From assembly GCF_003315205.1 (NCBI RefSeq), contig NZ_QNRR01000008.1, forward strand, positions 1-64,000: 64,000 bases of DNA, given 5' to 3'. The notes beneath the pieces were generated by a model. The model saw only the letters and a list, made by a program, of their open reading frames with translations, was not told the origin of the DNA and ran no database searches. Each line of letters starts with the position of its first letter. The stretch's first letter is position 1. The stretch comes from Roseimicrobium gellanilyticum (GTDB taxonomy: Bacteria > Verrucomicrobiota > Verrucomicrobiia > Verrucomicrobiales > Verrucomicrobiaceae). The position numbers were made by a program, and so were the translations under genes. Below, piece by piece: positions 1 to 64,000 of this stretch.

Positions 1-352
1 CAATGGGAAAGAGGGGACACCAAGCCCTTTGTTCCCTTCGGGTTCGGGCAAGGAGAGATCTTTTTACCTTTGACTTTTGAGACGCGGTGGCAAGCTTCAA
101 GCGCGACACCGCCTTGAGCGGAGTGGCTGGCGATTCGTCGCAGATCCACGATGCTATACCGATGGAAGACAGGGGAACAAGTGTTTCAATCAACCCACTC
201 TTTGGGGAATTGAGAAATCGCTTCGTTCAAAGCGGTGTCGCGCTTGAAGCTTGCCACCGCACTCCACGACGCAAAGCGACTTGGTGTGTGCTGGGTGGAT
301 TTTTTGGCGAAGCCGCTCTCGGTAAGTGAAATGAGTCACGCACTTCTTGGCT
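1..352. other. Intergenic region holding a long perfect inverted repeat
   Basis: No convincing gene lies in this stretch. An 80-codon open frame starting at 87 runs straight through both arms of a long inverted repeat (84-112 and 232-260) and has no family resemblance, so I leave it uncalled. Apart from the repeat I see no promoter, RNA gene or mobile-element gene here. Confidence 0.6.
84..260. repeat. Inverted repeat, 29-bp perfect arms, about 119-bp spacer
   Basis: The left arm at 84-112 begins GCGGTGGCAAGC. The right arm at 232-260 is its exact reverse complement. The spacer of about 119 bp has no obvious gene. Perfect arms of this length do not occur by chance. The layout matches the other long inverted repeats in this window (for example at 12256, 26851 and 39661), though the arm sequence is different. 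It could be a non-autonomous mobile element or a long RNA hairpin; the sequence alone does not decide. Confidence 0.9.
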
Positions 353-862
353 TCACTTCTTCTTCCCTGGTTCCAACACCTTCACCGTGACCTTCTGCTC
401 ATCCGCCGGACGGATGGGCGTCATCAGACGCACGCACGTGACCACGGCGTCCGTGACCTGTTGCACCGTGAAGGGATAACCTTCCGGTGCCTTCGCAGCG
501 GAGGCATTCACCGTGATGACGAGGTGGGAGACATCTCCCTCTCCAGCATCCGTGGCTTCCACCTTGATGCCATAGACAGAGGCGATATTCACATCCTCCT
601 TGTCCTTCCAGGAGCCATCCGTGGGCGGAGTGAAGGGCTTCGTGATGGCGGCATAGGTCGCCTCGGGGGCGGCATAGGCCGATACAAAGGGAACGTCCGA
701 AATCTCGATGATAGGGTCACCATCCGAGCCGTGGAGATAAAGGGGCATCTTCACCGTCATCATTCCCAGCGTGGTCGCTTCTGAGAGTGATGGGCTGGAC
801 AGTGCGGTGAATGCAAGCACGAGCAGAAGAAGGGCATGCAGGATGGGTGTTCTGGTCTTCAT
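353..862 (-). CDS. Secreted protein of unknown function
   Basis: This 169-residue protein starts with a clear signal peptide: a basic start (MKTRT), a leucine-rich core and a likely cleavage near residue 29 after SLSEA. An upstream ATG at 907 would put 15 extra residues in front of the signal peptide, so the start at 862 is preferred. The mature part is acidic and ends in three lysines. I do not recognise its family. It is transcribed away from the neighbouring oxidoreductase terminator and has no operon partner. It is probably periplasmic or exported. Confidence 0.7.
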   Translation of the reverse strand: MKTRTPILHALLLLVLAFTALSSPSLSEATTLGMMTVKMPLYLHGSDGDPIIEISDVPFVSAYAAPEATYAAITKPFTPPTDGSWKDKEDVNIASVYGIKVEATDAGEGDVSHLVITVNASAAKAPEGYPFTVQQVTDAVVTCVRLMTPIRPADEQKVTVKVLEPGKKK

Positions 863-971
863 GGCAGTGAAGAGAATGGGACAGACGAGGGCTGTACGTT
901 TTGCCATGAACTAAAAGAATCAAGCCCCGACGTGTACGCCGGAAGACGTATGCCCGAGTTCGCCTGTACGT

Positions 972-1010
972 AAAAAAATCCAAGGCAGGCATGATGCCCA
1001 CCTTGGATTT
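972..1010 (-). terminator. Rho-independent terminator of the Gfo/Idh/MocA gene
   Basis: On the minus strand, just after the oxidoreductase stop codon at 1032, the sequence forms a stem of AAATCCAAGG with CCTTGGATTT, extended by GGGC/GCCT pairing near the loop. It is followed immediately by seven T residues (A972-A978 on the plus strand). This is the classical hairpin plus U-run arrangement. Confidence 0.85.
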
Positions 1011-1031
1011 CAAACTTGCGCGAGAGGTTGC

Positions 1032-2189
1032 TTACACCTCCAGCTTCGTCCAGGCCGCATTGGCCTGCGAGCTCTTCACCACGGCTTCGATGAAGGCCAT
1101 GCCGCGCACGCCGTCTCCGATCTTCGGGTAGTCGAGCGCCACTTCATCCGGTGCGGTGCCGGCGATAACGGCGCGGATGTGGCTGGCGAAGTTCTTGTAG
1201 ATGTTCGCAAACGCTTCGAGGTAACCTTCCGGGTGGGCTGGGGGAGTGCGGGTGGCGGCGGCGGCGTTCTTGCCCAGGTAGCCGTTCGCGGTGCGGTACA
1301 CCTGCATGGGCTGGTCGAGCCACTTCACCAGCATGGTGTTCGGCTCATTCTGGTGCCACTCGATGCCACCCTTCTCGCCGTACACGCGGATGTTGAGATT
1401 GTTCTCTTCACCCACGCTGATCTGTGAGGCATGCAGCACACCCTTGGCGCCATTGTCGAAGCGCAGGAGCACGTTGCCATCATCATCCAGCGCGCGGCCT
1501 TCCACGAAGGCAGTGATGTCCGCGGCGAGTTCCTTGATGTGCAGGCCGGTAATGTACTCCGCGAGATTCTCGGCGTGGGTGCCGATGTCACCGATGCAGC
1601 CTGCCGCACCGCTGCGCTTCGGGTCGGTGCGCCAGCCGGCCTGCTTCTGGCCGGAATCTTCCAGCTTCGTAGCGAGCCATCCCTGCGGGTACTCCACCAC
1701 CACCTTGCGAATCTTGCCCAGCTTGCCCGCCTTGATCATGTCGCGCGCTTCCTTCACCAGGGGATAGCCGGTGTAGTTGTGCGTGAGGCCGTAGAGCTTG
1801 CCGGTCTTCTTCACGATGTCCACGAGCGCCTTGGACTCCGTGAGGTCGAAGGTGGCTGGCTTATCGGAGAGGACGTGGAAGCCTGCTTCCAGCGCGGCCT
1901 TGGCCGGGGGGAAGTGCATGTGATTCGGCGTGACGATGGAGACGAAGTCCATGCGCTTGTCCGCAGGCAGCGCGGCTTCCTTCTGGATCATCTCCTCAAA
2001 GCTTCCGTAGCAGCGCTCGGCGGGGAGGTAGAGGTCCGCGCCCGAGTCCTTGGACTTCTGCGGGTCTGAGGAAAAGGCGCCGCAGACCAGCTCAATCTGG
2101 CCGTCCATGTTTGCGGCAATGCGATGCACGCCGCCGATGAAGGCGCCCCTGCCGCCGCCGACCATGCCGTAACGAATCTTTCTGCTCAT
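1032..2189 (-). CDS. Gfo/Idh/MocA family oxidoreductase
   Basis: This 385-residue, probably cytoplasmic NAD(P)-dependent dehydrogenase acts on a sugar or inositol-type substrate; which one cannot be told. The N-terminal Rossmann fold carries the glycine-rich dinucleotide motif GMVGGGRGAFIGG (residues 8-20), then TPNH at 87-90 and DKPA at 109-112. The latter corresponds to the catalytic-lysine EKP motif of the family. The C-terminal half is the family's substrate-binding domain. The start at 2189 gives the usual MSRKIRYGMVG beginning; an upstream ATG at 2267 would add 26 residues without family character. It is a single-gene unit ending in a strong terminator. Confidence 0.9.
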   Translation of the reverse strand: MSRKIRYGMVGGGRGAFIGGVHRIAANMDGQIELVCGAFSSDPQKSKDSGADLYLPAERCYGSFEEMIQKEAALPADKRMDFVSIVTPNHMHFPPAKAALEAGFHVLSDKPATFDLTESKALVDIVKKTGKLYGLTHNYTGYPLVKEARDMIKAGKLGKIRKVVVEYPQGWLATKLEDSGQKQAGWRTDPKRSGAAGCIGDIGTHAENLAEYITGLHIKELAADITAFVEGRALDDDGNVLLRFDNGAKGVLHASQISVGEENNLNIRVYGEKGGIEWHQNEPNTMLVKWLDQPMQVYRTANGYLGKNAAAATRTPPAHPEGYLEAFANIYKNFASHIRAVIAGTAPDEVALDYPKIGDGVRGMAFIEAVVKSSQANAAWTKLEV

Positions 2190-2359
2190 GAGAATGCTGT
2201 GCTGTAGTGTGAGAGTTGACCTTTTGTGAAGAGGGCGAGTGTGGAGCAGGGTGGGGGAGACGGTCAAGGGCGGGGGTGGGAAAAACTGGCCGCCGTTTCC
2301 CGGTCATTTGGACTTTGTGGCTCTGGCCATTTGCCGCACGTGCGGCTATGCTGCGAGCC

Positions 2360-3223
2360 ATGCCGGACCGTCAGCCATGGCTCCTGAAAACACCTCGCGA
2401 GGTGAAGGGTGCCGGCTTTGTGGAGGCTTTCGAACTGAAGGAGGAGGAAATCCCCGAGGAGGCGTGGAAGCGGTATCCCTACGCAATCCCCTGTGTGAAA
2501 GGTATGGGCAGGCTGGAGCTGCACCCGGCCGTGACCTTCCTCATCGGGGAGAATGGCAGTGGCAAGTCCACCCTGCTGGAGGCCATGGCCGTGCGGCTCG
2601 GTTTCAGCGCGGAGGGCGGCAGCCGGAACTACCAGTTCTCCTCCCGCGACACGCACTCCGGCCTGTATGAGCACCTGCGCTGCTCCCGGCGTCCCGGGCG
2701 TGAGCAGGACCACTTCTTCCTGCGTGCGGAGAGCTTTTACCCGCTGATGTCCAAGGTGGAGGAGTATGAGACCGCTGACCCCTTCCACGTGCCCTACACG
2801 TCCTGGGGTGGCAACACCCCGCACGAGCGCTCCCATGGGGAGGCCTTTCTCACCCTGCTGACGAGGCGCATGGGGGGCAATGGACTCTACCTCTTCGACG
2901 AGCCCGAGGCCGCCCTCTCGCCGAAGCGGCAGATGTCCGCTCTGGTGCGCATCCATGACCTCGTGATGGATCACAGCCAGTTCATCATCGCCACGCACTC
3001 ACCCATCCTGCTCGCGTATCCACACAGCCTCATCTACGAGTGCGGCGAGCACGGCATCCGCGCGGTGAAGTATGAGGACACGGAAATCTTCCGCACCACG
3101 CGCGACTTCCTCATGCACCACGAGAGGATGGTGGCCAAGCTGCTGGAGGAGCAGGAGCATGATGAGGAGTGCGAGCCTTCGCAGGAGGGGAAGAAGCCTT
3201 TCCGTCGTCGCCGGGGAAAGTAG
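2360..3223 (+). CDS. AAA/ABC-type ATPase, stand-alone
   Basis: This 287-residue cytoplasmic ATPase has the SMC/ABC-like layout. Walker A is GENGSGKST at residues 63-71, a short helical insert follows, then SHGEAF (signature position), Walker B GLYLFDEPEAALSP, and a switch histidine in IIATHSPIL. There is no membrane segment and no permease partner, so it is not a transporter subunit. Such compact ATPases are common and their targets are mostly unknown. The C-terminus is strongly basic (FRRRRGK). ATG 2348 is an alternative start four codons upstream. It is divergent from the oxidoreductase gene. Confidence 0.85.
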   Translation: MPDRQPWLLKTPREVKGAGFVEAFELKEEEIPEEAWKRYPYAIPCVKGMGRLELHPAVTFLIGENGSGKSTLLEAMAVRLGFSAEGGSRNYQFSSRDTHSGLYEHLRCSRRPGREQDHFFLRAESFYPLMSKVEEYETADPFHVPYTSWGGNTPHERSHGEAFLTLLTRRMGGNGLYLFDEPEAALSPKRQMSALVRIHDLVMDHSQFIIATHSPILLAYPHSLIYECGEHGIRAVKYEDTEIFRTTRDFLMHHERMVAKLLEEQEHDEECEPSQEGKKPFRRRRGK

Positions 3224-3248
3224 AGTGCCTTGTGGAACTCGTGCCATC

Positions 3249-4370
3249 TCACAACTTCGGCGCAGGCTTCAGCTTGGGTGGCGGCTTTAACTCAGTGCCA
3301 CCCAGCTTTGGCTTCTGAGCGGGCTTCGGTGGTGGAGCTGACTTGGTGGGAGGGGATGGCTTTGACTTTGCGGCAATGGACTTGTCAGCTGGCTGCGCTG
3401 GTGGATTCGAGATGGTGTCCGGAATCCTGAAGTCCTCAATCGTGAGTCCGATGGGTGGCTTTGCGACCGTGTCTGGGAGGAGTTCAATCGTGGTCACGGA
3501 ACTCTGAGGCACGCCCTTGGAGGTGATGGTGGTGAGCGCCGGCATGTGCAGCACGGAAGGGGAACCGTCTGGAAACTCGACCGAAAACTTCCTCCAATCC
3601 TCATACTTGGTCACCACATGCATACTGCCCGCGCGTGTCATGTAGTCGTGCTCCACCACCCGCCATGGAGGGAGACCGGGTCTGTTGAGCTTCTCCAGTT
3701 TCAGGATGCCGTTGAGTGCTTCATCATCCAGGAGGAAGTGGACTTGATTGGCCGGGGTATCCTTGCCGGTGCGATGTCGCGTGGCACTACGCCTCATGAC
3801 ATCCTGCCACAGTGAGGCGGAGTGGAGGTCAGGAGTCTTGAATACCTTCTGCTTCGCAAGGAAGGGCATTTCCACGGGGGCGAAGAGCGGGTTCCATGCG
3901 AACTCGGTAGATGCGAGGTTCTTCGCATCTGCTGGCAGTGGATCAGGCGTGATCAAGATTTTGTTGCCGCCCGTAAAGTAGGCATGATGATAGCGCGGGT
4001 TAGGTCGTTCCTGCCGGATTCTGCCGATGTCACTCTCCTTGAAGAATTGATGGTAGACCTTTCCGTCGAAGCAGACCTTGTAGAACATCAGGCCATTCTC
4101 ATCCACCCTCTCATAGCGCCACATCCCGCGGACGGTCATGAAGCGGTAGTGGAACTTGTGAACCACACTGTCCAATGGTGGATACAGGTTCACGACATAT
4201 TCATACATGCAGTCCGGCAGGGTGCTGTACTGGTGCTGCAGCGCGACCAGTTCTTCAGGCATCACGTATTCCTCGATAGGAGCGGGTGATTGCGCGCGTG
4301 TCTCGGGTATTCCCGAGCTGACCGTGAGCAGCATCGGGAACAGTGCACAGATCCATCTTCGCAGAGTCAC
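3249..4370 (-). CDS. Secreted protein with Lys/Pro-rich tail (tandem paralogue 2)
   Basis: This 373-residue protein has an N-terminal signal peptide (residues 1-26, cleaved near ETRAQ) and a central domain of unknown family. The last 60 residues or so are made of Pro, Lys, Ala and Ser and end in LKPAPKL. It is closely related along its whole length to the gene immediately upstream (4376-5509). Shared blocks include YVMPEEL, PDCMYE, GMWRYER, DENGL, CFDGK, NQVHFLLDDEALNGILKLEK and LGGTELKP. The gap between the two is only 5 bp, so they are co-transcribed. The tail may bind wall or envelope polymers; this is inference. Confidence 0.8.
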   Translation of the reverse strand: MTLRRWICALFPMLLTVSSGIPETRAQSPAPIEEYVMPEELVALQHQYSTLPDCMYEYVVNLYPPLDSVVHKFHYRFMTVRGMWRYERVDENGLMFYKVCFDGKVYHQFFKESDIGRIRQERPNPRYHHAYFTGGNKILITPDPLPADAKNLASTEFAWNPLFAPVEMPFLAKQKVFKTPDLHSASLWQDVMRRSATRHRTGKDTPANQVHFLLDDEALNGILKLEKLNRPGLPPWRVVEHDYMTRAGSMHVVTKYEDWRKFSVEFPDGSPSVLHMPALTTITSKGVPQSSVTTIELLPDTVAKPPIGLTIEDFRIPDTISNPPAQPADKSIAAKSKPSPPTKSAPPPKPAQKPKLGGTELKPPPKLKPAPKL

Positions 4371-4375
4371 GGTTC

Positions 4376-5509
4376 TCAGAGCTTCGGTGCAGGCTTCAAC
4401 CCGGGAGATGGCTTCAGCCTGGGCGCCGGTTTCAGTTCAGTGCCTCCCAGCTTGTCTGGCTTTTGTCCTGACGTTGATGGCGGCTTCACCGGTCTGGTTG
4501 CCTTCGCCGCTTCGGAGGGTGTTTCATTGACTGGCACAGCCGTGGCGTCATAGACATATCCCGGTGGTGGGCCCACGATGCTCTTGGGAATTCTGAAGTC
4601 ATCTATCGAAAGCTGGCCCGGCGCCTTCATCACCGTATTGGGCAGCAGTTCAATGGTGACCACGAAGCTTTGTGGTAAGACCTTGGTGGTGATGGTGGTC
4701 GTCAATGGCATGTGCAGCACTGCACTCGTATCCTGAGCTTCGCCCAATGGAAAACGCATCCAGCCTTCGTACCTGGTCGTCACATGCCCGCTGGTTGAGC
4801 GCGCCAGATAGTTGTGCTCCACCACTCTCCAGGATGGCGGGCCGGGTGTGTCGAGCTTCTCCAGTTTCAGAATGCCGTTCAGTGCTTCATCATCCAGGAG
4901 AAAGTGCACCTGGTTGGCCGGCGTTCCTGGCGGCAGACGATGACGCGTCGCACTGCGTCGCATGACATTTTTCCATATCTGGGGAGAGTGGATGTCCGGA
5001 ATCTTGAACACGGCCGGTCTCGCCATGAAGGGCATGTTCAAGCTGGCGAAAAGCGGATTGAGGCTGAAGTGGGTGTACGCCAGGCGGCGATAGCGTTGTC
5101 CGTGGAAGTCGTTCTCGCTGCTAGGCGGTGGAGGAGGATCAGGAAGGATCTCCAGCGTCGGGGAGAGCTTGTGGTAGTTGTAGAACAGCTTCCCATCGAA
5201 GCAGACCTTCTCTGCCACCAGGCCGTTCTCATCCAGCCGTTCATAACGCCACATGCCGCGCGCTGTCATGAAACGGAAGTGGCGATGCTTCCAGGACTCG
5301 ATCGCCGGGTACTGGTGTACGATGAACTCATACATGCAGTCCGGGATGGAGCTGTACTGGCTCTGCAGATTTGCCAGCTCCTCTGGCATCACGTAGTCCT
5401 CCACGGGCGCGGGTGATTGTGCCTGGAGTGGGGAGGTTCCGAACGAGGTTGCCAGTATCCATGCCAGCGATGCAAGGATGGTGGAAGTGAAAGAACGCTG
5501 TAGTCTCAT
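4376..5509 (-). CDS. Secreted protein with Lys/Pro-rich tail (tandem paralogue 1)
   Basis: This 377-residue first gene of a two-gene operon has a signal peptide of about 30 residues ending near PLQAQ. The mature N-terminus (SPAPVEDYVMPEEL) is nearly the same as in its downstream paralogue. The central domain is unknown, and the tail again contains LGGTELKP and ends in LKPAPKL. Conservation is highest in the block NQVHFLLDDEALNGILKLEK, identical in both. The duplication looks old, since the middle parts have diverged while the ends are kept. The function is not recognised. Confidence 0.8.
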   Translation of the reverse strand: MRLQRSFTSTILASLAWILATSFGTSPLQAQSPAPVEDYVMPEELANLQSQYSSIPDCMYEFIVHQYPAIESWKHRHFRFMTARGMWRYERLDENGLVAEKVCFDGKLFYNYHKLSPTLEILPDPPPPPSSENDFHGQRYRRLAYTHFSLNPLFASLNMPFMARPAVFKIPDIHSPQIWKNVMRRSATRHRLPPGTPANQVHFLLDDEALNGILKLEKLDTPGPPSWRVVEHNYLARSTSGHVTTRYEGWMRFPLGEAQDTSAVLHMPLTTTITTKVLPQSFVVTIELLPNTVMKAPGQLSIDDFRIPKSIVGPPPGYVYDATAVPVNETPSEAAKATRPVKPPSTSGQKPDKLGGTELKPAPRLKPSPGLKPAPKL

Positions 5510-5777
5510 GACACCTTCATCCAGGGATGGGAAAAACTCGCCATCGCGTCGTCTGTGCTTTCCATTGTCTTCAGGAGGCTACGGGTTTGGCGATGGTGCG
5601 GCAAGATGAATTGCCCCTGGGCGATGCCCTTCGGCCGTCTTTTTACATGGCTTTTACACAGGCCTGGATTCCAAGTCCTCAGGCGACCTTGGCGCTGCTG
5701 CGATTTGTTTTGATTCCTGCTTTGTCCATGGCCACCATTCCATGGATTCAGAGGGGCCTGCCACGGCTCGCACATTT

Positions 5778-7424
5778 ATGCACTCCCACACTTTTGCACG
5801 CAGGTGTTCCTGTGCCATCCGGTGTCTGCTGTTCGCGGCCTTCGTGTTCCTGGCTGCGTCTGCCCGCGTGGAAGCCCAGCGGAACTCCTGGACCTCGGAT
5901 GATGTCCGGCCTCTCACCAAGTTGCCGTGGCTTGGCGCGGAACTCAGGCCACTTGATGTGATGCTTGATGAAATTTTCCGCGAGCCCAACGAGACCATCC
6001 GTTATGCGGTGCTGGCTGAGTATCTCGCGATGATTCCGGTCGAGCAATTGGGTGAGGCCTACAACCGGTGCATCCTTCTTGAAGGGAAACAGACGCCGGA
6101 TGAGCTGGTGGAGTTCCTTCTGCACATCTGGGCACGTCGTGATCCACATGCCTGCTGGAAAAAGGCAAAAACCCTCTTTGACCTTGTCGGCATTGAGGAG
6201 GGAATTCTCTGCTACGACAGCTACATGGACCGCCCAAAGATCACGGTGCAGAATCGGGATGCGTTCCGTGCGTCCAGATACTGGCTCCAGCAGAAGGCGT
6301 CCATCCTGGGGTTTATCACAGGGTTGCAGGATTCTCCGTTGCCGGAGGAAGAACGTGTGCGCCTCATGAGGGAGTGTGTGGATATCTGGTTTACGAAGTT
6401 CAAGACGTGGCCAAACAAAGGCCTGTATTCGGACTATCGCTGGTCGCTTTGGGGAAGATTCCGCACTTTCGATCTGACTCTGGATGAGCTGCGGCCCTAC
6501 CCTCTGACTGCGCGAGACAACGGCGCGCGAGCTGAATCGGAGATTGCCCTGCGTCGTTGGCTGGAGAAGGCACCGCAGGAGGCCGTGCAGATTCTGGACA
6601 AGATCACGGTGCAAAACGAAGAATGGAAGGCCTACCAGATTTCCGAGATCGAAGCCGGGAGGGAGGTGGGTCCTCAAGGGGCGCTGCCGTTCCCTTCCAC
6701 CGAGTGGTTGTGGCTCTGGCGCGGGCTGGATCCTGAGGGCATGCTCACGTGGGCCAGGCGGGCAGGGAGCGTTTCCGACCCAGTGGTCCTCGCAGCCAGA
6801 GGCATGCTTCTCAGCCAGGTGGATGAGCGTACGCGTGCAGAGTGGTTTCAGGCAGCAAGAGATGCGGATGAGCATGACGCGGTGCTCTCCGATTTGCTCG
6901 GTCAGTGGTCCATCTGGGATACAAGGGCCGCCATGCGTACGGCCCTGGGCTTTCAGAAACACGAGTCGCCCCATCTTTCGTCCACGGTCCAATCCGACGC
7001 CACCAACAATTTTTTGCCACCGAATCTCAGGCACGGTAATCTCGGCTTCATTCGCGAATTTGACGTGGAACTCCTCCGCAAGCGCTTTGACGACGGCTAT
7101 CTCTACGACTGGGCTACCGAGGCCATGGAGGCCTGGGGCAGGGTCGATGTGGGCGAAGCGGCCCGTTATGGTCTGGAAGGACTGATGAAGCTGAACCATT
7201 ACCCGCGCAGCGATTTGATAAAGTTCCTCAAGGGTGAGAACAATGAGTTCTCAGATACTGGGGACATGATTGACCGCACCTTCTGCTATCTCCGTGTCTG
7301 GGCCGTGGTGCGACCGGATGAGATGAAAACGTGGATAGCGACTATCCAGGATTCCGCGATGCGTGACGCCCTCACCTGGCTGCTGGAGAATCCGTGGGGG
7401 ACCGGGGAGAATGTGGAGCAGTAG
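5778..7424 (+). CDS. Secreted protein of unknown function, 548 aa
   Basis: The protein starts with a signal peptide (hydrophobic core CLLFAAFVFLAASA, cleavage near VEAQ). The mature part is mostly helical and rich in Trp, Arg and Glu, with no family I recognise. The ATG at 5778 fits the signal peptide better than the one at 5742. Its head (about residues 35-60, containing PLTKLPW) and its tail (last 90 residues or so, containing DRTFC, RVWA, ALTWL and PWG) are both repeated in the short gene that follows at 7580. No catalytic motif is evident. Confidence 0.75.
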   Translation: MHSHTFARRCSCAIRCLLFAAFVFLAASARVEAQRNSWTSDDVRPLTKLPWLGAELRPLDVMLDEIFREPNETIRYAVLAEYLAMIPVEQLGEAYNRCILLEGKQTPDELVEFLLHIWARRDPHACWKKAKTLFDLVGIEEGILCYDSYMDRPKITVQNRDAFRASRYWLQQKASILGFITGLQDSPLPEEERVRLMRECVDIWFTKFKTWPNKGLYSDYRWSLWGRFRTFDLTLDELRPYPLTARDNGARAESEIALRRWLEKAPQEAVQILDKITVQNEEWKAYQISEIEAGREVGPQGALPFPSTEWLWLWRGLDPEGMLTWARRAGSVSDPVVLAARGMLLSQVDERTRAEWFQAARDADEHDAVLSDLLGQWSIWDTRAAMRTALGFQKHESPHLSSTVQSDATNNFLPPNLRHGNLGFIREFDVELLRKRFDDGYLYDWATEAMEAWGRVDVGEAARYGLEGLMKLNHYPRSDLIKFLKGENNEFSDTGDMIDRTFCYLRVWAVVRPDEMKTWIATIQDSAMRDALTWLLENPWGTGENVEQ

Positions 7425-7579
7425 TTCGGACGTGGCTGAGGGAGGCGCATTTTGAATTCTTCCAATGCAGTCGCGTCAAAGCCCGTTTTATTTGGTCCCT
7501 TTGAAAAGCGCATTCCATTGGGTTGGACTATAGAGTCATTGCAGTCTGCTCCGGCATCGCCACCTCATCCCTGTCACTC

Positions 7580-7999
7580 ATGCGAAGACTCGCCCGCATT
7601 CTCCCGACCCTGACATTAATGGTCATCTGCCATGGCCTCACACCGGCTACGCTCCATGCCCAGCATCTTGACTGGAAGCTGGAGGACTTCAAGCCAGTCA
7701 CTGAGCTGCCGTGGGGTGGTCATGATGCAGGCGCCACGGCACGTTTTGGCTTTGCCCAACTGGAGAAATACGGTTGGTATGGGCATCCCAAGGATGAGGT
7801 CATCGACTTCTTCGCCGGCAAGAACAATGAGTACCGGGACAATACGAGCGTCATTGATCGCACCTTTTGTTCCGCTCGCGTCTGGGCAGCTACCAAACCC
7901 GCCGAGATGAAAGCCTGGGTGGCTACCCTCAAGGATGATAAGCTGCGTGAGGCTCTCACCTGGCTCGTGGACCATCCTTGGGGACCGGGACGCTTTTGA
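7580..7999 (+). CDS. Miniature paralogue of the preceding secreted protein
   Basis: This 139-residue protein has a signal peptide (residues 1-27, ending TLHAQ). What remains is only the head and the tail of its 548-aa neighbour. LEDFKPVTELPW matches the neighbour's N-terminus, and the rest, with KNNEY, IDRTFC, ARVWA, EMKAWVATL, LREALTWL and HPWG, matches its C-terminus. About 390 internal residues are missing, but the frame is intact. It is probably expressed rather than a dead remnant, because both joined ends are diverged yet open. The start at 7580 is chosen because it begins the signal peptide. Confidence 0.7.
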   Translation: MRRLARILPTLTLMVICHGLTPATLHAQHLDWKLEDFKPVTELPWGGHDAGATARFGFAQLEKYGWYGHPKDEVIDFFAGKNNEYRDNTSVIDRTFCSARVWAATKPAEMKAWVATLKDDKLREALTWLVDHPWGPGRF

Positions 8000-8100
8000 G
8001 GCAAGAGACGTGCACCAGTTGCCCAGCCGGGTTTATCTGGCACCCTTCCCGCTCTCCCGCTCTTCCACTTTCCCAGTCATCCCACCTCCCTCTTCCAGCA

Positions 8101-8499
8101 ATGCTCAAGACCTACCTCATGGTGATGCTCGGCGGCTGCTTCGGTGTGTCGGCGCGTCTATGGATGTCCACGGCGATGCAGGCGCGGTGGGGTGAGGATT
8201 TTCCGGTGGGCACGGTCGCGGTGAATATCACCGGATGTTTTGTGATTGGACTCTTCGCCGTGCTGACGGCTTCGGAGGGCATTTGGGCTGCGTCGCCACT
8301 TGTCCGACAGGCGGTGATTGTGGGGGTGCTGGGTGGATTCACCACATTCTCGTCCTTCAGCATCCAGACACTCACGCTGTTGAAGAATGGGCAACTCACC
8401 GCCGCAGTGGCGAATGTGTTCATCTCGGTCCTCGGATGCCTGCTGGCCACGTGGGCGGGCATGTTGCTGGGCGGCTGGATGAATGGGAAAAGCTCCTGA
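8101..8499 (+). CDS. crcB: Fluoride ion channel CrcB/FluC
   Basis: This 132-residue inner-membrane protein with four predicted membrane helices works as a dual-topology dimer and exports fluoride. Family hallmarks visible are GGCFGVSARLW near the N-terminus, GTVAVNITGCFVIG in helix 2, and GGFTTFSSFS in helix 3 with the conserved Phe/Thr/Ser track. The start MLKTYLMVMLGG at 8101 gives the normal family length; the longer frame from 7978 adds non-homologous residues. I looked for a fluoride riboswitch in the 100 bp upstream and did not see one. Confidence 0.95.
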   Translation: MLKTYLMVMLGGCFGVSARLWMSTAMQARWGEDFPVGTVAVNITGCFVIGLFAVLTASEGIWAASPLVRQAVIVGVLGGFTTFSSFSIQTLTLLKNGQLTAAVANVFISVLGCLLATWAGMLLGGWMNGKSS

Positions 8500-8654
8500 G
8501 TGATGGCCCGCGGAGATAGAGACCCGCGCCGGATTTCGTCTTGTTTCTTGCCCTCGTGGCGGGATTTCCCCTATGGTGGAAATCCGTCCTGTAGAGATAC
8601 TCTTTACCTCAGCCCACCAGCTTCACCCCACCACCACGACGTCCCCACCAGCTG

Positions 8655-9992
8655 ATGAAACCCTGCGCCCTCTTTTCTGCCGCGCTGCTCGCGCTTTGTT
8701 CCCTGCCTGCCACTGCCGCCAACTGGCCTCAATTCCGCGGGCCCAATCACGATGGCTCCACCCCGGAGACGGGTCTGCCGGAAAAGTTCTCCCAGAGTGA
8801 GAATGTGAAGTGGGCTGCACCGATGCCTGGACCTGCCGCCAGCGTGCCGGCGGTGTGGGGGGACAAGGTCTTCGTGAGCTCGTCAGACCCGGCAAAGCAG
8901 AAGCTCATGGCCATGTGCCTGGATGCAAAGACAGGCAAGGTCGTCTGGCAGCACGAGGTGACGGACGGCTACCAGCATGACGACCGCAGCAACCTGGCCT
9001 CTCCCTCGCCCTGCACGGATGGTGAGCGGGCCTTCTTCTTCTACGGCACCAGCGTGCTGGTCGCGTATGATTTCGCTGGGAAGGAAGTGTGGAAGCGTGA
9101 CCTCGGGAAGGACTACGGAAACTTCGGCACGCAGTGGACCTACTCCAGCAGCCCCGCGCTGGACGGTGGGAAGCTCTACATCCAGGTGCTGCAGCGCAAT
9201 GAGGCCTTCATGTTCCAGAACTTGCAGAAGGGCGACCCGAAGGGGAAGAACGAGAGCTACATCCTCGCGCTCGATCCCGCCACGGGGAAGGAACTGTGGC
9301 GGCAGGTGCGCCCCAGCGATGCGGTGGCGGAGTCTTTGGAAGGCTTCAGCACACCGGTGTTTCACACCTACAATGACCAGCGGCAGATGCTCATCAGCGG
9401 TGGCGATACCATGACCGGTCATGACGCCGCGACCGGCAAGGAACTGTGGCGCATGACCACCTACAACACGGCGAAGATTGGCCACTGGCGCCTGGTGCCT
9501 TCGCCCGTGGCGGCGGATGGCGTGGCCCTGGTGTGCGCTCCGAAGAAGGAGCCGGTGTACGCCGTGAAGCTCGACTCGAAGGGCACCGTGGAGCCTGCGT
9601 GGGTCTCCGATGGCAAGGAAGTGAGCAGCGATGTGAGCACGCCGCTCTTCTACCAGGGCAAGTTCTACGTGCTGGACAGCGATCGCAAGACGCTCTCCTG
9701 CGTGGAGCCGCGCACGGGCAAGGTGGTGTGGAAGGGTGAATTCCCCACGCGCCAGAAGATTGAGGCTTCACCTACAGGGGCGGATGGAAAAATCTATGCC
9801 GTTGATTTCATGGGCAATGTCTTTGTGGTGAAGGCGGGTGGCGACAGCTTCCAGCTTTTGCATCAGGCCGCGTTTGGCCAGGAGGGGACCACCTCGGTAA
9901 AGGGCGACCGCATCTGCCGTGCGGGCATCGCCGTGGCCAATGGATGTCTTTACATTCGCGCGCAGGACAGGTTGTATTGCATCGGCAAGTGA
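8655..9992 (+). CDS. Secreted PQQ-like beta-propeller protein
   Basis: This 445-residue protein has a signal peptide (residues 1-21, ending TAAN) followed by repeated beta-propeller blades. Each blade has the PQQ/WD-like pattern ALDPATGKELWRQ, AATGKELWRM or VEPRTGKVVWKG. The opening WPQFRGPNHDG is typical of the planctomycete/verrucomicrobial group of such proteins. No quinoprotein dehydrogenase active site is seen, so it is more likely a BamB-like or binding propeller than an enzyme. It sits in the periplasm or outside the cell. Confidence 0.88.
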   Translation: MKPCALFSAALLALCSLPATAANWPQFRGPNHDGSTPETGLPEKFSQSENVKWAAPMPGPAASVPAVWGDKVFVSSSDPAKQKLMAMCLDAKTGKVVWQHEVTDGYQHDDRSNLASPSPCTDGERAFFFYGTSVLVAYDFAGKEVWKRDLGKDYGNFGTQWTYSSSPALDGGKLYIQVLQRNEAFMFQNLQKGDPKGKNESYILALDPATGKELWRQVRPSDAVAESLEGFSTPVFHTYNDQRQMLISGGDTMTGHDAATGKELWRMTTYNTAKIGHWRLVPSPVAADGVALVCAPKKEPVYAVKLDSKGTVEPAWVSDGKEVSSDVSTPLFYQGKFYVLDSDRKTLSCVEPRTGKVVWKGEFPTRQKIEASPTGADGKIYAVDFMGNVFVVKAGGDSFQLLHQAAFGQEGTTSVKGDRICRAGIAVANGCLYIRAQDRLYCIGK

Positions 9993-10008
9993 TTGCCTGA
10001 TGGGAGGG

Positions 10009-10157
10009 GTTGATGGTCTATGGTCGATAGTTGATAGCCTGAACCGATTGATGGCGAAACCGAGGAATGAAGGTAGTCAGCGTCGCGCGAGATCAGGTAC
10101 CACTCGTTCATCATCGCATCGACTCAGGCTATCAACTATCGGCCATAGACCATCAAC
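10009..10157. repeat. Long inverted repeat, family A copy 1
   Basis: Left arm 10009-10042 (begins GTTGATGGTCTATGG) and right arm 10124-10157 are 34 bp each and complementary at 33 of 34 positions, with an 81-bp spacer. A second copy lies at 26295-26466. The right arm ends 5 bp before the ATG of the next gene (10163), so any ribosome-binding site of that gene lies inside the arm. Confidence 0.9.
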
Positions 10158-10162
10158 TCTTT

Positions 10163-12175
10163 ATGAAGCCATTCCATTCCGTGATCCTGGCCCTGCTGCT
10201 GGGCAGTGCCGCTACATCCCATGCCCAGCTCGGGCCGAACGGCGCCACCGCGTCCTTCCGCGGCAGCCTTCCTCCAAAGGCGACGGCGCCCATCAGCGCC
10301 TCACAACGCACGGCGCTGGAGCGGGAACTGGACACGCTGACCCGCGCCTTCATCGCCGTGAAACGGCATCCTCGCGCTGCGGATGCGGAGATCTTCCTGA
10401 AGGCCGTGCGTTATGCGATCGAGTTCAGCGAATGGTATGACAAGACGCCCGAGGATGGTGTGAAGAAGGCGAATGCCCTGCTGGCGGAGGCCAAGAGCCG
10501 CATCGAGTCCCTGCGGAAGAATGAAACACCCTGGCTGCTGGGCTCCGGCACGAAGGTGGTGGGGTTCTACTCCCGCGTCGATGGCTCGCCGCAGCCGTAC
10601 GGGGTGGAGATTCCCGAAGGACTCTCGTGGGGCAGTGGTGCGAAGATTCCCATGTGGGTGTGGCTGCACGGTCGTGGTGATACGGCCACGGATCTGAGCT
10701 TTGTCTATGGCAAGCTGACAGCGAAGAAGCCGGGGCAGTTCCAGCCAAAGGGAGCCATCGTCATCCATCCTTTCGGCAGGTACTGCAATGGGTACAAGTC
10801 CGCGGGCGAGACAGATGTGCTGGAGGCGCGGGATGACGCCACGGCGAGGTTCGGTGTGGACCCGAATCGCGTGGTGCTCGCGGGCTTCAGCATGGGTGGG
10901 GCGGGCGCTTGGCACATGGGTGCGCACTACGCAGACCAGTGGGCCTGTGTGCACACGGGTGCGGGCTTTGTGGATGTGAAGCGCTACCAGAAGCTCACTC
11001 CGGAGAAGATGCCTTCCTCCTATGAGCAGACGCTCTGGGGTGTGTATGACGTGCCGGACTACGCGCGCAATTTCTTCAATGTGCCCCTGGTCTCCTACAG
11101 CGGGGAGAAGGACTCGCAGCGTGACTCGGCAGAATACATGACGGAGGTGCTGGCGAAGGAGGAGTTCACCCTGAAGCATCTCATTGGCCCCGGCGTGGAA
11201 CACAAGTATGAGCCCGGCGTGCAGCAGGAGGTGCAGGCACTCGTGGAGGCGGAGATGGAGAAGGGACGCGATCCGCTGCCGCGTCGTGTGGTATTGCAGT
11301 TCCGCTCCGGGCGCTATGCAAAGATGTTCTGGATGGAGGTCACTGAAGTGGAGAAGGAGTGGGAGGACACTCGTGTGGATGCAAACATCGCCCAGGGCGG
11401 TGTGCTGCGCGTGAACACGAAGAACGTGCGCGCCTTCCGGCTTGACCCCGCGATCGTGCGCGAGGCTGTGGCGCGGCCCTACACGATCTCCATCAATGGC
11501 CAGGATATCATTTACAATGAGAAGGCGGAGATCGCGCCCAAGAACTACTACTTCGCGCAGAATGAGTCGGGGAAGTGGAGCATGGCCACGGGTCCCTTCA
11601 AGGCCCCCGGCTCTGGAAAAGCAGGTGGTACCACCATTGAGGATGCCTTCCTGGACCGCTTCATCGTAGTCCTGCCGGAGAAGGATAGCTACTCGCCCAA
11701 GGTGAATGCCTGGGTAAAGGAGGAGTCACAACACTTCCTCCGCCGCTGGCGCAGCCTGATGCGCGGGGATGCCATTGTGAAACGTGCTTCAGAGATCACT
11801 CCTGAGGACATCCAGTCCTCGCATCTCATCCTGTGGGGGGATACGCGGTCGAATCCCCTCATCGCCCAGCTCCTGCCCAAGATGCCCGTGCGCTGGACTG
11901 CGGATGACGTGGTGGTCGGTGGCAGGGCAGGGGATGCGGAGACACATGTGCTGGTGATGGGCTACCCCAACCCACTCGCCCCGCATCGTCGCGTGGTGCT
12001 GAATTCCGGCCTCACCTTCCGCGAGGCGCATGACCGCACGAACTCCCTGCAGAACCCGAAGCTGCCTGACTGGGCCATCATCGATGTCACCACGCCTCCG
12101 GATGCTGAGCGCCCCGGCAAGATCGTGGCGGCGGATTTCTTTGATGAGAAGTGGCAGGTGAGACCGGCGAGGTGA
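10163..12175 (+). CDS. Secreted alpha/beta hydrolase (PHB-depolymerase/esterase-like)
   Basis: This 670-residue protein has a signal peptide (residues 1-20, cleaved after SHAQ). An N-terminal helical region is followed by an alpha/beta hydrolase domain: MWVWLHGRGD (oxyanion region), the nucleophile elbow GFSMGGAGAW, SGEKDSQRDS (acid region) and GVEHKYEPG (catalytic His region). The C-terminal 280 residues form a further domain of unknown family. It is likely a periplasmic or extracellular esterase; the substrate is unknown. The start at 10163 is fixed by the signal peptide and by the inverted repeat that ends just before it. Confidence 0.85.
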   Translation: MKPFHSVILALLLGSAATSHAQLGPNGATASFRGSLPPKATAPISASQRTALERELDTLTRAFIAVKRHPRAADAEIFLKAVRYAIEFSEWYDKTPEDGVKKANALLAEAKSRIESLRKNETPWLLGSGTKVVGFYSRVDGSPQPYGVEIPEGLSWGSGAKIPMWVWLHGRGDTATDLSFVYGKLTAKKPGQFQPKGAIVIHPFGRYCNGYKSAGETDVLEARDDATARFGVDPNRVVLAGFSMGGAGAWHMGAHYADQWACVHTGAGFVDVKRYQKLTPEKMPSSYEQTLWGVYDVPDYARNFFNVPLVSYSGEKDSQRDSAEYMTEVLAKEEFTLKHLIGPGVEHKYEPGVQQEVQALVEAEMEKGRDPLPRRVVLQFRSGRYAKMFWMEVTEVEKEWEDTRVDANIAQGGVLRVNTKNVRAFRLDPAIVREAVARPYTISINGQDIIYNEKAEIAPKNYYFAQNESGKWSMATGPFKAPGSGKAGGTTIEDAFLDRFIVVLPEKDSYSPKVNAWVKEESQHFLRRWRSLMRGDAIVKRASEITPEDIQSSHLILWGDTRSNPLIAQLLPKMPVRWTADDVVVGGRAGDAETHVLVMGYPNPLAPHRRVVLNSGLTFREAHDRTNSLQNPKLPDWAIIDVTTPPDAERPGKIVAADFFDEKWQVRPAR

Positions 12176-12517
12176 GTTGCCGTTTCATCCGGTTGCTTCA
12201 GGGACTTCATTCGCGAACAAATGCCTCTGGGGGCTTGTTATACTCTTATGATGTCGCGCCAGGCCCAAGGAGCGGGAACGCCTCGTTCCCGAACCCCTGA
12301 CGTGATAGCCTGGCCGCCCGTAACCTGCGCCGCCACATTTCCACCGTGTGCCTGCGGTTTGCTCCCGTGCAGGAACGCGGCGTCTCATGCAACACACGCT
12401 CGTGATGACCACATCAGTCGTGCGGGAACGAGGCGTTCCCGGTCCTTGGGCTTGGTGCGATGCAAAATCTGAGGCGCCCCTACAGGTCATCATCGACACC
12501 CAACACATCCTCCCACC
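12176..12517. other. Intergenic region with a long inverted repeat
   Basis: This 342-bp gap between two plus-strand hydrolase genes holds the inverted repeat at 12256-12458 and nothing else that I can support. An 83-codon open frame inside it runs through both arms of the repeat and has no protein-like character. Confidence 0.6.
12256..12458. repeat. Inverted repeat with hairpin-forming arms (GGGAACGCCTCGTTCCC)
   Basis: Left arm 12256-12291 and right arm 12423-12458 are complementary at 33 of 36 positions. Each arm also contains its own small palindrome, CGGGAACGCCTCGTTCCCG in the left arm, so it can fold locally or long-range. The spacer is 131 bp. A related local palindrome with other bases (CGGGACTAGCCTTAGTCCCG) occurs at 39557-39576. 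Confidence 0.88.
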
Positions 12518-13447
12518 ATGAGAACCCCACGCTCCCGCTTCCGCCGCATTCTCAGCTGGTTCCTGCGCATCGTGCTGCTGATGGCGCTCCTCGTGGGCGC
12601 CATTGCGGGTACGGCGTGGTGGTATTTCCATCCAGCGTTCACGGCAACGCCCGGCATCATATACACCCAGCGGAACGGGCAGGACCTCACGCTGGATGTT
12701 TATCGTCCCGCGGGGCAGAACGGCGCGGCGGTCCTCATCATGGTCAGTGGAAGCTGGAAGTCGAATCCGCAGGGTTTCCAGCCTTGGATGGCCGCATCCC
12801 TTCTGCGCAAGGGGCTGACGGTCGTGGCTGTCACCCATGTCTCACAGCCGAAGGCGAGCGTGATGGAGATTGTGGCGGACGTGCAGCGCGCCGCGCGCTA
12901 TGTGCGGCATCACGCCACGGAGTACGGCATCAAAACGGACCGGTTCGGTGTGGTAGGGGGCAGCTCGGGTGGACATCTCGCACTCATGCTCGCGACCTGC
13001 GGAGGACCTGGCGATGCCGCAGCAACTGACCCGGTGGATCGTGAGTCTTCAGCTGTGCAGGCGGCGGCGGTGTTCTTTCCTGTCACGGATTTGCTGAACC
13101 TGGGACCCTCCACGGAGAACGCGCACGACAACGGTCCGCCCAAGAGCTTCCGCAAGGCCTTCGGTCCTGATGCCATGAATCCGCCCAGCTGGCAGGTGAT
13201 TGGCCGTTCCATATCACCCATCTACCACGTCACTGCGGCGTTGCCGCCCATTCGCATCGCACACGGCGATGCGGACACTCTGGTGCCGCTCGACCAATCT
13301 CTCCGCTTCCAGGCCAAGGCCGCGGAACTCGGGCATCAGGTGCTGCTGGAAGTGAAGCCGGGCCAGAAACATGGCTGGCTCACCATGCTGTGGGATGCGC
13401 ACGTGTTTGCGGGGTGGTTTGTGGAGAAGCTGGGAAGGAGTGAGTGA
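12518..13447 (+). CDS. Membrane-anchored alpha/beta hydrolase (BD-FAE/esterase-lipase type)
   Basis: This 309-residue protein begins with a basic segment and one membrane helix (about residues 14-38), likely an uncleaved anchor. The hydrolase domain shows the nucleophile elbow GGSSGGHLAL, the acid region HGDADTLVP and the catalytic histidine in GQKHGW, in the usual order for the carboxylesterase/lipase group. Substrate unknown. It follows another hydrolase gene but is separated by 342 bp with an inverted repeat, so it is probably its own unit. Confidence 0.85.
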   Translation: MRTPRSRFRRILSWFLRIVLLMALLVGAIAGTAWWYFHPAFTATPGIIYTQRNGQDLTLDVYRPAGQNGAAVLIMVSGSWKSNPQGFQPWMAASLLRKGLTVVAVTHVSQPKASVMEIVADVQRAARYVRHHATEYGIKTDRFGVVGGSSGGHLALMLATCGGPGDAAATDPVDRESSAVQAAAVFFPVTDLLNLGPSTENAHDNGPPKSFRKAFGPDAMNPPSWQVIGRSISPIYHVTAALPPIRIAHGDADTLVPLDQSLRFQAKAAELGHQVLLEVKPGQKHGWLTMLWDAHVFAGWFVEKLGRSE

Positions 13448-13452
13448 GGTTG

Positions 13453-13602
13453 GTCAGTAGTCAGTAGTCAGTAGTCAGTAGTCAGTCCGCAGACGTGAGA
13501 GCACTTTGGAGACTAAGGTCTCTGTGACACGCAGCTTTCTACTTACCACTCACTACTTACTGGCCTTCTGGTTACTGCACACTGAATACTGCTTACTGAT
13601 CA
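13453..13602. repeat. Heptanucleotide repeats GTCAGTA with imperfect opposite arm (family C copy 1)
   Basis: Just after the hydrolase stop, GTCAGTA is repeated four times in tandem with a partial fifth unit (13453-13486). About 80 bp further on, ACTGAATACTGCTTACTGATC (13580-13600 region) is partly complementary and shares wording with the element at 28252-28352. There are no repeat-spacer units, so it is not a CRISPR array. Confidence 0.75.
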
Positions 13603-13656
13603 CTTGAATCCCCCGCGTTCCCGTGTCTCGGTGGCCCGACACGTTCCACCTGCCCA

Positions 13657-14763
13657 ATGAGCGGATTCCTCGTCTTCGACAATGTCCACAAACACTTCGG
13701 GACTACCCGTGCGGTGGATGGTGTGACGCTCGACATTGCGAAGGGAGAGACGTTTTCACTGCTGGGGCCGAGTGGCTGTGGGAAGACGACATTGCTGCGG
13801 CTCGCGGCGGGATTTGAAAGGCCGGACCAGGGGCGTATCCTGCTCGATGGTGAGGACATCACGCAGTTGCCGCCGGAGCGTCGGCCGGTGAATACCGTGT
13901 TTCAAAACTACGCGCTCTTTCCACATCTCAGTGTGTGGGAGAATGTGGCCTTCGGACTGCGCATTGCGAAACGCAGCCGGTCGGAGATTGCGCGGGAGGT
14001 CGAGGCCATGCTCACGCTCACGCGGTTGAATGAGCATGCGAGGAAGCGACCTCTGCAGCTCAGCGGCGGACAAAAGCAGCGCGTGGCCATCGCGCGGGCG
14101 CTGGTGAATCGACCGCGTGTGCTGCTGCTGGATGAGCCACTCGCAGCGCTGGACCTGAAGTTGCGCCAGCACATGCTGGAGGAATTGAAGCGCCTGCATG
14201 AGGAAGTGGGCATTACGTTCATCTACGTCACGCATGATCAGGAAGAGGCGTTGGGCGTGAGTGATCGAATTGCCGTGATGCATCAAGGACGTCTCGCTCA
14301 GGTGGGTACGCCGGCGGAGTTGTATGAGCGTCCGCAGGGCAGGTTCGTGGCGTCGTTTCTGGGGGATGCGAGTTTCCTGCCCGGCGTGGTGCGCTCGGTG
14401 GAAGAGGGCGCGCACGTTGTGCATGTGGACGGGGTGGGCGAGTTTCGTTTGCGGAATGGGAAGACATTTGCTTCCGGGGCCGCTGTGGACGTGAGCTTGC
14501 GGCCTGAGCGTGTGAGCTTGAGTTTGGAAAAGCCGAAGGAGAATGCCTCTAGCACGCAGTTTCCTGCGACCGTGACGGAGAGCACGTATCTCGGCCGCTC
14601 TGCGAAGGTGCAGGCGGTGGCTGCTGGTCATCGTATCAGCATCGAGGTCACGTATGATGAGGTGGGGGGCGCGTTGTCTGGATTGGCGAAGGGCACACCG
14701 GTGTGGTTGGAGGTGCGGCATGCGGATGCGTTGCTGTTGGAAGGAGAAGTGCGCACGTCATGA
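13657..14763 (+). CDS. potA: Spermidine/putrescine ABC transporter ATP-binding protein
   Basis: This 368-residue cytoplasmic ATPase powers polyamine import. Walker A is GPSGCGKTT (37-45), Q-loop in VFQNYALFPH (81-90), ABC signature LSGGQ (135-139) and Walker B VLLLDE (155-160) followed by the D-loop. The C-terminal 130 residues are a TOBE-type domain, with SLRPERV typical of PotA. It is the first gene of potABCD, and its stop overlaps the potB start in an ATGA. Confidence 0.95.
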   Translation: MSGFLVFDNVHKHFGTTRAVDGVTLDIAKGETFSLLGPSGCGKTTLLRLAAGFERPDQGRILLDGEDITQLPPERRPVNTVFQNYALFPHLSVWENVAFGLRIAKRSRSEIAREVEAMLTLTRLNEHARKRPLQLSGGQKQRVAIARALVNRPRVLLLDEPLAALDLKLRQHMLEELKRLHEEVGITFIYVTHDQEEALGVSDRIAVMHQGRLAQVGTPAELYERPQGRFVASFLGDASFLPGVVRSVEEGAHVVHVDGVGEFRLRNGKTFASGAAVDVSLRPERVSLSLEKPKENASSTQFPATVTESTYLGRSAKVQAVAAGHRISIEVTYDEVGGALSGLAKGTPVWLEVRHADALLLEGEVRTS

Positions 14764-15674
14764 GCGGCACCTCACGCAGCAGGACGGGAGAGGTTCTCCT
14801 CACGCTGCCTTCATTCGGCTGGATGCTGGTGTGCTTCTTCATCCCGGCGCTCATCGTGCTGTATCTCTCCTTCAAGCCCGCTGATTCGATGGGTGGGGTA
14901 GGGGAAGGCTGGACGCTTGCTCACTGGAGTGCGTTGGTGGAGGAGCAGTACCGGCCCATCCTGTGGCGCACGCTGTGGCTCAGCACGGCGACGTCCTGCA
15001 TCTGTGTGCTGCTTGCGGTACCATGCTCACTGGTGCTGGCGCGTCTGCAGGGGGCATGGCGGCATGTGCTTTTGCTGCTGGTGGTGATTCCTTTCTGGAC
15101 GAACTTCCTCATCCGCATCTTTGCGTGGAAGTCGCTGCTGCATCCGGAGGGCTTCCTCAGCAGCACGCTGCGCTCCGCGGGTCTCTTGAGTGAAGATGCA
15201 CAGCTCCTGTACAACAGCGGATCGGTGCTGCTGGTGATGGTGTACACCCAGCTTCCCTTTGCCATCCTTCCGCTCTATGCCGCCGCGGAGAAGTTTGATT
15301 TCAGCCTGCTGGAGGCAGCGCGAGATTTGGGTGCGAGTGCCAGGCGAGCCATCTGGTCAGTGTTTGTTCCGGGCGTGAGTCGCGGCATCGCCACGGCGTT
15401 TCTCTCGACCTTCGTCTGCACGTTGGGGATGTATGTGGTGCCGGATATCGTGGGTGGCACGGATACAGAGATGCTGGGCAATCGCATTGCCCAGCGTGTG
15501 CGTACGGATAGGAACTTGCCTCTAGCTGCCGCGCTGTCTGGAGCGATGCTCGGTATGGTGGCGCTCATGTTCCTTGCACAAGCGTTGGTGAAAAGACTGC
15601 TCACCGCTCCAGAAGGTGGTAGCCCGTACGTGCTATCTGTCAGCAGCAGCGGAGCTGCAGGAAATGAAAAATGA
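14760..15674 (+). CDS. potB: Polyamine ABC transporter permease, PotB type
   Basis: This 304-residue inner-membrane permease has about six membrane helices. The permease-ATPase coupling motif is seen as LLEAARDLGASARRAIW. The ATG at 14760 overlaps the potA stop codon by 4 bp, which decides the start against an upstream in-frame ATG at 14703. With PotC it forms the channel for spermidine/putrescine. Confidence 0.93.
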   Translation: MSGTSRSRTGEVLLTLPSFGWMLVCFFIPALIVLYLSFKPADSMGGVGEGWTLAHWSALVEEQYRPILWRTLWLSTATSCICVLLAVPCSLVLARLQGAWRHVLLLLVVIPFWTNFLIRIFAWKSLLHPEGFLSSTLRSAGLLSEDAQLLYNSGSVLLVMVYTQLPFAILPLYAAAEKFDFSLLEAARDLGASARRAIWSVFVPGVSRGIATAFLSTFVCTLGMYVVPDIVGGTDTEMLGNRIAQRVRTDRNLPLAAALSGAMLGMVALMFLAQALVKRLLTAPEGGSPYVLSVSSSGAAGNEK

Positions 15675-15763
15675 CGGAAGCACAGGCCACTTTGCACTTT
15701 TCACTTCTCATTTTGCATTGTGCTTCGATACCACGCCATGAAGTCTGTTAGCAACTTCCACCC

Positions 15764-16558
15764 ATGAAACGCAGCATCATCCCCGGAGCAGTGCTGGCGT
15801 TCGTGTTGGCCTTCTTCTACGCGCCCATGGTGGTGCTGGTGGTGAATTCCTTCAATGCCTCCCGCTTTGGCGGAGAGTGGAAGGGGTTCACCTGGTCTTG
15901 GTATGAGAAGCTGATGGAGGGTCGCGATGCTCGCGAAATCTGGGGAGCGCTCACGACGTCGCTCCAGATTGCGGTGCTGGCTGCGGTGGGAGCGATGGTA
16001 CTGGGCACGCTGGCGGCGCTGGCGTTGCATTGGTTTCGAGGAAAGTTGCAACGCGCGCATGGGGTGCTGCTCACGGTGCCGCTGGTGATGCCGGACATCC
16101 TCATGGGCATTTCGCTGCTGCTCTTCTTTGTCGCTCTGGGCGTGGAGACGGGCTTCTTCACCATCTGGGTGGCGCATGTCACGTTCTGCACTAGCTATGT
16201 CACCATGGTGGTGCTGGCGCGGTTGCAGGACTTTGACCACACCTTGCTGGATGCGGCACGGGACCTCGGCGCAGGTCGCTGGCAGGTGGCGCGCCGGGTG
16301 CTGGTGCCGTTGCTTTTTCCCGGCATCCTCGCGGGAGGGCTGCTGGCATTCACACTTTCCATTGACGATTACGTCATCACGTTTTTTGTGCAGGGTGCTG
16401 GAACTACAACTCTGCCGCTGCGCATTTACAGTATGATGAAAATCAGCCGGAATATGCCCGTCATCAATGCCCTCTCCACGCTGCTGCTGGCGGTCACGTT
16501 TGTCGCGGTGGGCTTCAGCTTCTGGCTGGCGCGGAGGAATTCCAGCTCTGCTCGCTGA
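15764..16558 (+). CDS. potC: Polyamine ABC transporter permease, PotC type
   Basis: This 264-residue inner-membrane permease is the partner of PotB. It has about six helices and the EAA-type loop LLDAARDLGAGRWQVARRV. The N-terminus YAPMVVLVVNSFNASRFGG is the usual PotC opening. It lies 89 bp after potB and 64 bp before potD. The last helix is followed by the short basic tail WLARRNSSSAR. Confidence 0.93.
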   Translation: MKRSIIPGAVLAFVLAFFYAPMVVLVVNSFNASRFGGEWKGFTWSWYEKLMEGRDAREIWGALTTSLQIAVLAAVGAMVLGTLAALALHWFRGKLQRAHGVLLTVPLVMPDILMGISLLLFFVALGVETGFFTIWVAHVTFCTSYVTMVVLARLQDFDHTLLDAARDLGAGRWQVARRVLVPLLFPGILAGGLLAFTLSIDDYVITFFVQGAGTTTLPLRIYSMMKISRNMPVINALSTLLLAVTFVAVGFSFWLARRNSSSAR

Positions 16559-16622
16559 CTCGTGCGATTGAATGTTTGACTGATATACCTTGCACCAATC
16601 TCCTGTACTTCCCTGCACTGAA

Positions 16623-17666
16623 ATGAAACGCATGTCCCGCCTTCGATTCCTGCTCGCAGCCGCTGTCACGCTTTGTGGCACCGCCGTTTCCACCTTCGCC
16701 GCGGAGACGCTGCATATCTACAACTGGGCAGACTATGTGAGCCCGGACTTGGTGACGCGCTTCGAGAAGGAGAATGACTGCAAGGTGGTCATCGACACCT
16801 TTGATTCAAATGAGACCATGTTTGCCAAGATCAAGGCGGGCGGCGCGGGGTATGACCTCATCTTCCCGACCAGCTATATGGTGAAGGCGATGGAGCAGGA
16901 GGGCATGCTGGCCAGCATCGACAAGTCACAGGTACCGAACCTCAAGAACGTGGACCCGGAGGCGCTCACGAAGGTGTATGACACCAAGATGGCGCACAGC
17001 GTTCCGTACACCATGGGCTATGCCGTCATCGCGTATCGCAAAGACAAGCTGAAGGATGTGGAGCCTTCATGGGCGGTCTTCGCCCGCACGGACCTGAAGA
17101 AGCGTGCGACGCTCTTCGATGACATGCGCGAGACCATTGGCGCTGCACTCAAGCAGCTTGGTTACAGCCTGAACACGCGTGATGAGAAGCAACTCGCCGA
17201 GGCACGTGACCTGGTCATCAAGTGGAAGAAGAACATCGCCAAGTTTGACAACGAAGGCTACAAGGCGGGACTGGACAGCGGGGAATTCATTCTCGTGCAG
17301 GGCTATAGCGGCGACCTCTTCCAGGTGGCGCAGGAGAATGAGAAGGTGGCCATCGCGATTCCGAAGGAAGGCGTGAGCATCGGCTGCGACCAGATGGTGA
17401 TTCCCAAGAACGCGCCCCAGCCGCAGCTGGCGCACAAGTTCATCAACTTCCTGCTCGATGCGGAAGTCTCTGCAGAGAACATGGAGTGGATGGGCTATCT
17501 TTGCCCGAACAAGGAGGGCCTGAAGAAGGTGAGCGAGGACTTCCTGAAGAATCCTGCCGTGAGTATTCCAGATGCAATCAAGGCGAAGAGCGAAGTGATT
17601 GAGGAGCTTGGCGCGGATCTCGCGAAGTACACGAAGGTGTGGGACGAGATCAAGGCGGCGAAGTAG
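16623..17666 (+). CDS. potD: Polyamine-binding periplasmic protein, PotD/PotF type
   Basis: This 347-residue protein has a signal peptide (residues 1-26, ending STFAAE) and a mature start LHIYNWADYVSPDLV, the classic PotD/F opening. It binds spermidine or putrescine in the periplasm and delivers it to PotBC. The start is taken at 16623 (MKRMSRLRF); ATG 16632 is possible too. It is the last gene of the operon and is followed by the small hairpin at 17691-17709. Confidence 0.93.
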   Translation: MKRMSRLRFLLAAAVTLCGTAVSTFAAETLHIYNWADYVSPDLVTRFEKENDCKVVIDTFDSNETMFAKIKAGGAGYDLIFPTSYMVKAMEQEGMLASIDKSQVPNLKNVDPEALTKVYDTKMAHSVPYTMGYAVIAYRKDKLKDVEPSWAVFARTDLKKRATLFDDMRETIGAALKQLGYSLNTRDEKQLAEARDLVIKWKKNIAKFDNEGYKAGLDSGEFILVQGYSGDLFQVAQENEKVAIAIPKEGVSIGCDQMVIPKNAPQPQLAHKFINFLLDAEVSAENMEWMGYLCPNKEGLKKVSEDFLKNPAVSIPDAIKAKSEVIEELGADLAKYTKVWDEIKAAK

Positions 17667-17690
17667 CTGTTGGTCTGCACTCTTGGTGGT

Positions 17691-17709
17691 CCGCACACTC
17701 CGTGTGCGG
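17691..17709. repeat. Short GGTCCGCAC palindrome, copy 1
   Basis: CCGCACAC and GTGTGCGG pair around a 3-base loop, 25 bp after the potD stop. The same wording GGTGGTCCGCAC with a compatible hairpin recurs at 30207-30226. There is no T-run, so it is not a classical terminator. Confidence 0.6.
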
Positions 17710-17720
17710 GCTGCCCTAAG

Positions 17721-17797
17721 GTAGCTTCGGCTTCAGCCGAATTCAGGAACGGGGTGTAGCGTTGCAGCCGATTCCATTCGGCTGAAGCCGAAGCTAC
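17721..17797. repeat. Inverted repeat, perfect 22-bp arms (family D)
   Basis: Left arm GTAGCTTCGGCTTCAGCCGA (17721 onward, through 17742) is the exact reverse complement of 17776-17797, with a 33-bp spacer. A single half-copy (TTCGACTGAAGCCGAAGCT) stands at 19983-20001. The element lies between the convergent ends of potD and the DUF2071 gene and could act as a transcription stop in both directions. Confidence 0.9.
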
Positions 17798-17816
17798 TTT
17801 GGAATGCGAGCTCCTC

Positions 17817-18566
17817 TCACGTGAGCGGAAATATCAGCACATCCACTCCCGGTGAGCCGGCGATGTGATCCGGCTCGCGCTCTGGTTCTTTGAAGCCATT
17901 CAGCGCCAGCACACGCGTGTCCCACTTGTCCACGCGCACGGGCACCATGGGGTAGGGCTTGTGATGCACCTGGCCGGAGCGGATGCCGCGTGGGGTGGAG
18001 GCGAAGAGATAATAGCGCTCCAGCAGGAAGAACTCCAAGGTGCCGGGCTCGGCGATGGTGGGTTCGCGGCCTTCGGTTTCCAGGTGGTAGTGAAATTCCG
18101 AAGCCTGCGGTGCGCCGCGTCGGTGTTTGCTGTAGGCCACGGATGAAGGCTGCGTGATGGGCGCGGTCATGCGCGCGTGCTGGTATGGCAGATGGAAGAA
18201 GGTCCGTGCTGTCCACACGGCGAGCGGCTGATTGCAGTCCAGCGAGTAGAACCACACGCCAGGTCTGCCGTTTTCGTCATGCACATAGGTGCGCACGTTC
18301 AGCTCAAGAAAGTTGCTGATCCAGGGCGCGGTTGGCAGGAAGCGCGGGCGGATATTTCGCATGAAGAAGGGCACGATGCCGAGCCAGGCGCTGCCATCAT
18401 GCGTATCCACGGTGAGTCCGGGAGGCAGCGTTTTCTGAATCTCCGCCGGGTCCCACTTCCAATGCAGGAAGAGCAGGTGCGTCCAGCTCTGGTACATCAC
18501 CGGTGAACGCCCCGGGTGCTCGCGGGCCGCGAGACGCTGGGTGAGGTCCGGGAGGGCGATGGGCAT
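17817..18566 (-). CDS. DUF2071 (YqjF-family) protein
   Basis: This 249-residue soluble protein matches the YqjF/DUF2071 pattern: WTHLLFLHWKWDPAEIQKTL near the N-terminus, GSAWLGIVPFFM, ELNVRTYV, GVWFYSLDCNQPLAVW, and the HHKPYPMVPV block near the end. The family has no proven enzymatic role. Start 18566 (MPIALPDL) is chosen, since the extra 15 residues from 18611 are Cys-rich and unlike the family. It is alone, convergent with potD. Confidence 0.85.
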   Translation of the reverse strand: MPIALPDLTQRLAAREHPGRSPVMYQSWTHLLFLHWKWDPAEIQKTLPPGLTVDTHDGSAWLGIVPFFMRNIRPRFLPTAPWISNFLELNVRTYVHDENGRPGVWFYSLDCNQPLAVWTARTFFHLPYQHARMTAPITQPSSVAYSKHRRGAPQASEFHYHLETEGREPTIAEPGTLEFFLLERYYLFASTPRGIRSGQVHHKPYPMVPVRVDKWDTRVLALNGFKEPEREPDHIAGSPGVDVLIFPLT

Positions 18567-18654
18567 GGTGCAGCACTGTAGGCTGCATTGTACGCCGATG
18601 CACGAGGGCACAGAGGAAATTGTGATGCTTCACGTGTCGCAGCGCGTCAGTGAC

Positions 18655-18786
18655 AGGAGGTTAGGGCTTCTGCCCTGACAGTGGGCGTTAGGCCTTCTGG
18701 CCTGACGTTGATATGCAATCGCCGCGCACATGACTGGTCAGGCCGGGAGGCCTAACCACCACTGTCAGGCTGGAAGCCTAACCTCC
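18655..18786. repeat. Family B palindromic element, full copy
   Basis: The left half GGAGGTTAGGGCTTCTGCCC and the following TTAGGCCTTCTGGCCTGAC are matched in reverse order by the right half at 18736-18786, which ends AGCCTAACCTCC. Half copies of this unit lie at 30264, 37231 and, inverted, at 37868. Each half contains two small hairpins of the form TTAGGC...GCCTGA with one G-T pair. Confidence 0.88.
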
Positions 18787-18793
18787 GACTGAG

Positions 18794-19735
18794 TTACTTA
18801 CTCAGCTCCAGCATCCGCAGAATCGGCTTCTCAGCCTTTTTGCGCACATCTTCGGGCATAGTCACCTGCGGGCGCAGGTCCTTGAGGCAGTCGTGCAGCT
18901 TCTGAAGGGTGTTCATCTTCATGTAGCGGCAGTCGGCGCAGCGGCAGTGGCCGGTGGGGCCTTCGATGAAGGTCTTGTCCGGCACTTCACGGCGCAGGCG
19001 GTGGAGCATGCCGCTCTCCGTCACGATGATGAAGCTCTTCGCGGGATTGTCGCGGCAGTAGTGCACCATCTTCTCCGTGCTGCACACTTCATCGGCCAGC
19101 ATGCGCACGGCGTAGGTGCACTCGGGGTGGGCGACGACCTTGGCGTCAGGGTATTCTTCCTTGATGCCATTGATGCTGTCGCGAGTGAACTCCACGTGCA
19201 CGTAGCAGGCGCCCTTCCACAAGTCCATCTTGCGGCCGGTCTGCTCCATGACCCACGAGCCAAGGTTCTGATCCGGCACGAAAAGGATGGGGCGATCCTT
19301 GGGCGCGGCTTCCACAATCTTCACCGCGTTGCCGCTGGTGCAGATGCAATCGCTCAGTGCCTTCACGCCACCGCTGCAGTTGATATAAGCGATGACGTAA
19401 TAATTCTTGTCCGCGTTCACCTTCAGGAACTGCTCCAACTGTGGGGCGGGGCAGCTCTGCTCCAGCGAGCAGCCGGCGTTTGCATCCGGAAGAACCACGA
19501 TCTTGTTCGGGTTCACGATCTTCGCGGTCTCGGCCATGAAATGCACGCCGCAGAAGGCAATGACGTCCGCATCCGTTTCCTTCGCCTTGTACGAGAGGCC
19601 AAGGGAGTCTCCCACGAAGTCGGCGAGTTCTTGAATCTCACGCGACTGATAGTTGTGCGCGAGAATGACAGCGTTTCTCTCCTTCTTCAGGCGAAGGATT
19701 TCATCAACCAGACTGGGGGCGGCTACGGCAACCAT
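18794..19735 (-). CDS. nadA: Quinolinate synthase A
   Basis: This 313-residue cytoplasmic 4Fe-4S enzyme condenses iminoaspartate with dihydroxyacetone phosphate to quinolinate in NAD biosynthesis. Visible hallmarks are NAVILAHNYQ near the N-terminus, the cysteine region NCSGG, HPEC, and the C-terminal GHCRCADCRYMKMNTLQKL, which carries a cluster-ligand Cys. The start MVAVAAPSLVDEI (19735) is preferred; an ATG at 19768 adds 11 residues. nadB and nadC are not adjacent, so it is a single-gene unit here. Confidence 0.95.
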   Translation of the reverse strand: MVAVAAPSLVDEILRLKKERNAVILAHNYQSREIQELADFVGDSLGLSYKAKETDADVIAFCGVHFMAETAKIVNPNKIVVLPDANAGCSLEQSCPAPQLEQFLKVNADKNYYVIAYINCSGGVKALSDCICTSGNAVKIVEAAPKDRPILFVPDQNLGSWVMEQTGRKMDLWKGACYVHVEFTRDSINGIKEEYPDAKVVAHPECTYAVRMLADEVCSTEKMVHYCRDNPAKSFIIVTESGMLHRLRREVPDKTFIEGPTGHCRCADCRYMKMNTLQKLHDCLKDLRPQVTMPEDVRKKAEKPILRMLELSK

Positions 19736-20026
19736 GCTCAATATTGGTACGTCAGCGACGTTCCGCAAGTGCGCAGGTGCATGAGTTTTTCAAATGAGAT
19801 GCAGTGTGGGGAAGGTTGGGAAAGGGGTGCTGGGTATGGCAGGATGCTTGGGATTCAACACAGAGACACGGAGACGCAGAGGAACTTCGGAGACTGAGAA
19901 TGAAACTGAGGAACTCTTTGGGAGCTGCGAGGGACGTATTCGTAGTCTTTGCGCCCTCTGCGCCCCATCATCGTGTCTCCGATTCGACTGAAGCCGAAGC
20001 TCCTTTGCCAGCACCACGCCCGGAGT

Positions 20027-21259
20027 TCACTCCGGGTTGCCGGGCTGGCTGTTTGAGTTGCTGCTGCTGTTGCCAGCGTTGTTTCCCGGGTTGTTCTTGA
20101 AGATGGCCGCAAAGGCAGGCGGGAGCCTGAGGTCACCGGTGCTGGCGCTGGTGCCGCCACCGCTGCCGGTCCCGCCCGTGTCAGACTTCAGAGGCTTCTG
20201 GGCAGGCTTGGCCGTGGTGGTCCGCAGGATGTTCATGGCCCCGTTGAGCTGGCCGCCGGGTTCGATGGATACAGAGCGGGCGGTCACGTCTCCTTGCACA
20301 CATCCTTGAGCGCCAATGGTCACACGGCCGGAGCACTCGATATTCCCCTCAATGCGGGCCTGGATATCCACATTCTCCGCATAGATGGTGTTGAGGAATT
20401 TGATTTCGCTCCCGCGCTCCACCACGAACTGGTGGCAATGGATCTCGCCGATGACGATGCCCATGGTGCGCATGGTCAGGTCTCCGGAGCACTCGATTTC
20501 CGCACAGATCTGGCCGTGCACCTTCAGGTCGCGGCAGCGCACCTCGCTGGTGTTCACATTCCCATTCTTGCGGATGAGCACGTCTCCGCGGGTGCGGATG
20601 GCGGTGGTGGAAGGGACATTGATGTCCACGTCCTCCAGGCAGATGAGGCTGCCGCAGGCAGGGCAATTGGTAGACCGGGCCGAGCGGCCGGTCTTGAACT
20701 TATTCCGGCAGTCGAAACACTCCACATCCTTGAAGTACTGCTGCCGGTAGTAGCCCTGCTCCTTCATCTTCTGGAAGGTACCAGCAGAGAGGGGGGGCTG
20801 GGCTGTGGAGGCAGGTTCGGTCGGTCGGGGTGGCAGATTCGACTTCGGACGGACGGGGTTCTTGGACGGCTTGGGACCTTCTTCCTCCTCCTTGAAGCCC
20901 ATCATATGGCCAAGGCCGAGTGGAATGTCCTCATTTACAACGTTTTCCGATGGCATCAGGGCAGCAGGAAGCTGCGCCTGTTCACCATCGGCTGTGGGGG
21001 TGGCCGCCGTCTTCGTCTCACCCGCGACGGGGTGGGAGTCCAGCATTGCGGGGAAAACCGCGCTGGGGACGGGGTTCATGTGGGAGGAGGCCAGCACCCT
21101 CCCGTTTACAATCCGCAAGTGCTCACGGCACTTCTTGCAATGAGTGGTCACCACGAGACGCGGCTCGATCTGAGCCGCGCCGCAAACAGGGCAAACCACT
21201 TCAATCTGGTTCTTCGGCAGAGCGGATTTCTGTTCCTTACCTAAAAACTTGCCGAGCAC
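20027..21259 (-). CDS. Bactofilin domain protein with two zinc ribbons
   Basis: This 410-residue protein starts with GTG at 21259. It has an N-terminal zinc ribbon (C23, C26, C41, C44), a Pro/Lys-rich linker (about 55-165), a second four-Cys ribbon (C181, C184, C199, C202), and a right-handed beta-helix of bactofilin type (about 215-345) with the short repeats GDVLIR, GDLTMRT, GNIECSGRV and GDVTARS. A low-complexity Gly/Asn/Ser tail ends it. Bactofilins polymerise into membrane-associated filaments. The gene follows a second bactofilin by 15 bp, so the two are co-expressed and may co-polymerise. The ribbons suggest extra protein or nucleic-acid binding. Confidence 0.82.
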   Translation of the reverse strand: MLGKFLGKEQKSALPKNQIEVVCPVCGAAQIEPRLVVTTHCKKCREHLRIVNGRVLASSHMNPVPSAVFPAMLDSHPVAGETKTAATPTADGEQAQLPAALMPSENVVNEDIPLGLGHMMGFKEEEEGPKPSKNPVRPKSNLPPRPTEPASTAQPPLSAGTFQKMKEQGYYRQQYFKDVECFDCRNKFKTGRSARSTNCPACGSLICLEDVDINVPSTTAIRTRGDVLIRKNGNVNTSEVRCRDLKVHGQICAEIECSGDLTMRTMGIVIGEIHCHQFVVERGSEIKFLNTIYAENVDIQARIEGNIECSGRVTIGAQGCVQGDVTARSVSIEPGGQLNGAMNILRTTTAKPAQKPLKSDTGGTGSGGGTSASTGDLRLPPAFAAIFKNNPGNNAGNSSSNSNSQPGNPE

Positions 21260-21274
21260 GTAGCGAGTAGATGC

Positions 21275-21811
21275 TTAGGATTGGGGGCGGTTGCCTCCCT
21301 GGGGGTTACCGCCAGGCTTCTGACCGCCACTCGCTGCAGCCTTGCCCACTTGGGAGCGGCCGAGGAAAGTGGCACCTTCTTCAATGGCAAGGGTGCTGGC
21401 CGTGACATCGCCGACAAGGACCGCGTTGCTCTTCAGCTCGCAGCGTTCCTGCACAGTGATGTTGCCTTCGACCTTGCCAAACAGGGTGACTGCACGCGTT
21501 TTGATTTCGCCCTTGATCAGCGCGTTCTCACCCACCGTGAGAGCTCCATCGGACTGAACTTCGCCCTCAATCTTGCCATCGATGATCAGGTCATGCGAAA
21601 ACTTGATGGAACCTTTGATTTCGACGTCGTTGGCAAGCACGTTCTTACTCGTGGTCATGTTTGAGGAGTTTCGTTGAGGTTGGACCGTTGAAGTGGATGA
21701 TGTGGGAGATGAAACTGGGCGGGGAGCTGCTGGGGCCGAAGACGCAGATGTCTCCGGGCGCCGATCGTCTTTGCCTGCGTCCGTGGGTTGGCCAATGATT
21801 TGTTTCAGCAT
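21275..21811 (-). CDS. Bactofilin (polymer-forming cytoskeletal protein)
   Basis: This 178-residue protein has a disordered Ser/Pro/Thr-rich N-terminus (residues 10-50). The bactofilin core follows: VEIKGSIKFSHDLIIDGKIE, GEVQSDGALTVGENALIKGE and GKVEGNITVQERCELKSNAV, one beta-helix turn per 17 or so residues. A Gly/Asn/Gln-rich tail ends it. It scaffolds cell-shape or envelope proteins at the inner membrane. It is first in a two-gene operon with the zinc-ribbon bactofilin. The ATG at 21811 (MLKQIIGQ) is chosen over 21847. Confidence 0.88.
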   Translation of the reverse strand: MLKQIIGQPTDAGKDDRRPETSASSAPAAPRPVSSPTSSTSTVQPQRNSSNMTTSKNVLANDVEIKGSIKFSHDLIIDGKIEGEVQSDGALTVGENALIKGEIKTRAVTLFGKVEGNITVQERCELKSNAVLVGDVTASTLAIEEGATFLGRSQVGKAAASGGQKPGGNPQGGNRPQS

Positions 21812-21881
21812 TGCGAGAAAATAAGCTGGAGCGGGATTGAGTGTCAATTACAACGTCCTGAAACTTTGGTTGAAATCATAT

Positions 21882-23315
21882 TTACGAATTTGCAGCAATC
21901 TGCTCTTCCAAATCCTCCGCGGGATACGTCCAGATCTCACTAAGCGTGGGATGATAATGCGGGGCCTTTGCAAGCTGAGCAACTGTCGCGCCAAGGTGCA
22001 TGGCGACGGCGATTTCGTGTATCAATTCCGTAGCTTCTGGACCCACCACAGATGCGCCCAGAATTGCTCCATCTTTTGGGTCGGCAAGCATCTTCACAAA
22101 GCCGTCCGTTTCACCCATCACCATGGACTTTCCATGGTCGTTGAAAGGGTATGATGAAACAAGATACACCACGTTTTTCTTCTTCGCCTCCAACTCGTTG
22201 AGGCCCACCGCGGCGACTTGTGGGTGGGTGAAGACGCCAAACAGGATGCACCGGTAGTCCATGGTGTGAGCGGGTGCCTTTTGCCGCCATTGCAATGCGG
22301 CGTTTTTCGCGGCGACCTCACCCTGTTGCACAGCGAGATGAACCACCTCCAGCGGACCGCACACATCACCCGCCGCAAACACCCTCGGATGAGTAGTCTG
22401 CTGAGTCGGTTTGATTGCTATCAATCCGTTATCTTCATGCGCTATCTTGAGGTTATCCAATCCGATATTTTTTGTGTTCGGGGACCGGCCCAGAGCGCAT
22501 AAGACCTCAGCAGCTTCCACGGTGATTTCCTCGCCCGCCTTTTTGAACGTGGCGCGTACTTTGCCATCCTCGCGAACCACCTTTTGCAGGGAGGTGCCGC
22601 AGTACATCTCAATGCCGCGTTTCTCGAAGGCGTCGTAAACTACATCCGCCACGTCCTTGTCCAGGCCGGTGAGTAGCTGGGTGTTGCGCTGGAGTACGGT
22701 GACCTTGCGGCCGATGCCGTCGAGGTAGTGCGCCATCTCCAGTGCGATGGCGCCGCCACCGAGCACGATGAAGGACTCCGGGATGGTATCATGATCCAGG
22801 ATGGTATCGCTATTCCACGGTTTTGCCTCGTGAAGACCCGCGATATCCGGGCAGTTGATGACGGATCCCGTGGCAATCAGGACATAGGAGGCTGTGATGG
22901 ATTGCGTCCCACCCTCATGGAGCTGGATGGCAATGCGCACCTTGTCCTCTCCAGCGTCCTCGAGTGTTCCGTATCCGCGGATGAGCTTGAAGCGGCCGTC
23001 CTGCAGCTGCTGCTGGCGGTAGTCCGCGAACTCTCCGATGAGCCTGCGCTTCCTGTCGCGGATGGCCTTGGTGTCCACGGGGCCGGCCTTCGCGGAGAGG
23101 CCGAATTCAGCGGCGTTCCGGATGGTGATGGCGCGGTTGGCGGACTCGATAAGCGTCTTGCTGGGCATGCAGCCCCGCAGGATGCATAAGCCGCCAAGCT
23201 CCTCCGCGCCATCGATAACGACCGTATTCATGCCCTGTCCGTGGGCGGTGCGGGCAGCGGCATAGCCCGCGCTGCCACCCCCAAGGATGGCAAAGTCATA
23301 GTGCTCAGTACTCAT
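21882..23315 (-). CDS. FAD-dependent pyridine nucleotide-disulfide oxidoreductase (Lpd/MerA-like)
   Basis: This 477-residue flavoprotein is homologous to dihydrolipoamide dehydrogenase and mercuric reductase. FAD motif DFAILGGGSAGYAAA near residues 6-20, redox-active disulfide GGLCILRGCMPSKT (CX4C), NAD-binding motif VLGGGAIALEMAHYL, second FAD motif VFAAGDVCG, and a C-terminal dimerisation domain with the catalytic HPTLSE motif. No lipoyl domain or pyruvate dehydrogenase genes are nearby, and there is no N-terminal HMA domain, so the exact substrate is open. The start at 23315 gives the normal N-terminus. Confidence 0.9.
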   Translation of the reverse strand: MSTEHYDFAILGGGSAGYAAARTAHGQGMNTVVIDGAEELGGLCILRGCMPSKTLIESANRAITIRNAAEFGLSAKAGPVDTKAIRDRKRRLIGEFADYRQQQLQDGRFKLIRGYGTLEDAGEDKVRIAIQLHEGGTQSITASYVLIATGSVINCPDIAGLHEAKPWNSDTILDHDTIPESFIVLGGGAIALEMAHYLDGIGRKVTVLQRNTQLLTGLDKDVADVVYDAFEKRGIEMYCGTSLQKVVREDGKVRATFKKAGEEITVEAAEVLCALGRSPNTKNIGLDNLKIAHEDNGLIAIKPTQQTTHPRVFAAGDVCGPLEVVHLAVQQGEVAAKNAALQWRQKAPAHTMDYRCILFGVFTHPQVAAVGLNELEAKKKNVVYLVSSYPFNDHGKSMVMGETDGFVKMLADPKDGAILGASVVGPEATELIHEIAVAMHLGATVAQLAKAPHYHPTLSEIWTYPAEDLEEQIAANS

Positions 23316-23374
23316 GGGAGTGGGGGAAGGATGCTGTGATGCAACTGTCTGCGGAACCTCACATACACGGGTGA

Positions 23375-23983
23375 TCAACCACGTGTCTGCAGGTGAGCCA
23401 CGCAGATGCTGGACCACGTTTCGAGTGAGTCCCTGCCAGCCACGAGCTCATCGAGTGGTACGAACCGCAGGTCCTGGATGGCGTCTTCATTCGAGACGAC
23501 ATCGTCTGTTTCGAGGTCGAAGAGGTGCACTACGCCGAGGTGCACCTGGCCCACCTCATTGGAGTCATCATTGATGAGGCCGATGACCTCATTGGTGTGT
23601 CCGCCTGCAATCCGGAGCTCCTCCGTGATTTCGCGCTCCACTCCGTTGAAGTAGGTGGTCCGTGCCAGCGAGTCCTCGCGCTCGTCGTGGGGATTGATGT
23701 GGCCGCCGATGCCGATGCTCTGCTTGGCCACGAGGCGTTTTTCGCCGGATTTGCCGCCCCGCTTGTACACGAGGTAGCGCCCCTGGTGGTGGAAGATGGA
23801 GTAGGGGATGATTTGCTTGTGGGTGGGGTCATTCTCGGCCGGGCCGCGGGGGAGGAAGAAGTTTGCCCCGGGAGCCAGGATGGCATCGAGATAGCGCTGG
23901 GCGTCAGGCTGGAAGCCTTGGAAGGCGCCCAATTCATCAAAAAGGGCGCGGGGAATGACGAGGATGTGCTCTTCTGCGGACAT
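23375..23983 (-). CDS. Nudix-fold protein (phosphoesterase-like)
   Basis: This 202-residue cytoplasmic protein has the Nudix box around GIGGHINPHDERED...GVEREITEEL; the Glu-rich helix EREITEEL is clear. The spacing between the glycine and the REXXEE part is longer than the canonical box by several residues. The N-terminal part (ILVIPRALFDELGAFQGF) is typical of the group annotated as phosphoesterases. The substrate is unknown. The start MSAEEHILV at 23983 is chosen; the longer frame runs into the divergent sigma-factor gene. Confidence 0.82.
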   Translation of the reverse strand: MSAEEHILVIPRALFDELGAFQGFQPDAQRYLDAILAPGANFFLPRGPAENDPTHKQIIPYSIFHHQGRYLVYKRGGKSGEKRLVAKQSIGIGGHINPHDEREDSLARTTYFNGVEREITEELRIAGGHTNEVIGLINDDSNEVGQVHLGVVHLFDLETDDVVSNEDAIQDLRFVPLDELVAGRDSLETWSSICVAHLQTRG

Positions 23984-24097
23984 GGGCCGTCTGTCAGCCC
24001 GCGGACCTGCCGTCGCAAACGTTCTTTTGTCCAAAAGCGGGCCTTCTGAGGTATGATTTTCCAGGTCCCAGAATGGGACTCCCACTCACTGGTACCC

Positions 24098-24643
24098 ATG
24101 AAAGAGGAGGACTCCGCGCCATCATCGGATTTGCACCGTCCCCTCGTGCCGCTGCTGATGCGTCACGAGCGGCAGATCTTTGCGTACATTTACACGCTGG
24201 TGCCGCACCGGCATGATGCGGAGGACATTCTGCAGGAGACCTGCCTCACCATTTACGACAAGTTTCATGAGTTCACGGTGGGCACGGATTTCATGGCGTG
24301 GGCCATGCGCATCGCCTGGTGGAAGGTGCGCGCCGCGAGGCAGAAGTATGCGAGGTCCAAGGTGGTCTTCAATGACGAGGTCATGGAGGCCATCTCTCAC
24401 ACGGCGGTGACCATGGCGGAGGAGACGAGTCCCATGCAGGTGGCTCTTTCGCAGTGCCTGCAGAAGCTCAATGACCGCGACCGCCGGATGGTGCTCACAC
24501 GCTACGAGCACGGCAGCGGTGTGGAGCGTGCGGCGCTGGTGAGTGGCCGCTCACTACAGGCGGCGTACAAGGCGCTCATGCGCATCAAGCAGGTGCTGCA
24601 TGATTGTGTGCTGAACACGATGACACGTGAGGAGGCGGCATGA
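24098..24643 (+). CDS. ECF-like sigma-70 family RNA polymerase sigma factor
   Basis: This 181-residue protein has region 2 (RHERQIFAYIYTLVPHRHDA...EDILQETCLTIYDKF, with WAMRIAWWKVRAARQK as the DNA-melting/-10 part) and region 4 (LNDRDRRMVLTRYEHG...GRSLQAAYKALMRIKQVL). This is the planctomycete/verrucomicrobial ECF group. The next gene starts inside its stop codon (ATGA) and encodes a membrane FecR/LamG protein that probably controls it. Confidence 0.9.
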   Translation: MKEEDSAPSSDLHRPLVPLLMRHERQIFAYIYTLVPHRHDAEDILQETCLTIYDKFHEFTVGTDFMAWAMRIAWWKVRAARQKYARSKVVFNDEVMEAISHTAVTMAEETSPMQVALSQCLQKLNDRDRRMVLTRYEHGSGVERAALVSGRSLQAAYKALMRIKQVLHDCVLNTMTREEAA

Positions 24644-26289
24644 GCATGAACATGAGCATGAGTGACGCCGAACTGTTGCAACTCCAGTCGTGGATGCACG
24701 ACCTGGAGGAGGGGCGGCTGGAGCAGGCGGAAATGGATAAGCTCCAGGAGCTGCTCCTGCGCAGTGAGGAAGCACGTCGTTTTTATGTGCAGCGCATGAG
24801 CCTCGGCTCGGCCCTGTGCAAGCTGGCGGATGAGGCGCAAGAGGCCGAGCTGCAACATGAGTCTGAGCAGCAGGATGACATCATCACGGCGAGTGCGGAA
24901 TTGCGCCGACCGTGGCCGCTCTCGGCGAAGCTCGCCATGGCCGCCTCCCTGATTGCCTGTGCGGTGGCGCTGGTGCTGGCCATGCGTCCGGACCGGAGCC
25001 TGTCCGCGAGTGGCACTGCGACCGTGGCTGAGACGAGCAATGCGGGATGTGCCGTGCTGGTGGATGCCGCCGGCGCGGAGTGGGCGGAGGGTACCCATGC
25101 ATGGCAGGTGGGCATGTCCGTGCCTGCGGGCAAGCTCCAGCTCAAGAGCGGGCTCATCCGCCTGGAGTTCTACAGTGGTGCCTCGGTGACGCTGGAAGGG
25201 CAGAGCGAGCTGGAGATTGTCTCCGTGAAGGAGGCGAAGTGCGCCCAGGGTCAGATGCGCGTACATGTGCCACCGCATGCGCGTGGGTTCAAGCTCACCA
25301 CCCCTGATGCAGAGGTGGTGGATCTGGGTACGGAGTTTGGCCTGAAGGTGAGCGAGGCTGGCAAGGCCGAGGTGCATGTCTTCGATGGCGAGGTGGAGGT
25401 GCTGCCGAATCAAGCGATTGCGAAGCTCAGTGTGAAGCAGGGCGCGGGTTGGGATGCGGCGAATGGCGTGGCCAGCAGCCCTGCATCCGCGTCGGCGTCC
25501 TTTGTGGATCTCACCGCTCTTCGCGCGCAGACGCGCAGTGCGGATGAGCAGCGGCTCACCGCATGGCGTGAAGGGATGAGCGTCTTCCTCAAGGATCCGC
25601 GCCTGCTGGTGGGCTACACCTTTGAGCCGGCGAATGAGTGGGAGCGTCGTGTGGAGAACAAGCACCCCGGCGCACAGGAGTACAGTCACGGCAGCATCGT
25701 GGGCGCCCGCTGGGTGCCAGGACGCTGGCAGGGGAAGAAGGCTCTGCAGTTCAAGAGTCCAGGCGACCGCGTGCGTCTCACCGTGCCGGGCAAGTATGAT
25801 GCCATCACGCTCGCTGCATGGGTGCAGGTGGATGGCATTGATCGCCGTTTCAACAGCCTCTTCCTTACGGATACTTGGGAGCCCGGAAATCCCCACTGGC
25901 AGTTTGTGCAGGCTGGTTCTTTCGCGCTGGGGATTCGCGAGGCGAAGGGCTCAAAGAGTCTCCAGCATATCGCCTACTCCCCGGAGATGTTCGGACCGGA
26001 TACGCTGGGTGTCTGGTACCATGTGGCCACCACATTTGACATGCGCACCGGTTTGGGGCGGAACTTTGTGAATGGGAAAGTGGTGACGGAATACAAATCA
26101 CCGGATGTGCATCCGGATGAGAAGATCATCATTGGCACTGGTGAGTTGGGCAACTGGGGACTGCCAGAGGGGAGCAAGCCACGTACGGAAGTGCGTACGT
26201 TCAATGGCAGGATGGATGAATTTTTGCTCTTTGGCGGTGCTCTGCAGCCGGAAGAGGTGGCTCGCCTGTACGAGGTGGGGAGGCCGTGA
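24640..26289 (+). CDS. FecR-domain / LamG-domain membrane protein, partner of the sigma factor
   Basis: This 549-residue protein has a cytoplasmic N-terminal helical region (1-92, anti-sigma-like position) and one membrane helix (about 95-114). A FecR-type domain follows (about 150-260, with KLTTPDAEVVDLGTEFGLKV and HVFDGEVEVLP), then a C-terminal LamG/concanavalin-like domain (about 370-540, with ITLAAWVQVDGID and FNGRMDEFLLFGGALQPEEV). It overlaps the sigma gene by 4 bp, so translation is coupled. It is expected to hold the sigma factor at the membrane and sense an outside ligand, perhaps a polysaccharide. Confidence 0.88.
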   Translation: MSMNMSMSDAELLQLQSWMHDLEEGRLEQAEMDKLQELLLRSEEARRFYVQRMSLGSALCKLADEAQEAELQHESEQQDDIITASAELRRPWPLSAKLAMAASLIACAVALVLAMRPDRSLSASGTATVAETSNAGCAVLVDAAGAEWAEGTHAWQVGMSVPAGKLQLKSGLIRLEFYSGASVTLEGQSELEIVSVKEAKCAQGQMRVHVPPHARGFKLTTPDAEVVDLGTEFGLKVSEAGKAEVHVFDGEVEVLPNQAIAKLSVKQGAGWDAANGVASSPASASASFVDLTALRAQTRSADEQRLTAWREGMSVFLKDPRLLVGYTFEPANEWERRVENKHPGAQEYSHGSIVGARWVPGRWQGKKALQFKSPGDRVRLTVPGKYDAITLAAWVQVDGIDRRFNSLFLTDTWEPGNPHWQFVQAGSFALGIREAKGSKSLQHIAYSPEMFGPDTLGVWYHVATTFDMRTGLGRNFVNGKVVTEYKSPDVHPDEKIIIGTGELGNWGLPEGSKPRTEVRTFNGRMDEFLLFGGALQPEEVARLYEVGRP

Positions 26290-26294
26290 GGGGA

Positions 26295-26466
26295 GTTGAT
26301 GGTCTATCGTTGATGGTTGATAGCCTGAGGGGCTGGGAGGGACTGTTTTCGACCTGCCTCACGGTTGTGAGGCGCGCATTCTCCGACCACACGTGGGAGA
26401 GTCACAACGTGCGCTCAAGAATCTGAGCCGATTCAGGCGATCAACCATCAACGATAGACCATCAAC
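26295..26466. repeat. Long inverted repeat, family A copy 2
   Basis: Left arm 26295-26328 and right arm 26433-26466 are 34 bp and complementary at 33 of 34 positions, with a 104-bp spacer. Compared with copy 1 at 10009-10157, the middle of the arm differs (GGTCTATCGTTGATGG here against GGTCTATGGTCGATAG there), but both arms changed together and stay paired. The right arm overlaps the stop codon of the minus-strand gene that ends at 26462. Confidence 0.9.
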
Positions 26467-26704
26467 CCTGCCGCTGCGGTTGCGCTTCCTTCACGCATGT
26501 GTGCCATGTCATTTCGCCGCACTGAGTACAGCGCAGGTACTTCTTCGGGTTGCCTGCGGCTTTCCAGCGGATGCCGCCCCAGTCCCAGACGGATTTTGCG
26601 TGACCACAGGGGCACTTCAGCATCCACGCGCGGGATTCTGCTTCCATGCCTTGAGCCCAGCTTTTGGGCAGGATGGCCAGGAGGAACTTTTGCGTGGAGC
26701 TCAT
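26462..26704 (-). CDS. Small zinc-ribbon protein
   Basis: This 80-residue, probably cytoplasmic protein has a four-cysteine zinc site: C31 and C33 in KCPCGHAKSVWDWGGIRW and C59, C62 in RCTQCGEMTW. The Trp-rich block between them suggests a compact fold. The family function is unknown. Its stop codon lies inside the right arm of the family A inverted repeat, so that element borders or has shaped its C-terminus (KEAQPQRQG). Confidence 0.75.
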   Translation of the reverse strand: MSSTQKFLLAILPKSWAQGMEAESRAWMLKCPCGHAKSVWDWGGIRWKAAGNPKKYLRCTQCGEMTWHTCVKEAQPQRQG

Positions 26705-27010
26705 GATTGGCGGGGGCGGAATGTTGTTGTTACCAAGAGGATGTGTGAAAACAGCCTCTTGTGACGGGTCATGCCATGACGAGGATACCGGAGGTTGATG
26801 GGATGGCCATGTGAAATCTCAGGGAGGGCGTCAACTCAGGTGCCGTTCATCCGCGACCAACGGTCGCAGCCACAGAGGTGAGTCGCAGCTCACTCGAAGT
26901 ACTGGGGCTGGATCGCTTGCTGTGGCTGCGACCGTTGGTCGCGGGGATTGATGCATCCCTGCCAGCAACGGCCGCGCAGAAATGCCACGGGAGGCACTGC
27001 TTTCTGCCCT
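26705..27010. other. Intergenic region with a perfect inverted repeat
   Basis: The 306-bp gap between two minus-strand genes holds the 25-bp inverted repeat at 26851-26944. No other feature is supported. Confidence 0.55.
26851..26944. repeat. Inverted repeat, perfect 25-bp arms (CGACCAACGGTCGCAGCC)
   Basis: Left arm 26851-26875 and right arm 26920-26944 are exact reverse complements with a 44-bp spacer. Each arm also contains the smaller palindrome CGACC-AACG-GTCG. It lies downstream of the pilC-like gene stop (27011) on the minus strand and could end its transcript, but it has no T-run. Confidence 0.9.
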
Positions 27011-28246
27011 TCACGCCCGGCTGCGCACACCGGACATCGCGCCGAAGATGGCGGTCACGATGGACACGGCGACCACACCCACAATCACGAATAGGAAGAT
27101 GAGGATGGTGGGCGTGAGCATGGCCATCATGCGCTTCACGGTCTTGTCTAGTTCCTTGTCGAAGCGCAGGGCAATCTTCTCCATGGCGCGGCCTAGGCGG
27201 CCGGTTTGCTCGCCCATGGCAATCATATCGATGAGCATCACAGGCAGGTGACCCACCTTGCGAAGGGCGCCGGAAAGGGAGGCGCCCTCACCGAGATAGA
27301 CCGTGGCCTGCTCCAGCAAACCGCGCAGGTATACATTCGCCGTGGTCTTTGCGGTGAGGCGCAACGCATTCAGCAGGGGAATGCCGTTGTTGATGAGATT
27401 GCCCAGAGAAGAGGCAAACTGTGCATAGAATCGCGCGGTGAGGATGGAGCCGAAGACGGGCAGCTTCAACCGGGCGCGGTCCCACCAGAGGCGTCCCTTC
27501 GGCCGGGAGATGTAGCCGCGGAAGAGAATCACGCCGGTGGTGATGATGGTGAGCCCGAGCCACCACCATTTTGCCATGAAGGCATTAAACTGCACGAGCA
27601 GGCCCATCATGAAGGGCATGGAGGTGCGGCTCTTCGCCAGCATCTCGGAGAATTTCGGCACCAGGAAGAGGCTGAAGACCATGAGCAGCACGATCACCGC
27701 GCCAAAGAGGAATGCGGGATAAATGAGCGCACTCATCACGCGCGACTGCAGGTCATGCATCTGCGAGATGCCCGCACTCAGGCGACGCAGAATCTGCGGC
27801 AGCGAGCCGGAGACTTCACCCGCCGCTGCGAGATTGCAGTACATCTCATCAAACGATGGCGAGGCATGCTGCAGGGCCTTCGAGAACATTGCGCCTTCGC
27901 GCAGCTGGTCACGGATGCGTCCGCTCACTTTGCGCAGGACCGGTGACTCCTGCCGCTCGTGCATCACCCGCAGCGCCTGCTCCAGTTGCAGGCCGCCATC
28001 CATGAGGTCTGCCAATTCCTCCGTGAAGAGGATAAGTTCCGCGCGCTTCAGCTTCGGCGGTGGTCCTTCGCCTTCCGCCTTTACCACTGCCGCGGCCTTC
28101 GCCGCCACTTCGTCTTCGGAGACTTTGATGGGCACCAGGCGCTGTGCTTCGAGCTTTCGATATGCTTCAGCTCGCGTTGAAACCGAGAGGGAGCCGGTGA
28201 CTTGCTTTCCAGCAGCGTCGAGTGCGGTGTAGGCGAAGGCGGGCAT
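27011..28246 (-). CDS. Type IV pilus / type II secretion inner-membrane platform protein (PilC/GspF)
   Basis: This 411-residue polytopic protein with two T2SF domains has the usual N-terminal segment AFAYTALDAAGKQVTGSL. It has cytoplasmic helical bundles (FTEELADLMDGGLQLEQAL and FYAQFASSLGNLINNGIPLL) and three membrane helices, the last being PTILIFLFVIVGVVAVSIV near the end. It couples the motor ATPase to pilus or pseudopilus assembly. It lies 132 bp downstream of the pilB-like ATPase gene on the same strand, with inverted repeats between them. Confidence 0.92.
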   Translation of the reverse strand: MPAFAYTALDAAGKQVTGSLSVSTRAEAYRKLEAQRLVPIKVSEDEVAAKAAAVVKAEGEGPPPKLKRAELILFTEELADLMDGGLQLEQALRVMHERQESPVLRKVSGRIRDQLREGAMFSKALQHASPSFDEMYCNLAAAGEVSGSLPQILRRLSAGISQMHDLQSRVMSALIYPAFLFGAVIVLLMVFSLFLVPKFSEMLAKSRTSMPFMMGLLVQFNAFMAKWWWLGLTIITTGVILFRGYISRPKGRLWWDRARLKLPVFGSILTARFYAQFASSLGNLINNGIPLLNALRLTAKTTANVYLRGLLEQATVYLGEGASLSGALRKVGHLPVMLIDMIAMGEQTGRLGRAMEKIALRFDKELDKTVKRMMAMLTPTILIFLFVIVGVVAVSIVTAIFGAMSGVRSRA

Positions 28247-28251
28247 TTTAG

Positions 28252-28352
28252 CAGTAAACAGTAATCAGTGATCAGTAATCAGAAGGAAGAACATTTGTGA
28301 GGTGTTCGTCAGGCTTGGGGTATTCAGGTCTGATTACTGGTTACTGAATACT
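28252..28352. repeat. Imperfect inverted repeat CAGTAATCAG / CTGATTACTG (family C copy 2)
   Basis: Left arm 28252-28282 is built of repeated (A)CAGTAATCAG-like words. Right arm 28330-28352 (CTGATTACTGGTTACTGAA) is partly complementary. It starts 5 bp before the ATG of the pilC-like gene (28246 on the minus strand), so it occupies that gene's ribosome-binding region. It shares wording with 13453-13602. Confidence 0.7.
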
Positions 28353-28378
28353 CCCAATTCACCTCCCATCACACACCA

Positions 28379-30073
28379 TCAATCCGAACTCGCCGTCACC
28401 AGCATCACCTCCTCCACCGTCGTCACTCCCTGGATGGCCTTTTGGAAGCCGTACTGCCGCATGGGGACCATGCCGTCGACGATGGCTTGGGTTTTGATTT
28501 CGCTCATGGCGGCGCGGGAGTTGATCTTCTCCGCGAGGGCGGTAGTCATGAGGCAGATTTCCATGATGGCGAGTCGTCCGGTGAAGCCGGTGCCGCGGCA
28601 CTGGCGGCAGCCTTCAGGACGCTTCAGCTTGTCGATGTGCTCCAGCGGGAAGCCGATGCCGGCGAGGTAGCCTGCTTCCAGTTTCGACGGCTGCTTGCAG
28701 TGCGGGCACAGGGTGCGCACGAGGCGCTGCGCCTGGAAGGCACGCACCGAGGAGGAAATGAGGAAGGGCTCGATGCCCATGTCCAGCAGGCGGCTGATGC
28801 CACCCACCGCATCATTCGTGTGCAGCGTGGAGAAGACGAGGTGACCGGTGAGTGCGGCGCGGATGGCGATTTCCGTGGTCTCCAGGTCGCGCATTTCCCC
28901 CACCATCACAACGTTTGGGTCACCGCGCAGGATGGACCGCAGGCCTGCGGCGAAGGTGAGATTGATCTCCGGCTTCACGGCAATCTGTACCACGCCATCC
29001 AGCTTGTTCTCCACCGGGTCTTCGATGGTCACGATGCGGCGCTCCTTCGTATTGAGCTGGCGCAAGAAGGTGTAGAGCGTGGTGCTCTTACCACTGCCGG
29101 TGGGGCCGGTCACGAGGATGATGCCATTTGGCGCGGCGAGCAGCTTGGAGATGGTGGTGGCGGTGTTTCCGTCCACACCCAGCTTCTCAAAGTCGAACTT
29201 CTGGCGGGTGAGGAGACGAAGGCTCACGCTCTCACCATTCACCGAGGGGATGGTGGCCACGCGGACATCGATGGGGTCGCCGTCGAGCTCCAGGTTGATA
29301 CGACCGTCCTGCGGCAGGCGGCGCTCCGCGATGTCCAGGTGAGCCATGATTTTCAGGCGGGAAATGAGGGAGGCCTGGAGCAGGCGCATGTTCGGCGGAA
29401 CCGGCACCTCCTGTAGCTTGCCGTCGATGCGGTAGCGGATGCGCAGGTCGCGCTCCAGCGGCTCCACGTGAATGTCCGTGGCGCGCTCCTTCAGCGCCTC
29501 GCGGAAGATTTGGTTCACGAAGTTCATCACCGTGGCCTCCTCATCCGCTTCATCCAGCACGGTGGTCTCCTGCTTCAGGTCATCGTGGCCGCCATCGCCA
29601 TCGCGACCTTCCAGCAGTTCTTCGAAATTCTCCGCGCCCACGCCGTAGCCCATGTGCAGCGCCTCCAGGATGCGCCGGCGCGTGGCCAGGCCCCAGGTCA
29701 CCCGCTTGCGCACCTCATGCCCTACTGCCTGCTTCGCGTCCAGGTTGAAGGGGTCGTACGTCAACAGGGTCAGGTCCGCCCCGCTGAGGTGGGAGGGGTA
29801 GAGCCGGTGGCGCAGGGCCAGCTTGGCCGGGAAACGGTTGTGCAGCGCGTCCCCGGCTTCGATTTGCTCATCTGGCACGAAGTTCAGGTTCACCGCGCGT
29901 CCCAGCTTCTCGAAAAAGAGGTCCTCATCCACGATGTTCGCATCCAGTAGCGCCTCGACGAGGGAGCCATGCCGGGCGGCGGCTTCCTCCAGCGTCTGGC
30001 GGCACTGCTGCGGCTGGCTGCAACCCGCCTCCGTGGCGGCATTGGCGAGGAGTTCCGTGAGGGACAGGGACAT
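28379..30073 (-). CDS. Type IV pilus / type II secretion assembly ATPase (PilB/GspE)
   Basis: This 564-residue hexameric cytoplasmic ATPase has an N-terminal MshEN-type domain (1-140). Its N2 domain includes RATDIHVEPLERDLRIRYRIDG. Walker A is GPTGSGKST (323-331), the Asp box EDPVE is at 351-355, Walker B VVMVGEMRD is at 388-396, the His box is STLHTND, and a tetracysteine zinc site (C456, C459, C489, C492) is typical of PilB/GspE assembly motors. It is not the retraction ATPase PilT. It drives pilin polymerisation with the downstream platform protein. Confidence 0.93.
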   Translation of the reverse strand: MSLSLTELLANAATEAGCSQPQQCRQTLEEAAARHGSLVEALLDANIVDEDLFFEKLGRAVNLNFVPDEQIEAGDALHNRFPAKLALRHRLYPSHLSGADLTLLTYDPFNLDAKQAVGHEVRKRVTWGLATRRRILEALHMGYGVGAENFEELLEGRDGDGGHDDLKQETTVLDEADEEATVMNFVNQIFREALKERATDIHVEPLERDLRIRYRIDGKLQEVPVPPNMRLLQASLISRLKIMAHLDIAERRLPQDGRINLELDGDPIDVRVATIPSVNGESVSLRLLTRQKFDFEKLGVDGNTATTISKLLAAPNGIILVTGPTGSGKSTTLYTFLRQLNTKERRIVTIEDPVENKLDGVVQIAVKPEINLTFAAGLRSILRGDPNVVMVGEMRDLETTEIAIRAALTGHLVFSTLHTNDAVGGISRLLDMGIEPFLISSSVRAFQAQRLVRTLCPHCKQPSKLEAGYLAGIGFPLEHIDKLKRPEGCRQCRGTGFTGRLAIMEICLMTTALAEKINSRAAMSEIKTQAIVDGMVPMRQYGFQKAIQGVTTVEEVMLVTASSD

Positions 30074-30206
30074 GTACGGTGGTGGCGGAGTGGGGGACGG
30101 GAAAGTGGTGGTGGTGCCTAAACGATGAAGGAGCAGCCTTCATTGCACAAGCTCCGTGATGCTAACCCACCGACCGCGATTTGGTTGCGCAGTTTGGCCG
30201 GGTGGT

Positions 30207-30226
30207 CCGCACTGTCCCCAGTGCGG
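30207..30226. repeat. Short GGTCCGCAC palindrome, copy 2
   Basis: CCGCACTG and CAGTGCGG pair around a 4-base loop. The flank GGTGGTCCGCAC is the same as at 17685-17697, making a two-copy short palindrome family. Confidence 0.55.
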
Positions 30227-30263
30227 TGAGCGGTGGGACGGTAGGACGGGTGCGCGAATGGGA

Positions 30264-30315
30264 AGGAGGTTAGGCGTCCCGCCTGACAGCGGGCGTTAGG
30301 CCTCTGGCCTGACGG
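30264..30315. repeat. Family B element, half copy
   Basis: AGGAGGTTAGGCGTCCCGCC at 30264 followed by TTAGGCCTCTGGCCTGAC matches the left half of the full element at 18655. No matching right half is nearby. Confidence 0.8.
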
Positions 30316-30401
30316 GAGGAGTTCATAGGATTGCCGCCATGATGCGTGTGTGCTGATGCCACCATGTTCGCGGGGTCGACGTGCAAAGCTTGGCCAGCAT
30401 A

Positions 30402-30830
30402 TCACTGCGGTGGCGGCTGGTTCTTCCGCAGCGTCAGCTTCTCAGGCACCCATCGATTCTTCATGGTGAAAAGGAACATCGCCAAGGCGGAACCCAGGTA
30501 GGCCAGGTTCAGCAGTATCTGCCGCGTCCAGTCCAGATCTTGCATGATCTCCAGCCGCGTCGCATAACCATCCAGATTCTTCTCCAGGTTCTTCCAGGCT
30601 TCAGTGGTGCGAAAGTCTGCAATCTTGTCGTCACTTTTCAACTGCTCGACCGACAGAGATGATTGAAAGCGATCCGCCGCGCTACGCAGGTTTGCCGGGG
30701 CATTGTAGTCGCCATGCAGGACATTGAGCTTGCTGGACTGGTACAGCCCCAGGGCGAACTGGAGCATGAACACCCAGAACAGGGTGCCGGAGATGCACGC
30801 GCCAATATTCGCCTTGGGAGCAGTCGACAT
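30402..30830 (-). CDS. Small membrane protein of unknown function
   Basis: This 142-residue protein has two membrane helices (about 10-30, ISGTLFWVFMLQFALGLY; and about 108-125, LLNLAYLGSALAMFLF) and a helical, charged loop of about 75 residues between them. Both ends are basic and probably cytoplasmic. No family is recognised. It is followed by nothing on the same strand for 328 bp and preceded by another small membrane protein 62 bp upstream, so the two may be co-transcribed. Confidence 0.65.
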   Translation of the reverse strand: MSTAPKANIGACISGTLFWVFMLQFALGLYQSSKLNVLHGDYNAPANLRSAADRFQSSLSVEQLKSDDKIADFRTTEAWKNLEKNLDGYATRLEIMQDLDWTRQILLNLAYLGSALAMFLFTMKNRWVPEKLTLRKNQPPPQ

Positions 30831-30892
30831 GACAGAGGTAAATGCAGGAGGCCGACCTTGTCACGCACATCTGGGATGGGTAGGACGGCTGG

Positions 30893-31177
30893 TTATGAGT
30901 CGGCGATGAAGATGAATCCCAATGCGGCTGCTACTCCGGCCCAGATTTTTGCCGCAGCTTCCTGACTGGCTTTGATGCGGTCGACTTCTCCAGGGATGTT
31001 CTTTCCGATGGCATGGTGAAGCTCGAAGAAAAAGTAGACTGGCGGTATGATCGCCCAGCCACCAAGGACAAATGCCATCACCACACGATGCTGTGGAAAT
31101 AAGACGGCAAGTCCCAAGCTGAGGAGAGCGATCACAATGGAGACGATGGCAGTGGTTTTGTATTGTTTGTGCTGCAT
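30893..31177 (-). CDS. Small membrane protein of unknown function, three helices
   Basis: This 94-residue protein has three hydrophobic segments (IVSIVIALLSLGLAVLF, VMAFVLGGWAIIPPVYFFF and IWAGVAAALGFIFIA) and little else. The start MQHKQYKTTA at 31177 is chosen; a longer start at 31210 is possible. No family is recognised. It lies just upstream of another small membrane protein on the same strand. Confidence 0.6.
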   Translation of the reverse strand: MQHKQYKTTAIVSIVIALLSLGLAVLFPQHRVVMAFVLGGWAIIPPVYFFFELHHAIGKNIPGEVDRIKASQEAAAKIWAGVAAALGFIFIADS

Positions 31178-31448
31178 GAGAGTTGGTAGTTCCAGATAAA
31201 TGGATATCACGTGGAGAAAAATTCGGCTACCAAAAAAGACAATATCGTTTGCAGTGGCACCCAGTGGTCACCGGTGACTGCGGTCTCCATGGCCTTGAAG
31301 ATGGTGCGCCTCCGGACCTTAACCTGCCTCCGCAGAAAAATTCCGGTACGCAATATTTTGCAGATACGGGCTGAGCTGAGGTTTATCTTATCGCATCCGT
31401 GCAAATGGCCAGTTGCCTTCGATAGAAGAGGTGGGAGTCTTCCTTGGA

Positions 31449-31715
31449 ATGACCCGGCTCTACGAGATTCTGCAACCCGACGGCGTTCGATTGGAGGTCG
31501 AGGGGGAGTTGTCTGAATGGAACGGCAAGCAGGTGATGCTGGATGGTCAGGGCAAACCGTGGCTCATCATTGCTGATGAGGACGTGGTCACCCCGATGGG
31601 AGAGGGTGGTCCGGACGATGTTGGTGTTCCGATGGTGGCGGGTCAGAGCCCCTCTGCGGGGAATGGAGGCTGCCATCAGCTGAAGCCGGGCGTTTGCGAA
31701 CGTTCCCGAGAGTAA
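31449..31715 (+). CDS. Small hypothetical protein, weak
   Basis: The 88-residue frame starts MTRLYEILQPDG. The first 50 residues look protein-like (VRLEVEGELSEWNGKQVML, PWLIIADEDVV), but the last 35 are Gly/Pro-rich and low in character, as if the frame had shifted. The ribosome-binding site is weak (GAGGTGGGA, about 10 bases off). It overlaps the end of the convergent gene 31676-31921 by 40 bp. It may be a damaged gene. Confidence 0.35.
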   Translation: MTRLYEILQPDGVRLEVEGELSEWNGKQVMLDGQGKPWLIIADEDVVTPMGEGGPDDVGVPMVAGQSPSAGNGGCHQLKPGVCERSRE

Positions 31716-31921
31716 GTGGGCCCGGAATACAGCCACTCGGTGGGGCCGGTTTGTTTCAGCTCGCCTTGGGACTGGAGTTGGTGCCACCCGTCCATGAACG
31801 TGCCCCTCGGCTCCGTGGGAAACATGTCACCCATGCGGAAGGCCGCCTGGAAAAGTGAAAACGGCTGCGGAATATGGGCACAAACCTGCCGCATCATCTC
31901 CTCTGCCGAATTGGCGTGCAT
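31676..31921 (-). CDS. Small hypothetical protein, 81 aa
   Basis: This 81-residue soluble protein of no recognised family opens MHANSAEEMMRQVCAHIPQP. The start at 31921 is supported by a strong Shine-Dalgarno sequence (AAAGGAGGAGC) about 7 bases upstream on the minus strand, which is unusual in this window. It is alone in its strand here. Confidence 0.55.
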   Translation of the reverse strand: MHANSAEEMMRQVCAHIPQPFSLFQAAFRMGDMFPTEPRGTFMDGWHQLQSQGELKQTGPTEWLYSGPTYSRERSQTPGFS

Positions 31922-32145
31922 GAGAGCTCCTCCTTTCCTAATCCATTTTGTGATGGCTCTGGAATCACACAGCCCAGGGAAGCGAAGCTTTCCGGGCGGG
32001 TGAAGATAAGTATTTCGCCGCGAAAGACCGCACTACTTTAAGCGAAGTCTGACCAGTTGTCATTCAGGTGGCGCCCTGACTTCACCATCATGCGTCCCGT
32101 CCTCTTCTCCAAGTGTAGCTATCGTCAGTATTGAAACGCATCCGG

Positions 32146-32424
32146 TCAGCTACTGCGGAGCTCCTGAGAGGCATCGGAGCTGGAAGGCGGAACCGGCGTT
32201 TCAGGCGGCTGGGTAGGTTCCTCCTCCATACGGCTCCATTCCGCAGGGAAGGCTGCCACTTCAGCCCTGGCTTCTTCCAACCGGGCCAGACATTCCCGGT
32301 AGTGCTCCGTGTCCACGTCGTCCGCCAGCGGCCAGCCTCGTGCCATCGCCACGGCAATGGTCGCGCATTTCAATCTCCACCGCGCCATGCGGTAGGCCTG
32401 AATCTGCTCGACAGTCGACTCCAT
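32146..32424 (-). CDS. Small hypothetical protein, 92 aa
   Basis: The helical N-terminal part (MESTVEQIQAYRMARWRLK, residues 1-19, then a helix ending around residue 62) is followed by a Pro/Ser/Glu-rich tail (PTQPPETPVPPSSS). It is probably cytoplasmic; no family is recognised. A longer start at 32475 would add 17 residues. The opposite strand is also open here but less protein-like. Confidence 0.5.
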   Translation of the reverse strand: MESTVEQIQAYRMARWRLKCATIAVAMARGWPLADDVDTEHYRECLARLEEARAEVAAFPAEWSRMEEEPTQPPETPVPPSSSDASQELRSS

Positions 32425-32616
32425 GAGAGAATGCCGCCTGGGGCGGACGCTGTTTTCTGTAGACGAAAACGTCACCCGCGAAAGTCAGTATTGTGCAAGC
32501 TGGAGCATGATTGATTCACCGTGGCGCAGTTCTTTAGGCGCCGGGCTCGGAAAAAGGTTCCACCATTTCTGATGAATCTGGTAAGCTCATGGAGAAAGGG
32601 GGCTTCCACCATCACC

Positions 32617-33246
32617 ATGAACACGTCATCCATTGGATTCAATGCAGGTACCTGGCTGGCCGTCATCTGCATCTGTGCGGGCGTCACCTATGCTGGTGGA
32701 TACTTCGTAGCCATGGATCAGGCCATGATCGCGCTGAAGCAAAAGGAAGCGGATTGGGAATCCAAGTCCAAGGCCTCGAAGGAGCGCGAAAGCAGCCTTT
32801 CCGGGGAATTGGGGCGTCTGAAGTTGACCTTCCTGGACCGGGAACGTGAGCTGAGCGAAGCGCAGACGAAAATCGAGAGCCTGAAGCGTGAGCTGAGCCA
32901 GACCCAGACGGCACTGCAGACGACGAGACAGCCGCTCCTGGACAAGATTTCCAAGCTGGAGTTGTCGCTGACATGGGAGTCTGCTGCGTTGAGAGAAGCC
33001 CAATTGATTCTCGCCAAGAAACGGCTGATTCCCATGGAGGGTGTGGAATTGCAGAGCCCACTGACCCTCAAGCAAGTCATCACGGCAAAGCAGGCCTTCA
33101 ATGACATCCAGCACGAAGTGGCCGCCGGAAATTTCAAGGGGCTGAATCTCACCGTCGGTTATCAGCGATTGAGGGCGATTTTTGACAATCCTGATTTGGA
33201 TCAACTGATTGGCCTGCACGATGCTGCCAGGGGGCAGAGTCAGTAG
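32617..33246 (+). CDS. Single-pass membrane coiled-coil protein, tandem paralogue 1
   Basis: This 209-residue protein has a short N-terminus and one membrane helix (AGTWLAVICICAGVTYAGGYF). A coiled coil of about 90 residues follows (heptads with ESKSKASKERESSLSGE...QTKIESLKRELSQTQ), then a C-terminal domain: QSPLTLKQVITAKQAFNDIQ, HEVAAGNFKGL, YQRLRAIFDNPDLD. It is the first of three related genes in a row. Each is preceded by a similar leader with GAGAAAGG just before the start. The start MNTSSIGF at 32617 matches the starts of the other two. Confidence 0.75.
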   Translation: MNTSSIGFNAGTWLAVICICAGVTYAGGYFVAMDQAMIALKQKEADWESKSKASKERESSLSGELGRLKLTFLDRERELSEAQTKIESLKRELSQTQTALQTTRQPLLDKISKLELSLTWESAALREAQLILAKKRLIPMEGVELQSPLTLKQVITAKQAFNDIQHEVAAGNFKGLNLTVGYQRLRAIFDNPDLDQLIGLHDAARGQSQ

Positions 33247-33382
33247 TTGCGGTAGGCGCATACTCTGCGGATTGATGGGGGTGCATGGCAGGTGACTGTG
33301 AATTCCATAAATTCCTGCATTTGCTCCGAATTGACTTTGGACGTCGCGACGGTAAACTCGTCGAGAAAGGAGGCTCGACCTA

Positions 33383-33925
33383 ATGCAGACGCAATCAGCC
33401 GGATTCACCGTCGGCAGCTGGTTCGCAGCGGTAGCTGCTTGTGCGAGTGCGGCCTGTGCAGGGGGATACTTGGTGGGCATGGACCTTGCAGTGCTGAAGT
33501 CCACTCTGACCGACAAGGAGGCGGAGCTGGTGGAACTGCGCAGCCAGGTCGCCGAACTCAATCTGAACCTGCGGGATGCGGAGTCCGCGGCGAGACAGGC
33601 GCTGGACAGGCGTGAGCATGCCATCAAATCGCTCGAGGCCTATGTGAACCTGAGGGACGAGCAGATTGAGCTGGCGCGCCGGCTTGTTGAAAAAAAGGAT
33701 GCGCTCGTCCTGGGAGCCTTTGAATTCCAGAGCCCGTTGACCCTGACACAAATTGTCACCGCGAAGAATTCCTTCCACGACATTCAGCACGAGGTGGCTG
33801 CGGGTAACTTCAAGGGGTTGGATCTCACGAATGCCTATCAGCGCCTTAAGGCTATCTTTGAGAATCCCGACCTTGAAGAGCTCAACATCGCCTATGATGA
33901 GGCGAAGGGAATAGGTGGCAGATGA
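33383..33925 (+). CDS. Single-pass membrane coiled-coil protein, tandem paralogue 2
   Basis: This 180-residue protein has the same plan as its neighbour: MQTQSAGFTVGSWF, a membrane helix with AGGYLVGMD, a shorter coiled coil (about 50 residues) and a nearly identical C-terminal block, QSPLTLTQIVTAKNSFHDIQ, HEVAAGNFKGLDL and YQRLKAIFENPDLEEL. The C-terminal domain is the best conserved part and is the likely functional core. GAGAAAGGAGG lies just upstream. Confidence 0.75.
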   Translation: MQTQSAGFTVGSWFAAVAACASAACAGGYLVGMDLAVLKSTLTDKEAELVELRSQVAELNLNLRDAESAARQALDRREHAIKSLEAYVNLRDEQIELARRLVEKKDALVLGAFEFQSPLTLTQIVTAKNSFHDIQHEVAAGNFKGLDLTNAYQRLKAIFENPDLEELNIAYDEAKGIGGR

Positions 33926-33976
33926 TTTGACGGCCTCCGGTGGCGTATGGTAGGTTCATGGAGAAAGGATTTTTCC

Positions 33977-34498
33977 ATGCAAGCAGATTCGACAAGGTTT
34001 GCCGGTGGATTGTGGCTGGTTGTCATCGGTATCTTTATGGGGCTTGGTTTTGCGGGCGGGTATCTCGTGGCGGCCAATCAGACCTCGACCGCATTCAAAA
34101 AGCAGGAGAAGGAGTGGAGTGTGAAGTCCAAGGCCTTCGTCTCACAAAACAACAAACAGACGGCGGAGCTGGCTTCGGCGAAAGAGCAGCTCACTCGCAA
34201 GGAGGGGGAGCTGGCGGAGCGTCTCAAAAAGGAAACTGCCGCTGTGCGTGAACTGCGGGAGTTGCAGGCGACTCTGGAGAGTGAACGGGAGGAAAACGCC
34301 TCCCGTATGGCCGAGCTGAAGGCGCATCTGGACATTGACCGCCGGCAGCAAGGGCTCGTGCAGCAGTTTCTAAAAGCGAAACAGGGGTTCACCAACATCA
34401 AAATCGAGCTGGCAGCAGGTCATTTCAAGGGGCTCCGAGAGAGCAGTGGCTTTCAGATACTGAGTGCGGCATTTGAGACGGTGGAGGAGAAGAAGTAG
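33977..34498 (+). CDS. Single-pass membrane coiled-coil protein, tandem paralogue 3
   Basis: This 173-residue protein is the most diverged of the three: MQADSTRFAGGLW, a membrane helix ending FAGGYLVAANQ and a long coiled coil (KEQLTRKEGELAERLKKETA region). Its shortened C-terminal block still carries AKQGFTNIKIELAAGHFKGL. It is followed by the start of the large TPR gene. The upstream leader GGTTCATGGAGAAAGGA resembles the leaders of the other two. Confidence 0.72.
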   Translation: MQADSTRFAGGLWLVVIGIFMGLGFAGGYLVAANQTSTAFKKQEKEWSVKSKAFVSQNNKQTAELASAKEQLTRKEGELAERLKKETAAVRELRELQATLESEREENASRMAELKAHLDIDRRQQGLVQQFLKAKQGFTNIKIELAAGHFKGLRESSGFQILSAAFETVEEKK

Positions 34499-34637
34499 CC
34501 CGGTCCTACGCCTGTCGTGACATGGTGTAGTCCCTGGGGAGGACCATGGGCGTGGCACGGACGAACCAGCATGAGGCGTGTCCCAACCCGTCACCTTCCC
34601 GGTTGAGCTTTGCCCGGGGTGCTCGTACCATGGCCCA

Positions 34638-37226
34638 ATGCCGCAGCGCGACCTCCCGCACGCCAGCCATCGCCCGTATTCCTTTCTCCAGGCCCGTTGT
34701 TCCAACAAGCCTGCTGTCCTCGTGCTTGCCTGCGGCCTGGTGCTTTCACTTTTTACAGCGCCTGCCCACGCGCAGAAGGTCGCCTTGGCAGACCGTGCCA
34801 GCTATCAACTTGCCCTCGCTGCCTCTCAGGAAGGGATGCATGAAGTGGCCGCGCTGAAGTATGAAAAGCTGTTGAAGGAAAAGGACCTCAACAAGCAGGA
34901 GGCCGCCCAGCTCAGTGAGCGGCTCGTGGATGCCCTCATCCGCGCCGGCCTCCCGGAGAAGGCGCTGGTGGCCCTCACGCTCTTCGAGGTTCCGGAGGCC
35001 TCTTTCTGGAAAGCCCAGGCCTATCTCCAGCAGCACAAGTTTCGTGATGCCGAGTCCGAGCTGAAGACCTACCTCAAGGCCGCCGCACGCTACGCGTCGC
35101 AGGCGCACCTTGCCCTGGGGAAGGCCATCATCGGCCAGGGCCGCGAGAATGCCGGGCGCAAGGAGCTGAAGGATGTGCTGAATGACCCCTACGGCGTGCT
35201 CGCGGAGGTGGCGTATGATTTGAGCAATGAGTCCGAGGCCATGTCCGGGCGGGCGGACATCGTGCTGCGCCGTCTGGGGCCGGAGCGTGGCACGAATGAG
35301 TCTGAATTCGTCCGCGCCTGTGCCCTCCTGGAGGAAGGGGAGGGGAAGCAGGCGGAGATTGTCCTGCGCCGCTTTCTGGATGCAGGGCAGCCGCTTCCAT
35401 TGCGCCTGCATGATGCCTCCTTCGTGCGTCTCGCCGAGGCCTATGCCATGCAGGGCCGCACCATCATCGCGGGAAAGCGCCTCCGCGCCTTCATTGATCG
35501 CGGCACCCCGAGCGACTATCTGGAACAGGCCTTCGCCATGTTTCGCGCGCTGGTGCCGGACGAGGATGATGACACCGTTTTGAAGTATTTGCTCGCCTGG
35601 GCCGCGGACCCCACTCCGCCTGAGCGGCAGGCGCTCGCGCTCTATCACACGGGACAGTGGCTGCTGGAGCATGGACGCGGGGAGGAGGCCATCGGCTTCT
35701 TTGAGAGCTTCCGCGTCCTGCACCCAAATCACGCCCGGCAGGGAGATGCCCTGCGCTCGCTCATGGCCTTGTATGGCGCCGCCCGTGCGGATGACCGTGT
35801 GGTGGACCTCTGGCGCAGCCACTATGGGAATGCCGGTCCGGATATCGTGGACTACCTGCTGGGCATGGTCCGTTTTGCCCGCAGCGAGTATCCAGGCGCA
35901 GGCGACCACTTCCTGCGCTCTGCCGCGGAGACCACGGATACCCTGCTGCTACGCCTGGCCATCTACAATGCGGGCATGTCCGCCGTGCTGGGGAAGAATG
36001 AGGAGAAATTCCGCTACTGCCTGACCCAGCTCCAGCAGCCCGTGGCTGTGCCCCCCGGCGGCCTGCCATTGCAGCCCTCCTCCCAGGCGGTCGCGGAGGA
36101 CCAGGCGCCGAAGCTCCTCGTGGAGCGTGCCCTCGGCCTCGCTGCGAAGCGTGATCCCAATGCGGACAAGGCACTGGAGGAATTTCTTCAGGCGTATCCA
36201 AGTCATCCCCGCGCCGTGGAGGCGCACGTGGCACAGGCGGAACTCGCCATGCTGGACCTGCCCGCGCGCACGAAGGCCGCCGGCGCTGCCCTGGACGCTG
36301 CCGAGCAAATCCCTGCGCTGGAAGACAAGTGGCGCGAACGCCTCGCCTACATCCGCGTGTGGTGGCATGAGGCTGCGGGAAATCTGGAAGGTGTCACCGC
36401 CTCCGGAGCGAGTTTCCTCTCGCAGTGGACCGAGTCGGACTGGCGGGATGAAGTGCGCATGAAGGTCGCGCAGGCCTACTATCGACGGGAGGAATATGCC
36501 CGCGCGGTCGCCGAGTTTGAAACCCTCGCGGAGGAGCACGCGGATTCGCCGTATGCGGATGTCGCCATCTTCTTCGCGGGAAAGGCCGCCATGGCCCAGC
36601 TCACGCCGGCTGGCCTGGAGAGAGCCATTGGTCTGTGGGCAGAGCTCGTGGCGCGTGAGAGCCCGCTCGCCTCCGAGGCGCGCCGACAGCAGGCTGTGGC
36701 CAAGCGCCGCCAGGGCAAGGAGGATGAAGCGATGAGTGTCATCGATGCCCTCCTGAGCAGCAAGCCCGCGCCGGAAGGCGATGCGCGCTTCGACCTCATC
36801 ATGGAAAAGGGGGAACTCCTCGTGCTGCTTGCGCGCAAGGACCCGAAGAATCTCGATGACGCCGCCGCCGTCTTCCGCTCCGTGGTGGAGGACAAGAATG
36901 CCACGCGCGCCTGGCGCCAGCGGGCCGGCATCCTGCTTGCCCAGTGCCATCAGCAGGCTGGCCGCCGCTCCGCTGCGCTAGAGGCGTGCTTTGATGTGCT
37001 TGAAGGCGGCCTCTCCCCGCACGCTGCCATGCAACTCTCACTGCAGGACCGGGTGTGGATCTTCCGAGCTGGATTCATGGCCATCGAGCTCCTCGAAGCT
37101 CAGAAGCAATGGGAAGCCGCTGCGCGCTTGGCCGACCGTCTCGCCAAGATTGGCGGCGAACGCTCCGATGAAGCTGCCCAGCGCGCCGAGCGGTTAAGAC
37201 TGGAGCATTTGATTTGGGAGAAGTGA
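34638..37226 (+). CDS. Secreted TPR-repeat protein, 862 aa
   Basis: This large exported protein has a signal peptide (hydrophobic AVLVLACGLVLSLFTAPAHA, cleaved before QKVALADR). From about residue 50 onward it is a long run of helical tetratricopeptide-type repeats, recognisable by patterns such as AYLQQHKFRDAESELKTYL, AYYRREEYARAVAEFETLA and KDPKNLDDAAAVFRSVVED. It resembles the YbgF/BamD kind of periplasmic TPR scaffolds but is far longer. A start at 34578 would add 20 residues before the basic region. It is likely a periplasmic or outer-membrane scaffold; the partner is unknown. Confidence 0.82.
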   Translation: MPQRDLPHASHRPYSFLQARCSNKPAVLVLACGLVLSLFTAPAHAQKVALADRASYQLALAASQEGMHEVAALKYEKLLKEKDLNKQEAAQLSERLVDALIRAGLPEKALVALTLFEVPEASFWKAQAYLQQHKFRDAESELKTYLKAAARYASQAHLALGKAIIGQGRENAGRKELKDVLNDPYGVLAEVAYDLSNESEAMSGRADIVLRRLGPERGTNESEFVRACALLEEGEGKQAEIVLRRFLDAGQPLPLRLHDASFVRLAEAYAMQGRTIIAGKRLRAFIDRGTPSDYLEQAFAMFRALVPDEDDDTVLKYLLAWAADPTPPERQALALYHTGQWLLEHGRGEEAIGFFESFRVLHPNHARQGDALRSLMALYGAARADDRVVDLWRSHYGNAGPDIVDYLLGMVRFARSEYPGAGDHFLRSAAETTDTLLLRLAIYNAGMSAVLGKNEEKFRYCLTQLQQPVAVPPGGLPLQPSSQAVAEDQAPKLLVERALGLAAKRDPNADKALEEFLQAYPSHPRAVEAHVAQAELAMLDLPARTKAAGAALDAAEQIPALEDKWRERLAYIRVWWHEAAGNLEGVTASGASFLSQWTESDWRDEVRMKVAQAYYRREEYARAVAEFETLAEEHADSPYADVAIFFAGKAAMAQLTPAGLERAIGLWAELVARESPLASEARRQQAVAKRRQGKEDEAMSVIDALLSSKPAPEGDARFDLIMEKGELLVLLARKDPKNLDDAAAVFRSVVEDKNATRAWRQRAGILLAQCHQQAGRRSAALEACFDVLEGGLSPHAAMQLSLQDRVWIFRAGFMAIELLEAQKQWEAAARLADRLAKIGGERSDEAAQRAERLRLEHLIWEK

Positions 37227-37230
37227 TCTC

Positions 37231-37283
37231 GGAGGTTAGGCGTCCCCGCCTGACAGTGGGCGTTAGGCCTTCTGGCCTGACGT
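37231..37283 (+). repeat. Family B half copy, left border of a bracketed gene
   Basis: GGAGGTTAGGCGTCCCCGCC followed by TTAGGCCTTCTGGCCTGAC. This is nearly identical, in opposite orientation, to 37868-37917. It begins 4 bp after the stop of the TPR gene. Confidence 0.88.
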
Positions 37284-37369
37284 TCAGTGGTGCACAGTCT
37301 GTGAAGGTGCGGAAACGAAGAAGAAAATCAGCCGGCGCAAGACCACATTGAGTGACACAAACAACGGCC

Positions 37370-37831
37370 ATGGATCTCTCTCAGACACTTCCAGATGAGC
37401 TTTGGGTCCTGGACGACGAAAACGAAATTCACCGCTATGCAGTATCGGTGGCAGACTACAATGTCTACGAGAAGGGTGGCAAACACTGCCTGTGCATCTA
37501 TGCGCGGGCACCCAGGAAGATTTCGCCAGATGATTCCAATCCTGAACCCTGGATTGAGCTCAACTTCGATTCAACGAAGAGGAATGAGGTGGAATTGAAT
37601 CCAAATATTGTGCGCCATACTGGTGCCTATGATGACGTGGCGGGGCGGTGGCTGACGAACATCTACTACTACTCGCATGCTGGTATTGAGAATGTAGTGG
37701 TGCGCGTCATTGAGGTACTCCCTGAGGGGCGCGTCCTTTTGGATATCACGGGCGAAGGAGAAGTGGGTGGAGAAATTCGATTGAGAGGAACCTTCTCAAG
37801 CAATCCTGATAGAAAACGAAGCTTCGACTGA
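37370..37831 (+). CDS. Hypothetical protein bracketed by inverted family B repeats
   Basis: This 153-residue, probably cytoplasmic, mostly beta protein of unknown family opens MDLSQTLPDELWVLDDENEI; later parts include RWLTNIYYYSHAGIENVVVR and GEVGGEIRLRGTF. An ATG at 37352 is possible. Its base composition is visibly more AT-rich than the flanking TPR and gatB genes. It lies between two inverted copies of the same 50-bp repeat, which suggests acquisition as a unit. Confidence 0.7.
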   Translation: MDLSQTLPDELWVLDDENEIHRYAVSVADYNVYEKGGKHCLCIYARAPRKISPDDSNPEPWIELNFDSTKRNEVELNPNIVRHTGAYDDVAGRWLTNIYYYSHAGIENVVVRVIEVLPEGRVLLDITGEGEVGGEIRLRGTFSSNPDRKRSFD

Positions 37832-37867
37832 TTCCGCCGTCTTCGTCCCGGGTCATGACCTCATGTC

Positions 37868-37917
37868 GGTCAGGCCAGAGGCCTAACGCCCACTGTCAGG
37901 CGGGACGCCTAACCTCC
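37868..37917 (-). repeat. Family B half copy, right border, inverted
   Basis: Read on the minus strand this is GGAGGTTAGGCGTCCCGCC followed by TTAGGCCTCTGGCCTGACC. It is the same unit as 37231-37283 with two one-base length differences. Confidence 0.88.
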
Positions 37918-38019
37918 TTCGAGCTACACCTCTCACCGTCGCACCGAATCACTTGACCCCCGCCCCAGATTCAGCCACTCAAATAGACTCCGCATCGCCC
38001 CGCCCGCCCCGCCCTTTTC

Positions 38020-39483
38020 ATGCCCAAGTACATCACCACCATCGGCCTCGAAGTCCACGCGCAGATCAACACGCGGAGCAAGATGTTCTGCGCGTGCCCT
38101 GCGGAATACGGCGCGGACCCGAACACGCACACCTGCCCCACCTGCCTGGGCCTGCCGGGGGCGCTGCCGGTGCTGAACCTTGAGGCGATTGAGAAGACGC
38201 TCATCACAGGCCAGATGCTCGGCTGCAGCACCCCGGAAATTTCGAAGTGGGACCGCAAGAACTACTTCTACCCGGACATGCCGAAGAACTACCAGCTCAC
38301 GCAGTTCGACCTGCCGCTGTGCATCGGTGGCGGCGTGCCGCTGTATGAGTTCGCCTACCCAAAGGACGCGCAGAAGAACATCAAGAACCCCGGCAAGGTG
38401 GTGAAGCTCACCCGCATCCACCTGGAGGAGGACGTGGGCAAGAGCACGCACACCGGTGCTGGCACCCTATTGGACTTCAACCGCGCGGGCACCCCGCTCA
38501 TGGAAATCGTGAGCGACCCGGACATCGACAGCGCGGAGGAGGCCTTCGCCTACCTCAGCAGCCTGCGCCAGATCCTGCTCTACGGCGGCGTGAGTGATGC
38601 CGACATGGAGAAGGGTCAGATGCGCTGTGACGTGAACATCAGCCTGCGTCCCGAGGGCCAGAAGGAATACGGCGCGAAGATTGAGCTCAAGAACCTGAAC
38701 TCCGTGAGCGCCGTGCGCCGCGCCATTCACGCTGAGATTGAGCGTCAGACCGAGGCATTGGACCGTGGCGAGAAGCTCATCCAAAGCACCCGCCGCTGGG
38801 ATGACGACCGCGGTGAGACCCAGCTCATGCGCACGAAGGAAGACGCGCATGACTACCGCTACTTCCCCTGTCCCGACCTGCTTCCCATCCGCACGGCTCC
38901 CTTGCTCGCCGAGGCGAAGAAGCGCGTGCCCGAGCTGCCGCACGAGAAGTGTGACCGCTTCGTGAAGGACTACGCCGTGAGCGCGTATGATGCGAATGTG
39001 CTCGCCAGCGAGCAATCCCTCGCTGCATGGTTCGAGCAGGCCGTGGCCGCTGCCGGATCCAAGGTGCCCGCGAAGAAGATTGCCAACTGGGTCATCAACG
39101 AACTCCTTGGTGTGCTCAATGCCAACGGTGTCACCCTCGAGCAGTCACCCATCACTCCGCAGGCTTTGAGCGAGCTCGTCTCTGCAGTGGAGACCGGCAG
39201 CATCAGCAACAATCAGGCGAAGGAAGTCTTCGCCGAGATGTTCGCCACCGGCAAAACCGCCGCCGTAGTCATCAAGGAAAAAGGCTTTGAGCAGGTGAGC
39301 GATACCGGAGCTTTGGAGAAACTCTGCGACGACGTCATCGCCGCCAATCCCGCCAAGGTGGAAGAGTTCAAAGCCGGCAATGACAAAGTCCTCAACTGGA
39401 TGACCGGCCAAATCATGAAAGCCAGCGGCGGCAAAGCGAACCCGAAGATTCTGGGTGAGCTGCTGCGGGCGAAGCTGGGGTAA
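38020..39483 (+). CDS. gatB: Asp-tRNA(Asn)/Glu-tRNA(Gln) amidotransferase subunit B
   Basis: This 487-residue protein carries out the transamidation part of the GatCAB complex, making Gln-tRNA(Gln) and Asn-tRNA(Asn) in organisms lacking the direct synthetases. The N-terminal kinase-like domain opens ITTIGLEVHAQINT. The zinc-cysteine cluster FCACPAEYG...HTCPTCLGLPGALPVLN is followed by YFYPDMPKNYQLTQFDLP, which is diagnostic, and HTGAGTLLDFNRAG. The C-terminal YqeY-like tail ends with MTGQIMKASGGKANPKILGE. gatA and gatC are not in this window. Confidence 0.97.
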   Translation: MPKYITTIGLEVHAQINTRSKMFCACPAEYGADPNTHTCPTCLGLPGALPVLNLEAIEKTLITGQMLGCSTPEISKWDRKNYFYPDMPKNYQLTQFDLPLCIGGGVPLYEFAYPKDAQKNIKNPGKVVKLTRIHLEEDVGKSTHTGAGTLLDFNRAGTPLMEIVSDPDIDSAEEAFAYLSSLRQILLYGGVSDADMEKGQMRCDVNISLRPEGQKEYGAKIELKNLNSVSAVRRAIHAEIERQTEALDRGEKLIQSTRRWDDDRGETQLMRTKEDAHDYRYFPCPDLLPIRTAPLLAEAKKRVPELPHEKCDRFVKDYAVSAYDANVLASEQSLAAWFEQAVAAAGSKVPAKKIANWVINELLGVLNANGVTLEQSPITPQALSELVSAVETGSISNNQAKEVFAEMFATGKTAAVVIKEKGFEQVSDTGALEKLCDDVIAANPAKVEEFKAGNDKVLNWMTGQIMKASGGKANPKILGELLRAKLG

Positions 39484-39556
39484 ACGGTTCGACGGTGAGC
39501 GGTAAACGGTGCGACGGTGGGAGTGGTACGTGAAAGCTGCGCCAGCTCGCAGGGAG

Positions 39557-39596
39557 CGGGACTAGCCTTAGTCCCGTCATGGAGGCGCGAGCCTCC
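39557..39596. repeat. Two adjacent local hairpins
   Basis: CGGGACTAGCCTTAGTCCCG (39557-39576) pairs over 8 bp. Immediately after, GGAGGCGCGAGCCTCC (39581-39596) pairs over 6 bp or more. They resemble the arm palindrome of the element at 12256. Confidence 0.75.
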
Positions 39597-39660
39597 CAAG
39601 GAGCGGCGACTCACTCTGCACCTGACCGTGAGAAGATGAGGAAGCTGTGCCGAAGGCCTT

Positions 39661-39825
39661 GGACTGCGTGCAGCCTGCTGCCGCTTTCCAGAGTCCACAG
39701 CCTGCTGTGGCGATGGTGACACTCGCTCGTAGTGTGACATGCCTCGAAAATCTTGGCGACTACGTCGCGGTGGAGTGTGCAGCAGGCTGCACTTCAGGAA
39801 AGCGGCAGCAGGCTGCACGCAGTCC
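39661..39825. repeat. Inverted repeat, perfect 29-bp arms (GCAGCCTGCTGCCGC)
   Basis: Left arm 39661-39689 and right arm 39797-39825 are exact reverse complements with a 107-bp spacer. The spacer contains further copies of the inner word: CACAGCCTGCTGTGG at 39696-39710 and GCAGCAGGCTGCAC just before the right arm. Confidence 0.9.
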
Positions 39826-39913
39826 AGGGACGCTTCGCGTCACAGTCTCCGGATCATCCGCGTGTATCACCTTCTCGATGATATCACACCATGCTACAGC
39901 CTGGTACTGCTCC

Positions 39914-39947
39914 AAGATTGGAATGACTATACCATCATTCCAATCTT
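39914..39947 (-). terminator. Strong hairpin after pyrE, putative terminator
   Basis: AAGATTGGAATGA and TCATTCCAATCTT form a perfect 13-bp stem around an 8-base loop, 22 bp after the pyrE stop on the minus strand. No T-run follows, so termination is likely but not proven. Confidence 0.6.
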
Positions 39948-39968
39948 CCACCACGCCGTCCCACCGAA

Positions 39969-40550
39969 CTACCCCAGCACCGTCGTCCTCGTAAACGCCG
40001 AGGCCACCTTGTACCCGCGGGCTTCAATATTCGCACGTCCGCCTTCTTCACGATCCAGCAGCACGAGCACGAAGGCGATCTTCCCACCTTCCGCTTCGAT
40101 GGCATCAATCGCTTTCAGCGTGGATCCGCCGGTGGTGATGACGTCATCCACGACCACCACGGAGTCGCCTTCCTTGAAGTTGCCTTCCACCTGCTTCTTG
40201 CGGCCGTGGCCCTTGGCTTCCTTGCGTACGCTGAAGGCCTGGATGGGCTTCGCATCACCGGCGAGGTGGGAGTACATCGCCGTGGCCAGCGAGATGGGGT
40301 CTGCGCCCATGGTGAGGCCGCCCACGCCCACGGGGGCCGCGCCCAGAGCCTGCTCTGTTTCACGCAGCAGCGCATGCATCACCTGACCCACGTGATTCGC
40401 GCCCTCGGCATCGAGTGTCGTGAGACGGCAGTCCACATACAGGTCGCTCTTGGCGCCACTCGCCAACGTGAAGTCTCCGCGCATCACGGACTTCTTGAGA
40501 AGGATGGCACGGAGGGCGGCTTTGGCATCGGCGAGGGAGAGGGTCGGCAT
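39969..40550 (-). CDS. pyrE: Orotate phosphoribosyltransferase
   Basis: This 193-residue cytoplasmic enzyme of pyrimidine synthesis converts orotate and PRPP to OMP. The PRPP-binding signature VVVDDVITTGGSTLKAIDAI is near the C-terminal third. The substrate loop region VRKEAKGHGRKKQVEGN carries the conserved catalytic lysines. DFTLASGAKSDLYVDCR is the usual N-terminal block. It is a single-gene unit ended by the hairpin at 39914. The start MPTLSLADAKA is normal for the family. Confidence 0.95.
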   Translation of the reverse strand: MPTLSLADAKAALRAILLKKSVMRGDFTLASGAKSDLYVDCRLTTLDAEGANHVGQVMHALLRETEQALGAAPVGVGGLTMGADPISLATAMYSHLAGDAKPIQAFSVRKEAKGHGRKKQVEGNFKEGDSVVVVDDVITTGGSTLKAIDAIEAEGGKIAFVLVLLDREEGGRANIEARGYKVASAFTRTTVLG

Positions 40551-40720
40551 GGGATGGGAGGGGGGAATGAAAAGTGTGAAATGAAAAATGCAAAATGGAT
40601 GACCAGAGCAGGTGGCTCGGCAAGAGCCTCTCGCGTGGTCGTGACTGCCTTAGCCCTATAGCCACGGAAGCTGCCTTGTCCATGACAGCGTGGCCGGTGC
40701 CGGAGAGGGGGGAGGGACTG

Positions 40721-41389
40721 TTATGGCCCTTTTTTGGCAAGCTCCACATCCAGAATGGTCTGAGGCGCGCTGGGATCGAAGATGTCCTTTCCTGTCTTCG
40801 GATCAAGTTCCAGGCCCATTGGAGAGCCCTTGCCCGGGAGTAGTTTCATCAACCGCACCGAGCTGTCATTCAATCCTACAATGACGGTTCCATCGATCCA
40901 TGCGGCGCCCTTGGATTTGGCTTCCTCGGCGGGGGTGATCCACTTGGCCGGCCATGCTGCTTTTACGGGGTTCTCATAGACGAGGGGGATGCTGTTGGAA
41001 GACGAGTCGGTGAGATCCGCCGTCATCGCCCAGTGGTTTTCTCCGGGCTTCACGGCATCGGCAAAGTCCGGTGCTTTTCCGATGACGCCATCCGGCTTGA
41101 ACATGCTGTCCGGGCAGCCAAAGATATCCTCGACTTCAACAATGGTTTCTCGAAATAAGGCTCGGAAAGCCTCGTTTGCAGTGCTGCCTGTCGGATGTTC
41201 TCCAGCGTGGTCCGCCGAGTAGATGCGCACGGCTGTGATGATTTGCCGGCAGTTCGAGATGGCCTTCGTTTGCTTCTGCTTGAGCGAGAGTGAATCTCCC
41301 GGAGAGGCGGAGAGCGTCAATCCAAGCACCACGACCGCAAGGGAGCCGGTCACCCATTCCGCGCGTGAGATTGAGCAGGGTATTTTCAT
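40721..41389 (-). CDS. Membrane-anchored or secreted protein, pseudopilin-like body
   Basis: This 222-residue protein opens MKIPCSISRAEWVTGSLAVV, with a hydrophobic segment (VTGSLAVVVLGLTLSASPG) that may anchor it. Next comes QKQTKAISNCRQIITAVRIY, similar in wording to the helix after the anchor in Verrucomicrobia/Planctomycetes pseudopilin-like proteins (DUF1559-like). The rest, with ENHWAMTADLTDSSSNSIPL, is of unknown function. The start at 41389 is preferred over one 54 codons upstream. It is divergent from the next gene. Confidence 0.65.
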   Translation of the reverse strand: MKIPCSISRAEWVTGSLAVVVLGLTLSASPGDSLSLKQKQTKAISNCRQIITAVRIYSADHAGEHPTGSTANEAFRALFRETIVEVEDIFGCPDSMFKPDGVIGKAPDFADAVKPGENHWAMTADLTDSSSNSIPLVYENPVKAAWPAKWITPAEEAKSKGAAWIDGTVIVGLNDSSVRLMKLLPGKGSPMGLELDPKTGKDIFDPSAPQTILDVELAKKGP

Positions 41390-41549
41390 GCCACGCATTC
41401 CATCGCAGCCGGTGAAAAATAACAAGCATGCTTTTGATTGGATGGTGTCGCATGAACGATTGACCAAGAGCCAAGATCGCCCTCCCAGAAAATGCACTGG
41501 GTAGTGGTGGAGACTTCTGGTAGAACAGATCACCCAAGACTCCCTCGCC

Positions 41550-42806
41550 ATGTGGTCTCAATCTTTTCTCATCGCGATGCTCCTGTCTGTCGTGCTGGCT
41601 GTGCCCGGTAGGACGGCAGCGGCAGCCGACGAAATCTCTTTGAAAATCAATGGCGGTACGGTCCGGCAGGCCCAGTCAATCCTGTACTGGGAGCCCGATG
41701 GAGGAACTCGCGTGGTGCTGGACCGGTCAGTACGGAACTCCACACCCGACATGCACTGGACCTTGAGTGCTGGGTACTTCGACGGAGACAAGATTGCCCT
41801 GTGGAGGGGAAATGCCCCCGGTGGGACGGAATATTGGGGCTACAGTCTGAAGGAAGGGAAGTGGCAGCTGACGGACTTGGCCACCTTGGGAACCACGACG
41901 GGTTTGAACTTCGACGAGGTCCGATTCAGCTCCATCCGTGTACTCGAGTTCCTGCGGAAAAAGAGAGTGGTCTTCAAGTTTGAAATCACGGAGGAACCGC
42001 AAGAGGGTGATGCACTCTACCGCACGGTGCTTCGCAATGAGTGCGAATGGAAGCCCGGAAGTTTTGATGACTCTTGGGGGCACTCAGGTTTTGTTGCGCT
42101 CGGACCAGATTCAAGGAGGAAGCCGGCCGCCTTGCACACTTCGGATGCCTCAACGCCCCCGGTGGAAATCGCGGACTTCACCAGGCTGAAAGACGACGAA
42201 CTGGTCCAAGCACTGAAGCGGGGAGATCTGGCCAGGTTCGAACCCCTCATCAAGGCGGATGACCCTGCCGCGCTACGCCTGCTTTTCCGTGCTTACACTG
42301 CGGCGAAGAAGGAGGGGATATACTGGAGTCACGCCCTGAGACTGCTCTCGCGGAGCCCGCAGACCTGGGTGGCAGAAGAGATCTGGACCGACTTCTGGCG
42401 ACTGTCCTCCATCTTCGTCCCTCCCAATGCGGAGCCCAGTCACGGCAACGCATCCGAACTCCTCCGGACACCCAAGTATGTGCTGGCCCAGACCATTGTA
42501 AGCATCGGCGATGCTGCAATGACGACCCGTCTCTGGGATATGTTTCCCGGGATGTCTCCGGAAAATCAAATGGTGGTGGCGCTGACGGCCCGCGAAGATC
42601 CCAGACTCGGTGCGGTAAGCGCCATCCTGAAGGCCTCCAAGTACGCAAAGACGGACGAGATTGCCGGAGCCTTGGTCAACTCAGCGAGCCAGCTCGTGGT
42701 CCAAGCCCTTGAGGATCCCACCAAGCGCGAGGGCGCTGCCCGCGTTGGTGAGTATTTGAAGAAGAATGGTCTGGCCCGTGACTTCCTTCTTGAGAAGCTG
42801 AAGTGA
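41550..42806 (+). CDS. Secreted protein of unknown function, 418 aa
   Basis: A signal peptide (MWSQSFLIAMLLSVVLAVPG, cleaved near AAAAD) is followed by a beta-rich N-terminal domain (about 30-190) and a helical C-terminal half that looks like short HEAT-type repeats (KYVLAQTIVSIGDAAMTTRL and neighbouring helices). No family is recognised. It ends 5 bp from the convergent blaR1-like gene. Confidence 0.7.
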   Translation: MWSQSFLIAMLLSVVLAVPGRTAAAADEISLKINGGTVRQAQSILYWEPDGGTRVVLDRSVRNSTPDMHWTLSAGYFDGDKIALWRGNAPGGTEYWGYSLKEGKWQLTDLATLGTTTGLNFDEVRFSSIRVLEFLRKKRVVFKFEITEEPQEGDALYRTVLRNECEWKPGSFDDSWGHSGFVALGPDSRRKPAALHTSDASTPPVEIADFTRLKDDELVQALKRGDLARFEPLIKADDPAALRLLFRAYTAAKKEGIYWSHALRLLSRSPQTWVAEEIWTDFWRLSSIFVPPNAEPSHGNASELLRTPKYVLAQTIVSIGDAAMTTRLWDMFPGMSPENQMVVALTAREDPRLGAVSAILKASKYAKTDEIAGALVNSASQLVVQALEDPTKREGAARVGEYLKKNGLARDFLLEKLK

Positions 42807-42811
42807 TGCTC

Positions 42812-45800
42812 TCACTTCTGAACTCGCAGGATCACCTTCCCTGTATGGCCCACTTTGATTTCATCGCTTTGCCCTTCTGCGAGTGCGTTGAAATCATCTC
42901 CGAACTTCCGCGCCCTGGAAATGACGCTGAGGTGCTGCGAACCGGAGGGTAGATTCGTGATGGTGGCACGCCCTGCGGCATCGGTGACGACGCCATAGGA
43001 GCGCCATGTCTTCAGGTAGGCTTCCCAATCTGGAATGGCTTTGAGCGGTGAACTCAAGACCTGCTCCAGACGCGGGCCGTGGATGTCCAGCAAGCCATTG
43101 GCCCGGCTGTCCCAGTTGAGAGCGGGCGAGGCGGTTACCATCACATTGGGGAGTGGCTGGCCGTCCTTTCCCAGCACTGTCACCTCGCAGGAGGCGGTTC
43201 GTGTCATAGGAATGATGACTTCGTCTGGCACAGGCATGGTGAGCGCCAGGGGGCGCACGATGCTCCACGAATCGGATTCATAGGAATGCATCCACCCCTC
43301 TGCCAGCACGACTACGCGAATCTGTCCGGGTGGCAGCGAGGTGAATTCGAAGGTGCCATCCTCACGCACTTCCTGCCAGTCCTGCATCGAAACGAGAGCA
43401 TTTTCATTTTGCTTCAAGTGATTCACCACGCACACGCTGATGCGTGCGTTCTTCACGGGACGGGGAAGTTGCGAATCAAGGCGGCCCTTGAGCCGCTGAC
43501 CTGGCTCAAGCTCCAGGGTGCAAGCGGCTGGCTTGTCGAGGGCCACCTGCAATTCCATCGGCTTGCTGTAAAGCAGGCTGCCCTCGTCAGACTTCCACAA
43601 GGCCTGTACCAGCAGCGGACCTGCACGCACAGAGGTGTTCTTGTAGGTCCCTGCACCTTCATGGGTGAATCCCTTGTCGGCATCGGTGCTCTCCTTGCTG
43701 CTGGTGATGTACACACGGTCGCTTTCCACAGGCTTCCCCTGCCTCGTGATCTTTGCGATGACCGTGCCCGCTTTGAGCAGGGACGTGGTGGAGTTCACAT
43801 TCGCCCTGGAGAAGAATGCGTAGTTCCCCACATGTCCCTCGCAGAGGACAAAGAGCTGCAACTCCGTGAGAGTGGCGCCGTCCTTTGCCTTGGCAGCACA
43901 TGCGATTTCAGCGACACCGCTGGCATCCGTGAGCACCGCCTCTTCGGGGAGATCCGGTACGGCATTTTTCATCATCATCCTCGTGCCGGAGTTTTCCTTC
44001 ACCCGATAGGCCACCGGCCTGATGCTGGCACCTTGCAACGGTTTGCCTTCCGCATCGGTCACTGTGACACGAAAACGGGCACGGCCTTCCGGTGTCTGGA
44101 GTTTGGTAGTAGCAGAGGCATGGTCCACCAGCACCACATCGCCGATGTCGCGCCGTCTTTGGGCGAGCGTCGCACCACGTGGCACCTCGGGCAGATTCAG
44201 CAATGGCGACTTCACCGTGAAGTTGGGCTTGTCCTTGTCCCAAAGTTGGATGCGATATTCTCCAGAAGTGAGAGGACCCAGTTCAAAGGTTCCATCGCTG
44301 CGAACGTTTGCCATCTTGAAGGTGCTTGCACTCGGCGCAGCGGTTCGTTCCTTGTCCACAAGGAACGAGCGCGGTGTGCGCCCATCACGCATGGGGCCAC
44401 TTTCTGTGACGAAGCGCCCCACCACAGTCCATGATTTTTCCCCTTTGGGCGTGAGATCGAAATGGGTGGTCTCACCAGCGCGTGTCACCTTCATTTCGTA
44501 GTCTCCGACGCGGTCGTTGCTTCGCGCAATGATTTCGGCGAAGTGAGCCTGCTTGGCCGGGAAGACCCGAGGCATGACAATCTGGCCCTGCGCATCAGAT
44601 TTGCCTCGGAACCTGACACTCACGTAATGCTGCCCGGGCAGCGCCATGCTGCCTTGGTATTCATACTCCACACCCGCCACGGGCTTGCCGTCGTCACGGA
44701 CCGTTCCTTCCGCACGGGCCCAGGGTTCCAGTTTCCATCCTGTGCCGCGAGGGGCTTCCGTCCAGAGCGCAGTGGCGAATCCGGACTCATGCACCACGAG
44801 GAGCGAGGTGTCATCTGTGCAGGAGGGCAGGGCACAGACGCCATTTGGGTCTGCCTCGACACTGGCTTCGAGCGGAGCGTCGGTCGAGCTGGTGAGGTTG
44901 GGATGAACGCGAACACTCAAATCTTCGATCACGAAGCCTCGTGTCCTCAGAAGTGCGTAGACAAAGGCGCCTGCCGCAGGGCGTCCATCAGGTTGCAGGA
45001 TTTGCACCGCGAGAGATTTCACGGGCCGCAGCTTCACTTCCTCGACCACCTTGTGGTCCTTGGCGCTCAGCACGCGGGTGATGAATGGTGTGTACCCTTC
45101 TGCGCTGATGCGGTAGAGCACGAGTTCCCCTTCTTCGCGAAGGGTATCTTCCAGCATGCCATGCGCGTCTGCCTTCAGCGGCGGATTGGGAGGCCATGCG
45201 GTCTGCATCTCCATATCATCACGCCTGCGGGGGAAGGCCTGGCCGCGCTCCACCGTGCAGTTGGGTATCAGTTGGCCTGTGGAGGCGTCCAAGATTCGGA
45301 GTGTGATCTGGTGCCGTGCCTGAAGCGTGACCGTGACCTCGGTCTCCTGTTCCTTCACTGGAACCTTTTTGTCCTGGTAGGACTCGTGGGAGATACTGGC
45401 AGTGACATCGCGCGGCGGTGTCCAGGCCCAGGTGTACTTGCCTTCGTCATTCACCGTGCCCCACGCGATGCTGCCTCCGCCGTGGTCCTCATGCGTGGTG
45501 CCCTGATACACCACATAAGCTTCAGGAATCGGCTGCCCCTTTCCGTCCACAACGCGCACCGTCAGCTTTTTCGCAGGGTCGAGCTTGAAGTCCCATGTGC
45601 CGCTTTGCTCGATGTTCACACGCTTCATCCATACGGCGCAATCCTTGGCCTCGATGCGCATGCGGCAGTCCCCGGTGCGGGCATGTTTCAGCTCATAGTA
45701 GCCCTCCGCATTCGTCATCGTCGTGGGGTCATCGACGTTGCGTTCCTGAAAACCACGACGCACCTTCGCATTCGCCACGGGTTTGCCGTTGGTGTCCGTT

Positions 45801-47494
45801 ACGCGGCCTTTCATCACGAGTCCCTTCTCCATGATGAGCACCGCCTTGCCCTGGCGAAAGTCCGCTATGTGTGGGCCGGGCGATGGAATGCGATAGTAAA
45901 GGTCCAGCGAGACATAGTCAGGATGGGATACCGTTACCTTGATCTCTGGTCCCGTGCCGCGCACGCCTGATGCGCCTGAAACCTCCATGCCTGCGGGTAT
46001 CCCTTTCATGCGCCAGCGGCCCTCCGCGTCCGAGGTCACCGCCTCAGGGTTCTTGAGACCTGAGGGCCTTCTCAGGATGCGAGCGTACACCTTGGCACCC
46101 GCCACGAGTTTGCCATCTTCATCCACGACCACTCCGCCAATCTCATCCTTCGCCATGTCCTTGCGCGGTTCCGGCACGGGGAAGGTGTTGCCGGCCTTTA
46201 GCACCACCTTGTTTTCCTCAGCGATGAAGAATCCGGGCGTGGCCAGATTCTCCGGAGTGGCTTTGCGAGTGATGGGGGTTTCCTTCGTTTCCGTAGCTTT
46301 GTCCTTCGGCACCTCGGCAATGTTTGTGTCTTTGTCTTTTTCCGATGCGGTGATCTCGTGTTGGGGCGCTTGAGTCATTCCTGTGGCAATCATCACACCT
46401 GCACACCCGACGCCTGCCAGCACGGACCATCGTGAGGCCCGGCGATAGCTGGAAATCGCGCGGATGCGCGTGCGCAGGCTGCTGCCACTCTCCGCTGCAC
46501 CGATGACCGAGGGAGCGAGGAAAAACAGCCAGCCCATCCATGAGCAGCGCGCTGCGAGGTCGATGAGCACCTCACCATAGCGCCGCGTTTCGCCACTGCC
46601 GGAGCGCTCCAGCACCCATGCATCCGTCGCCTCCTCCGCTTCGGCACGAAGCTGGCGGTGCGCATACCAGAGGAGGGGATTGAACCAGTGTAATCCCAGC
46701 AGCAGCGAGGCGAGCACCTGCACCATCACATCCATGCGGCGCGTGTGGCCAAGCTCGTGCAATAGCAGCAGGCGAAGCTTTTCCTCAGGCAAGGTGGATG
46801 CCGCCTCCTCTGGCAACAGAATCACCGGGCGCCACAGTCCACAGATGGCAGGTGTGTGCAGCTTGTCCGTCATGCGAAGCTGCACCCGGCTCTTGATGCC
46901 TGCCTGCACGAGGGTTTCCGCCAGCAGGTGAGTGAGACCTTCAGAAGCAGGTGTCGAGGGCCGCAATACCCGGCGTCGGAACCGCAGCCATCCCGCCACC
47001 AGGCAAATCCACCAGGCGATTGCACCTGTCAGCCAGAGACCGGCAGCGATGAGCATCCAGGGGACGGCTTCCTCTTGAGGCCTCGCGACCGGTACGCTCT
47101 GCGCTACGGATGGCGGCAAGGCTGGATGGGGTGCGGAAGGCGAGTTCGTTGGCGCATCCGGTGGGATGGGAGATATCATTTGCTGAGAGAAACCATCATG
47201 TGCGCGTGAGTCATCTGTGCGCAAGGGTAGGGGAGCTATCGGATTCGGTGATTCAAGGAGCGGTGGCGCGGTGCTCCGTGTCTCTTCCTTCCAAGAGGGC
47301 AGCGTCCACCTGAATTCGCCCACGTCCGGCATTGCCAGCCTGAGAAACACCAGCAGCCATAGTCCATGCCGCCATCCCGCGGATATCCAGCGTCGCAGGA
47401 GGAGGCAGAGGAATCCGATGACCACCACCATCATGGCGGCTTTGCTCGATACACTGAGAACCGTCAGGAAGATGCTTTCGAAAATCGGTGTCAT
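42812..47494 (-). CDS. BlaR1-type M56 metalloprotease sensor with about ten carboxypeptidase-regulatory-like repeats
   Basis: This 1560-residue protein has an N-terminal membrane part with about four helices and the M56 zinc protease motif HELGH at residues 246-250, then a further helix near residue 370. Classical BlaR1 carries a penicillin-binding sensor at this point; here the rest is a chain of about ten beta-sandwich repeats of the CarboxypepD_reg kind, such as GGVVVDEDGKLVAGAKV, GRVTDTNGKPVANAKV, VTVTDAEGKPLQGASI and VTVLGKDGQPLPNVMV. It lies 42 bp after the blaI-like repressor gene, and the pair forms an operon. Proteolytic relay to the repressor is expected from the family; the outside signal is unknown. 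Confidence 0.88.
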   Translation of the reverse strand: MTPIFESIFLTVLSVSSKAAMMVVVIGFLCLLLRRWISAGWRHGLWLLVFLRLAMPDVGEFRWTLPSWKEETRSTAPPLLESPNPIAPLPLRTDDSRAHDGFSQQMISPIPPDAPTNSPSAPHPALPPSVAQSVPVARPQEEAVPWMLIAAGLWLTGAIAWWICLVAGWLRFRRRVLRPSTPASEGLTHLLAETLVQAGIKSRVQLRMTDKLHTPAICGLWRPVILLPEEAASTLPEEKLRLLLLHELGHTRRMDVMVQVLASLLLGLHWFNPLLWYAHRQLRAEAEEATDAWVLERSGSGETRRYGEVLIDLAARCSWMGWLFFLAPSVIGAAESGSSLRTRIRAISSYRRASRWSVLAGVGCAGVMIATGMTQAPQHEITASEKDKDTNIAEVPKDKATETKETPITRKATPENLATPGFFIAEENKVVLKAGNTFPVPEPRKDMAKDEIGGVVVDEDGKLVAGAKVYARILRRPSGLKNPEAVTSDAEGRWRMKGIPAGMEVSGASGVRGTGPEIKVTVSHPDYVSLDLYYRIPSPGPHIADFRQGKAVLIMEKGLVMKGRVTDTNGKPVANAKVRRGFQERNVDDPTTMTNAEGYYELKHARTGDCRMRIEAKDCAVWMKRVNIEQSGTWDFKLDPAKKLTVRVVDGKGQPIPEAYVVYQGTTHEDHGGGSIAWGTVNDEGKYTWAWTPPRDVTASISHESYQDKKVPVKEQETEVTVTLQARHQITLRILDASTGQLIPNCTVERGQAFPRRRDDMEMQTAWPPNPPLKADAHGMLEDTLREEGELVLYRISAEGYTPFITRVLSAKDHKVVEEVKLRPVKSLAVQILQPDGRPAAGAFVYALLRTRGFVIEDLSVRVHPNLTSSTDAPLEASVEADPNGVCALPSCTDDTSLLVVHESGFATALWTEAPRGTGWKLEPWARAEGTVRDDGKPVAGVEYEYQGSMALPGQHYVSVRFRGKSDAQGQIVMPRVFPAKQAHFAEIIARSNDRVGDYEMKVTRAGETTHFDLTPKGEKSWTVVGRFVTESGPMRDGRTPRSFLVDKERTAAPSASTFKMANVRSDGTFELGPLTSGEYRIQLWDKDKPNFTVKSPLLNLPEVPRGATLAQRRRDIGDVVLVDHASATTKLQTPEGRARFRVTVTDAEGKPLQGASIRPVAYRVKENSGTRMMMKNAVPDLPEEAVLTDASGVAEIACAAKAKDGATLTELQLFVLCEGHVGNYAFFSRANVNSTTSLLKAGTVIAKITRQGKPVESDRVYITSSKESTDADKGFTHEGAGTYKNTSVRAGPLLVQALWKSDEGSLLYSKPMELQVALDKPAACTLELEPGQRLKGRLDSQLPRPVKNARISVCVVNHLKQNENALVSMQDWQEVREDGTFEFTSLPPGQIRVVVLAEGWMHSYESDSWSIVRPLALTMPVPDEVIIPMTRTASCEVTVLGKDGQPLPNVMVTASPALNWDSRANGLLDIHGPRLEQVLSSPLKAIPDWEAYLKTWRSYGVVTDAAGRATITNLPSGSQHLSVISRARKFGDDFNALAEGQSDEIKVGHTGKVILRVQK

Positions 47495-47536
47495 GACCGT
47501 GGGCGGTAAATACGTTTGGCAGGGTGGTGGAGAGTA

Positions 47537-47971
47537 TCAGGGCTGGCGTCCCTTCTTTTCCGTGGCCTCATCCAGCATGGCCCGAAGTTCGGACAGTTCC
47601 CGTTTGGAAAGCTTCTGGTGCTCCAGGCAGTGGGCCACCATGGGCAGCAATGCCCCCTGAAACAGCCGGTCCAGGAATCCACGTGTCTCCTGGGCGATGC
47701 AGCGTTCGCGGTCTACAGCCGGGGAGTAGAGCCAGCGCTTCGCTCCACCTTCCACAGAAATGGCGCCCTTGTCGATGAGACGACGCAGCAAGGTCATGCT
47801 TGTGGCCCGCTTCCACCCCTCGCTCCCGGTGAGTGCCTCGCAGATATCCGGCGAGCCTTGGGGTGACTTCTCCCAGAGCAGTTCCATCACAGACCACTCA
47901 GCCGAGGAAATGGAAATCGAGGCAGGCGCCTCGGGTGTCCGGGGTGAGGCAGAGGATTTTTTCACAGCCAT
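47537..47971 (-). CDS. BlaI/MecI/CopY family transcriptional repressor
   Basis: This 144-residue winged-helix repressor shows the family pattern ISSAEWSVMELLWEKSPQGS, RATSMTLLRRLIDKGAISVE, GGAKRWLYSPAVDRE, and a C-terminal dimerisation helix (SELRAMLDEA). It is inactivated by cleavage when the partner BlaR1-like protease is triggered. The N-terminal 20 residues (KKSSASPRTPEAPAS) are longer and more disordered than usual. It is first in the operon, and two palindromic operators lie 21-58 bp upstream of its ATG. Confidence 0.9.
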   Translation of the reverse strand: MAVKKSSASPRTPEAPASISISSAEWSVMELLWEKSPQGSPDICEALTGSEGWKRATSMTLLRRLIDKGAISVEGGAKRWLYSPAVDRERCIAQETRGFLDRLFQGALLPMVAHCLEHQKLSKRELSELRAMLDEATEKKGRQP

Positions 47972-47991
47972 GCCGAATCATGGCGTGATTT

Positions 47992-48029
47992 GTTTACAAG
48001 TGTCAACGCAAATGTTTACAGATGTAAAC
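47992..48029. promoter_or_regulatory. Two operator palindromes for the BlaI-type repressor
   Basis: GTTTACAAGTGTCAAC (47992-48007, one mismatch) and GTTTACAGATGTAAAC (48014-48029, perfect 7-2-7) are 22 bp apart centre to centre, so they lie on the same face of the helix. The TACA...TGTA core matches the BlaI/MecI operator type. They lie upstream of the repressor gene and within 160 bp of the divergent 3D-domain gene, so both directions may be controlled. A TTGACA at 48006-48001 on the minus strand overlaps the first operator and is a plausible -35 box. Confidence 0.75.
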
Positions 48030-48162
48030 GTGTTTGACTTGTTGTCGAAAAATTATTCGATAAGTTGACTAAATTTCAGTGGGTGATAGCCTGGTAGGGC
48101 TGGCCGCTGCGGGATAAATCCGACAGCCAGGCTGCAACTCCACTCCAACGCTGATTCATCCC

Positions 48163-48849
48163 ATGACATTGAAGTTCGAACTGCCCGCGCCGGGAAACGC
48201 CGACCTGGGCGCGAGTGACACGCTGTGGGGAACCTACTACTATGTGCACCCCGCGAAGGGGCTCTCGTCCGGAGGGGTGCCGCTGCGCACCAAGAATGGA
48301 GTCCAGCTCGGTGCACCCGTGTCACAGAAGGACTGGTGTCTTGGAGCCATGGAGGGAACCATCATTGTGTCCCAGCCGGATGGTTCAACCATGACCCTGA
48401 ACTACGAATCCAAGGGGGACACCCAGGAGATCCAATGTGGCGTGTACTTTCCCAATGTCGGTGATGCCGTCATTGCTGGTACGGAACGCGTTCGCTGGAG
48501 GAAGTCCAAGGGTCCCTTTGGGGAGGGCAGCAATGGGTTTGTCCTCGTACCCTTCCGGAGCTGGGCTGTGGATCGCACCCGGATTCCACTCGGCACTGCG
48601 CTGTACGTGGAGGAGGCCCGTGGAGTTCAAATCACACTGCCGGATGGCAAAAAGGTCAAGCACGACGGCTATTTCTTCGCGGCAGATGTCGGCGGTTTGA
48701 TCAAGCAGAACCACATCGACAGCTATCATGGAGTCGGGAAGCAGAATCCTTTCAGCTTCATCAAGAGCAAGCCGGAGGGGACTTTCACAGCCCGGATCGT
48801 TAAACGTGCCAGTACGATTGCCTTCCTGAAAGCGGAGCACACTGCTTGA
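48163..48849 (+). CDS. 3D-domain (double-psi beta-barrel) protein
   Basis: This 228-residue protein has a C-terminal barrel domain of the 3D/MltA type: PFRSWAVDRTRIPLGTALYV, GYFFAADVGGLIKQNHIDSY and HGVGKQNPF. The aspartates of the family's catalytic pattern are visible (VDRT, AADVGG, HIDSY). Such domains cut or bind peptidoglycan glycan strands. There is no obvious signal peptide, which is odd for the family. It is divergent from the blaI-blaR1 operon and shares its operator region. Confidence 0.75.
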   Translation: MTLKFELPAPGNADLGASDTLWGTYYYVHPAKGLSSGGVPLRTKNGVQLGAPVSQKDWCLGAMEGTIIVSQPDGSTMTLNYESKGDTQEIQCGVYFPNVGDAVIAGTERVRWRKSKGPFGEGSNGFVLVPFRSWAVDRTRIPLGTALYVEEARGVQITLPDGKKVKHDGYFFAADVGGLIKQNHIDSYHGVGKQNPFSFIKSKPEGTFTARIVKRASTIAFLKAEHTA

Positions 48850-48859
48850 CACGGCTGGC

Positions 48860-51388
48860 TCAACGCTCCCGCAGCAGATAGTGCCGTGGCCGGTCATGCT
48901 TTTGCTTCGGCGTGAGTGCCGGCAGCTTGGGACGCAACGTGGCGTGAGAGGCGATGAGGTGCTTCTCCAGTTCCACGCCCGCTGCTTGCCGCAGTTCCGT
49001 CCATCTCGTCCAGTCATGCGCGGGTGCACGCGTGATGTGGCGCAGCAGGCTGAGCCATTCGATGTAAGCGCGGCTCAGGTCCCCCTCAGCCACTTCGCGT
49101 CCGCCTCCCTTGGTTTTCGTGTTCGAATTTGCGGTCGTTGTGGCGGACACACCCGCGATCAATCCCAGCAGTTCCGCCGTGCCTTCGCCATAGCCCAGCG
49201 GCAATCCCGCTTCGAGGTAGCCATGGTGATTCACGAAGCCATAGGTCGCGCGACAGACCGCAGCGAGGCGTTCGCTGCTGCCACCTTCCGGCAGGTCAAA
49301 GTGCACATCACTGCGCAGGTTGGCGGTGTGTAGGATGAGCTCGGCGATGGGATAGCTCTCATCTTCCAGTGCTGCAGCGATGGCCAACCCTTCACCATGC
49401 TGGAAGAAGCTGAAGATGATGCCGCGTCGCGTGGGCGCACCATCACTTTCCACCAGACCGAGTGAGCGCCACGCATGCACCGGTGTGCCGGGGCGCGCGT
49501 TCTGTACACCCTCGGTGCCAGTGCCGGTGAGACCTGTATCAGTGGCCCGTTCGACAGTGCGCACCTCGGCATTCGCAATCCATTTCCCACTCGCGTCCTG
49601 GGTGGCGTCCACCAGCAGCGGTGCGAAGTCGAACTGCGCATAGAGCAGCCCCTCCTTCTCCACCACTGCAAGGAAACTCGCGCCTTCGAAGTGCGGCAGC
49701 AGCTTCGGGATGGCGACATTCTGCACCTTCTCAATCGTGAGTACTTCGATGTGGCGCGGAATCTTCAGCAGCTTGCGCAGGTGATGCGTAGGCGTGATGC
49801 GGAGAGTCTCCGTGCTCACATCCGCAGCGGCATCCGGCGATCCGGCTGGAACATGCTCAACTTTGCCCAGGGCCATCTCCTTGCCATAAAGCTGTGAGCC
49901 GTCGTGTTTCGCCAACTTGAACACGCGGCCCAAGCCATTCGCGAGCCCTTGAACGTATCGTGAATCAGCAAGGACAGGGCCATGGAATACTTCCACGGAG
50001 CGCATCGCCTCACCCAGCGAAACCTGCGTGATCCTGTTGGCCTTCCATTCTTCCCACACGCCCGCGCTGTTGCGCAGTTCCTTGCGGGTGCCCTTCAGGC
50101 CAAAGAGCGAGTCCGCTGATTTGCCGCTGAGTGGAAGTCCAGCGGACTCCTCCAGGCCGAGTTCCGGTGGTGTCTTCGCAAAAAGCCGCTGTGCGAACTC
50201 CTTCGCGGCTTGGAAAGGCTCACGTCCATCCAGAGCCGCACGACGCATCACCCGCAGGAAGAGTGGCCAGGAAAGTTTGCTGCTACGCCGTAATGTGGCC
50301 GGACGTGCATCCATGAGTGAAGGACTGTCGCGCGAGGTGATCACATAACCGCGCTCATCCAGCCCGCGACGGCCCGCACGGCCAAACATCTGCAGCAAAT
50401 CATCCGCGGTAAGCTGCTGTTCCGTAAGGCCATCATGGAACTGGGTGGAAGACACGTGCACACTGCGCACGCTGAAATTGATGCCAGCGGCGAGTCCCAT
50501 GGTACTGACAATCACGCGAAGCTGTCCTGCCTTGGCCAGTGGCTCCACCAGGCCTGCGCGCACGCCATAGGCGAGCCCACTGTGGTGATAGGCCACCCGC
50601 TTCTCCAGCAGTGCGGCGATTTCTTTTCCTGCGAGGGCCCGCTGCTCCATCGTGAGGTGCAATGGTTCACCCGGAGGCAGGGCATCGGCAATCTTCTTCG
50701 CCATGCTTTCCGAATCACGACGGCGTGGTGCGAAGATAAGCAGCGGTGCCAGATCACCTGCCAACGCCGCAGCCGCGAGACGTGGCCACCAGCCTTCGAT
50801 GTTGCGGCGCTGCGGCAGAGTTTCCACAGGTACTTCATCCAGGGGTACCGGCCGCTCGTGCGTGGCCACGACCTCCACCTGGCGGCCGAGCCTTTGCATC
50901 CATTCCGCAAGGTCACCCGGATTCGCCACGCTTCCACTGAGCAGCAGCAGTTGCGTATCCGGCGGTGTGAGCACGATGGCGCCCTCATAGTGGCTGCCGC
51001 GCGAGACATCTGCGATCATCTGGTACTCATCCATCACCAGCAGCGCCGGACCTTCACCCGTGAGCAGCCGCTCAATCTGTGTTTCCAACGTGGCCACTAG
51101 CACAGGTGCGTGCACATTGACCGAGAGGTCACCCGTCGCCAAGCCCACCTTCCATCCCGCATCCGTCCACTCGGCGAACTTGTCATTCGCCAGCGCCCGC
51201 GTTGGCACCGTGTACACCATCTGCCGCTTGAAATGCTGCGCCTGCACCAGCAGCTCGAAGATGAAAGTCTTCCCAGCGCCCGTGGGGGCACTCACAATCA
51301 CATCCTTCCCCGCACGCAGGTGATTCACCGCGGCATGCTGCCACAAGTCCGGCAGCTTCAATTGATGAGTAAGACCTTCGAATTGCAC
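48860..51388 (-). CDS. DEAD/DEAH-box helicase, Ski2-like
   Basis: This 842-residue cytoplasmic superfamily 2 helicase has motif I APTGAGKT (34-41), Ia VPTRALANDK, motif II DEYQ (120-123), motif III SGS, motif IV/V with YHHSGLAYG and STMGLAAGINF, and motif VI QMFGRAGRRG (333-342). The remaining 500 residues are a winged-helix/ratchet-type region and an unknown C-terminal part. Ski2-like enzymes unwind RNA or DNA in repair and RNA surveillance. It follows a 123-aa gene by 33 bp. Confidence 0.92.
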   Translation of the reverse strand: MQFEGLTHQLKLPDLWQHAAVNHLRAGKDVIVSAPTGAGKTFIFELLVQAQHFKRQMVYTVPTRALANDKFAEWTDAGWKVGLATGDLSVNVHAPVLVATLETQIERLLTGEGPALLVMDEYQMIADVSRGSHYEGAIVLTPPDTQLLLLSGSVANPGDLAEWMQRLGRQVEVVATHERPVPLDEVPVETLPQRRNIEGWWPRLAAAALAGDLAPLLIFAPRRRDSESMAKKIADALPPGEPLHLTMEQRALAGKEIAALLEKRVAYHHSGLAYGVRAGLVEPLAKAGQLRVIVSTMGLAAGINFSVRSVHVSSTQFHDGLTEQQLTADDLLQMFGRAGRRGLDERGYVITSRDSPSLMDARPATLRRSSKLSWPLFLRVMRRAALDGREPFQAAKEFAQRLFAKTPPELGLEESAGLPLSGKSADSLFGLKGTRKELRNSAGVWEEWKANRITQVSLGEAMRSVEVFHGPVLADSRYVQGLANGLGRVFKLAKHDGSQLYGKEMALGKVEHVPAGSPDAAADVSTETLRITPTHHLRKLLKIPRHIEVLTIEKVQNVAIPKLLPHFEGASFLAVVEKEGLLYAQFDFAPLLVDATQDASGKWIANAEVRTVERATDTGLTGTGTEGVQNARPGTPVHAWRSLGLVESDGAPTRRGIIFSFFQHGEGLAIAAALEDESYPIAELILHTANLRSDVHFDLPEGGSSERLAAVCRATYGFVNHHGYLEAGLPLGYGEGTAELLGLIAGVSATTTANSNTKTKGGGREVAEGDLSRAYIEWLSLLRHITRAPAHDWTRWTELRQAAGVELEKHLIASHATLRPKLPALTPKQKHDRPRHYLLRER

Positions 51389-51421
51389 CTCAACTCCCGT
51401 TTCATCCGCATCGCACGGAAG

Positions 51422-51793
51422 TCAATCTCCGGTCGCAGTCTTCCGGGCGTCGTCGACAGATGCCCACGTTTCGACTTCGTTCTTGATAAAAGCAGCGCAT
51501 GCCTCAGCACGGTCATCGAACTGCTTTCGTTCGCCAGTTCGCAAGGCACCAACGACAAATGGGCCTCTAACGTCCAGATACCATCCCCCACTGGTGCGCT
51601 TGTCTTCAGAGTACCTGAGCCATTCATCTATCAATTGCTGGTTTGCACGCACGTGCTCCTCAATGGCATCCTTGGTAATCTCCTGCCGGTGCATGCGGTA
51701 GCCGGATCGGTCGATGAGCGCTTTCAGTGACGAGGTCGGAAAGTCGCGAGCGATATTGCACACCGCAATGAGCGTTTCGTGGACCGGGGGCAT
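51422..51793 (-). CDS. Hypothetical protein upstream of the helicase
   Basis: This 123-residue, probably cytoplasmic protein of unknown family is Glu/Arg-rich and mostly helical, with VRANQQLIDEWLRYSEDKRT in the middle and GGWYLDVRGPFVVG later. It lies 33 bp upstream of the helicase gene on the same strand and is likely co-transcribed with it. It ends with DDARKTATGD. Confidence 0.6.
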   Translation of the reverse strand: MPPVHETLIAVCNIARDFPTSSLKALIDRSGYRMHRQEITKDAIEEHVRANQQLIDEWLRYSEDKRTSGGWYLDVRGPFVVGALRTGERKQFDDRAEACAAFIKNEVETWASVDDARKTATGD

Positions 51794-51823
51794 GGCTGGT
51801 GGACGCTCTCCCGACTGTGCCCC

Positions 51824-53185
51824 TTACCACTTCACTCCAATCTTCTTGAACCCCGCCTTCATCTCTGCCTCCAGCTGCTCCGCCGTGCGGCCGTCCAGGA
51901 GGATTTGCATTTGCTCAAAGCCGTACTCTTCATCCTGCTTGAAGGCGGGAGGGGTGACCTTGCCCGAGGGCCACTGGTAGCTGCCAGTTTCCTTGTTCAC
52001 TTTCACCAGCGGATTCGCGAAGAAGGCATTCCACGCTTCTCGGGCTTCGGCGATTTTGTCGAGGTACTTCAGGAAGCGGGTGCCTTTGCCATCGCCATCC
52101 AGGTGGCAGAAATAGTAGACCATGACACACGAGGCGAAGTACAGGCGGAACTGCGAGATGCCACCGCTTTGTGCCTGCATCTGCCAGTCCCTTCCTTTCA
52201 TCATCAGGTGACCGGGCACATTGATGTCTGCCAGCGTCACGCCGCGTTGCTCCGCGTGCTGTAGGTATTCCTTGAAGCCGCTCTCATGTGCCGCCGCACG
52301 GAAGCGGCCTGCCTTGTACGGCAGCATTTCCGTGTACTCCGCAGTGCCTTCGATCACCCACGTGGGCAGGAAGGCGAGGTAGTCATGCATCAGCTGGTGC
52401 GTGATTTCATGGATGATGGTGTCGTTTGAGTAGCCATCATCCTTCGCCCAGGTCTTGCCCAGCAGCTTGAGACCCAGGCTCTGGAAGGGAATGCGGAAGG
52501 TGCGATCACGCGACATGTACACGCCGCCGGAGTTCTCTGGCCCACCATCGGCAATGTAGCTCTGGCGCGAGGCATAGAACCTCGCCTGGAAACGGCCTAC
52601 ATCCACGGGCGGCTTCGGATCGATGGCCCACGGCAGGGCTTGCAGCAGCGTCCGCGTTGCCTCAAAGGTGCGAGCGATTTCCTTCATCACACTGCCCGCG
52701 AGCTTCTCCTCTGAGTGGAAGGAGAAGGCCTCAGACTGGTACACGCAGTTCTTGTCCTCGGGTTTCTCCGTGACCACGGCAATTTCAATCGAGCGTGCCG
52801 GCACTTCCACTTCCTTGGGCCACACGCGCTTCTCGATGGGAAGTCGCGGTGTCACCCCAGTGGGAGTCGCGGGCACACTGCCACCGGGGGCGGGCGCAGG
52901 AGCTGGGGTGGCTGCCGTATTCTTCTTGAGGAAATCCTGGTCCGCAGGAGAAAGCTTCGAGATGGGAAACTTGATGGTCTGCCCACCGGACATGAGGAAG
53001 AGCGCCTGGTCCCCTTCGATGCCAGCGAGGGTGGCCTGCATGGTGCGGCCTTGGGCATCCGTCCACGTGCGTGACTGTGCTGCCGGTTGCGCTTGACCAT
53101 GGACATGGGGAGAAATAGCACACCATCCGAGCCCAAGGCAGAACGCCAGAGCAGCAGCAGGGCGGGTGAGGGGAGGAAGCATCAT
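51824..53185 (-). CDS. Secreted zinc metallopeptidase-like protein with SLA1-type (SHD1) domain
   Basis: This 453-residue protein has a signal peptide (residues 1-30, with AALAFCLGLGWCAISPHVHG). An SHD1-like domain (about 34-90) has the pattern RTWTDAQGRTMQATL, ALFLMSGG and FPISKLSPADQDFL, common in exported Planctomycetes/Verrucomicrobia proteins. A Pro/Ala linker follows. The catalytic part has zinc motif HEITH at about 259-263 and a following glutamate in VIEGTAEYTE, as in gluzincin-type peptidases. Substrate unknown. It starts 119 bp from the divergent nspC gene. Confidence 0.8.
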   Translation of the reverse strand: MMLPPLTRPAAALAFCLGLGWCAISPHVHGQAQPAAQSRTWTDAQGRTMQATLAGIEGDQALFLMSGGQTIKFPISKLSPADQDFLKKNTAATPAPAPAPGGSVPATPTGVTPRLPIEKRVWPKEVEVPARSIEIAVVTEKPEDKNCVYQSEAFSFHSEEKLAGSVMKEIARTFEATRTLLQALPWAIDPKPPVDVGRFQARFYASRQSYIADGGPENSGGVYMSRDRTFRIPFQSLGLKLLGKTWAKDDGYSNDTIIHEITHQLMHDYLAFLPTWVIEGTAEYTEMLPYKAGRFRAAAHESGFKEYLQHAEQRGVTLADINVPGHLMMKGRDWQMQAQSGGISQFRLYFASCVMVYYFCHLDGDGKGTRFLKYLDKIAEAREAWNAFFANPLVKVNKETGSYQWPSGKVTPPAFKQDEEYGFEQMQILLDGRTAEQLEAEMKAGFKKIGVKW

Positions 53186-53304
53186 GACAAGTATTACAGG
53201 AACACGGCGCAAAGCGTCAATCCTTCCAGCCGGAATGAAGAGAAAACGCATTCGGGGCTAAAGATTCGCATCGCTGTGTTGCCGTTGTTTCTTGACCCCG
53301 TCGG

Positions 53305-54477
53305 ATGTCCAGCAAACGTACCCACCCCATGCTCTCATTCGCCCCCGCCCGCATCCAGACCCCCGCCTATGTGGTGGATCTAGCCCTGCTGAAAAAGAAC
53401 CTCGAACTGCTCGCCCATGTGCAGCTCGAAGCCGGATGCAAGGTGCTGCTGGCGCTGAAAGGCTTCTCCATGTTCTCCACCTTCCCGCTGGTGCGGCAGT
53501 ACCTCAGCGGCTGCTGTGCGAGTGGTCTGCATGAGGCATTGCTGGCGCATCATGAGTTCGGCAAGGAGGTGCACGTGTACTGCCCGGCCTTCAAGGAGGA
53601 GGAGATGAAGCAGATCATCCCCATCGCGTGCCATATCAGCTTCAACTCCGTGCAGCAGTGGAAAAAATTCCGCCCGATGATTGAGGCGGCGGGGAGGGAT
53701 GCTCCCAGCCCGGGTCTCCGTGTGAACCCGGAGAAGTCCACCGTGGAAGTCGCGTTGTATGATCCCTGCTCGCCCGGCTGCCGCCTCGGCACTCGCGCCG
53801 TGGAGATCAAGGATGGCGACCTCGAAGGTCTGGAAGGTCTCCATTTCCATGCCCTCTGTGAGCAGGGGTCGGATGCGCTGGAACTCGTCATCAGAGCCGT
53901 GGAGGAGCGATTCCCGAAATTCCTCAAGCAGGTGAAGTGGGTGAACATGGGCGGCGGCCACCACATCACGAAGCCGGGCTATGACGTGGAGCGCCTCATC
54001 CGCCTCGTCCGTGAGTTCCGCGAGCGTCATGACGTGGAAGTCTATCTGGAACCGGGCGAAGCCATCGCGCTGAACACGGGCTACCTCGTTGCTTCCGTGC
54101 TGGATCTCGTGGGTGAACCCGGTGCGCAGACTGCCATCCTTGATGTGTCCGCCACCTGCCACATGCCGGACACGCTGGAGATGCCCTACCGTCCCATGAT
54201 CATCGGCAGCGGCCAGCCTGGTGAACTTGCGCACACCTACAAGCTCGGCGGCACTTCCTGCCTTGCGGGAGATGTGATCAATGAGTACTCCTTCGCCGAG
54301 CCACTGGAGCCCGGTCGCAAGCTGGTCTTCACGGACATGGCGCACTACACCATGGTGAAGACCACGACCTTCAATGGTGTGCCGCACCCGGACATCGATA
54401 CCTACGATCCTGTCACGGATGAACTCCGCGTGGTGCGCCGCTTCGGTTACGAGGACTTCCGCAACAAGCTCTCGTAG
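53305..54477 (+). CDS. nspC: Carboxynorspermidine decarboxylase
   Basis: This 390-residue PLP enzyme of the alanine-racemase fold makes norspermidine or spermidine from carboxynorspermidine/carboxyspermidine. The PLP lysine is in LLALKGFSMFSTF (K52 from this start), then SGCCASGLHEALL, LRVNPEKSTVEVALYDPCSPGCRLG (cut here for length as RVNP and CRLG), EGLHFHALCEQ, and KWVNMGGGHHITK with YLEPGEAIAL. A start at 53329 (MLSFAPARI) is equally possible. The matching dehydrogenase gene is not in the window. Its 3' end overlaps the convergent gene 54447-54935 by 31 bp. Confidence 0.93.
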   Translation: MSSKRTHPMLSFAPARIQTPAYVVDLALLKKNLELLAHVQLEAGCKVLLALKGFSMFSTFPLVRQYLSGCCASGLHEALLAHHEFGKEVHVYCPAFKEEEMKQIIPIACHISFNSVQQWKKFRPMIEAAGRDAPSPGLRVNPEKSTVEVALYDPCSPGCRLGTRAVEIKDGDLEGLEGLHFHALCEQGSDALELVIRAVEERFPKFLKQVKWVNMGGGHHITKPGYDVERLIRLVREFRERHDVEVYLEPGEAIALNTGYLVASVLDLVGEPGAQTAILDVSATCHMPDTLEMPYRPMIIGSGQPGELAHTYKLGGTSCLAGDVINEYSFAEPLEPGRKLVFTDMAHYTMVKTTTFNGVPHPDIDTYDPVTDELRVVRRFGYEDFRNKLS

Positions 54478-54935
54478 TCGCGGCGCTTGCTTTCTGGAAT
54501 CACGGGAACGGGGGCCGTGGGGACGCTCCCTGGCAGCTTCTTTTTGCGCTGCTCCATCAGTTCCTGCAGCCGATCCATCTGGGCGCGTATTTTCTCACGT
54601 TCCTCCCTGGACTTGCGCAGTGATTCCCTGGCTTTCTCCAGGAATACCTCGGACCGCAGGAGGATGGGATTGCGTTTGTAACCCCACAGGGTCATGTAGT
54701 GCTCGAGTGGCTTCTTGAATTGGGTATTGCTGTTCAGGGCACGGATGTAGGGAGCGCAGTAGTCCTTGATCCATTGCGGCTTCTTTTTGTGGTACCTGAG
54801 ATCCTGGGGGTGCACGTTCACGCCGGTACACCAGAGGACCGCAGGTACGCTGAGCAGATACAGAAGCGGCGCCAGCGCGACCAACCCCAGCCACCACCAC
54901 GGTGAGAGAGAGCCGTTCGCGGAGCTTTTGTTCAT
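54447..54935 (-). CDS. Membrane-anchored coiled-coil protein of unknown function
   Basis: This 162-residue protein has one membrane helix (about 15-37, LGLVALAPLLYLLSVPAVLW), a basic middle with a DLRYHKKKPQW segment, and a C-terminal coiled coil (KARESLRKSREEREKIRAQM, then LQELMEQRKKK). It ends SLLRKSS. No family is recognised. Its 3' end overlaps nspC. The start at 54935 is preferred; one 9 codons upstream exists. Confidence 0.62.
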   Translation of the reverse strand: MNKSSANGSLSPWWWLGLVALAPLLYLLSVPAVLWCTGVNVHPQDLRYHKKKPQWIKDYCAPYIRALNSNTQFKKPLEHYMTLWGYKRNPILLRSEVFLEKARESLRKSREEREKIRAQMDRLQELMEQRKKKLPGSVPTAPVPVIPESKRRDYESLLRKSS

Positions 54936-55043
54936 GGCCGGACTGGGGCGTAGATGCCGCATCCTCCCGCTTGCATGCCAAAGCAGAAGAGGCGGGCATC
55001 TTACCCGCCGGCCGTTCTCCAGTCACTGGAAAAACGCAAGGTG

Positions 55044-55310
55044 TCAGGCCGCGATCGCGTCGTAGACCAGGGGCTTGGGTTTGCCCGGCTTGCCGGTGGT
55101 GCGTACAAGGTCCGGGTTGGTGGGGTGATTCTCAAGCAAGCCAGCGAGTTCCAGGAAGCGCAGTGCTTCAATCGCGCGCATGTTTCCTTCGCAGGCGGCG
55201 GCCGAGGCGTCGAACCACGGTCTTCCGTCCACGGAGAGCGCTTCTCCCTGGATGAGATCAGTGGCATGCACGGTGGCCAGCTTGAGGGCAAGAGAGTCCA
55301 GTTCGGTCAT
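55044..55310 (-). CDS. Small hypothetical protein, 88 aa
   Basis: Soluble helical protein starting MTELDSLALKLATVHATDLI. An acidic N-terminal half is followed by a basic Lys/Pro stretch (GKPGKPKPLVYD). No family is recognised. The chosen start at 55310 drops 30 residues of unlike composition. It stands alone between other small minus-strand genes. Confidence 0.55.
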   Translation of the reverse strand: MTELDSLALKLATVHATDLIQGEALSVDGRPWFDASAAACEGNMRAIEALRFLELAGLLENHPTNPDLVRTTGKPGKPKPLVYDAIAA

Positions 55311-55458
55311 GGGGGCAGAGGGGTTTGCGGTACTTTCGAGTCTGCCCCCGGAAGCGGACGTACTGCTGGAGGTGAAATGACCGCGTGTACGGAATCTCAC
55401 ATACGCTCATGCTCCCTGTTGCAGGAGGCATCGACCACCATCGCCTTCCTTCGCTGCT

Positions 55459-55794
55459 TTAGGCGCGGATGCGTTCGGCGTTCAGGATAAGATTATCCCA
55501 CTCCAGGATCACGTAAGAAAGCGTGAGTCCATGCAGCGAGACCGAGCCGCCTGACTGCTCCTTGAGCAGAAGGAGGTCATCAATGATCTGGTGCGCAGTG
55601 CGACTCTCCCAGACGATGACATGATGCCCCGGGCCTGCGGACCAGCGGGAGGTCGTGGGAGATTCGAGAATGGAACGGCTGAGGCTGCCGGAGAAGGTTT
55701 CCGCCTGCTGGGACTTCGCCTGCACAAGAAACGCGGCCGTGGCACGGGCCACGTCTTCGCGGATTCTGAAAGTGGGGGGCATCGCAGGAATCAT
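55459..55794 (-). CDS. Small hypothetical protein, about 111 aa
   Basis: Soluble protein starting MIPAMPPTFRIREDVARATA. The central part with SRWSAGPGHHVIVWESRTA and a C-terminal hydrophobic stretch (SVSLHGLTLSYVILEWDNLI) may be a packed strand region rather than a membrane helix. A second ATG lies four codons in (55782). No family is recognised. The strand-opposite frames look less natural. Confidence 0.55.
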   Translation of the reverse strand: MIPAMPPTFRIREDVARATAAFLVQAKSQQAETFSGSLSRSILESPTTSRWSAGPGHHVIVWESRTAHQIIDDLLLLKEQSGGSVSLHGLTLSYVILEWDNLILNAERIRA

Positions 55795-56027
55795 AACGGT
55801 ATTGACGCGCTTTGGGGGCTTCGCATCTGAAGGACCCTTCAATCTTTGCACAAAAAACAGCGAGGCCAACAGGTATGCGCTGGAGTTGCTGATTTTCTCC
55901 TGAAGAAATGGCTAGGTGTTCTACATTTATTGGAAGGTTCCTTGGTTGAGATGATGGAAGAACGCAATGACCGTGCCGGTGGGGGCAGCGTTTTTCACGT
56001 TTTTGCCGGGTGCCTGAGTCTTTGTTC

Positions 56028-57902
56028 ATGCAACGCAAACGCCCTCTTTCTCTCGCCACCCTCCTGCCCCTACTGCTGCTTGCCATGGCGGTGGCGGGTT
56101 TTTTCTTACTGCCACGCGATACCTACCATGCGCTGAAGGGCCTGAGCGGACCCACTGGGACGAGTGCGCTGGCACCCCAGAAGCCGGAGACTGCCTGGCA
56201 GGAATGTCGCGAGGGTGAGCCCAGCAGGTTGGCCGTCTTGCTCACAGACCCGAACTCTGCCTGGACCGGTATCCAGCACGCGCTGGAGACCATGGGCATC
56301 CCCTTTGTGATCACCGATGATGCCGCCCGAGCTGTGAAGCATCGGGTGGTACTGGTCTACCCGATGATCTCGGGCAAGCTGCTTGATCGCGAGAAGCAGG
56401 AGGCGCTGCGCCAGCATGTCAAAGACGGAGGTTGCGTGCTCGCCACCCAGGTACTGGGAACTGACCTGAAGGACCTCTTCGGCTACACGGAGGTGCAGGA
56501 GGCCCGCGCCCACTATGAGGTGAAACTCTCCGCCGACCATGCGCTCACCAACTGGCTGCGGGATGAAAGCGAGCGCACGGTGCGCCTGGGCAATCCAGAG
56601 CGGCCGCAGTCCTGGATAGGCACCCAGTACTACACGGAGCCAGCACAGGTGCTGGCCACCTTTCAGGATGGCAAGGCTGCATGGATTGCCAAAGAACATC
56701 CCGGTGGTGGACTGGCCATGGCGCTGGGCTTTGACCTCGGTTTCTTCATCCTGAAAGCCCAGAACGACCGTGATGACGACGCCTCGCGGAGCTATGTGAA
56801 TGCCTACGAGCCCTCCGTGGATGTGTGGCTGCGTCTCATCCAGCACCTCTACCGGAAGCGTGAACCGCTCGCGGTGACCGTGGGCACCGTGCCGGAAGGG
56901 AAAAGCATCTCCGCCGTACTCTCCTTTGACATCGACTACGTGAAGTCCATGACGAACATGATCGCCTACCGCGATCTGCTCGTGAAGCATGGGGTGCCTG
57001 CCACCTTTTTTATCCAGGCGAAGTACTACCGTGACTTCAATGACAGCGGCTTCTTCAATGATGAAACGGTGGGCCTTCTCCGCGGCCTGCAGCAGAGCGG
57101 TATGGAGATCGCCAGTCACTCCGTGGCTCACACAGATGTCTTCGCGAGCCTTCCTCCAGGCACGGGCACGGAAGCCTATCCGGACTATCAGCCGCGCGTG
57201 AAGGGGAAGGGAGACACGCGCAATGCCTCCATCCTCGGAGAGATGCGCGTGAGCAAGTACCTGCTGGAGAGCATTACCGGCGCCCAGGTGCATTCCTTCC
57301 GTCCCGGCTACCTCGCGTGCCCTCCCAGTCTCCCACAGGCGCTTGAGGCCTCCGGTTATCGGTACAGTTCCTCTGTCACTGCAGGGAACGTCATGACCTA
57401 CCTCCCATACCGGAAGAACTACAATCGCGAATACGCCGCTTCGACTGGAGTGATCGAGTTTCCCGTGGCGGTGGAAGATGAGCACTTGCCCCTGATGGAT
57501 CAGCGTGTGCAGGGTGCCATGGACCTTGCGAACCAACTCGCTCAATATGGGGGCACCTTCGTGGTGCTCAGCCACCCGGATGTCATCAGCCACAAGCACC
57601 GCTTCGTGGACCTCATCCTGCCCCGCTTGAAACCGATGGCGTGGATTGGCACTATTGGCCAGCTTGGCGACTGGTGGAGTGCGCGCAGCCAGATGAAGAT
57701 CGATGTCGCCCAGCGAGCGGAGAAACAGATTCACCTTTCCATCAATGCTCCGGTAGCCATCAAGGGTGTCACCTTGCAGGTGCCGGCCTCATGGAAAGCA
57801 TCTGACGCCCGTCCATTGCCCCATGGCGCCACCTTGCAGGAGGGGCGGTTGTTCTTTCCCGAACTGCAAGGGGCGGTTTCAGTGACCCTGCAGGAGGAGT
57901 GA
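56028..57902 (+). CDS. Membrane-anchored polysaccharide deacetylase (NodB domain)
   Basis: This 624-residue protein has an N-terminal membrane anchor (residues 7-30, LSLATLLPLLLLAMAVAGFF). An N-terminal domain of about 250 residues of the class I amidotransferase-like fold (VLLTDPNSAWTGIQHALETM) follows. The carbohydrate esterase 4 domain has the metal motif LSFDIDYVKSMTN near residue 301, TFFIQAKYYRDF, the SHSVAH motif near 363, and FRPGYLACPP. It probably de-N-acetylates an envelope or exopolysaccharide. The C-terminal 90 residues are a beta domain. Confidence 0.85.
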   Translation: MQRKRPLSLATLLPLLLLAMAVAGFFLLPRDTYHALKGLSGPTGTSALAPQKPETAWQECREGEPSRLAVLLTDPNSAWTGIQHALETMGIPFVITDDAARAVKHRVVLVYPMISGKLLDREKQEALRQHVKDGGCVLATQVLGTDLKDLFGYTEVQEARAHYEVKLSADHALTNWLRDESERTVRLGNPERPQSWIGTQYYTEPAQVLATFQDGKAAWIAKEHPGGGLAMALGFDLGFFILKAQNDRDDDASRSYVNAYEPSVDVWLRLIQHLYRKREPLAVTVGTVPEGKSISAVLSFDIDYVKSMTNMIAYRDLLVKHGVPATFFIQAKYYRDFNDSGFFNDETVGLLRGLQQSGMEIASHSVAHTDVFASLPPGTGTEAYPDYQPRVKGKGDTRNASILGEMRVSKYLLESITGAQVHSFRPGYLACPPSLPQALEASGYRYSSSVTAGNVMTYLPYRKNYNREYAASTGVIEFPVAVEDEHLPLMDQRVQGAMDLANQLAQYGGTFVVLSHPDVISHKHRFVDLILPRLKPMAWIGTIGQLGDWWSARSQMKIDVAQRAEKQIHLSINAPVAIKGVTLQVPASWKASDARPLPHGATLQEGRLFFPELQGAVSVTLQEE

Positions 57903-57933
57903 CTATGCTGCGTGCTTTTTTCCCTCCTGAGGG

Positions 57934-58012
57934 AATGGCCGCAAAAGAACGCAAAGAAACCTCAGGAAGTCGGGTTTCCTGACCGGACTGATCGGTGGGT
58001 TTCCCACCCCGC
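57934..58012. repeat. Repeat unit with AGGAAGTC..TTCCTGACCGGAC and GGTGGGTTTCCCACC, copy 1
   Basis: Words shared with 59351-59420: GGGCGCAAAA-like A-rich start, then CAGGAAGTCRGG, YTCCTGACCGGAC, and GGTGGGTTT. Both parts form small hairpins (CAGGAA/TTCCTG and GGTGGG/CCCACC). The copy here follows the deacetylase stop. Confidence 0.7.
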
Positions 58013-58051
58013 CTCTCCCATCGGAGCAACAGTGCATGAGCATACGGGGTG

Positions 58052-58085
58052 CTTGGAGTGCTGGAGCTTGCTCCAGCATTCCAAG
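58052..58085. repeat. Hairpin CTTGGAGTGCTGGAGC / GCTCCAGCATTCCAAG
   Basis: A 16-bp stem with one G-T pair around a very short loop, located between the deacetylase gene and the convergent small metal-binding gene. It could stop transcripts from either side. No T-run is present. Confidence 0.7.
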
Positions 58086-58176
58086 TGTTTTGCCCAACAT
58101 GCGACATGGCAGGCACGTTTTCAGGAACTGCGTGAGAAAGGGCGCCAGGATGTAGACGTTCTCACGTCAAACTCGC

Positions 58177-58443
58177 CTATTTCTTCTCCGCCTTCTTCAC
58201 CTTCTCCACGAACTTCGCGGGTTCCTTCTCGAAGTCTTCGATGCAGCTCTTGCAGCAGAGATACACATCGGTGCCGCCGTGGCTCACCTTCACAGGCTTG
58301 CCCATTTCGCCGAGCGGTTCATCAGAGACCACACACTTGGTGAGAGGGTAGGTCGCAGGCACGCCGGTGGGTTTCTTGTCCTCTGCGTGCGTCAGGCCGA
58401 CAGTGAGGAGCAGAGTGGAGAGAAAAGTCAGGGTAAGCTTCAT
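58177..58443 (-). CDS. Small secreted metal-binding protein (YHS/TRASH-like)
   Basis: This 88-residue protein has a signal peptide (residues 1-20, LTFLSTLLLTVGLTHAED). A cysteine domain has TYPLTKCVVSDEPLGEMGKP and YLCCKSCIEDFEKEPAKFV, and a Lys-rich tail ends it. The layout KCVVS...CCKSCIEDF is the one seen in many Planctomycetes/Verrucomicrobia small proteins related to heavy-metal YHS/TRASH domains. It probably binds copper or another metal. The longer start at 58515 would add 24 residues. Confidence 0.75.
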   Translation of the reverse strand: MKLTLTFLSTLLLTVGLTHAEDKKPTGVPATYPLTKCVVSDEPLGEMGKPVKVSHGGTDVYLCCKSCIEDFEKEPAKFVEKVKKAEKK

Positions 58444-58749
58444 AGGACTGGGGCAGGTTGGTGATTCAGGGTGCAACGAACGATTCGCCGCCGCGAATAG
58501 AAGTACGTCTGACATCGCATGATGAGAGGCGGCTTTTCCCTGTATCGAAGGGAGAGGGTGACGATTCTCAAGGTGCGCATGGTTTTTCCCATGAACCCCC
58601 CGCCAGACTTTCCACAGGTATTGACCTTTATGCCTGCCCGATAGTCACCACCGGGCTCCGTTTATGAGGACATTTATTTTTTTCCTTTCTTCCTCCGGAA
58701 CCCTCGACACGCAAAGACCCAACCCTTAACGTATATTATATCACACCAT
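58444..58749. other. Divergent intergenic region, AT-rich near 58670-58745
   Basis: The 306-bp gap between the divergent metal-binding and lipoprotein-like genes holds an AT-rich segment with TATTTTTTTCC and, just before the ATG at 58750, GTATATTATATC. It resembles a -10 region but has no clear -35 partner. No Shine-Dalgarno is visible before ATG 58750. Nothing else is supported. Confidence 0.45.
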
Positions 58750-59259
58750 ATGAAGGCCTTGCTCGCATCCCTCGTCTCCCATGTCCGTCATGTGCTGCCA
58801 GCGGCCGTGGTCACCATGGCCGTCTGCTCCTGCCAGAGCCCGGACCTGAATACCAACATCGTGCCCACCCGTACGGTGCCCATCTCCACCTACTCGAAGA
58901 CTTCGACAGCCTTCAATGTCTACCGCTCCACGGAAGACGGCTACAGCGTGTGGGACGTGCGTCTGGGCAAGAGGAAGCCTTTCCTGCCTGACTTTGGCAA
59001 TCCTCCACCCTGGGGCGTGCGCCCGCCGCAGATGGGTCGCTCCTATCGTGTGGTCGATGTGATTCATGATGGCTGGCGCTACAAGATGGATGACGGCAGC
59101 ATCTGGGCCATCCAGTCCCCCTATCGCAAGGATGCCCGCCGCAAGATTGATCACGGCACGCTCATCTATCCCGTCGCCGTGGACAGCGAATACCTCACCG
59201 CTGTCATCGCCACGGGTCCGGATGAAGAAAGCGCCATGGTCGCCTGGATCGAGCGTTGA
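58750..59259 (+). CDS. Lipoprotein-like exported protein, 169 aa
   Basis: A signal sequence (VLPAAVVTMAVCSCQS, with a lipobox-like VTMAVC at about residue 21-26) is followed by a compact beta-rich domain (YSVWDVRLGKRKPFLPDFG, YRVVDVIHDGWRYKMDDGS, LIYPVAVDSEYLTAVIATG). Probably a lipoprotein in the envelope. No family is recognised. It ends in front of a Rho-independent terminator. Confidence 0.7.
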   Translation: MKALLASLVSHVRHVLPAAVVTMAVCSCQSPDLNTNIVPTRTVPISTYSKTSTAFNVYRSTEDGYSVWDVRLGKRKPFLPDFGNPPPWGVRPPQMGRSYRVVDVIHDGWRYKMDDGSIWAIQSPYRKDARRKIDHGTLIYPVAVDSEYLTAVIATGPDEESAMVAWIER

Positions 59260-59292
59260 TATCCCAAGTCCAAGCTTCATCGAGTCTTCTTC

Positions 59293-59345
59293 AAAGCTGG
59301 AGCGTCGTGGCCTGAGAAAGGTCAGACGCTCCAGCTTTCTTTTGG
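59293..59345 (+). terminator. Rho-independent terminator of the lipoprotein-like gene
   Basis: Stem AAAGCTGGAGCGTC (59293-59306) with GACGCTCCAGCTTT (59325-59338) is perfect over 14 bp, followed by CTTTT. It lies 34 bp after the gene's stop codon. Confidence 0.85.
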
Positions 59346-59350
59346 CTTGA

Positions 59351-59420
59351 GGGGATGGGCGCAAAAACTACAGGAAGTCAGGCCTCCTGACCGGACATTG
59401 GCCGGTGGGTTTTCCAGCCC
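59351..59420. repeat. Repeat unit with AGGAAGTC..CCTCCTGACCGGAC and GGTGGGTTTT, copy 2
   Basis: Copy of the unit at 57934: GGGCGCAAAAACTACAGG, then GTCAGGCCTCCTGACCGGAC and CCGGTGGGTTTTCC. It lies right after the terminator at 59293. Confidence 0.7.
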
Positions 59421-59605
59421 ACTGTGCCCGACGGAGGTGCCTCAGAGCGAGCCCTGCTGTCACCCTCGCAGAAAGTCCTGCATCCCTACCCAACCGGAGT
59501 CACCGCCTGGCGCGAATTCCGTGCGTCCATGGCAGACCCTGGCACTGCGCGCTCTTGTGCATCCATTCTCCCTGGAAGAGAGAAAATACCCCTCGCTTCC
59601 CCCAG

Positions 59606-59881
59606 ATGAAATCGAAGACCTCCCGCAAGCCCTTCGTCATCCTGCGTCGTTTCACTTCCCTGTTGCCCATGCGATATCGCTGTGCGGCACTTTTGTTCAG
59701 CACCGTCTTTCTCTTCCCCTTCATCCTTCTTGCCATGGGGGTGGGCGTCCTCGTTTCCGCGTTGCTGGAGGGCGTTGCCACGTTGAGCCGGTGGGCGGCG
59801 GATGCTGCGGGACTTTCATCACGGGCGAAGTTGCAGGACCTGCCACGCTCATCCGCCAGTGCGCCTCCTCTCCAGAGCTGA
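59606..59881 (+). CDS. Small membrane protein, 91 aa
   Basis: Basic N-terminus (MKSKTSRKPFVILRRFTS), one or two hydrophobic helices (YRCAALLFSTVFLFPFILLA then MGVGVLVSALLEGVATL) and a Ser/Pro-rich tail. The start at 59606 is chosen because the longer frame from 59405 covers the repeat unit and is not protein-like. No family is recognised. Confidence 0.5.
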   Translation: MKSKTSRKPFVILRRFTSLLPMRYRCAALLFSTVFLFPFILLAMGVGVLVSALLEGVATLSRWAADAAGLSSRAKLQDLPRSSASAPPLQS

Positions 59882-60016
59882 GTGCGGCGTGGCCGTCAAT
59901 CAAGGAACCCGGTGATGGGCTGCTCCGGAGACCGAACCCGATTTGTGGTGATTAAAGGAAAGAAAACACTTGTCACTTTGGTCGCCCTGCGTAGTCTCTC
60001 CGTCTCGTTTTTGAGC

Positions 60017-60092
60017 GGGGCATTAGCTCAGTTGGTAGAGCGTCTCAATGGCATTGAGAAGGTCAGCGGTTCGAATCCGCTATGCTCCACCA
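60017..60092 (+). tRNA. tRNA-Ala (anticodon GGC)
   Basis: A full cloverleaf is visible: acceptor GGGGCAT with ATGCTCC (one G-T pair), D stem GCTC/GAGC with AGTTGGTA loop, anticodon stem TCTCA/TGAGA with loop ATGGCAT (anticodon GGC, preceded by T), T arm GCGGTTCGAATCCGC, discriminator A89 and an encoded CCA (60090-60092). The body is 73 nt plus CCA. It reads GCC/GCU alanine codons. Confidence 0.97.
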
Positions 60093-60116
60093 CTTTAGAA
60101 AAGAAAAGTGGTGGAG
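60085..60116. repeat. 12-bp perfect hairpin overlapping the tRNA 3' end
   Basis: CTCCACCACTTT (60085-60096, which includes the last 5 bases of the tRNA and its CCA) pairs perfectly with AAAGTGGTGGAG (60105-60116). The DUF1501 gene's stop codon (60124) is 8 bp away on the other strand. It may act as a stop for both convergent transcripts; no T-run is present. Confidence 0.75.
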
Positions 60117-60123
60117 AATGCCT

Positions 60124-61422
60124 TCAGCCGAGCAGGTCCTTGATGGGTGTCCCATTGCGTACCAGCATCACGGGACGACCAGTCGGGGTCTGGTATTCCT
60201 TCTTCGGGTCGATGCCGAGCGATTGGTAGAAGGTCGCCGCCACATCCTCTGGCGAGATTGGCGTGTCCTTGGGACCTTCTCCCTTGGAATCCGACCCGCC
60301 GAGGACCCGCCCCCCCTGGAGGCCGCCGCCCGCGAAAAGGCAGCACATGGCACGCGGCCAGTGATCGCGGCCAGCGCGCGGATTGATGGTGGGGGTGCGA
60401 CCGAACTCACCGGTGACAAACACCACCGTGGACTCCAGAAGGCCCCTGGCATGCAGCGTGAGGAAGAGCCCGCTGAGCCCCGCGTCCAGCGAGGGAAGCT
60501 TCTGGGACTTGAGCACCCGGAAGTTGTCACTGTGTGTGTCCCAGCCATCGAGATTGACCGTGACGAAGCGCACCCCGGCACCGATGAGCCGCGTTGCCAG
60601 CAGGCAGCTTTGCGAAAAGGCATCGGTGCCAAAGAGGCTGGTGATCGAGGCGGACTCCTTGCTCAAATCAAAGGCATCGCGCGTCTTGTCTGAGCGCATC
60701 ATGGCATAGGCCCGCTGGCTGAATTGGTCCATGCCCGAGAGCAGCTTGTCCTTCTGGGCAAAGTCGCCGAAGGCAGCGTCATAGCGCTTGAGCATGTCCT
60801 GTCGGCGATCCACATCGGCGAGCGTCACGCCATTGCCCAGGGTGAGGCCGCGCACACGGAGGGGCTTCCCAGCTTGGGGGACGGGGCCGGTCTCAAAGGG
60901 GCCGTGCTCCACACCCAGGTAGCCCGTGGTGTACCCGCTGTCCGTGGGAATGGCGACAAAGGGTGGCAGGTCTGCGGGTGCCGTGAGTTCCTTCGAGACG
61001 ACCGCGCCATAGCCGGGGTAGCGCAGCGCTGGTATGGGACGGTTGCCGGTGCCGAGGAACTGCACACCGAGCTCATGCGCCGCGAGATTGTGGCTCACCC
61101 CGCGCAAGATCACATACTTGTCCGCGCACTGGGCCAGCTTCGGCAGGTGCTCGCAAATGCGGATGCCGGGCACTGCGGTGGCGATTTCCTTGAACTCACC
61201 CCGATGCGTGTCCGGGGCATCCGGCTTCAGGTCAAAAGTGTCCATGTGGCTCGGTCCACCGCCGAGGCGTACGAAGATGGCGGCCTTCGCCCTGGCCGTG
61301 GCCTGCACGGCATTGTCACCACCCATGGCGAGGTACTGAGGCAGGCCCAGCCCGATGCCGGCAAGTGCGCCGACTTGTAGAAAATCACGCCGCTGGATTC
61401 CAGATGAGTTCAGGAAGTTCAT
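60124..61422 (-). CDS. DUF1501 protein (twin-arginine exported)
   Basis: This 432-residue protein starts with a twin-arginine-type signal (GIQRRDFLQVGALAGIGLGL, residues 9-28). It has the sulfatase-like DUF1501 body: AAIFVRLGGGPSHMDTFDL, HTGEF-like RGEF, GYLGVEHGPFE, TVNLDGWDTHSDN, VTGEFGRTP and AGRDHWP. Function is unproven; the family is expanded in Planctomycetes and Verrucomicrobia and is usually coded beside a DUF1549/DUF1553 protein, as here. It follows that gene by 32 bp. A start at 61497 would lie within the upstream gene. Confidence 0.92.
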   Translation of the reverse strand: MNFLNSSGIQRRDFLQVGALAGIGLGLPQYLAMGGDNAVQATARAKAAIFVRLGGGPSHMDTFDLKPDAPDTHRGEFKEIATAVPGIRICEHLPKLAQCADKYVILRGVSHNLAAHELGVQFLGTGNRPIPALRYPGYGAVVSKELTAPADLPPFVAIPTDSGYTTGYLGVEHGPFETGPVPQAGKPLRVRGLTLGNGVTLADVDRRQDMLKRYDAAFGDFAQKDKLLSGMDQFSQRAYAMMRSDKTRDAFDLSKESASITSLFGTDAFSQSCLLATRLIGAGVRFVTVNLDGWDTHSDNFRVLKSQKLPSLDAGLSGLFLTLHARGLLESTVVFVTGEFGRTPTINPRAGRDHWPRAMCCLFAGGGLQGGRVLGGSDSKGEGPKDTPISPEDVAATFYQSLGIDPKKEYQTPTGRPVMLVRNGTPIKDLLG

Positions 61423-61454
61423 CGCTGGTGATGGTTTGGAGTGGGGTTTGGAGA

Positions 61455-63998
61455 TCAGTGATTCACCGTGAACTCGCGGGTATTCAGCATCACCCACAGG
61501 AGGTCACGCACGCCATCGAGGGGATCCGAAGCCGCCGCGATATCGGTCCGTGCTTGGTGCATCTCCGCTGCGGTTGGGGGACGGCTGACGGTGCGTAGAA
61601 ACACTTCGCTGATGATGCCGTCCAGCTTGTCTGCCGCCGGGCTCACGGATGGATTCGCTGACCGCAGTTCCGCAATCCATGAGGGCGTGCTTCCCTGTTG
61701 TCCCTCAATGCGTGCGAGCAGATCGGGGTCATTCCGTGTGTAGAGGGACTGAAGCAGGGTCGGTGTCGTCGTGCGTTCACAGTCGCAGTTCGTCTCACGC
61801 ATGGGCTTGCCAAAGGTGGTGAGCGCATAGTCCGCGAGATTGCGGTTCCCAATGACATCGCCGAGGCCGAACGCCGCGATATTGGGGCCGATTTGGCGCT
61901 CGGCGACCTCAATCAGCAACGCCTGTTGGCGTGAATTCGCGGTCGTCGCCATGGTCATGGCATCCAGCAGCACTTCCGCGGGAAGACGGCGTACCACAAA
62001 GCGGCTGAAGTTTTTCTCGTCGAGCTCATTGGTGGCATTTGGCTTCCAGCTCCGCTGATAGGTGTCGCTCGTGAGGATGGCACGATGGAGTTTCTTCATG
62101 TCGTAACCAGACGCTACGAATCCCTCTGCCAGGTGCTCCATCAACTCGGCATTCACCGGGGGATTGGCGAGATTGATATCGTCCGCCGGATCCACCAGCC
62201 CGCGATGGAAATAAGCCGCCCACACCCGATTCACGAAGGCACGTGCAAAGAAGGGATTGTCCTTTGCCCGCAACCACTGCACCAGGGGCTCGCGAGGATC
62301 CGAGTACTCTTTGATGAGCACCTGGTCTCCACCGAGAAGCTTCGGTGTCAGCACGCGTCCGGAATACGCCTGCGCATTCGGCCTTGCGATGGTGCTGCGC
62401 GGAGACCGCGTCGTGATGTACACCTCGTGAATGGGGAAGACTTCACCGGCATCAATGCGCCGGCGAATCTCCGTGCTCTGGGCGTCACGTGCCTGCATCA
62501 TATTGCCACCACCCGCAGCGGCGCGGAGTTCCTTGGTGGCTGTCACGAAGTTCACCTCATTGTCGCGCCGGATGTCGCTGTCATACCGCACCGGCTCAAA
62601 GAACGCCTGGAACTGCACGTAGTCCGCCTTCGTCCACTGGTCGAAGGGATGCTTGTGGCACTGCGCGCACTCGATGCGCACCCCGAGGAACGCGTGGGCA
62701 AAGGCCAAGGCGCGGTCCTCGGGCTTCTGCACATTCTTGCGTGCCCAGAAGTAGGGCATGGTCTCGCGTAGCGCGAAGTCAGCGCGGTTCTCGCTACGCA
62801 GGTAGGAGGCCATCTCCAGCGCATAGTCCTTGTAGGATTGCGTGGGAGAGCTGCGGCTGGTGGCAAGGACGATGCCTGCGACGATCTTGTCGTACGGCTC
62901 ATTCTGTTTCACCCGGCGGTAGATCCATTCCCACCATTGGCGGGCGAACTCGCCATTCAGGTCGGTCACGTTCTCGGAAAAAATCTGCCGTGCACTGTTG
63001 CCGGTGAAATCACACAACTGGGTGGCCCACCACGCTGCGTGACCGGGCGAGTTGAGCAGGGCGTCAATCTTCTGCGTACGTTTATCCGGTGACTTGTCCG
63101 CGAGAAAAGCGGTCACCTCTGCAGGAGTCGGCAATGTACCCGCCACATCCAGGCTCACCCGACGGAGGAACTCCGCGTCCGTACAAAGCTCCGAGGGCAC
63201 GATGCCGAGCTTGCGAAGCTTGGTGACCACGAGTTCATCCACCTTCGTGGGTGCAGGCACCACCGGATACTTCGTATCCACAAGCTCGCTCACCGGAAGC
63301 ATCACTGGAATGGGGGTGACACCGTTGTCGTAGAACGCGACCACATGCGTGTCACCGCGGGTTTTGCTCTCCACGAGTCCTGTCTCAGAGATGCTGGCCA
63401 CGGCATCGTCGTTCGAGCGAAACCGTGTGAGCCGCGTGACATCCTCAATCCTGCCATTCTTCCAGTACGCAATCACCTTGAGCTGGGTCTTCTCGCCTGC
63501 TTTGGCAAAGACGATTTCGCGCGGAGAGACTGCCAGCCGCTCAAACTCGCCAGTCTCCGCAGGATCATCCTCCGCTCCGCTGGCAATCCACTGCACCAGC
63601 ATCTGGTGTTCCCAGGAGTCCTTCTTGAAGCGTTCCTTCCCTTTGTGCTTCATCTGCACGGTGGGTTTCATCACCAGGAGACTCTTTGCAGGCTCCTGTA
63701 GATTCACACGCACCTCACCCTCGCCGCCGTCGGTATCTTGAGTGAGTTGCCTGAGGTCTGCCTCGAAGTCATAGCCAAAGAGCGAAAGCTGGAATCCACC
63801 TTGCCCGGCGAAGGAGCCATGACACTCGCGCGAACTGCACCCAGCTCGACTCAGCAGGGGAATGATGTGTCTGCGAAAGCTTGGCTCCTTCACGGGAGTC
63901 GCCCCGATTTCCACTGTCTCCTGTGCAACCGCAGTCGTCATTCCCAACGCCATGCCCGCGAGGCAGAGGGAATAGCGGGTGAGGGGCGATGTTCTCAT
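61455..63998 (-). CDS. DUF1549/DUF1553 protein with cytochrome-like N-terminus
   Basis: This 847-residue exported protein has a signal peptide (residues 1-25). A PSCyt1-like region has the CX4CH motif CSSRECHGS (C54, C59, H60). A bacterial Ig-like segment (about 160-250, KVIAYWKNGRIEDVTRLTRF) is followed by DUF1549 (DEFLRR-like AEFLRRVSLDVAGTLPTPAE onward) and DUF1553 (NPFFARAFVNRVWAAYFHRG, SRFVVRRLPAEVLLDAM). It also has ECAQCHKHPFDQW, a second cytochrome-type CXXCH. It is the first gene of the pair with DUF1501, on the minus strand. The start at 63998 lies 2 bp inside the window, and the signal peptide shows the gene is complete. Confidence 0.92.
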   Translation of the reverse strand: MRTSPLTRYSLCLAGMALGMTTAVAQETVEIGATPVKEPSFRRHIIPLLSRAGCSSRECHGSFAGQGGFQLSLFGYDFEADLRQLTQDTDGGEGEVRVNLQEPAKSLLVMKPTVQMKHKGKERFKKDSWEHQMLVQWIASGAEDDPAETGEFERLAVSPREIVFAKAGEKTQLKVIAYWKNGRIEDVTRLTRFRSNDDAVASISETGLVESKTRGDTHVVAFYDNGVTPIPVMLPVSELVDTKYPVVPAPTKVDELVVTKLRKLGIVPSELCTDAEFLRRVSLDVAGTLPTPAEVTAFLADKSPDKRTQKIDALLNSPGHAAWWATQLCDFTGNSARQIFSENVTDLNGEFARQWWEWIYRRVKQNEPYDKIVAGIVLATSRSSPTQSYKDYALEMASYLRSENRADFALRETMPYFWARKNVQKPEDRALAFAHAFLGVRIECAQCHKHPFDQWTKADYVQFQAFFEPVRYDSDIRRDNEVNFVTATKELRAAAGGGNMMQARDAQSTEIRRRIDAGEVFPIHEVYITTRSPRSTIARPNAQAYSGRVLTPKLLGGDQVLIKEYSDPREPLVQWLRAKDNPFFARAFVNRVWAAYFHRGLVDPADDINLANPPVNAELMEHLAEGFVASGYDMKKLHRAILTSDTYQRSWKPNATNELDEKNFSRFVVRRLPAEVLLDAMTMATTANSRQQALLIEVAERQIGPNIAAFGLGDVIGNRNLADYALTTFGKPMRETNCDCERTTTPTLLQSLYTRNDPDLLARIEGQQGSTPSWIAELRSANPSVSPAADKLDGIISEVFLRTVSRPPTAAEMHQARTDIAAASDPLDGVRDLLWVMLNTREFTVNH

Positions 63999-64000
63999 GG

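Follow-up and report, generated by a model that had tools for sequence, protein, structure and literature searches.

An orphan gene bracketed by inverted REP-like repeats between a TPR gene and gatB in Roseimicrobium gellanilyticum: a candidate transposase-less gene element

The window considered here is a 64,000-nucleotide stretch of the R. gellanilyticum genome (contig NZ_QNRR01000008.1, positions 1 to 64,000). Between a TPR gene and gatB it carries a 153-codon orphan gene enclosed by two inverted copies of a repeat, designated family B, and the same window holds a compact inverted pair and a solo copy of this repeat. The genome itself (G000) comprises 7.93 Mb, and it is compared throughout with that of a sister species (G001), the only genome of the same genus that the searches returned. 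The features that bear on the analysis are as follows.

18656..18786, no strand: compact inverted B pair, REPIN-like, with 30 bp between the halves; counterpart pair in the sister species at L143:2032-2147
30265..30313, + strand: solo B half; counterpart in the sister species at about the corresponding place, L143:14736-14784
34578..37226, + strand: flanking TPR gene, also in the sister species (96% amino acid identity over a 322-aa query)
37225..37926, no strand: stretch without counterpart in the sister species, between the blocks 34587-37224 and 37927-39707 that align with L094
37231..37281, + strand: left B half, made up of the GGAG tag, hairpin 1 (37235-37254), a 7-nt spacer and hairpin 2 (37262-37281); 80.3 bits with model R1
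37282..37369, + strand: leader of 88 bp from the left B half to the gene
37370..37831, + strand: orphan gene of 153 codons, the only open reading frame between the halves
37869..37917, - strand: right B half, inverted, with GGAG outermost; 72.7 bits with model R1
37927..37958, no strand: degenerate remnant of repeat family A, common to the sister species beside gatB (read by eye)
38020..39483, + strand: flanking gatB, also in the sister species

The initial annotation had described the segment as one AT-richer gene of 153 codons between near-identical half-copies facing opposite ways, and in these respects it holds. The edit distance between the two halves is 2, one base gained or lost at each of two places, and they are 100% complementary over arms of 26 nt (37245-37270 with 37879-37904) and 16 nt (37231-37246 with 37902-37917). 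The insert between them measures 587 bp, and the TPR stop codon lies 4 bp before the start of the left half. The G+C content of the orphan gene is 50.4%, as against 65.1% for the TPR gene, 61.5% for gatB and 59.8% for the window. A GTG further upstream, at 37352, is open as an alternative start of the gene; no sigma-70-like promoter match was found in the leader, and a search of 36000-39600 against Rfam returned two chance-level matches, neither of them on the segment 37231-37917. The lone half and the compact palindrome reported elsewhere in the window likewise stand as described, with one correction: since each half already consists of a tag and two hairpins, there are four hairpins in the compact element. 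gatB is also followed by copies of repeat family A, at 39479-39526.

The two hairpins that follow the GGAG tag in each B half have covarying stems. The alignment comprised 35 copies from R. gellanilyticum, 34 of them distinct; among the distinct copies, 99.6% of stem cells are paired. Half of the stem pairs (8/16) have changed on both sides, and 40 cells are compensatory compared with 9.4 in shuffles. Pairing, compensatory change and covariation score were each reached by 0/500 shuffles, and the number of further pair types was ordinary (109/500). A 64-nt query gave 49 matches in this genome, and a covariance model of the half identified 114 copies among the best 150 of 2681 candidates scored; in the sister species all of the best 150 of 2708 candidates matched, for a total of at least 150 copies. 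A strict-letter pattern search had given just 2 places and is superseded by the covariance model. No copies were found among the best 150 candidates from each of three genomes of another genus of the same family. Matches at 1e-6 occur in 9/59 genomes of the family, and the seven besides R. gellanilyticum and its sister have 1 to 7 among the best 100 candidates per genome. As far as searched, family B is strong only in this genus.

The arrangement of the copies was analysed in 42 stretches (830,238 bases), mostly chosen for containing B copies, which yielded 158 matches, of which the 4 weakest were dropped and 154 used. The tag is GGAG in 146/154, GGAA in 6/154, and AGAG and GTAG in 1/154 each; it is GGAG in 35/35 of the aligned copies from R. 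gellanilyticum. Some copies carry a tail of about 230 bp (T) and form arrays, and the insertion target displays only a weak A/C preference at positions -2/-1 of the tag. Five copies (L107:6830, L102:8273, L098:10309, L115:16603 and L120:10736) have in common the variant start GGAAGTCGGGTC; they score low with the B model and possibly constitute a separate B subfamily.

Y1_Tnp matches number 13 in R. gellanilyticum, and 1 of the 12 loci scanned has B copies within about 1.5 kb. A RAYT gene stands inside an inverted B bracket at C8:354186-355044 (L129:4187-5045); in the sister species another is so placed at L095:14938-15799, and a second lies between two B pairs in L107. Two of these three RAYTs were run against Pfam Y1_Tnp and scored 31.1 and 29.9 bits (cut-off 23), and all three score 58.5-66.4 bits with NCBIfam REP_Tyr_transpos, below its cut-off of 80. 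They carry NHVHAVF, NHAHVVF or NHVHAAF, which we take to be the HUH motif, and YIGRNPAKA or YIGNNPAKA, presumably the tyrosine motif. The RAYT elements are built of an inverted REP, a short leader, the gene and an inverted REP, with GGAG outermost, and the window segment is laid out alike. Because an inverted B bracket encloses a RAYT in both genomes, B is in all probability a RAYT-linked, REP/REPIN-like family whose tag is mostly GGAG, an assignment that is well supported: the many hairpin copies, the over-represented inverted doublets and the RAYT within an inverted bracket expected of REPs and REPINs were all found, and the canonical GT[AG]G tag was absent from all but the single copy tagged GTAG. 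The window segment is not a REPtron, since what it encloses is no RAYT gene, and its tag also differs from GT[AG]G. A simple swap of genes within a RAYT element was considered as the origin of the segment and rejected, as outside the B halves only 23 bp match L107 (E 0.008) and 10 bp match L095.

The initial annotation had further proposed that the segment moves in trans, like a MITE. The first part of this proposal now has a candidate enzyme in the RAYT within the same type of inverted bracket at C8. The second part is a loose likeness: MITEs belong to DDE transposases, in contrast to the relatives recognised here, the REPINs and REPtrons of HUH (Y1) transposases.

Among neighbouring B copies less than 1,500 bp apart in the set of 154, 41 pairs have the orientation seen in the window (+-), 6 have the opposite one (-+) and 42 lie on the same strand (++ or --), most of the last being arrays with T after each half. 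Gaps within +- pairs extend from 19 to 971 bp, and the closest -+ pair is 759 bp apart. Partners in +- pairs with inserts of 380-1000 bp have a mean edit distance of 5.9 versus 9.1 at random (10 pairs, 6/500), and those with inserts of 100-300 bp a mean of 4.4 versus 8.8 (14 pairs, 0/500); for the control -+ pairs the values are 7.8 and 8.8 (6 pairs, 169/500). Same-strand pairs display a weak partner resemblance (36 pairs, 22/500), and compact pairs of up to 70 bp no partner matching (17 pairs, 448/500). The excess of +- over -+ pairs and the likeness of long-insert partners bear out the earlier view that paired halves act as a unit. The window halves are no nearer each other than to several distant B copies, and the half at 37869 is identical to one other copy and 1 difference away from 7 more. 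At 5/41 B pairs, that of L120 included, the left flank has GCAAAG and the right flank CTTTGC, each no more than 60 bp away (background 2.5% per side); these pairs are centred in another palindrome, and the repeats thus appear nested.

At the TPR-gatB junction, the sister species aligns with the window until 37224 and then again from 37927 (37923 in other alignments), so that the species-specific stretch reaches 6 bp beyond the left half on one side and 5 to 9 bp beyond the right half on the other. No B copies occur at the sister junction, and the orphan gene and both B halves are jointly present in R. gellanilyticum and jointly absent from its sister; the two remaining B sites of the window are matched by B copies at roughly equivalent positions in that genome. 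The sister junction instead carries a different orphan gene, of 222 aa, amid copies of repeat A (L094:10262-11281), and this gene was found in 3/96 genomes, namely the sister species and two weak matches. That a different orphan gene occupies it in the sister may mean no more than that the junction is variable. A TPR match was present in 56 genomes, and across the 30 loci examined, that of R. gellanilyticum among them, gatB falls within the locus and its flank of about 1.5 kb in R. gellanilyticum and its sister only. A search for an empty TPR-gatB site yielded no clean empty junction, and no target-site duplication is visible by eye around the segment (flanks TGATCTC and TTCGAGC); movement of the IS200/IS605 type would leave none. 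Two side observations concern the same junction: a palindrome without B adjoins the 222-aa gene, and the two sister species carry different rare genes at one place.

The orphan protein belongs to no family in Pfam, PADLOC or PHROG, and NCBIfam gave just a match at E = 0.079 to an unrelated family. AlphaFold models reached a mean pLDDT of 39.4 (single-sequence) and 45.2 (two-sequence), too low for a fold search. The genome contains no second copy of the gene (the 1 match being the gene itself), and the same gene between the same repeats, sought elsewhere as a further copy of the cassette, was not found. Nor does the gene recur in relatives between the TPR gene and gatB without the repeats: among 96 genomes it occurs in R. 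gellanilyticum itself and as a weak homologue in one (G035) of the 95 relatives, and the sister species has its other gene at the junction. A wider scan of an 84,980-genome collection employed two short peptide patterns drawn from an alignment of two sequences, by which distant relatives could be missed, and returned 53 candidate stretches, 1 of which encodes a relative, the same protein as in G035. This sole relative found, with 31% identity, comes from a Verrucomicrobiaceae MAG (L141:1828-8345; JAIXYN010000019.1), where small genes lie between seven attC-like sites beside an ORF resembling an integron integrase (261.1 bits versus a cut-off of 265). Given its position in an attC-like array, the family of the orphan gene has elsewhere existed as a cassette. 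With up to 3 mismatches allowed, the window contains no instance of this array's attC-like motif, the one motif tried, and R. gellanilyticum has no match over cut-off to the one integron integrase model used (NF011946). The GTTAGGC within B was also considered as an attC feature; the idea was given up, since the arms that pair are inverted and GTTAGGC has GCCTGAC as its hairpin partner.

Filled and unfilled brackets were found at other loci. At L120:9821-11081 (C19) of R. gellanilyticum, B and T arms surround a 167-aa orphan gene, present in 1/57 genomes (this one), together with a variant B copy tagged GGAA; the counterpart in the sister species is an outer inverted pair (L142:6029-6391) with one T arm, and its loop is 24 bp long versus 919 bp. 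The arms are 93.8% alike within R. gellanilyticum and the right arm is 81.4% like that of the sister, so that either the left arm and the gene look recent or the arms have been homogenised. The suggestion that a palindrome was opened by a gene thus finds an instance in L120 and L142. At L095:14646-17172 of the sister species, outer inverted B halves enclose the RAYT and a 323-aa ORF in a 2.5-kb insert. A 293-aa part of this ORF occurs in 2/57 genomes (the sister and a partial 47% match in G010) and is absent from R. gellanilyticum, whose counterpart is a 28-bp GGAG..CTCC hairpin (L125:14307-14334), the sole match to this pattern in the 0.91 Mb examined and possibly an excision scar or a seed element. 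The RAYT stretch of R. gellanilyticum spans 3.8 kb where the sister species has about 120 bp instead, and L107 of the sister is a REPIN-RAYT-REPIN versus one REPIN in L127 of R. gellanilyticum.

A counter-case is provided by L102 of the sister species, in which a cluster of ORFs for small membrane proteins stands between B/T arrays and its homologues at the same place in R. gellanilyticum (L126; two ORF regions, 48-50% amino acid identity) have no B or T copy; brackets may therefore also form around genes already present. To the right of the L102 cluster the B copy has diverged (tag GGAA, 44.2 bits), so that the two sides do not make a matched pair. The other bracketed genes tested have no second copy in the 0.91 Mb, with just paralogues among the five L102 ORFs and the L126 homologues. 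Two further arrangements were recorded in the sister species: a 591-aa ORF with a weak DrmC match (E 8e-4) between inverted B/T arrays (L100:929-4381), and a nested array of the order B T B T B .. B T ORF T B T B (L103:6943-9146), which encloses a 139-aa ORF without a Pfam match.

Several known systems resemble the window segment in part. Integron gene cassettes share with it the small orphan gene, whose only relative found is such a cassette; unlike in them, the repeats here are inverted rather than direct, and no attC-like site was found with the one motif tried. In mobile insertion cassettes (MICs) the transposase is supplied in trans and the ends come from DDE insertion sequences, in contrast to the HUH/Y1-type hairpins that form the ends in the window. 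MICs are alike in having a passenger gene between inverted ends and no transposase of their own (e.g. PMC3913671). A REPtron consists of a RAYT gene with inverted REPs on either side (PMC2817692, PMC6006769); it matches the window in its two inverted, tetranucleotide-tagged, multi-copy hairpin repeats around one gene and differs in that the window gene is not a RAYT, the tag is mostly GGAG instead of the canonical GT[AG]G, beside which atypical classes are reported as well (PMC6006769), and each half has two hairpins. REPINs or BIMEs, the inverted doublets presented as the replicative unit (PMC3116915), are like B in the over-representation of such doublets and the RAYT in the same genome, and unlike the window segment, whose 587-bp insert with a gene compares with a short spacer. 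RAYT units of REPs/REPINs appear not to transpose as a unit (PMC6006769). Among titles and abstract openings, with subscription journals mostly outside the search, no paper was recognised that describes non-transposase genes carried between inverted REPs.

The best single reading of the window segment, which we regard as about evenly balanced between right and wrong, is that of a transposase-less, REP-bracketed gene element that arrived as one unit and was mobilised in trans. The bracketed orphan gene would have entered the TPR-gatB junction as a unit once the two sister species had diverged, through a RAYT acting in trans on the single-stranded B hairpins of the element, and an unrelated orphan gene would here take the transposase's place within the layout of a RAYT element. 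In its favour are the covarying hairpins, the pairing rule and partner likeness of the copies, the RAYTs within inverted B brackets, the joint absence of gene and repeats from the sister junction, the filled and unfilled loops of L120 and L142, the L095 insert opposite a 28-bp hairpin and the low number of brackets expected by chance. Against it count the lack of a second gene copy and of a visible target-site duplication, the likeness of each window half to distant copies, the compact pairs without partner matching, the L102 counter-case, the other orphan gene at the sister junction and RAYT scores below the NCBIfam cut-off. The RAYT would accordingly be expected to recognise B ends, the gene and both repeats would have come together, and the element may still be able to move.

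One serious rival, plausible though in our estimate somewhat doubtful, holds that two solo REP halves inserted independently beside the orphan gene in a variable junction and that the bracket is a coincidence. Solo halves exist, as at 30265, the sister junction carries a different orphan gene with different repeats, and the L102 arrays surround a cluster whose homologues have no B. Random placement, however, predicts only 0.013-0.104 single-gene brackets of the window orientation per genome under a model that places 20-60 solo halves, an approximate number, uniformly over the intergenic length; this lowers the probability of a coincidence without reducing it to nil, because hot spots are ignored. 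It also speaks against independent insertions that both halves lie no more than 10 bp from the edges of the species-specific stretch and that the RAYT element has the same layout. The other serious rival, which we judge unlikely, envisages that recombination between repeat arms, either homologous or by template switching, exchanged the loop contents, with genes coming and going passively and not by RAYT transposition. The arms of L120, more alike within the genome than between species, fit the inverted duplication or gene conversion that this implies, and recombination between direct copies gives just such a contrast as the REPIN-RAYT-REPIN of the sister and the single REPIN of R. gellanilyticum; the sister species, however, has no B copy at the window site to serve as an arm. 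Loop exchange may also follow a first insertion of the whole unit, and our gradings of unit entry, independent insertions and loop exchange overlap because the three are not fully exclusive. That the gene began as an integron cassette, lost its attC and only afterwards acquired REPs on either side is improbable, for although its only relative found is a cassette beside an integron-integrase-like ORF, the motif of the relative's array is lacking from the window and the one integrase model used gave no match over cut-off in this genome, and this reading concerns the origin of the gene, is compatible with the others and is silent on who placed the repeats.

Entry of the REP-bracketed gene as a unit, if correct, has consequences beyond this junction. 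Since neither the gene nor the repeats occur at this place in the sister species, small orphan genes may travel inside such repeats. A broader and rather unlikely extension is that RAYT-linked palindromes serve as a gene-capture system in this genus, lineage-specific orphan genes being placed between inverted REP arms, or moving in and out of their loops, in the stead of the transposase. Gene capture of this kind, an equally tentative notion, would resemble integrons in the reshuffling of cassettes of one gene each, but the cassette ends would be inverted hairpins and the HUH enzyme would act in trans. The literature presents REPs and REPINs as small elements (PMC6006769). If inverted REPs do carry unrelated genes, or hold them in loops of which a sister species has the unfilled form, these repeats would be a route of gene gain and of orphan-gene spread, and the way in which REPs themselves spread would become testable at full and empty sites.
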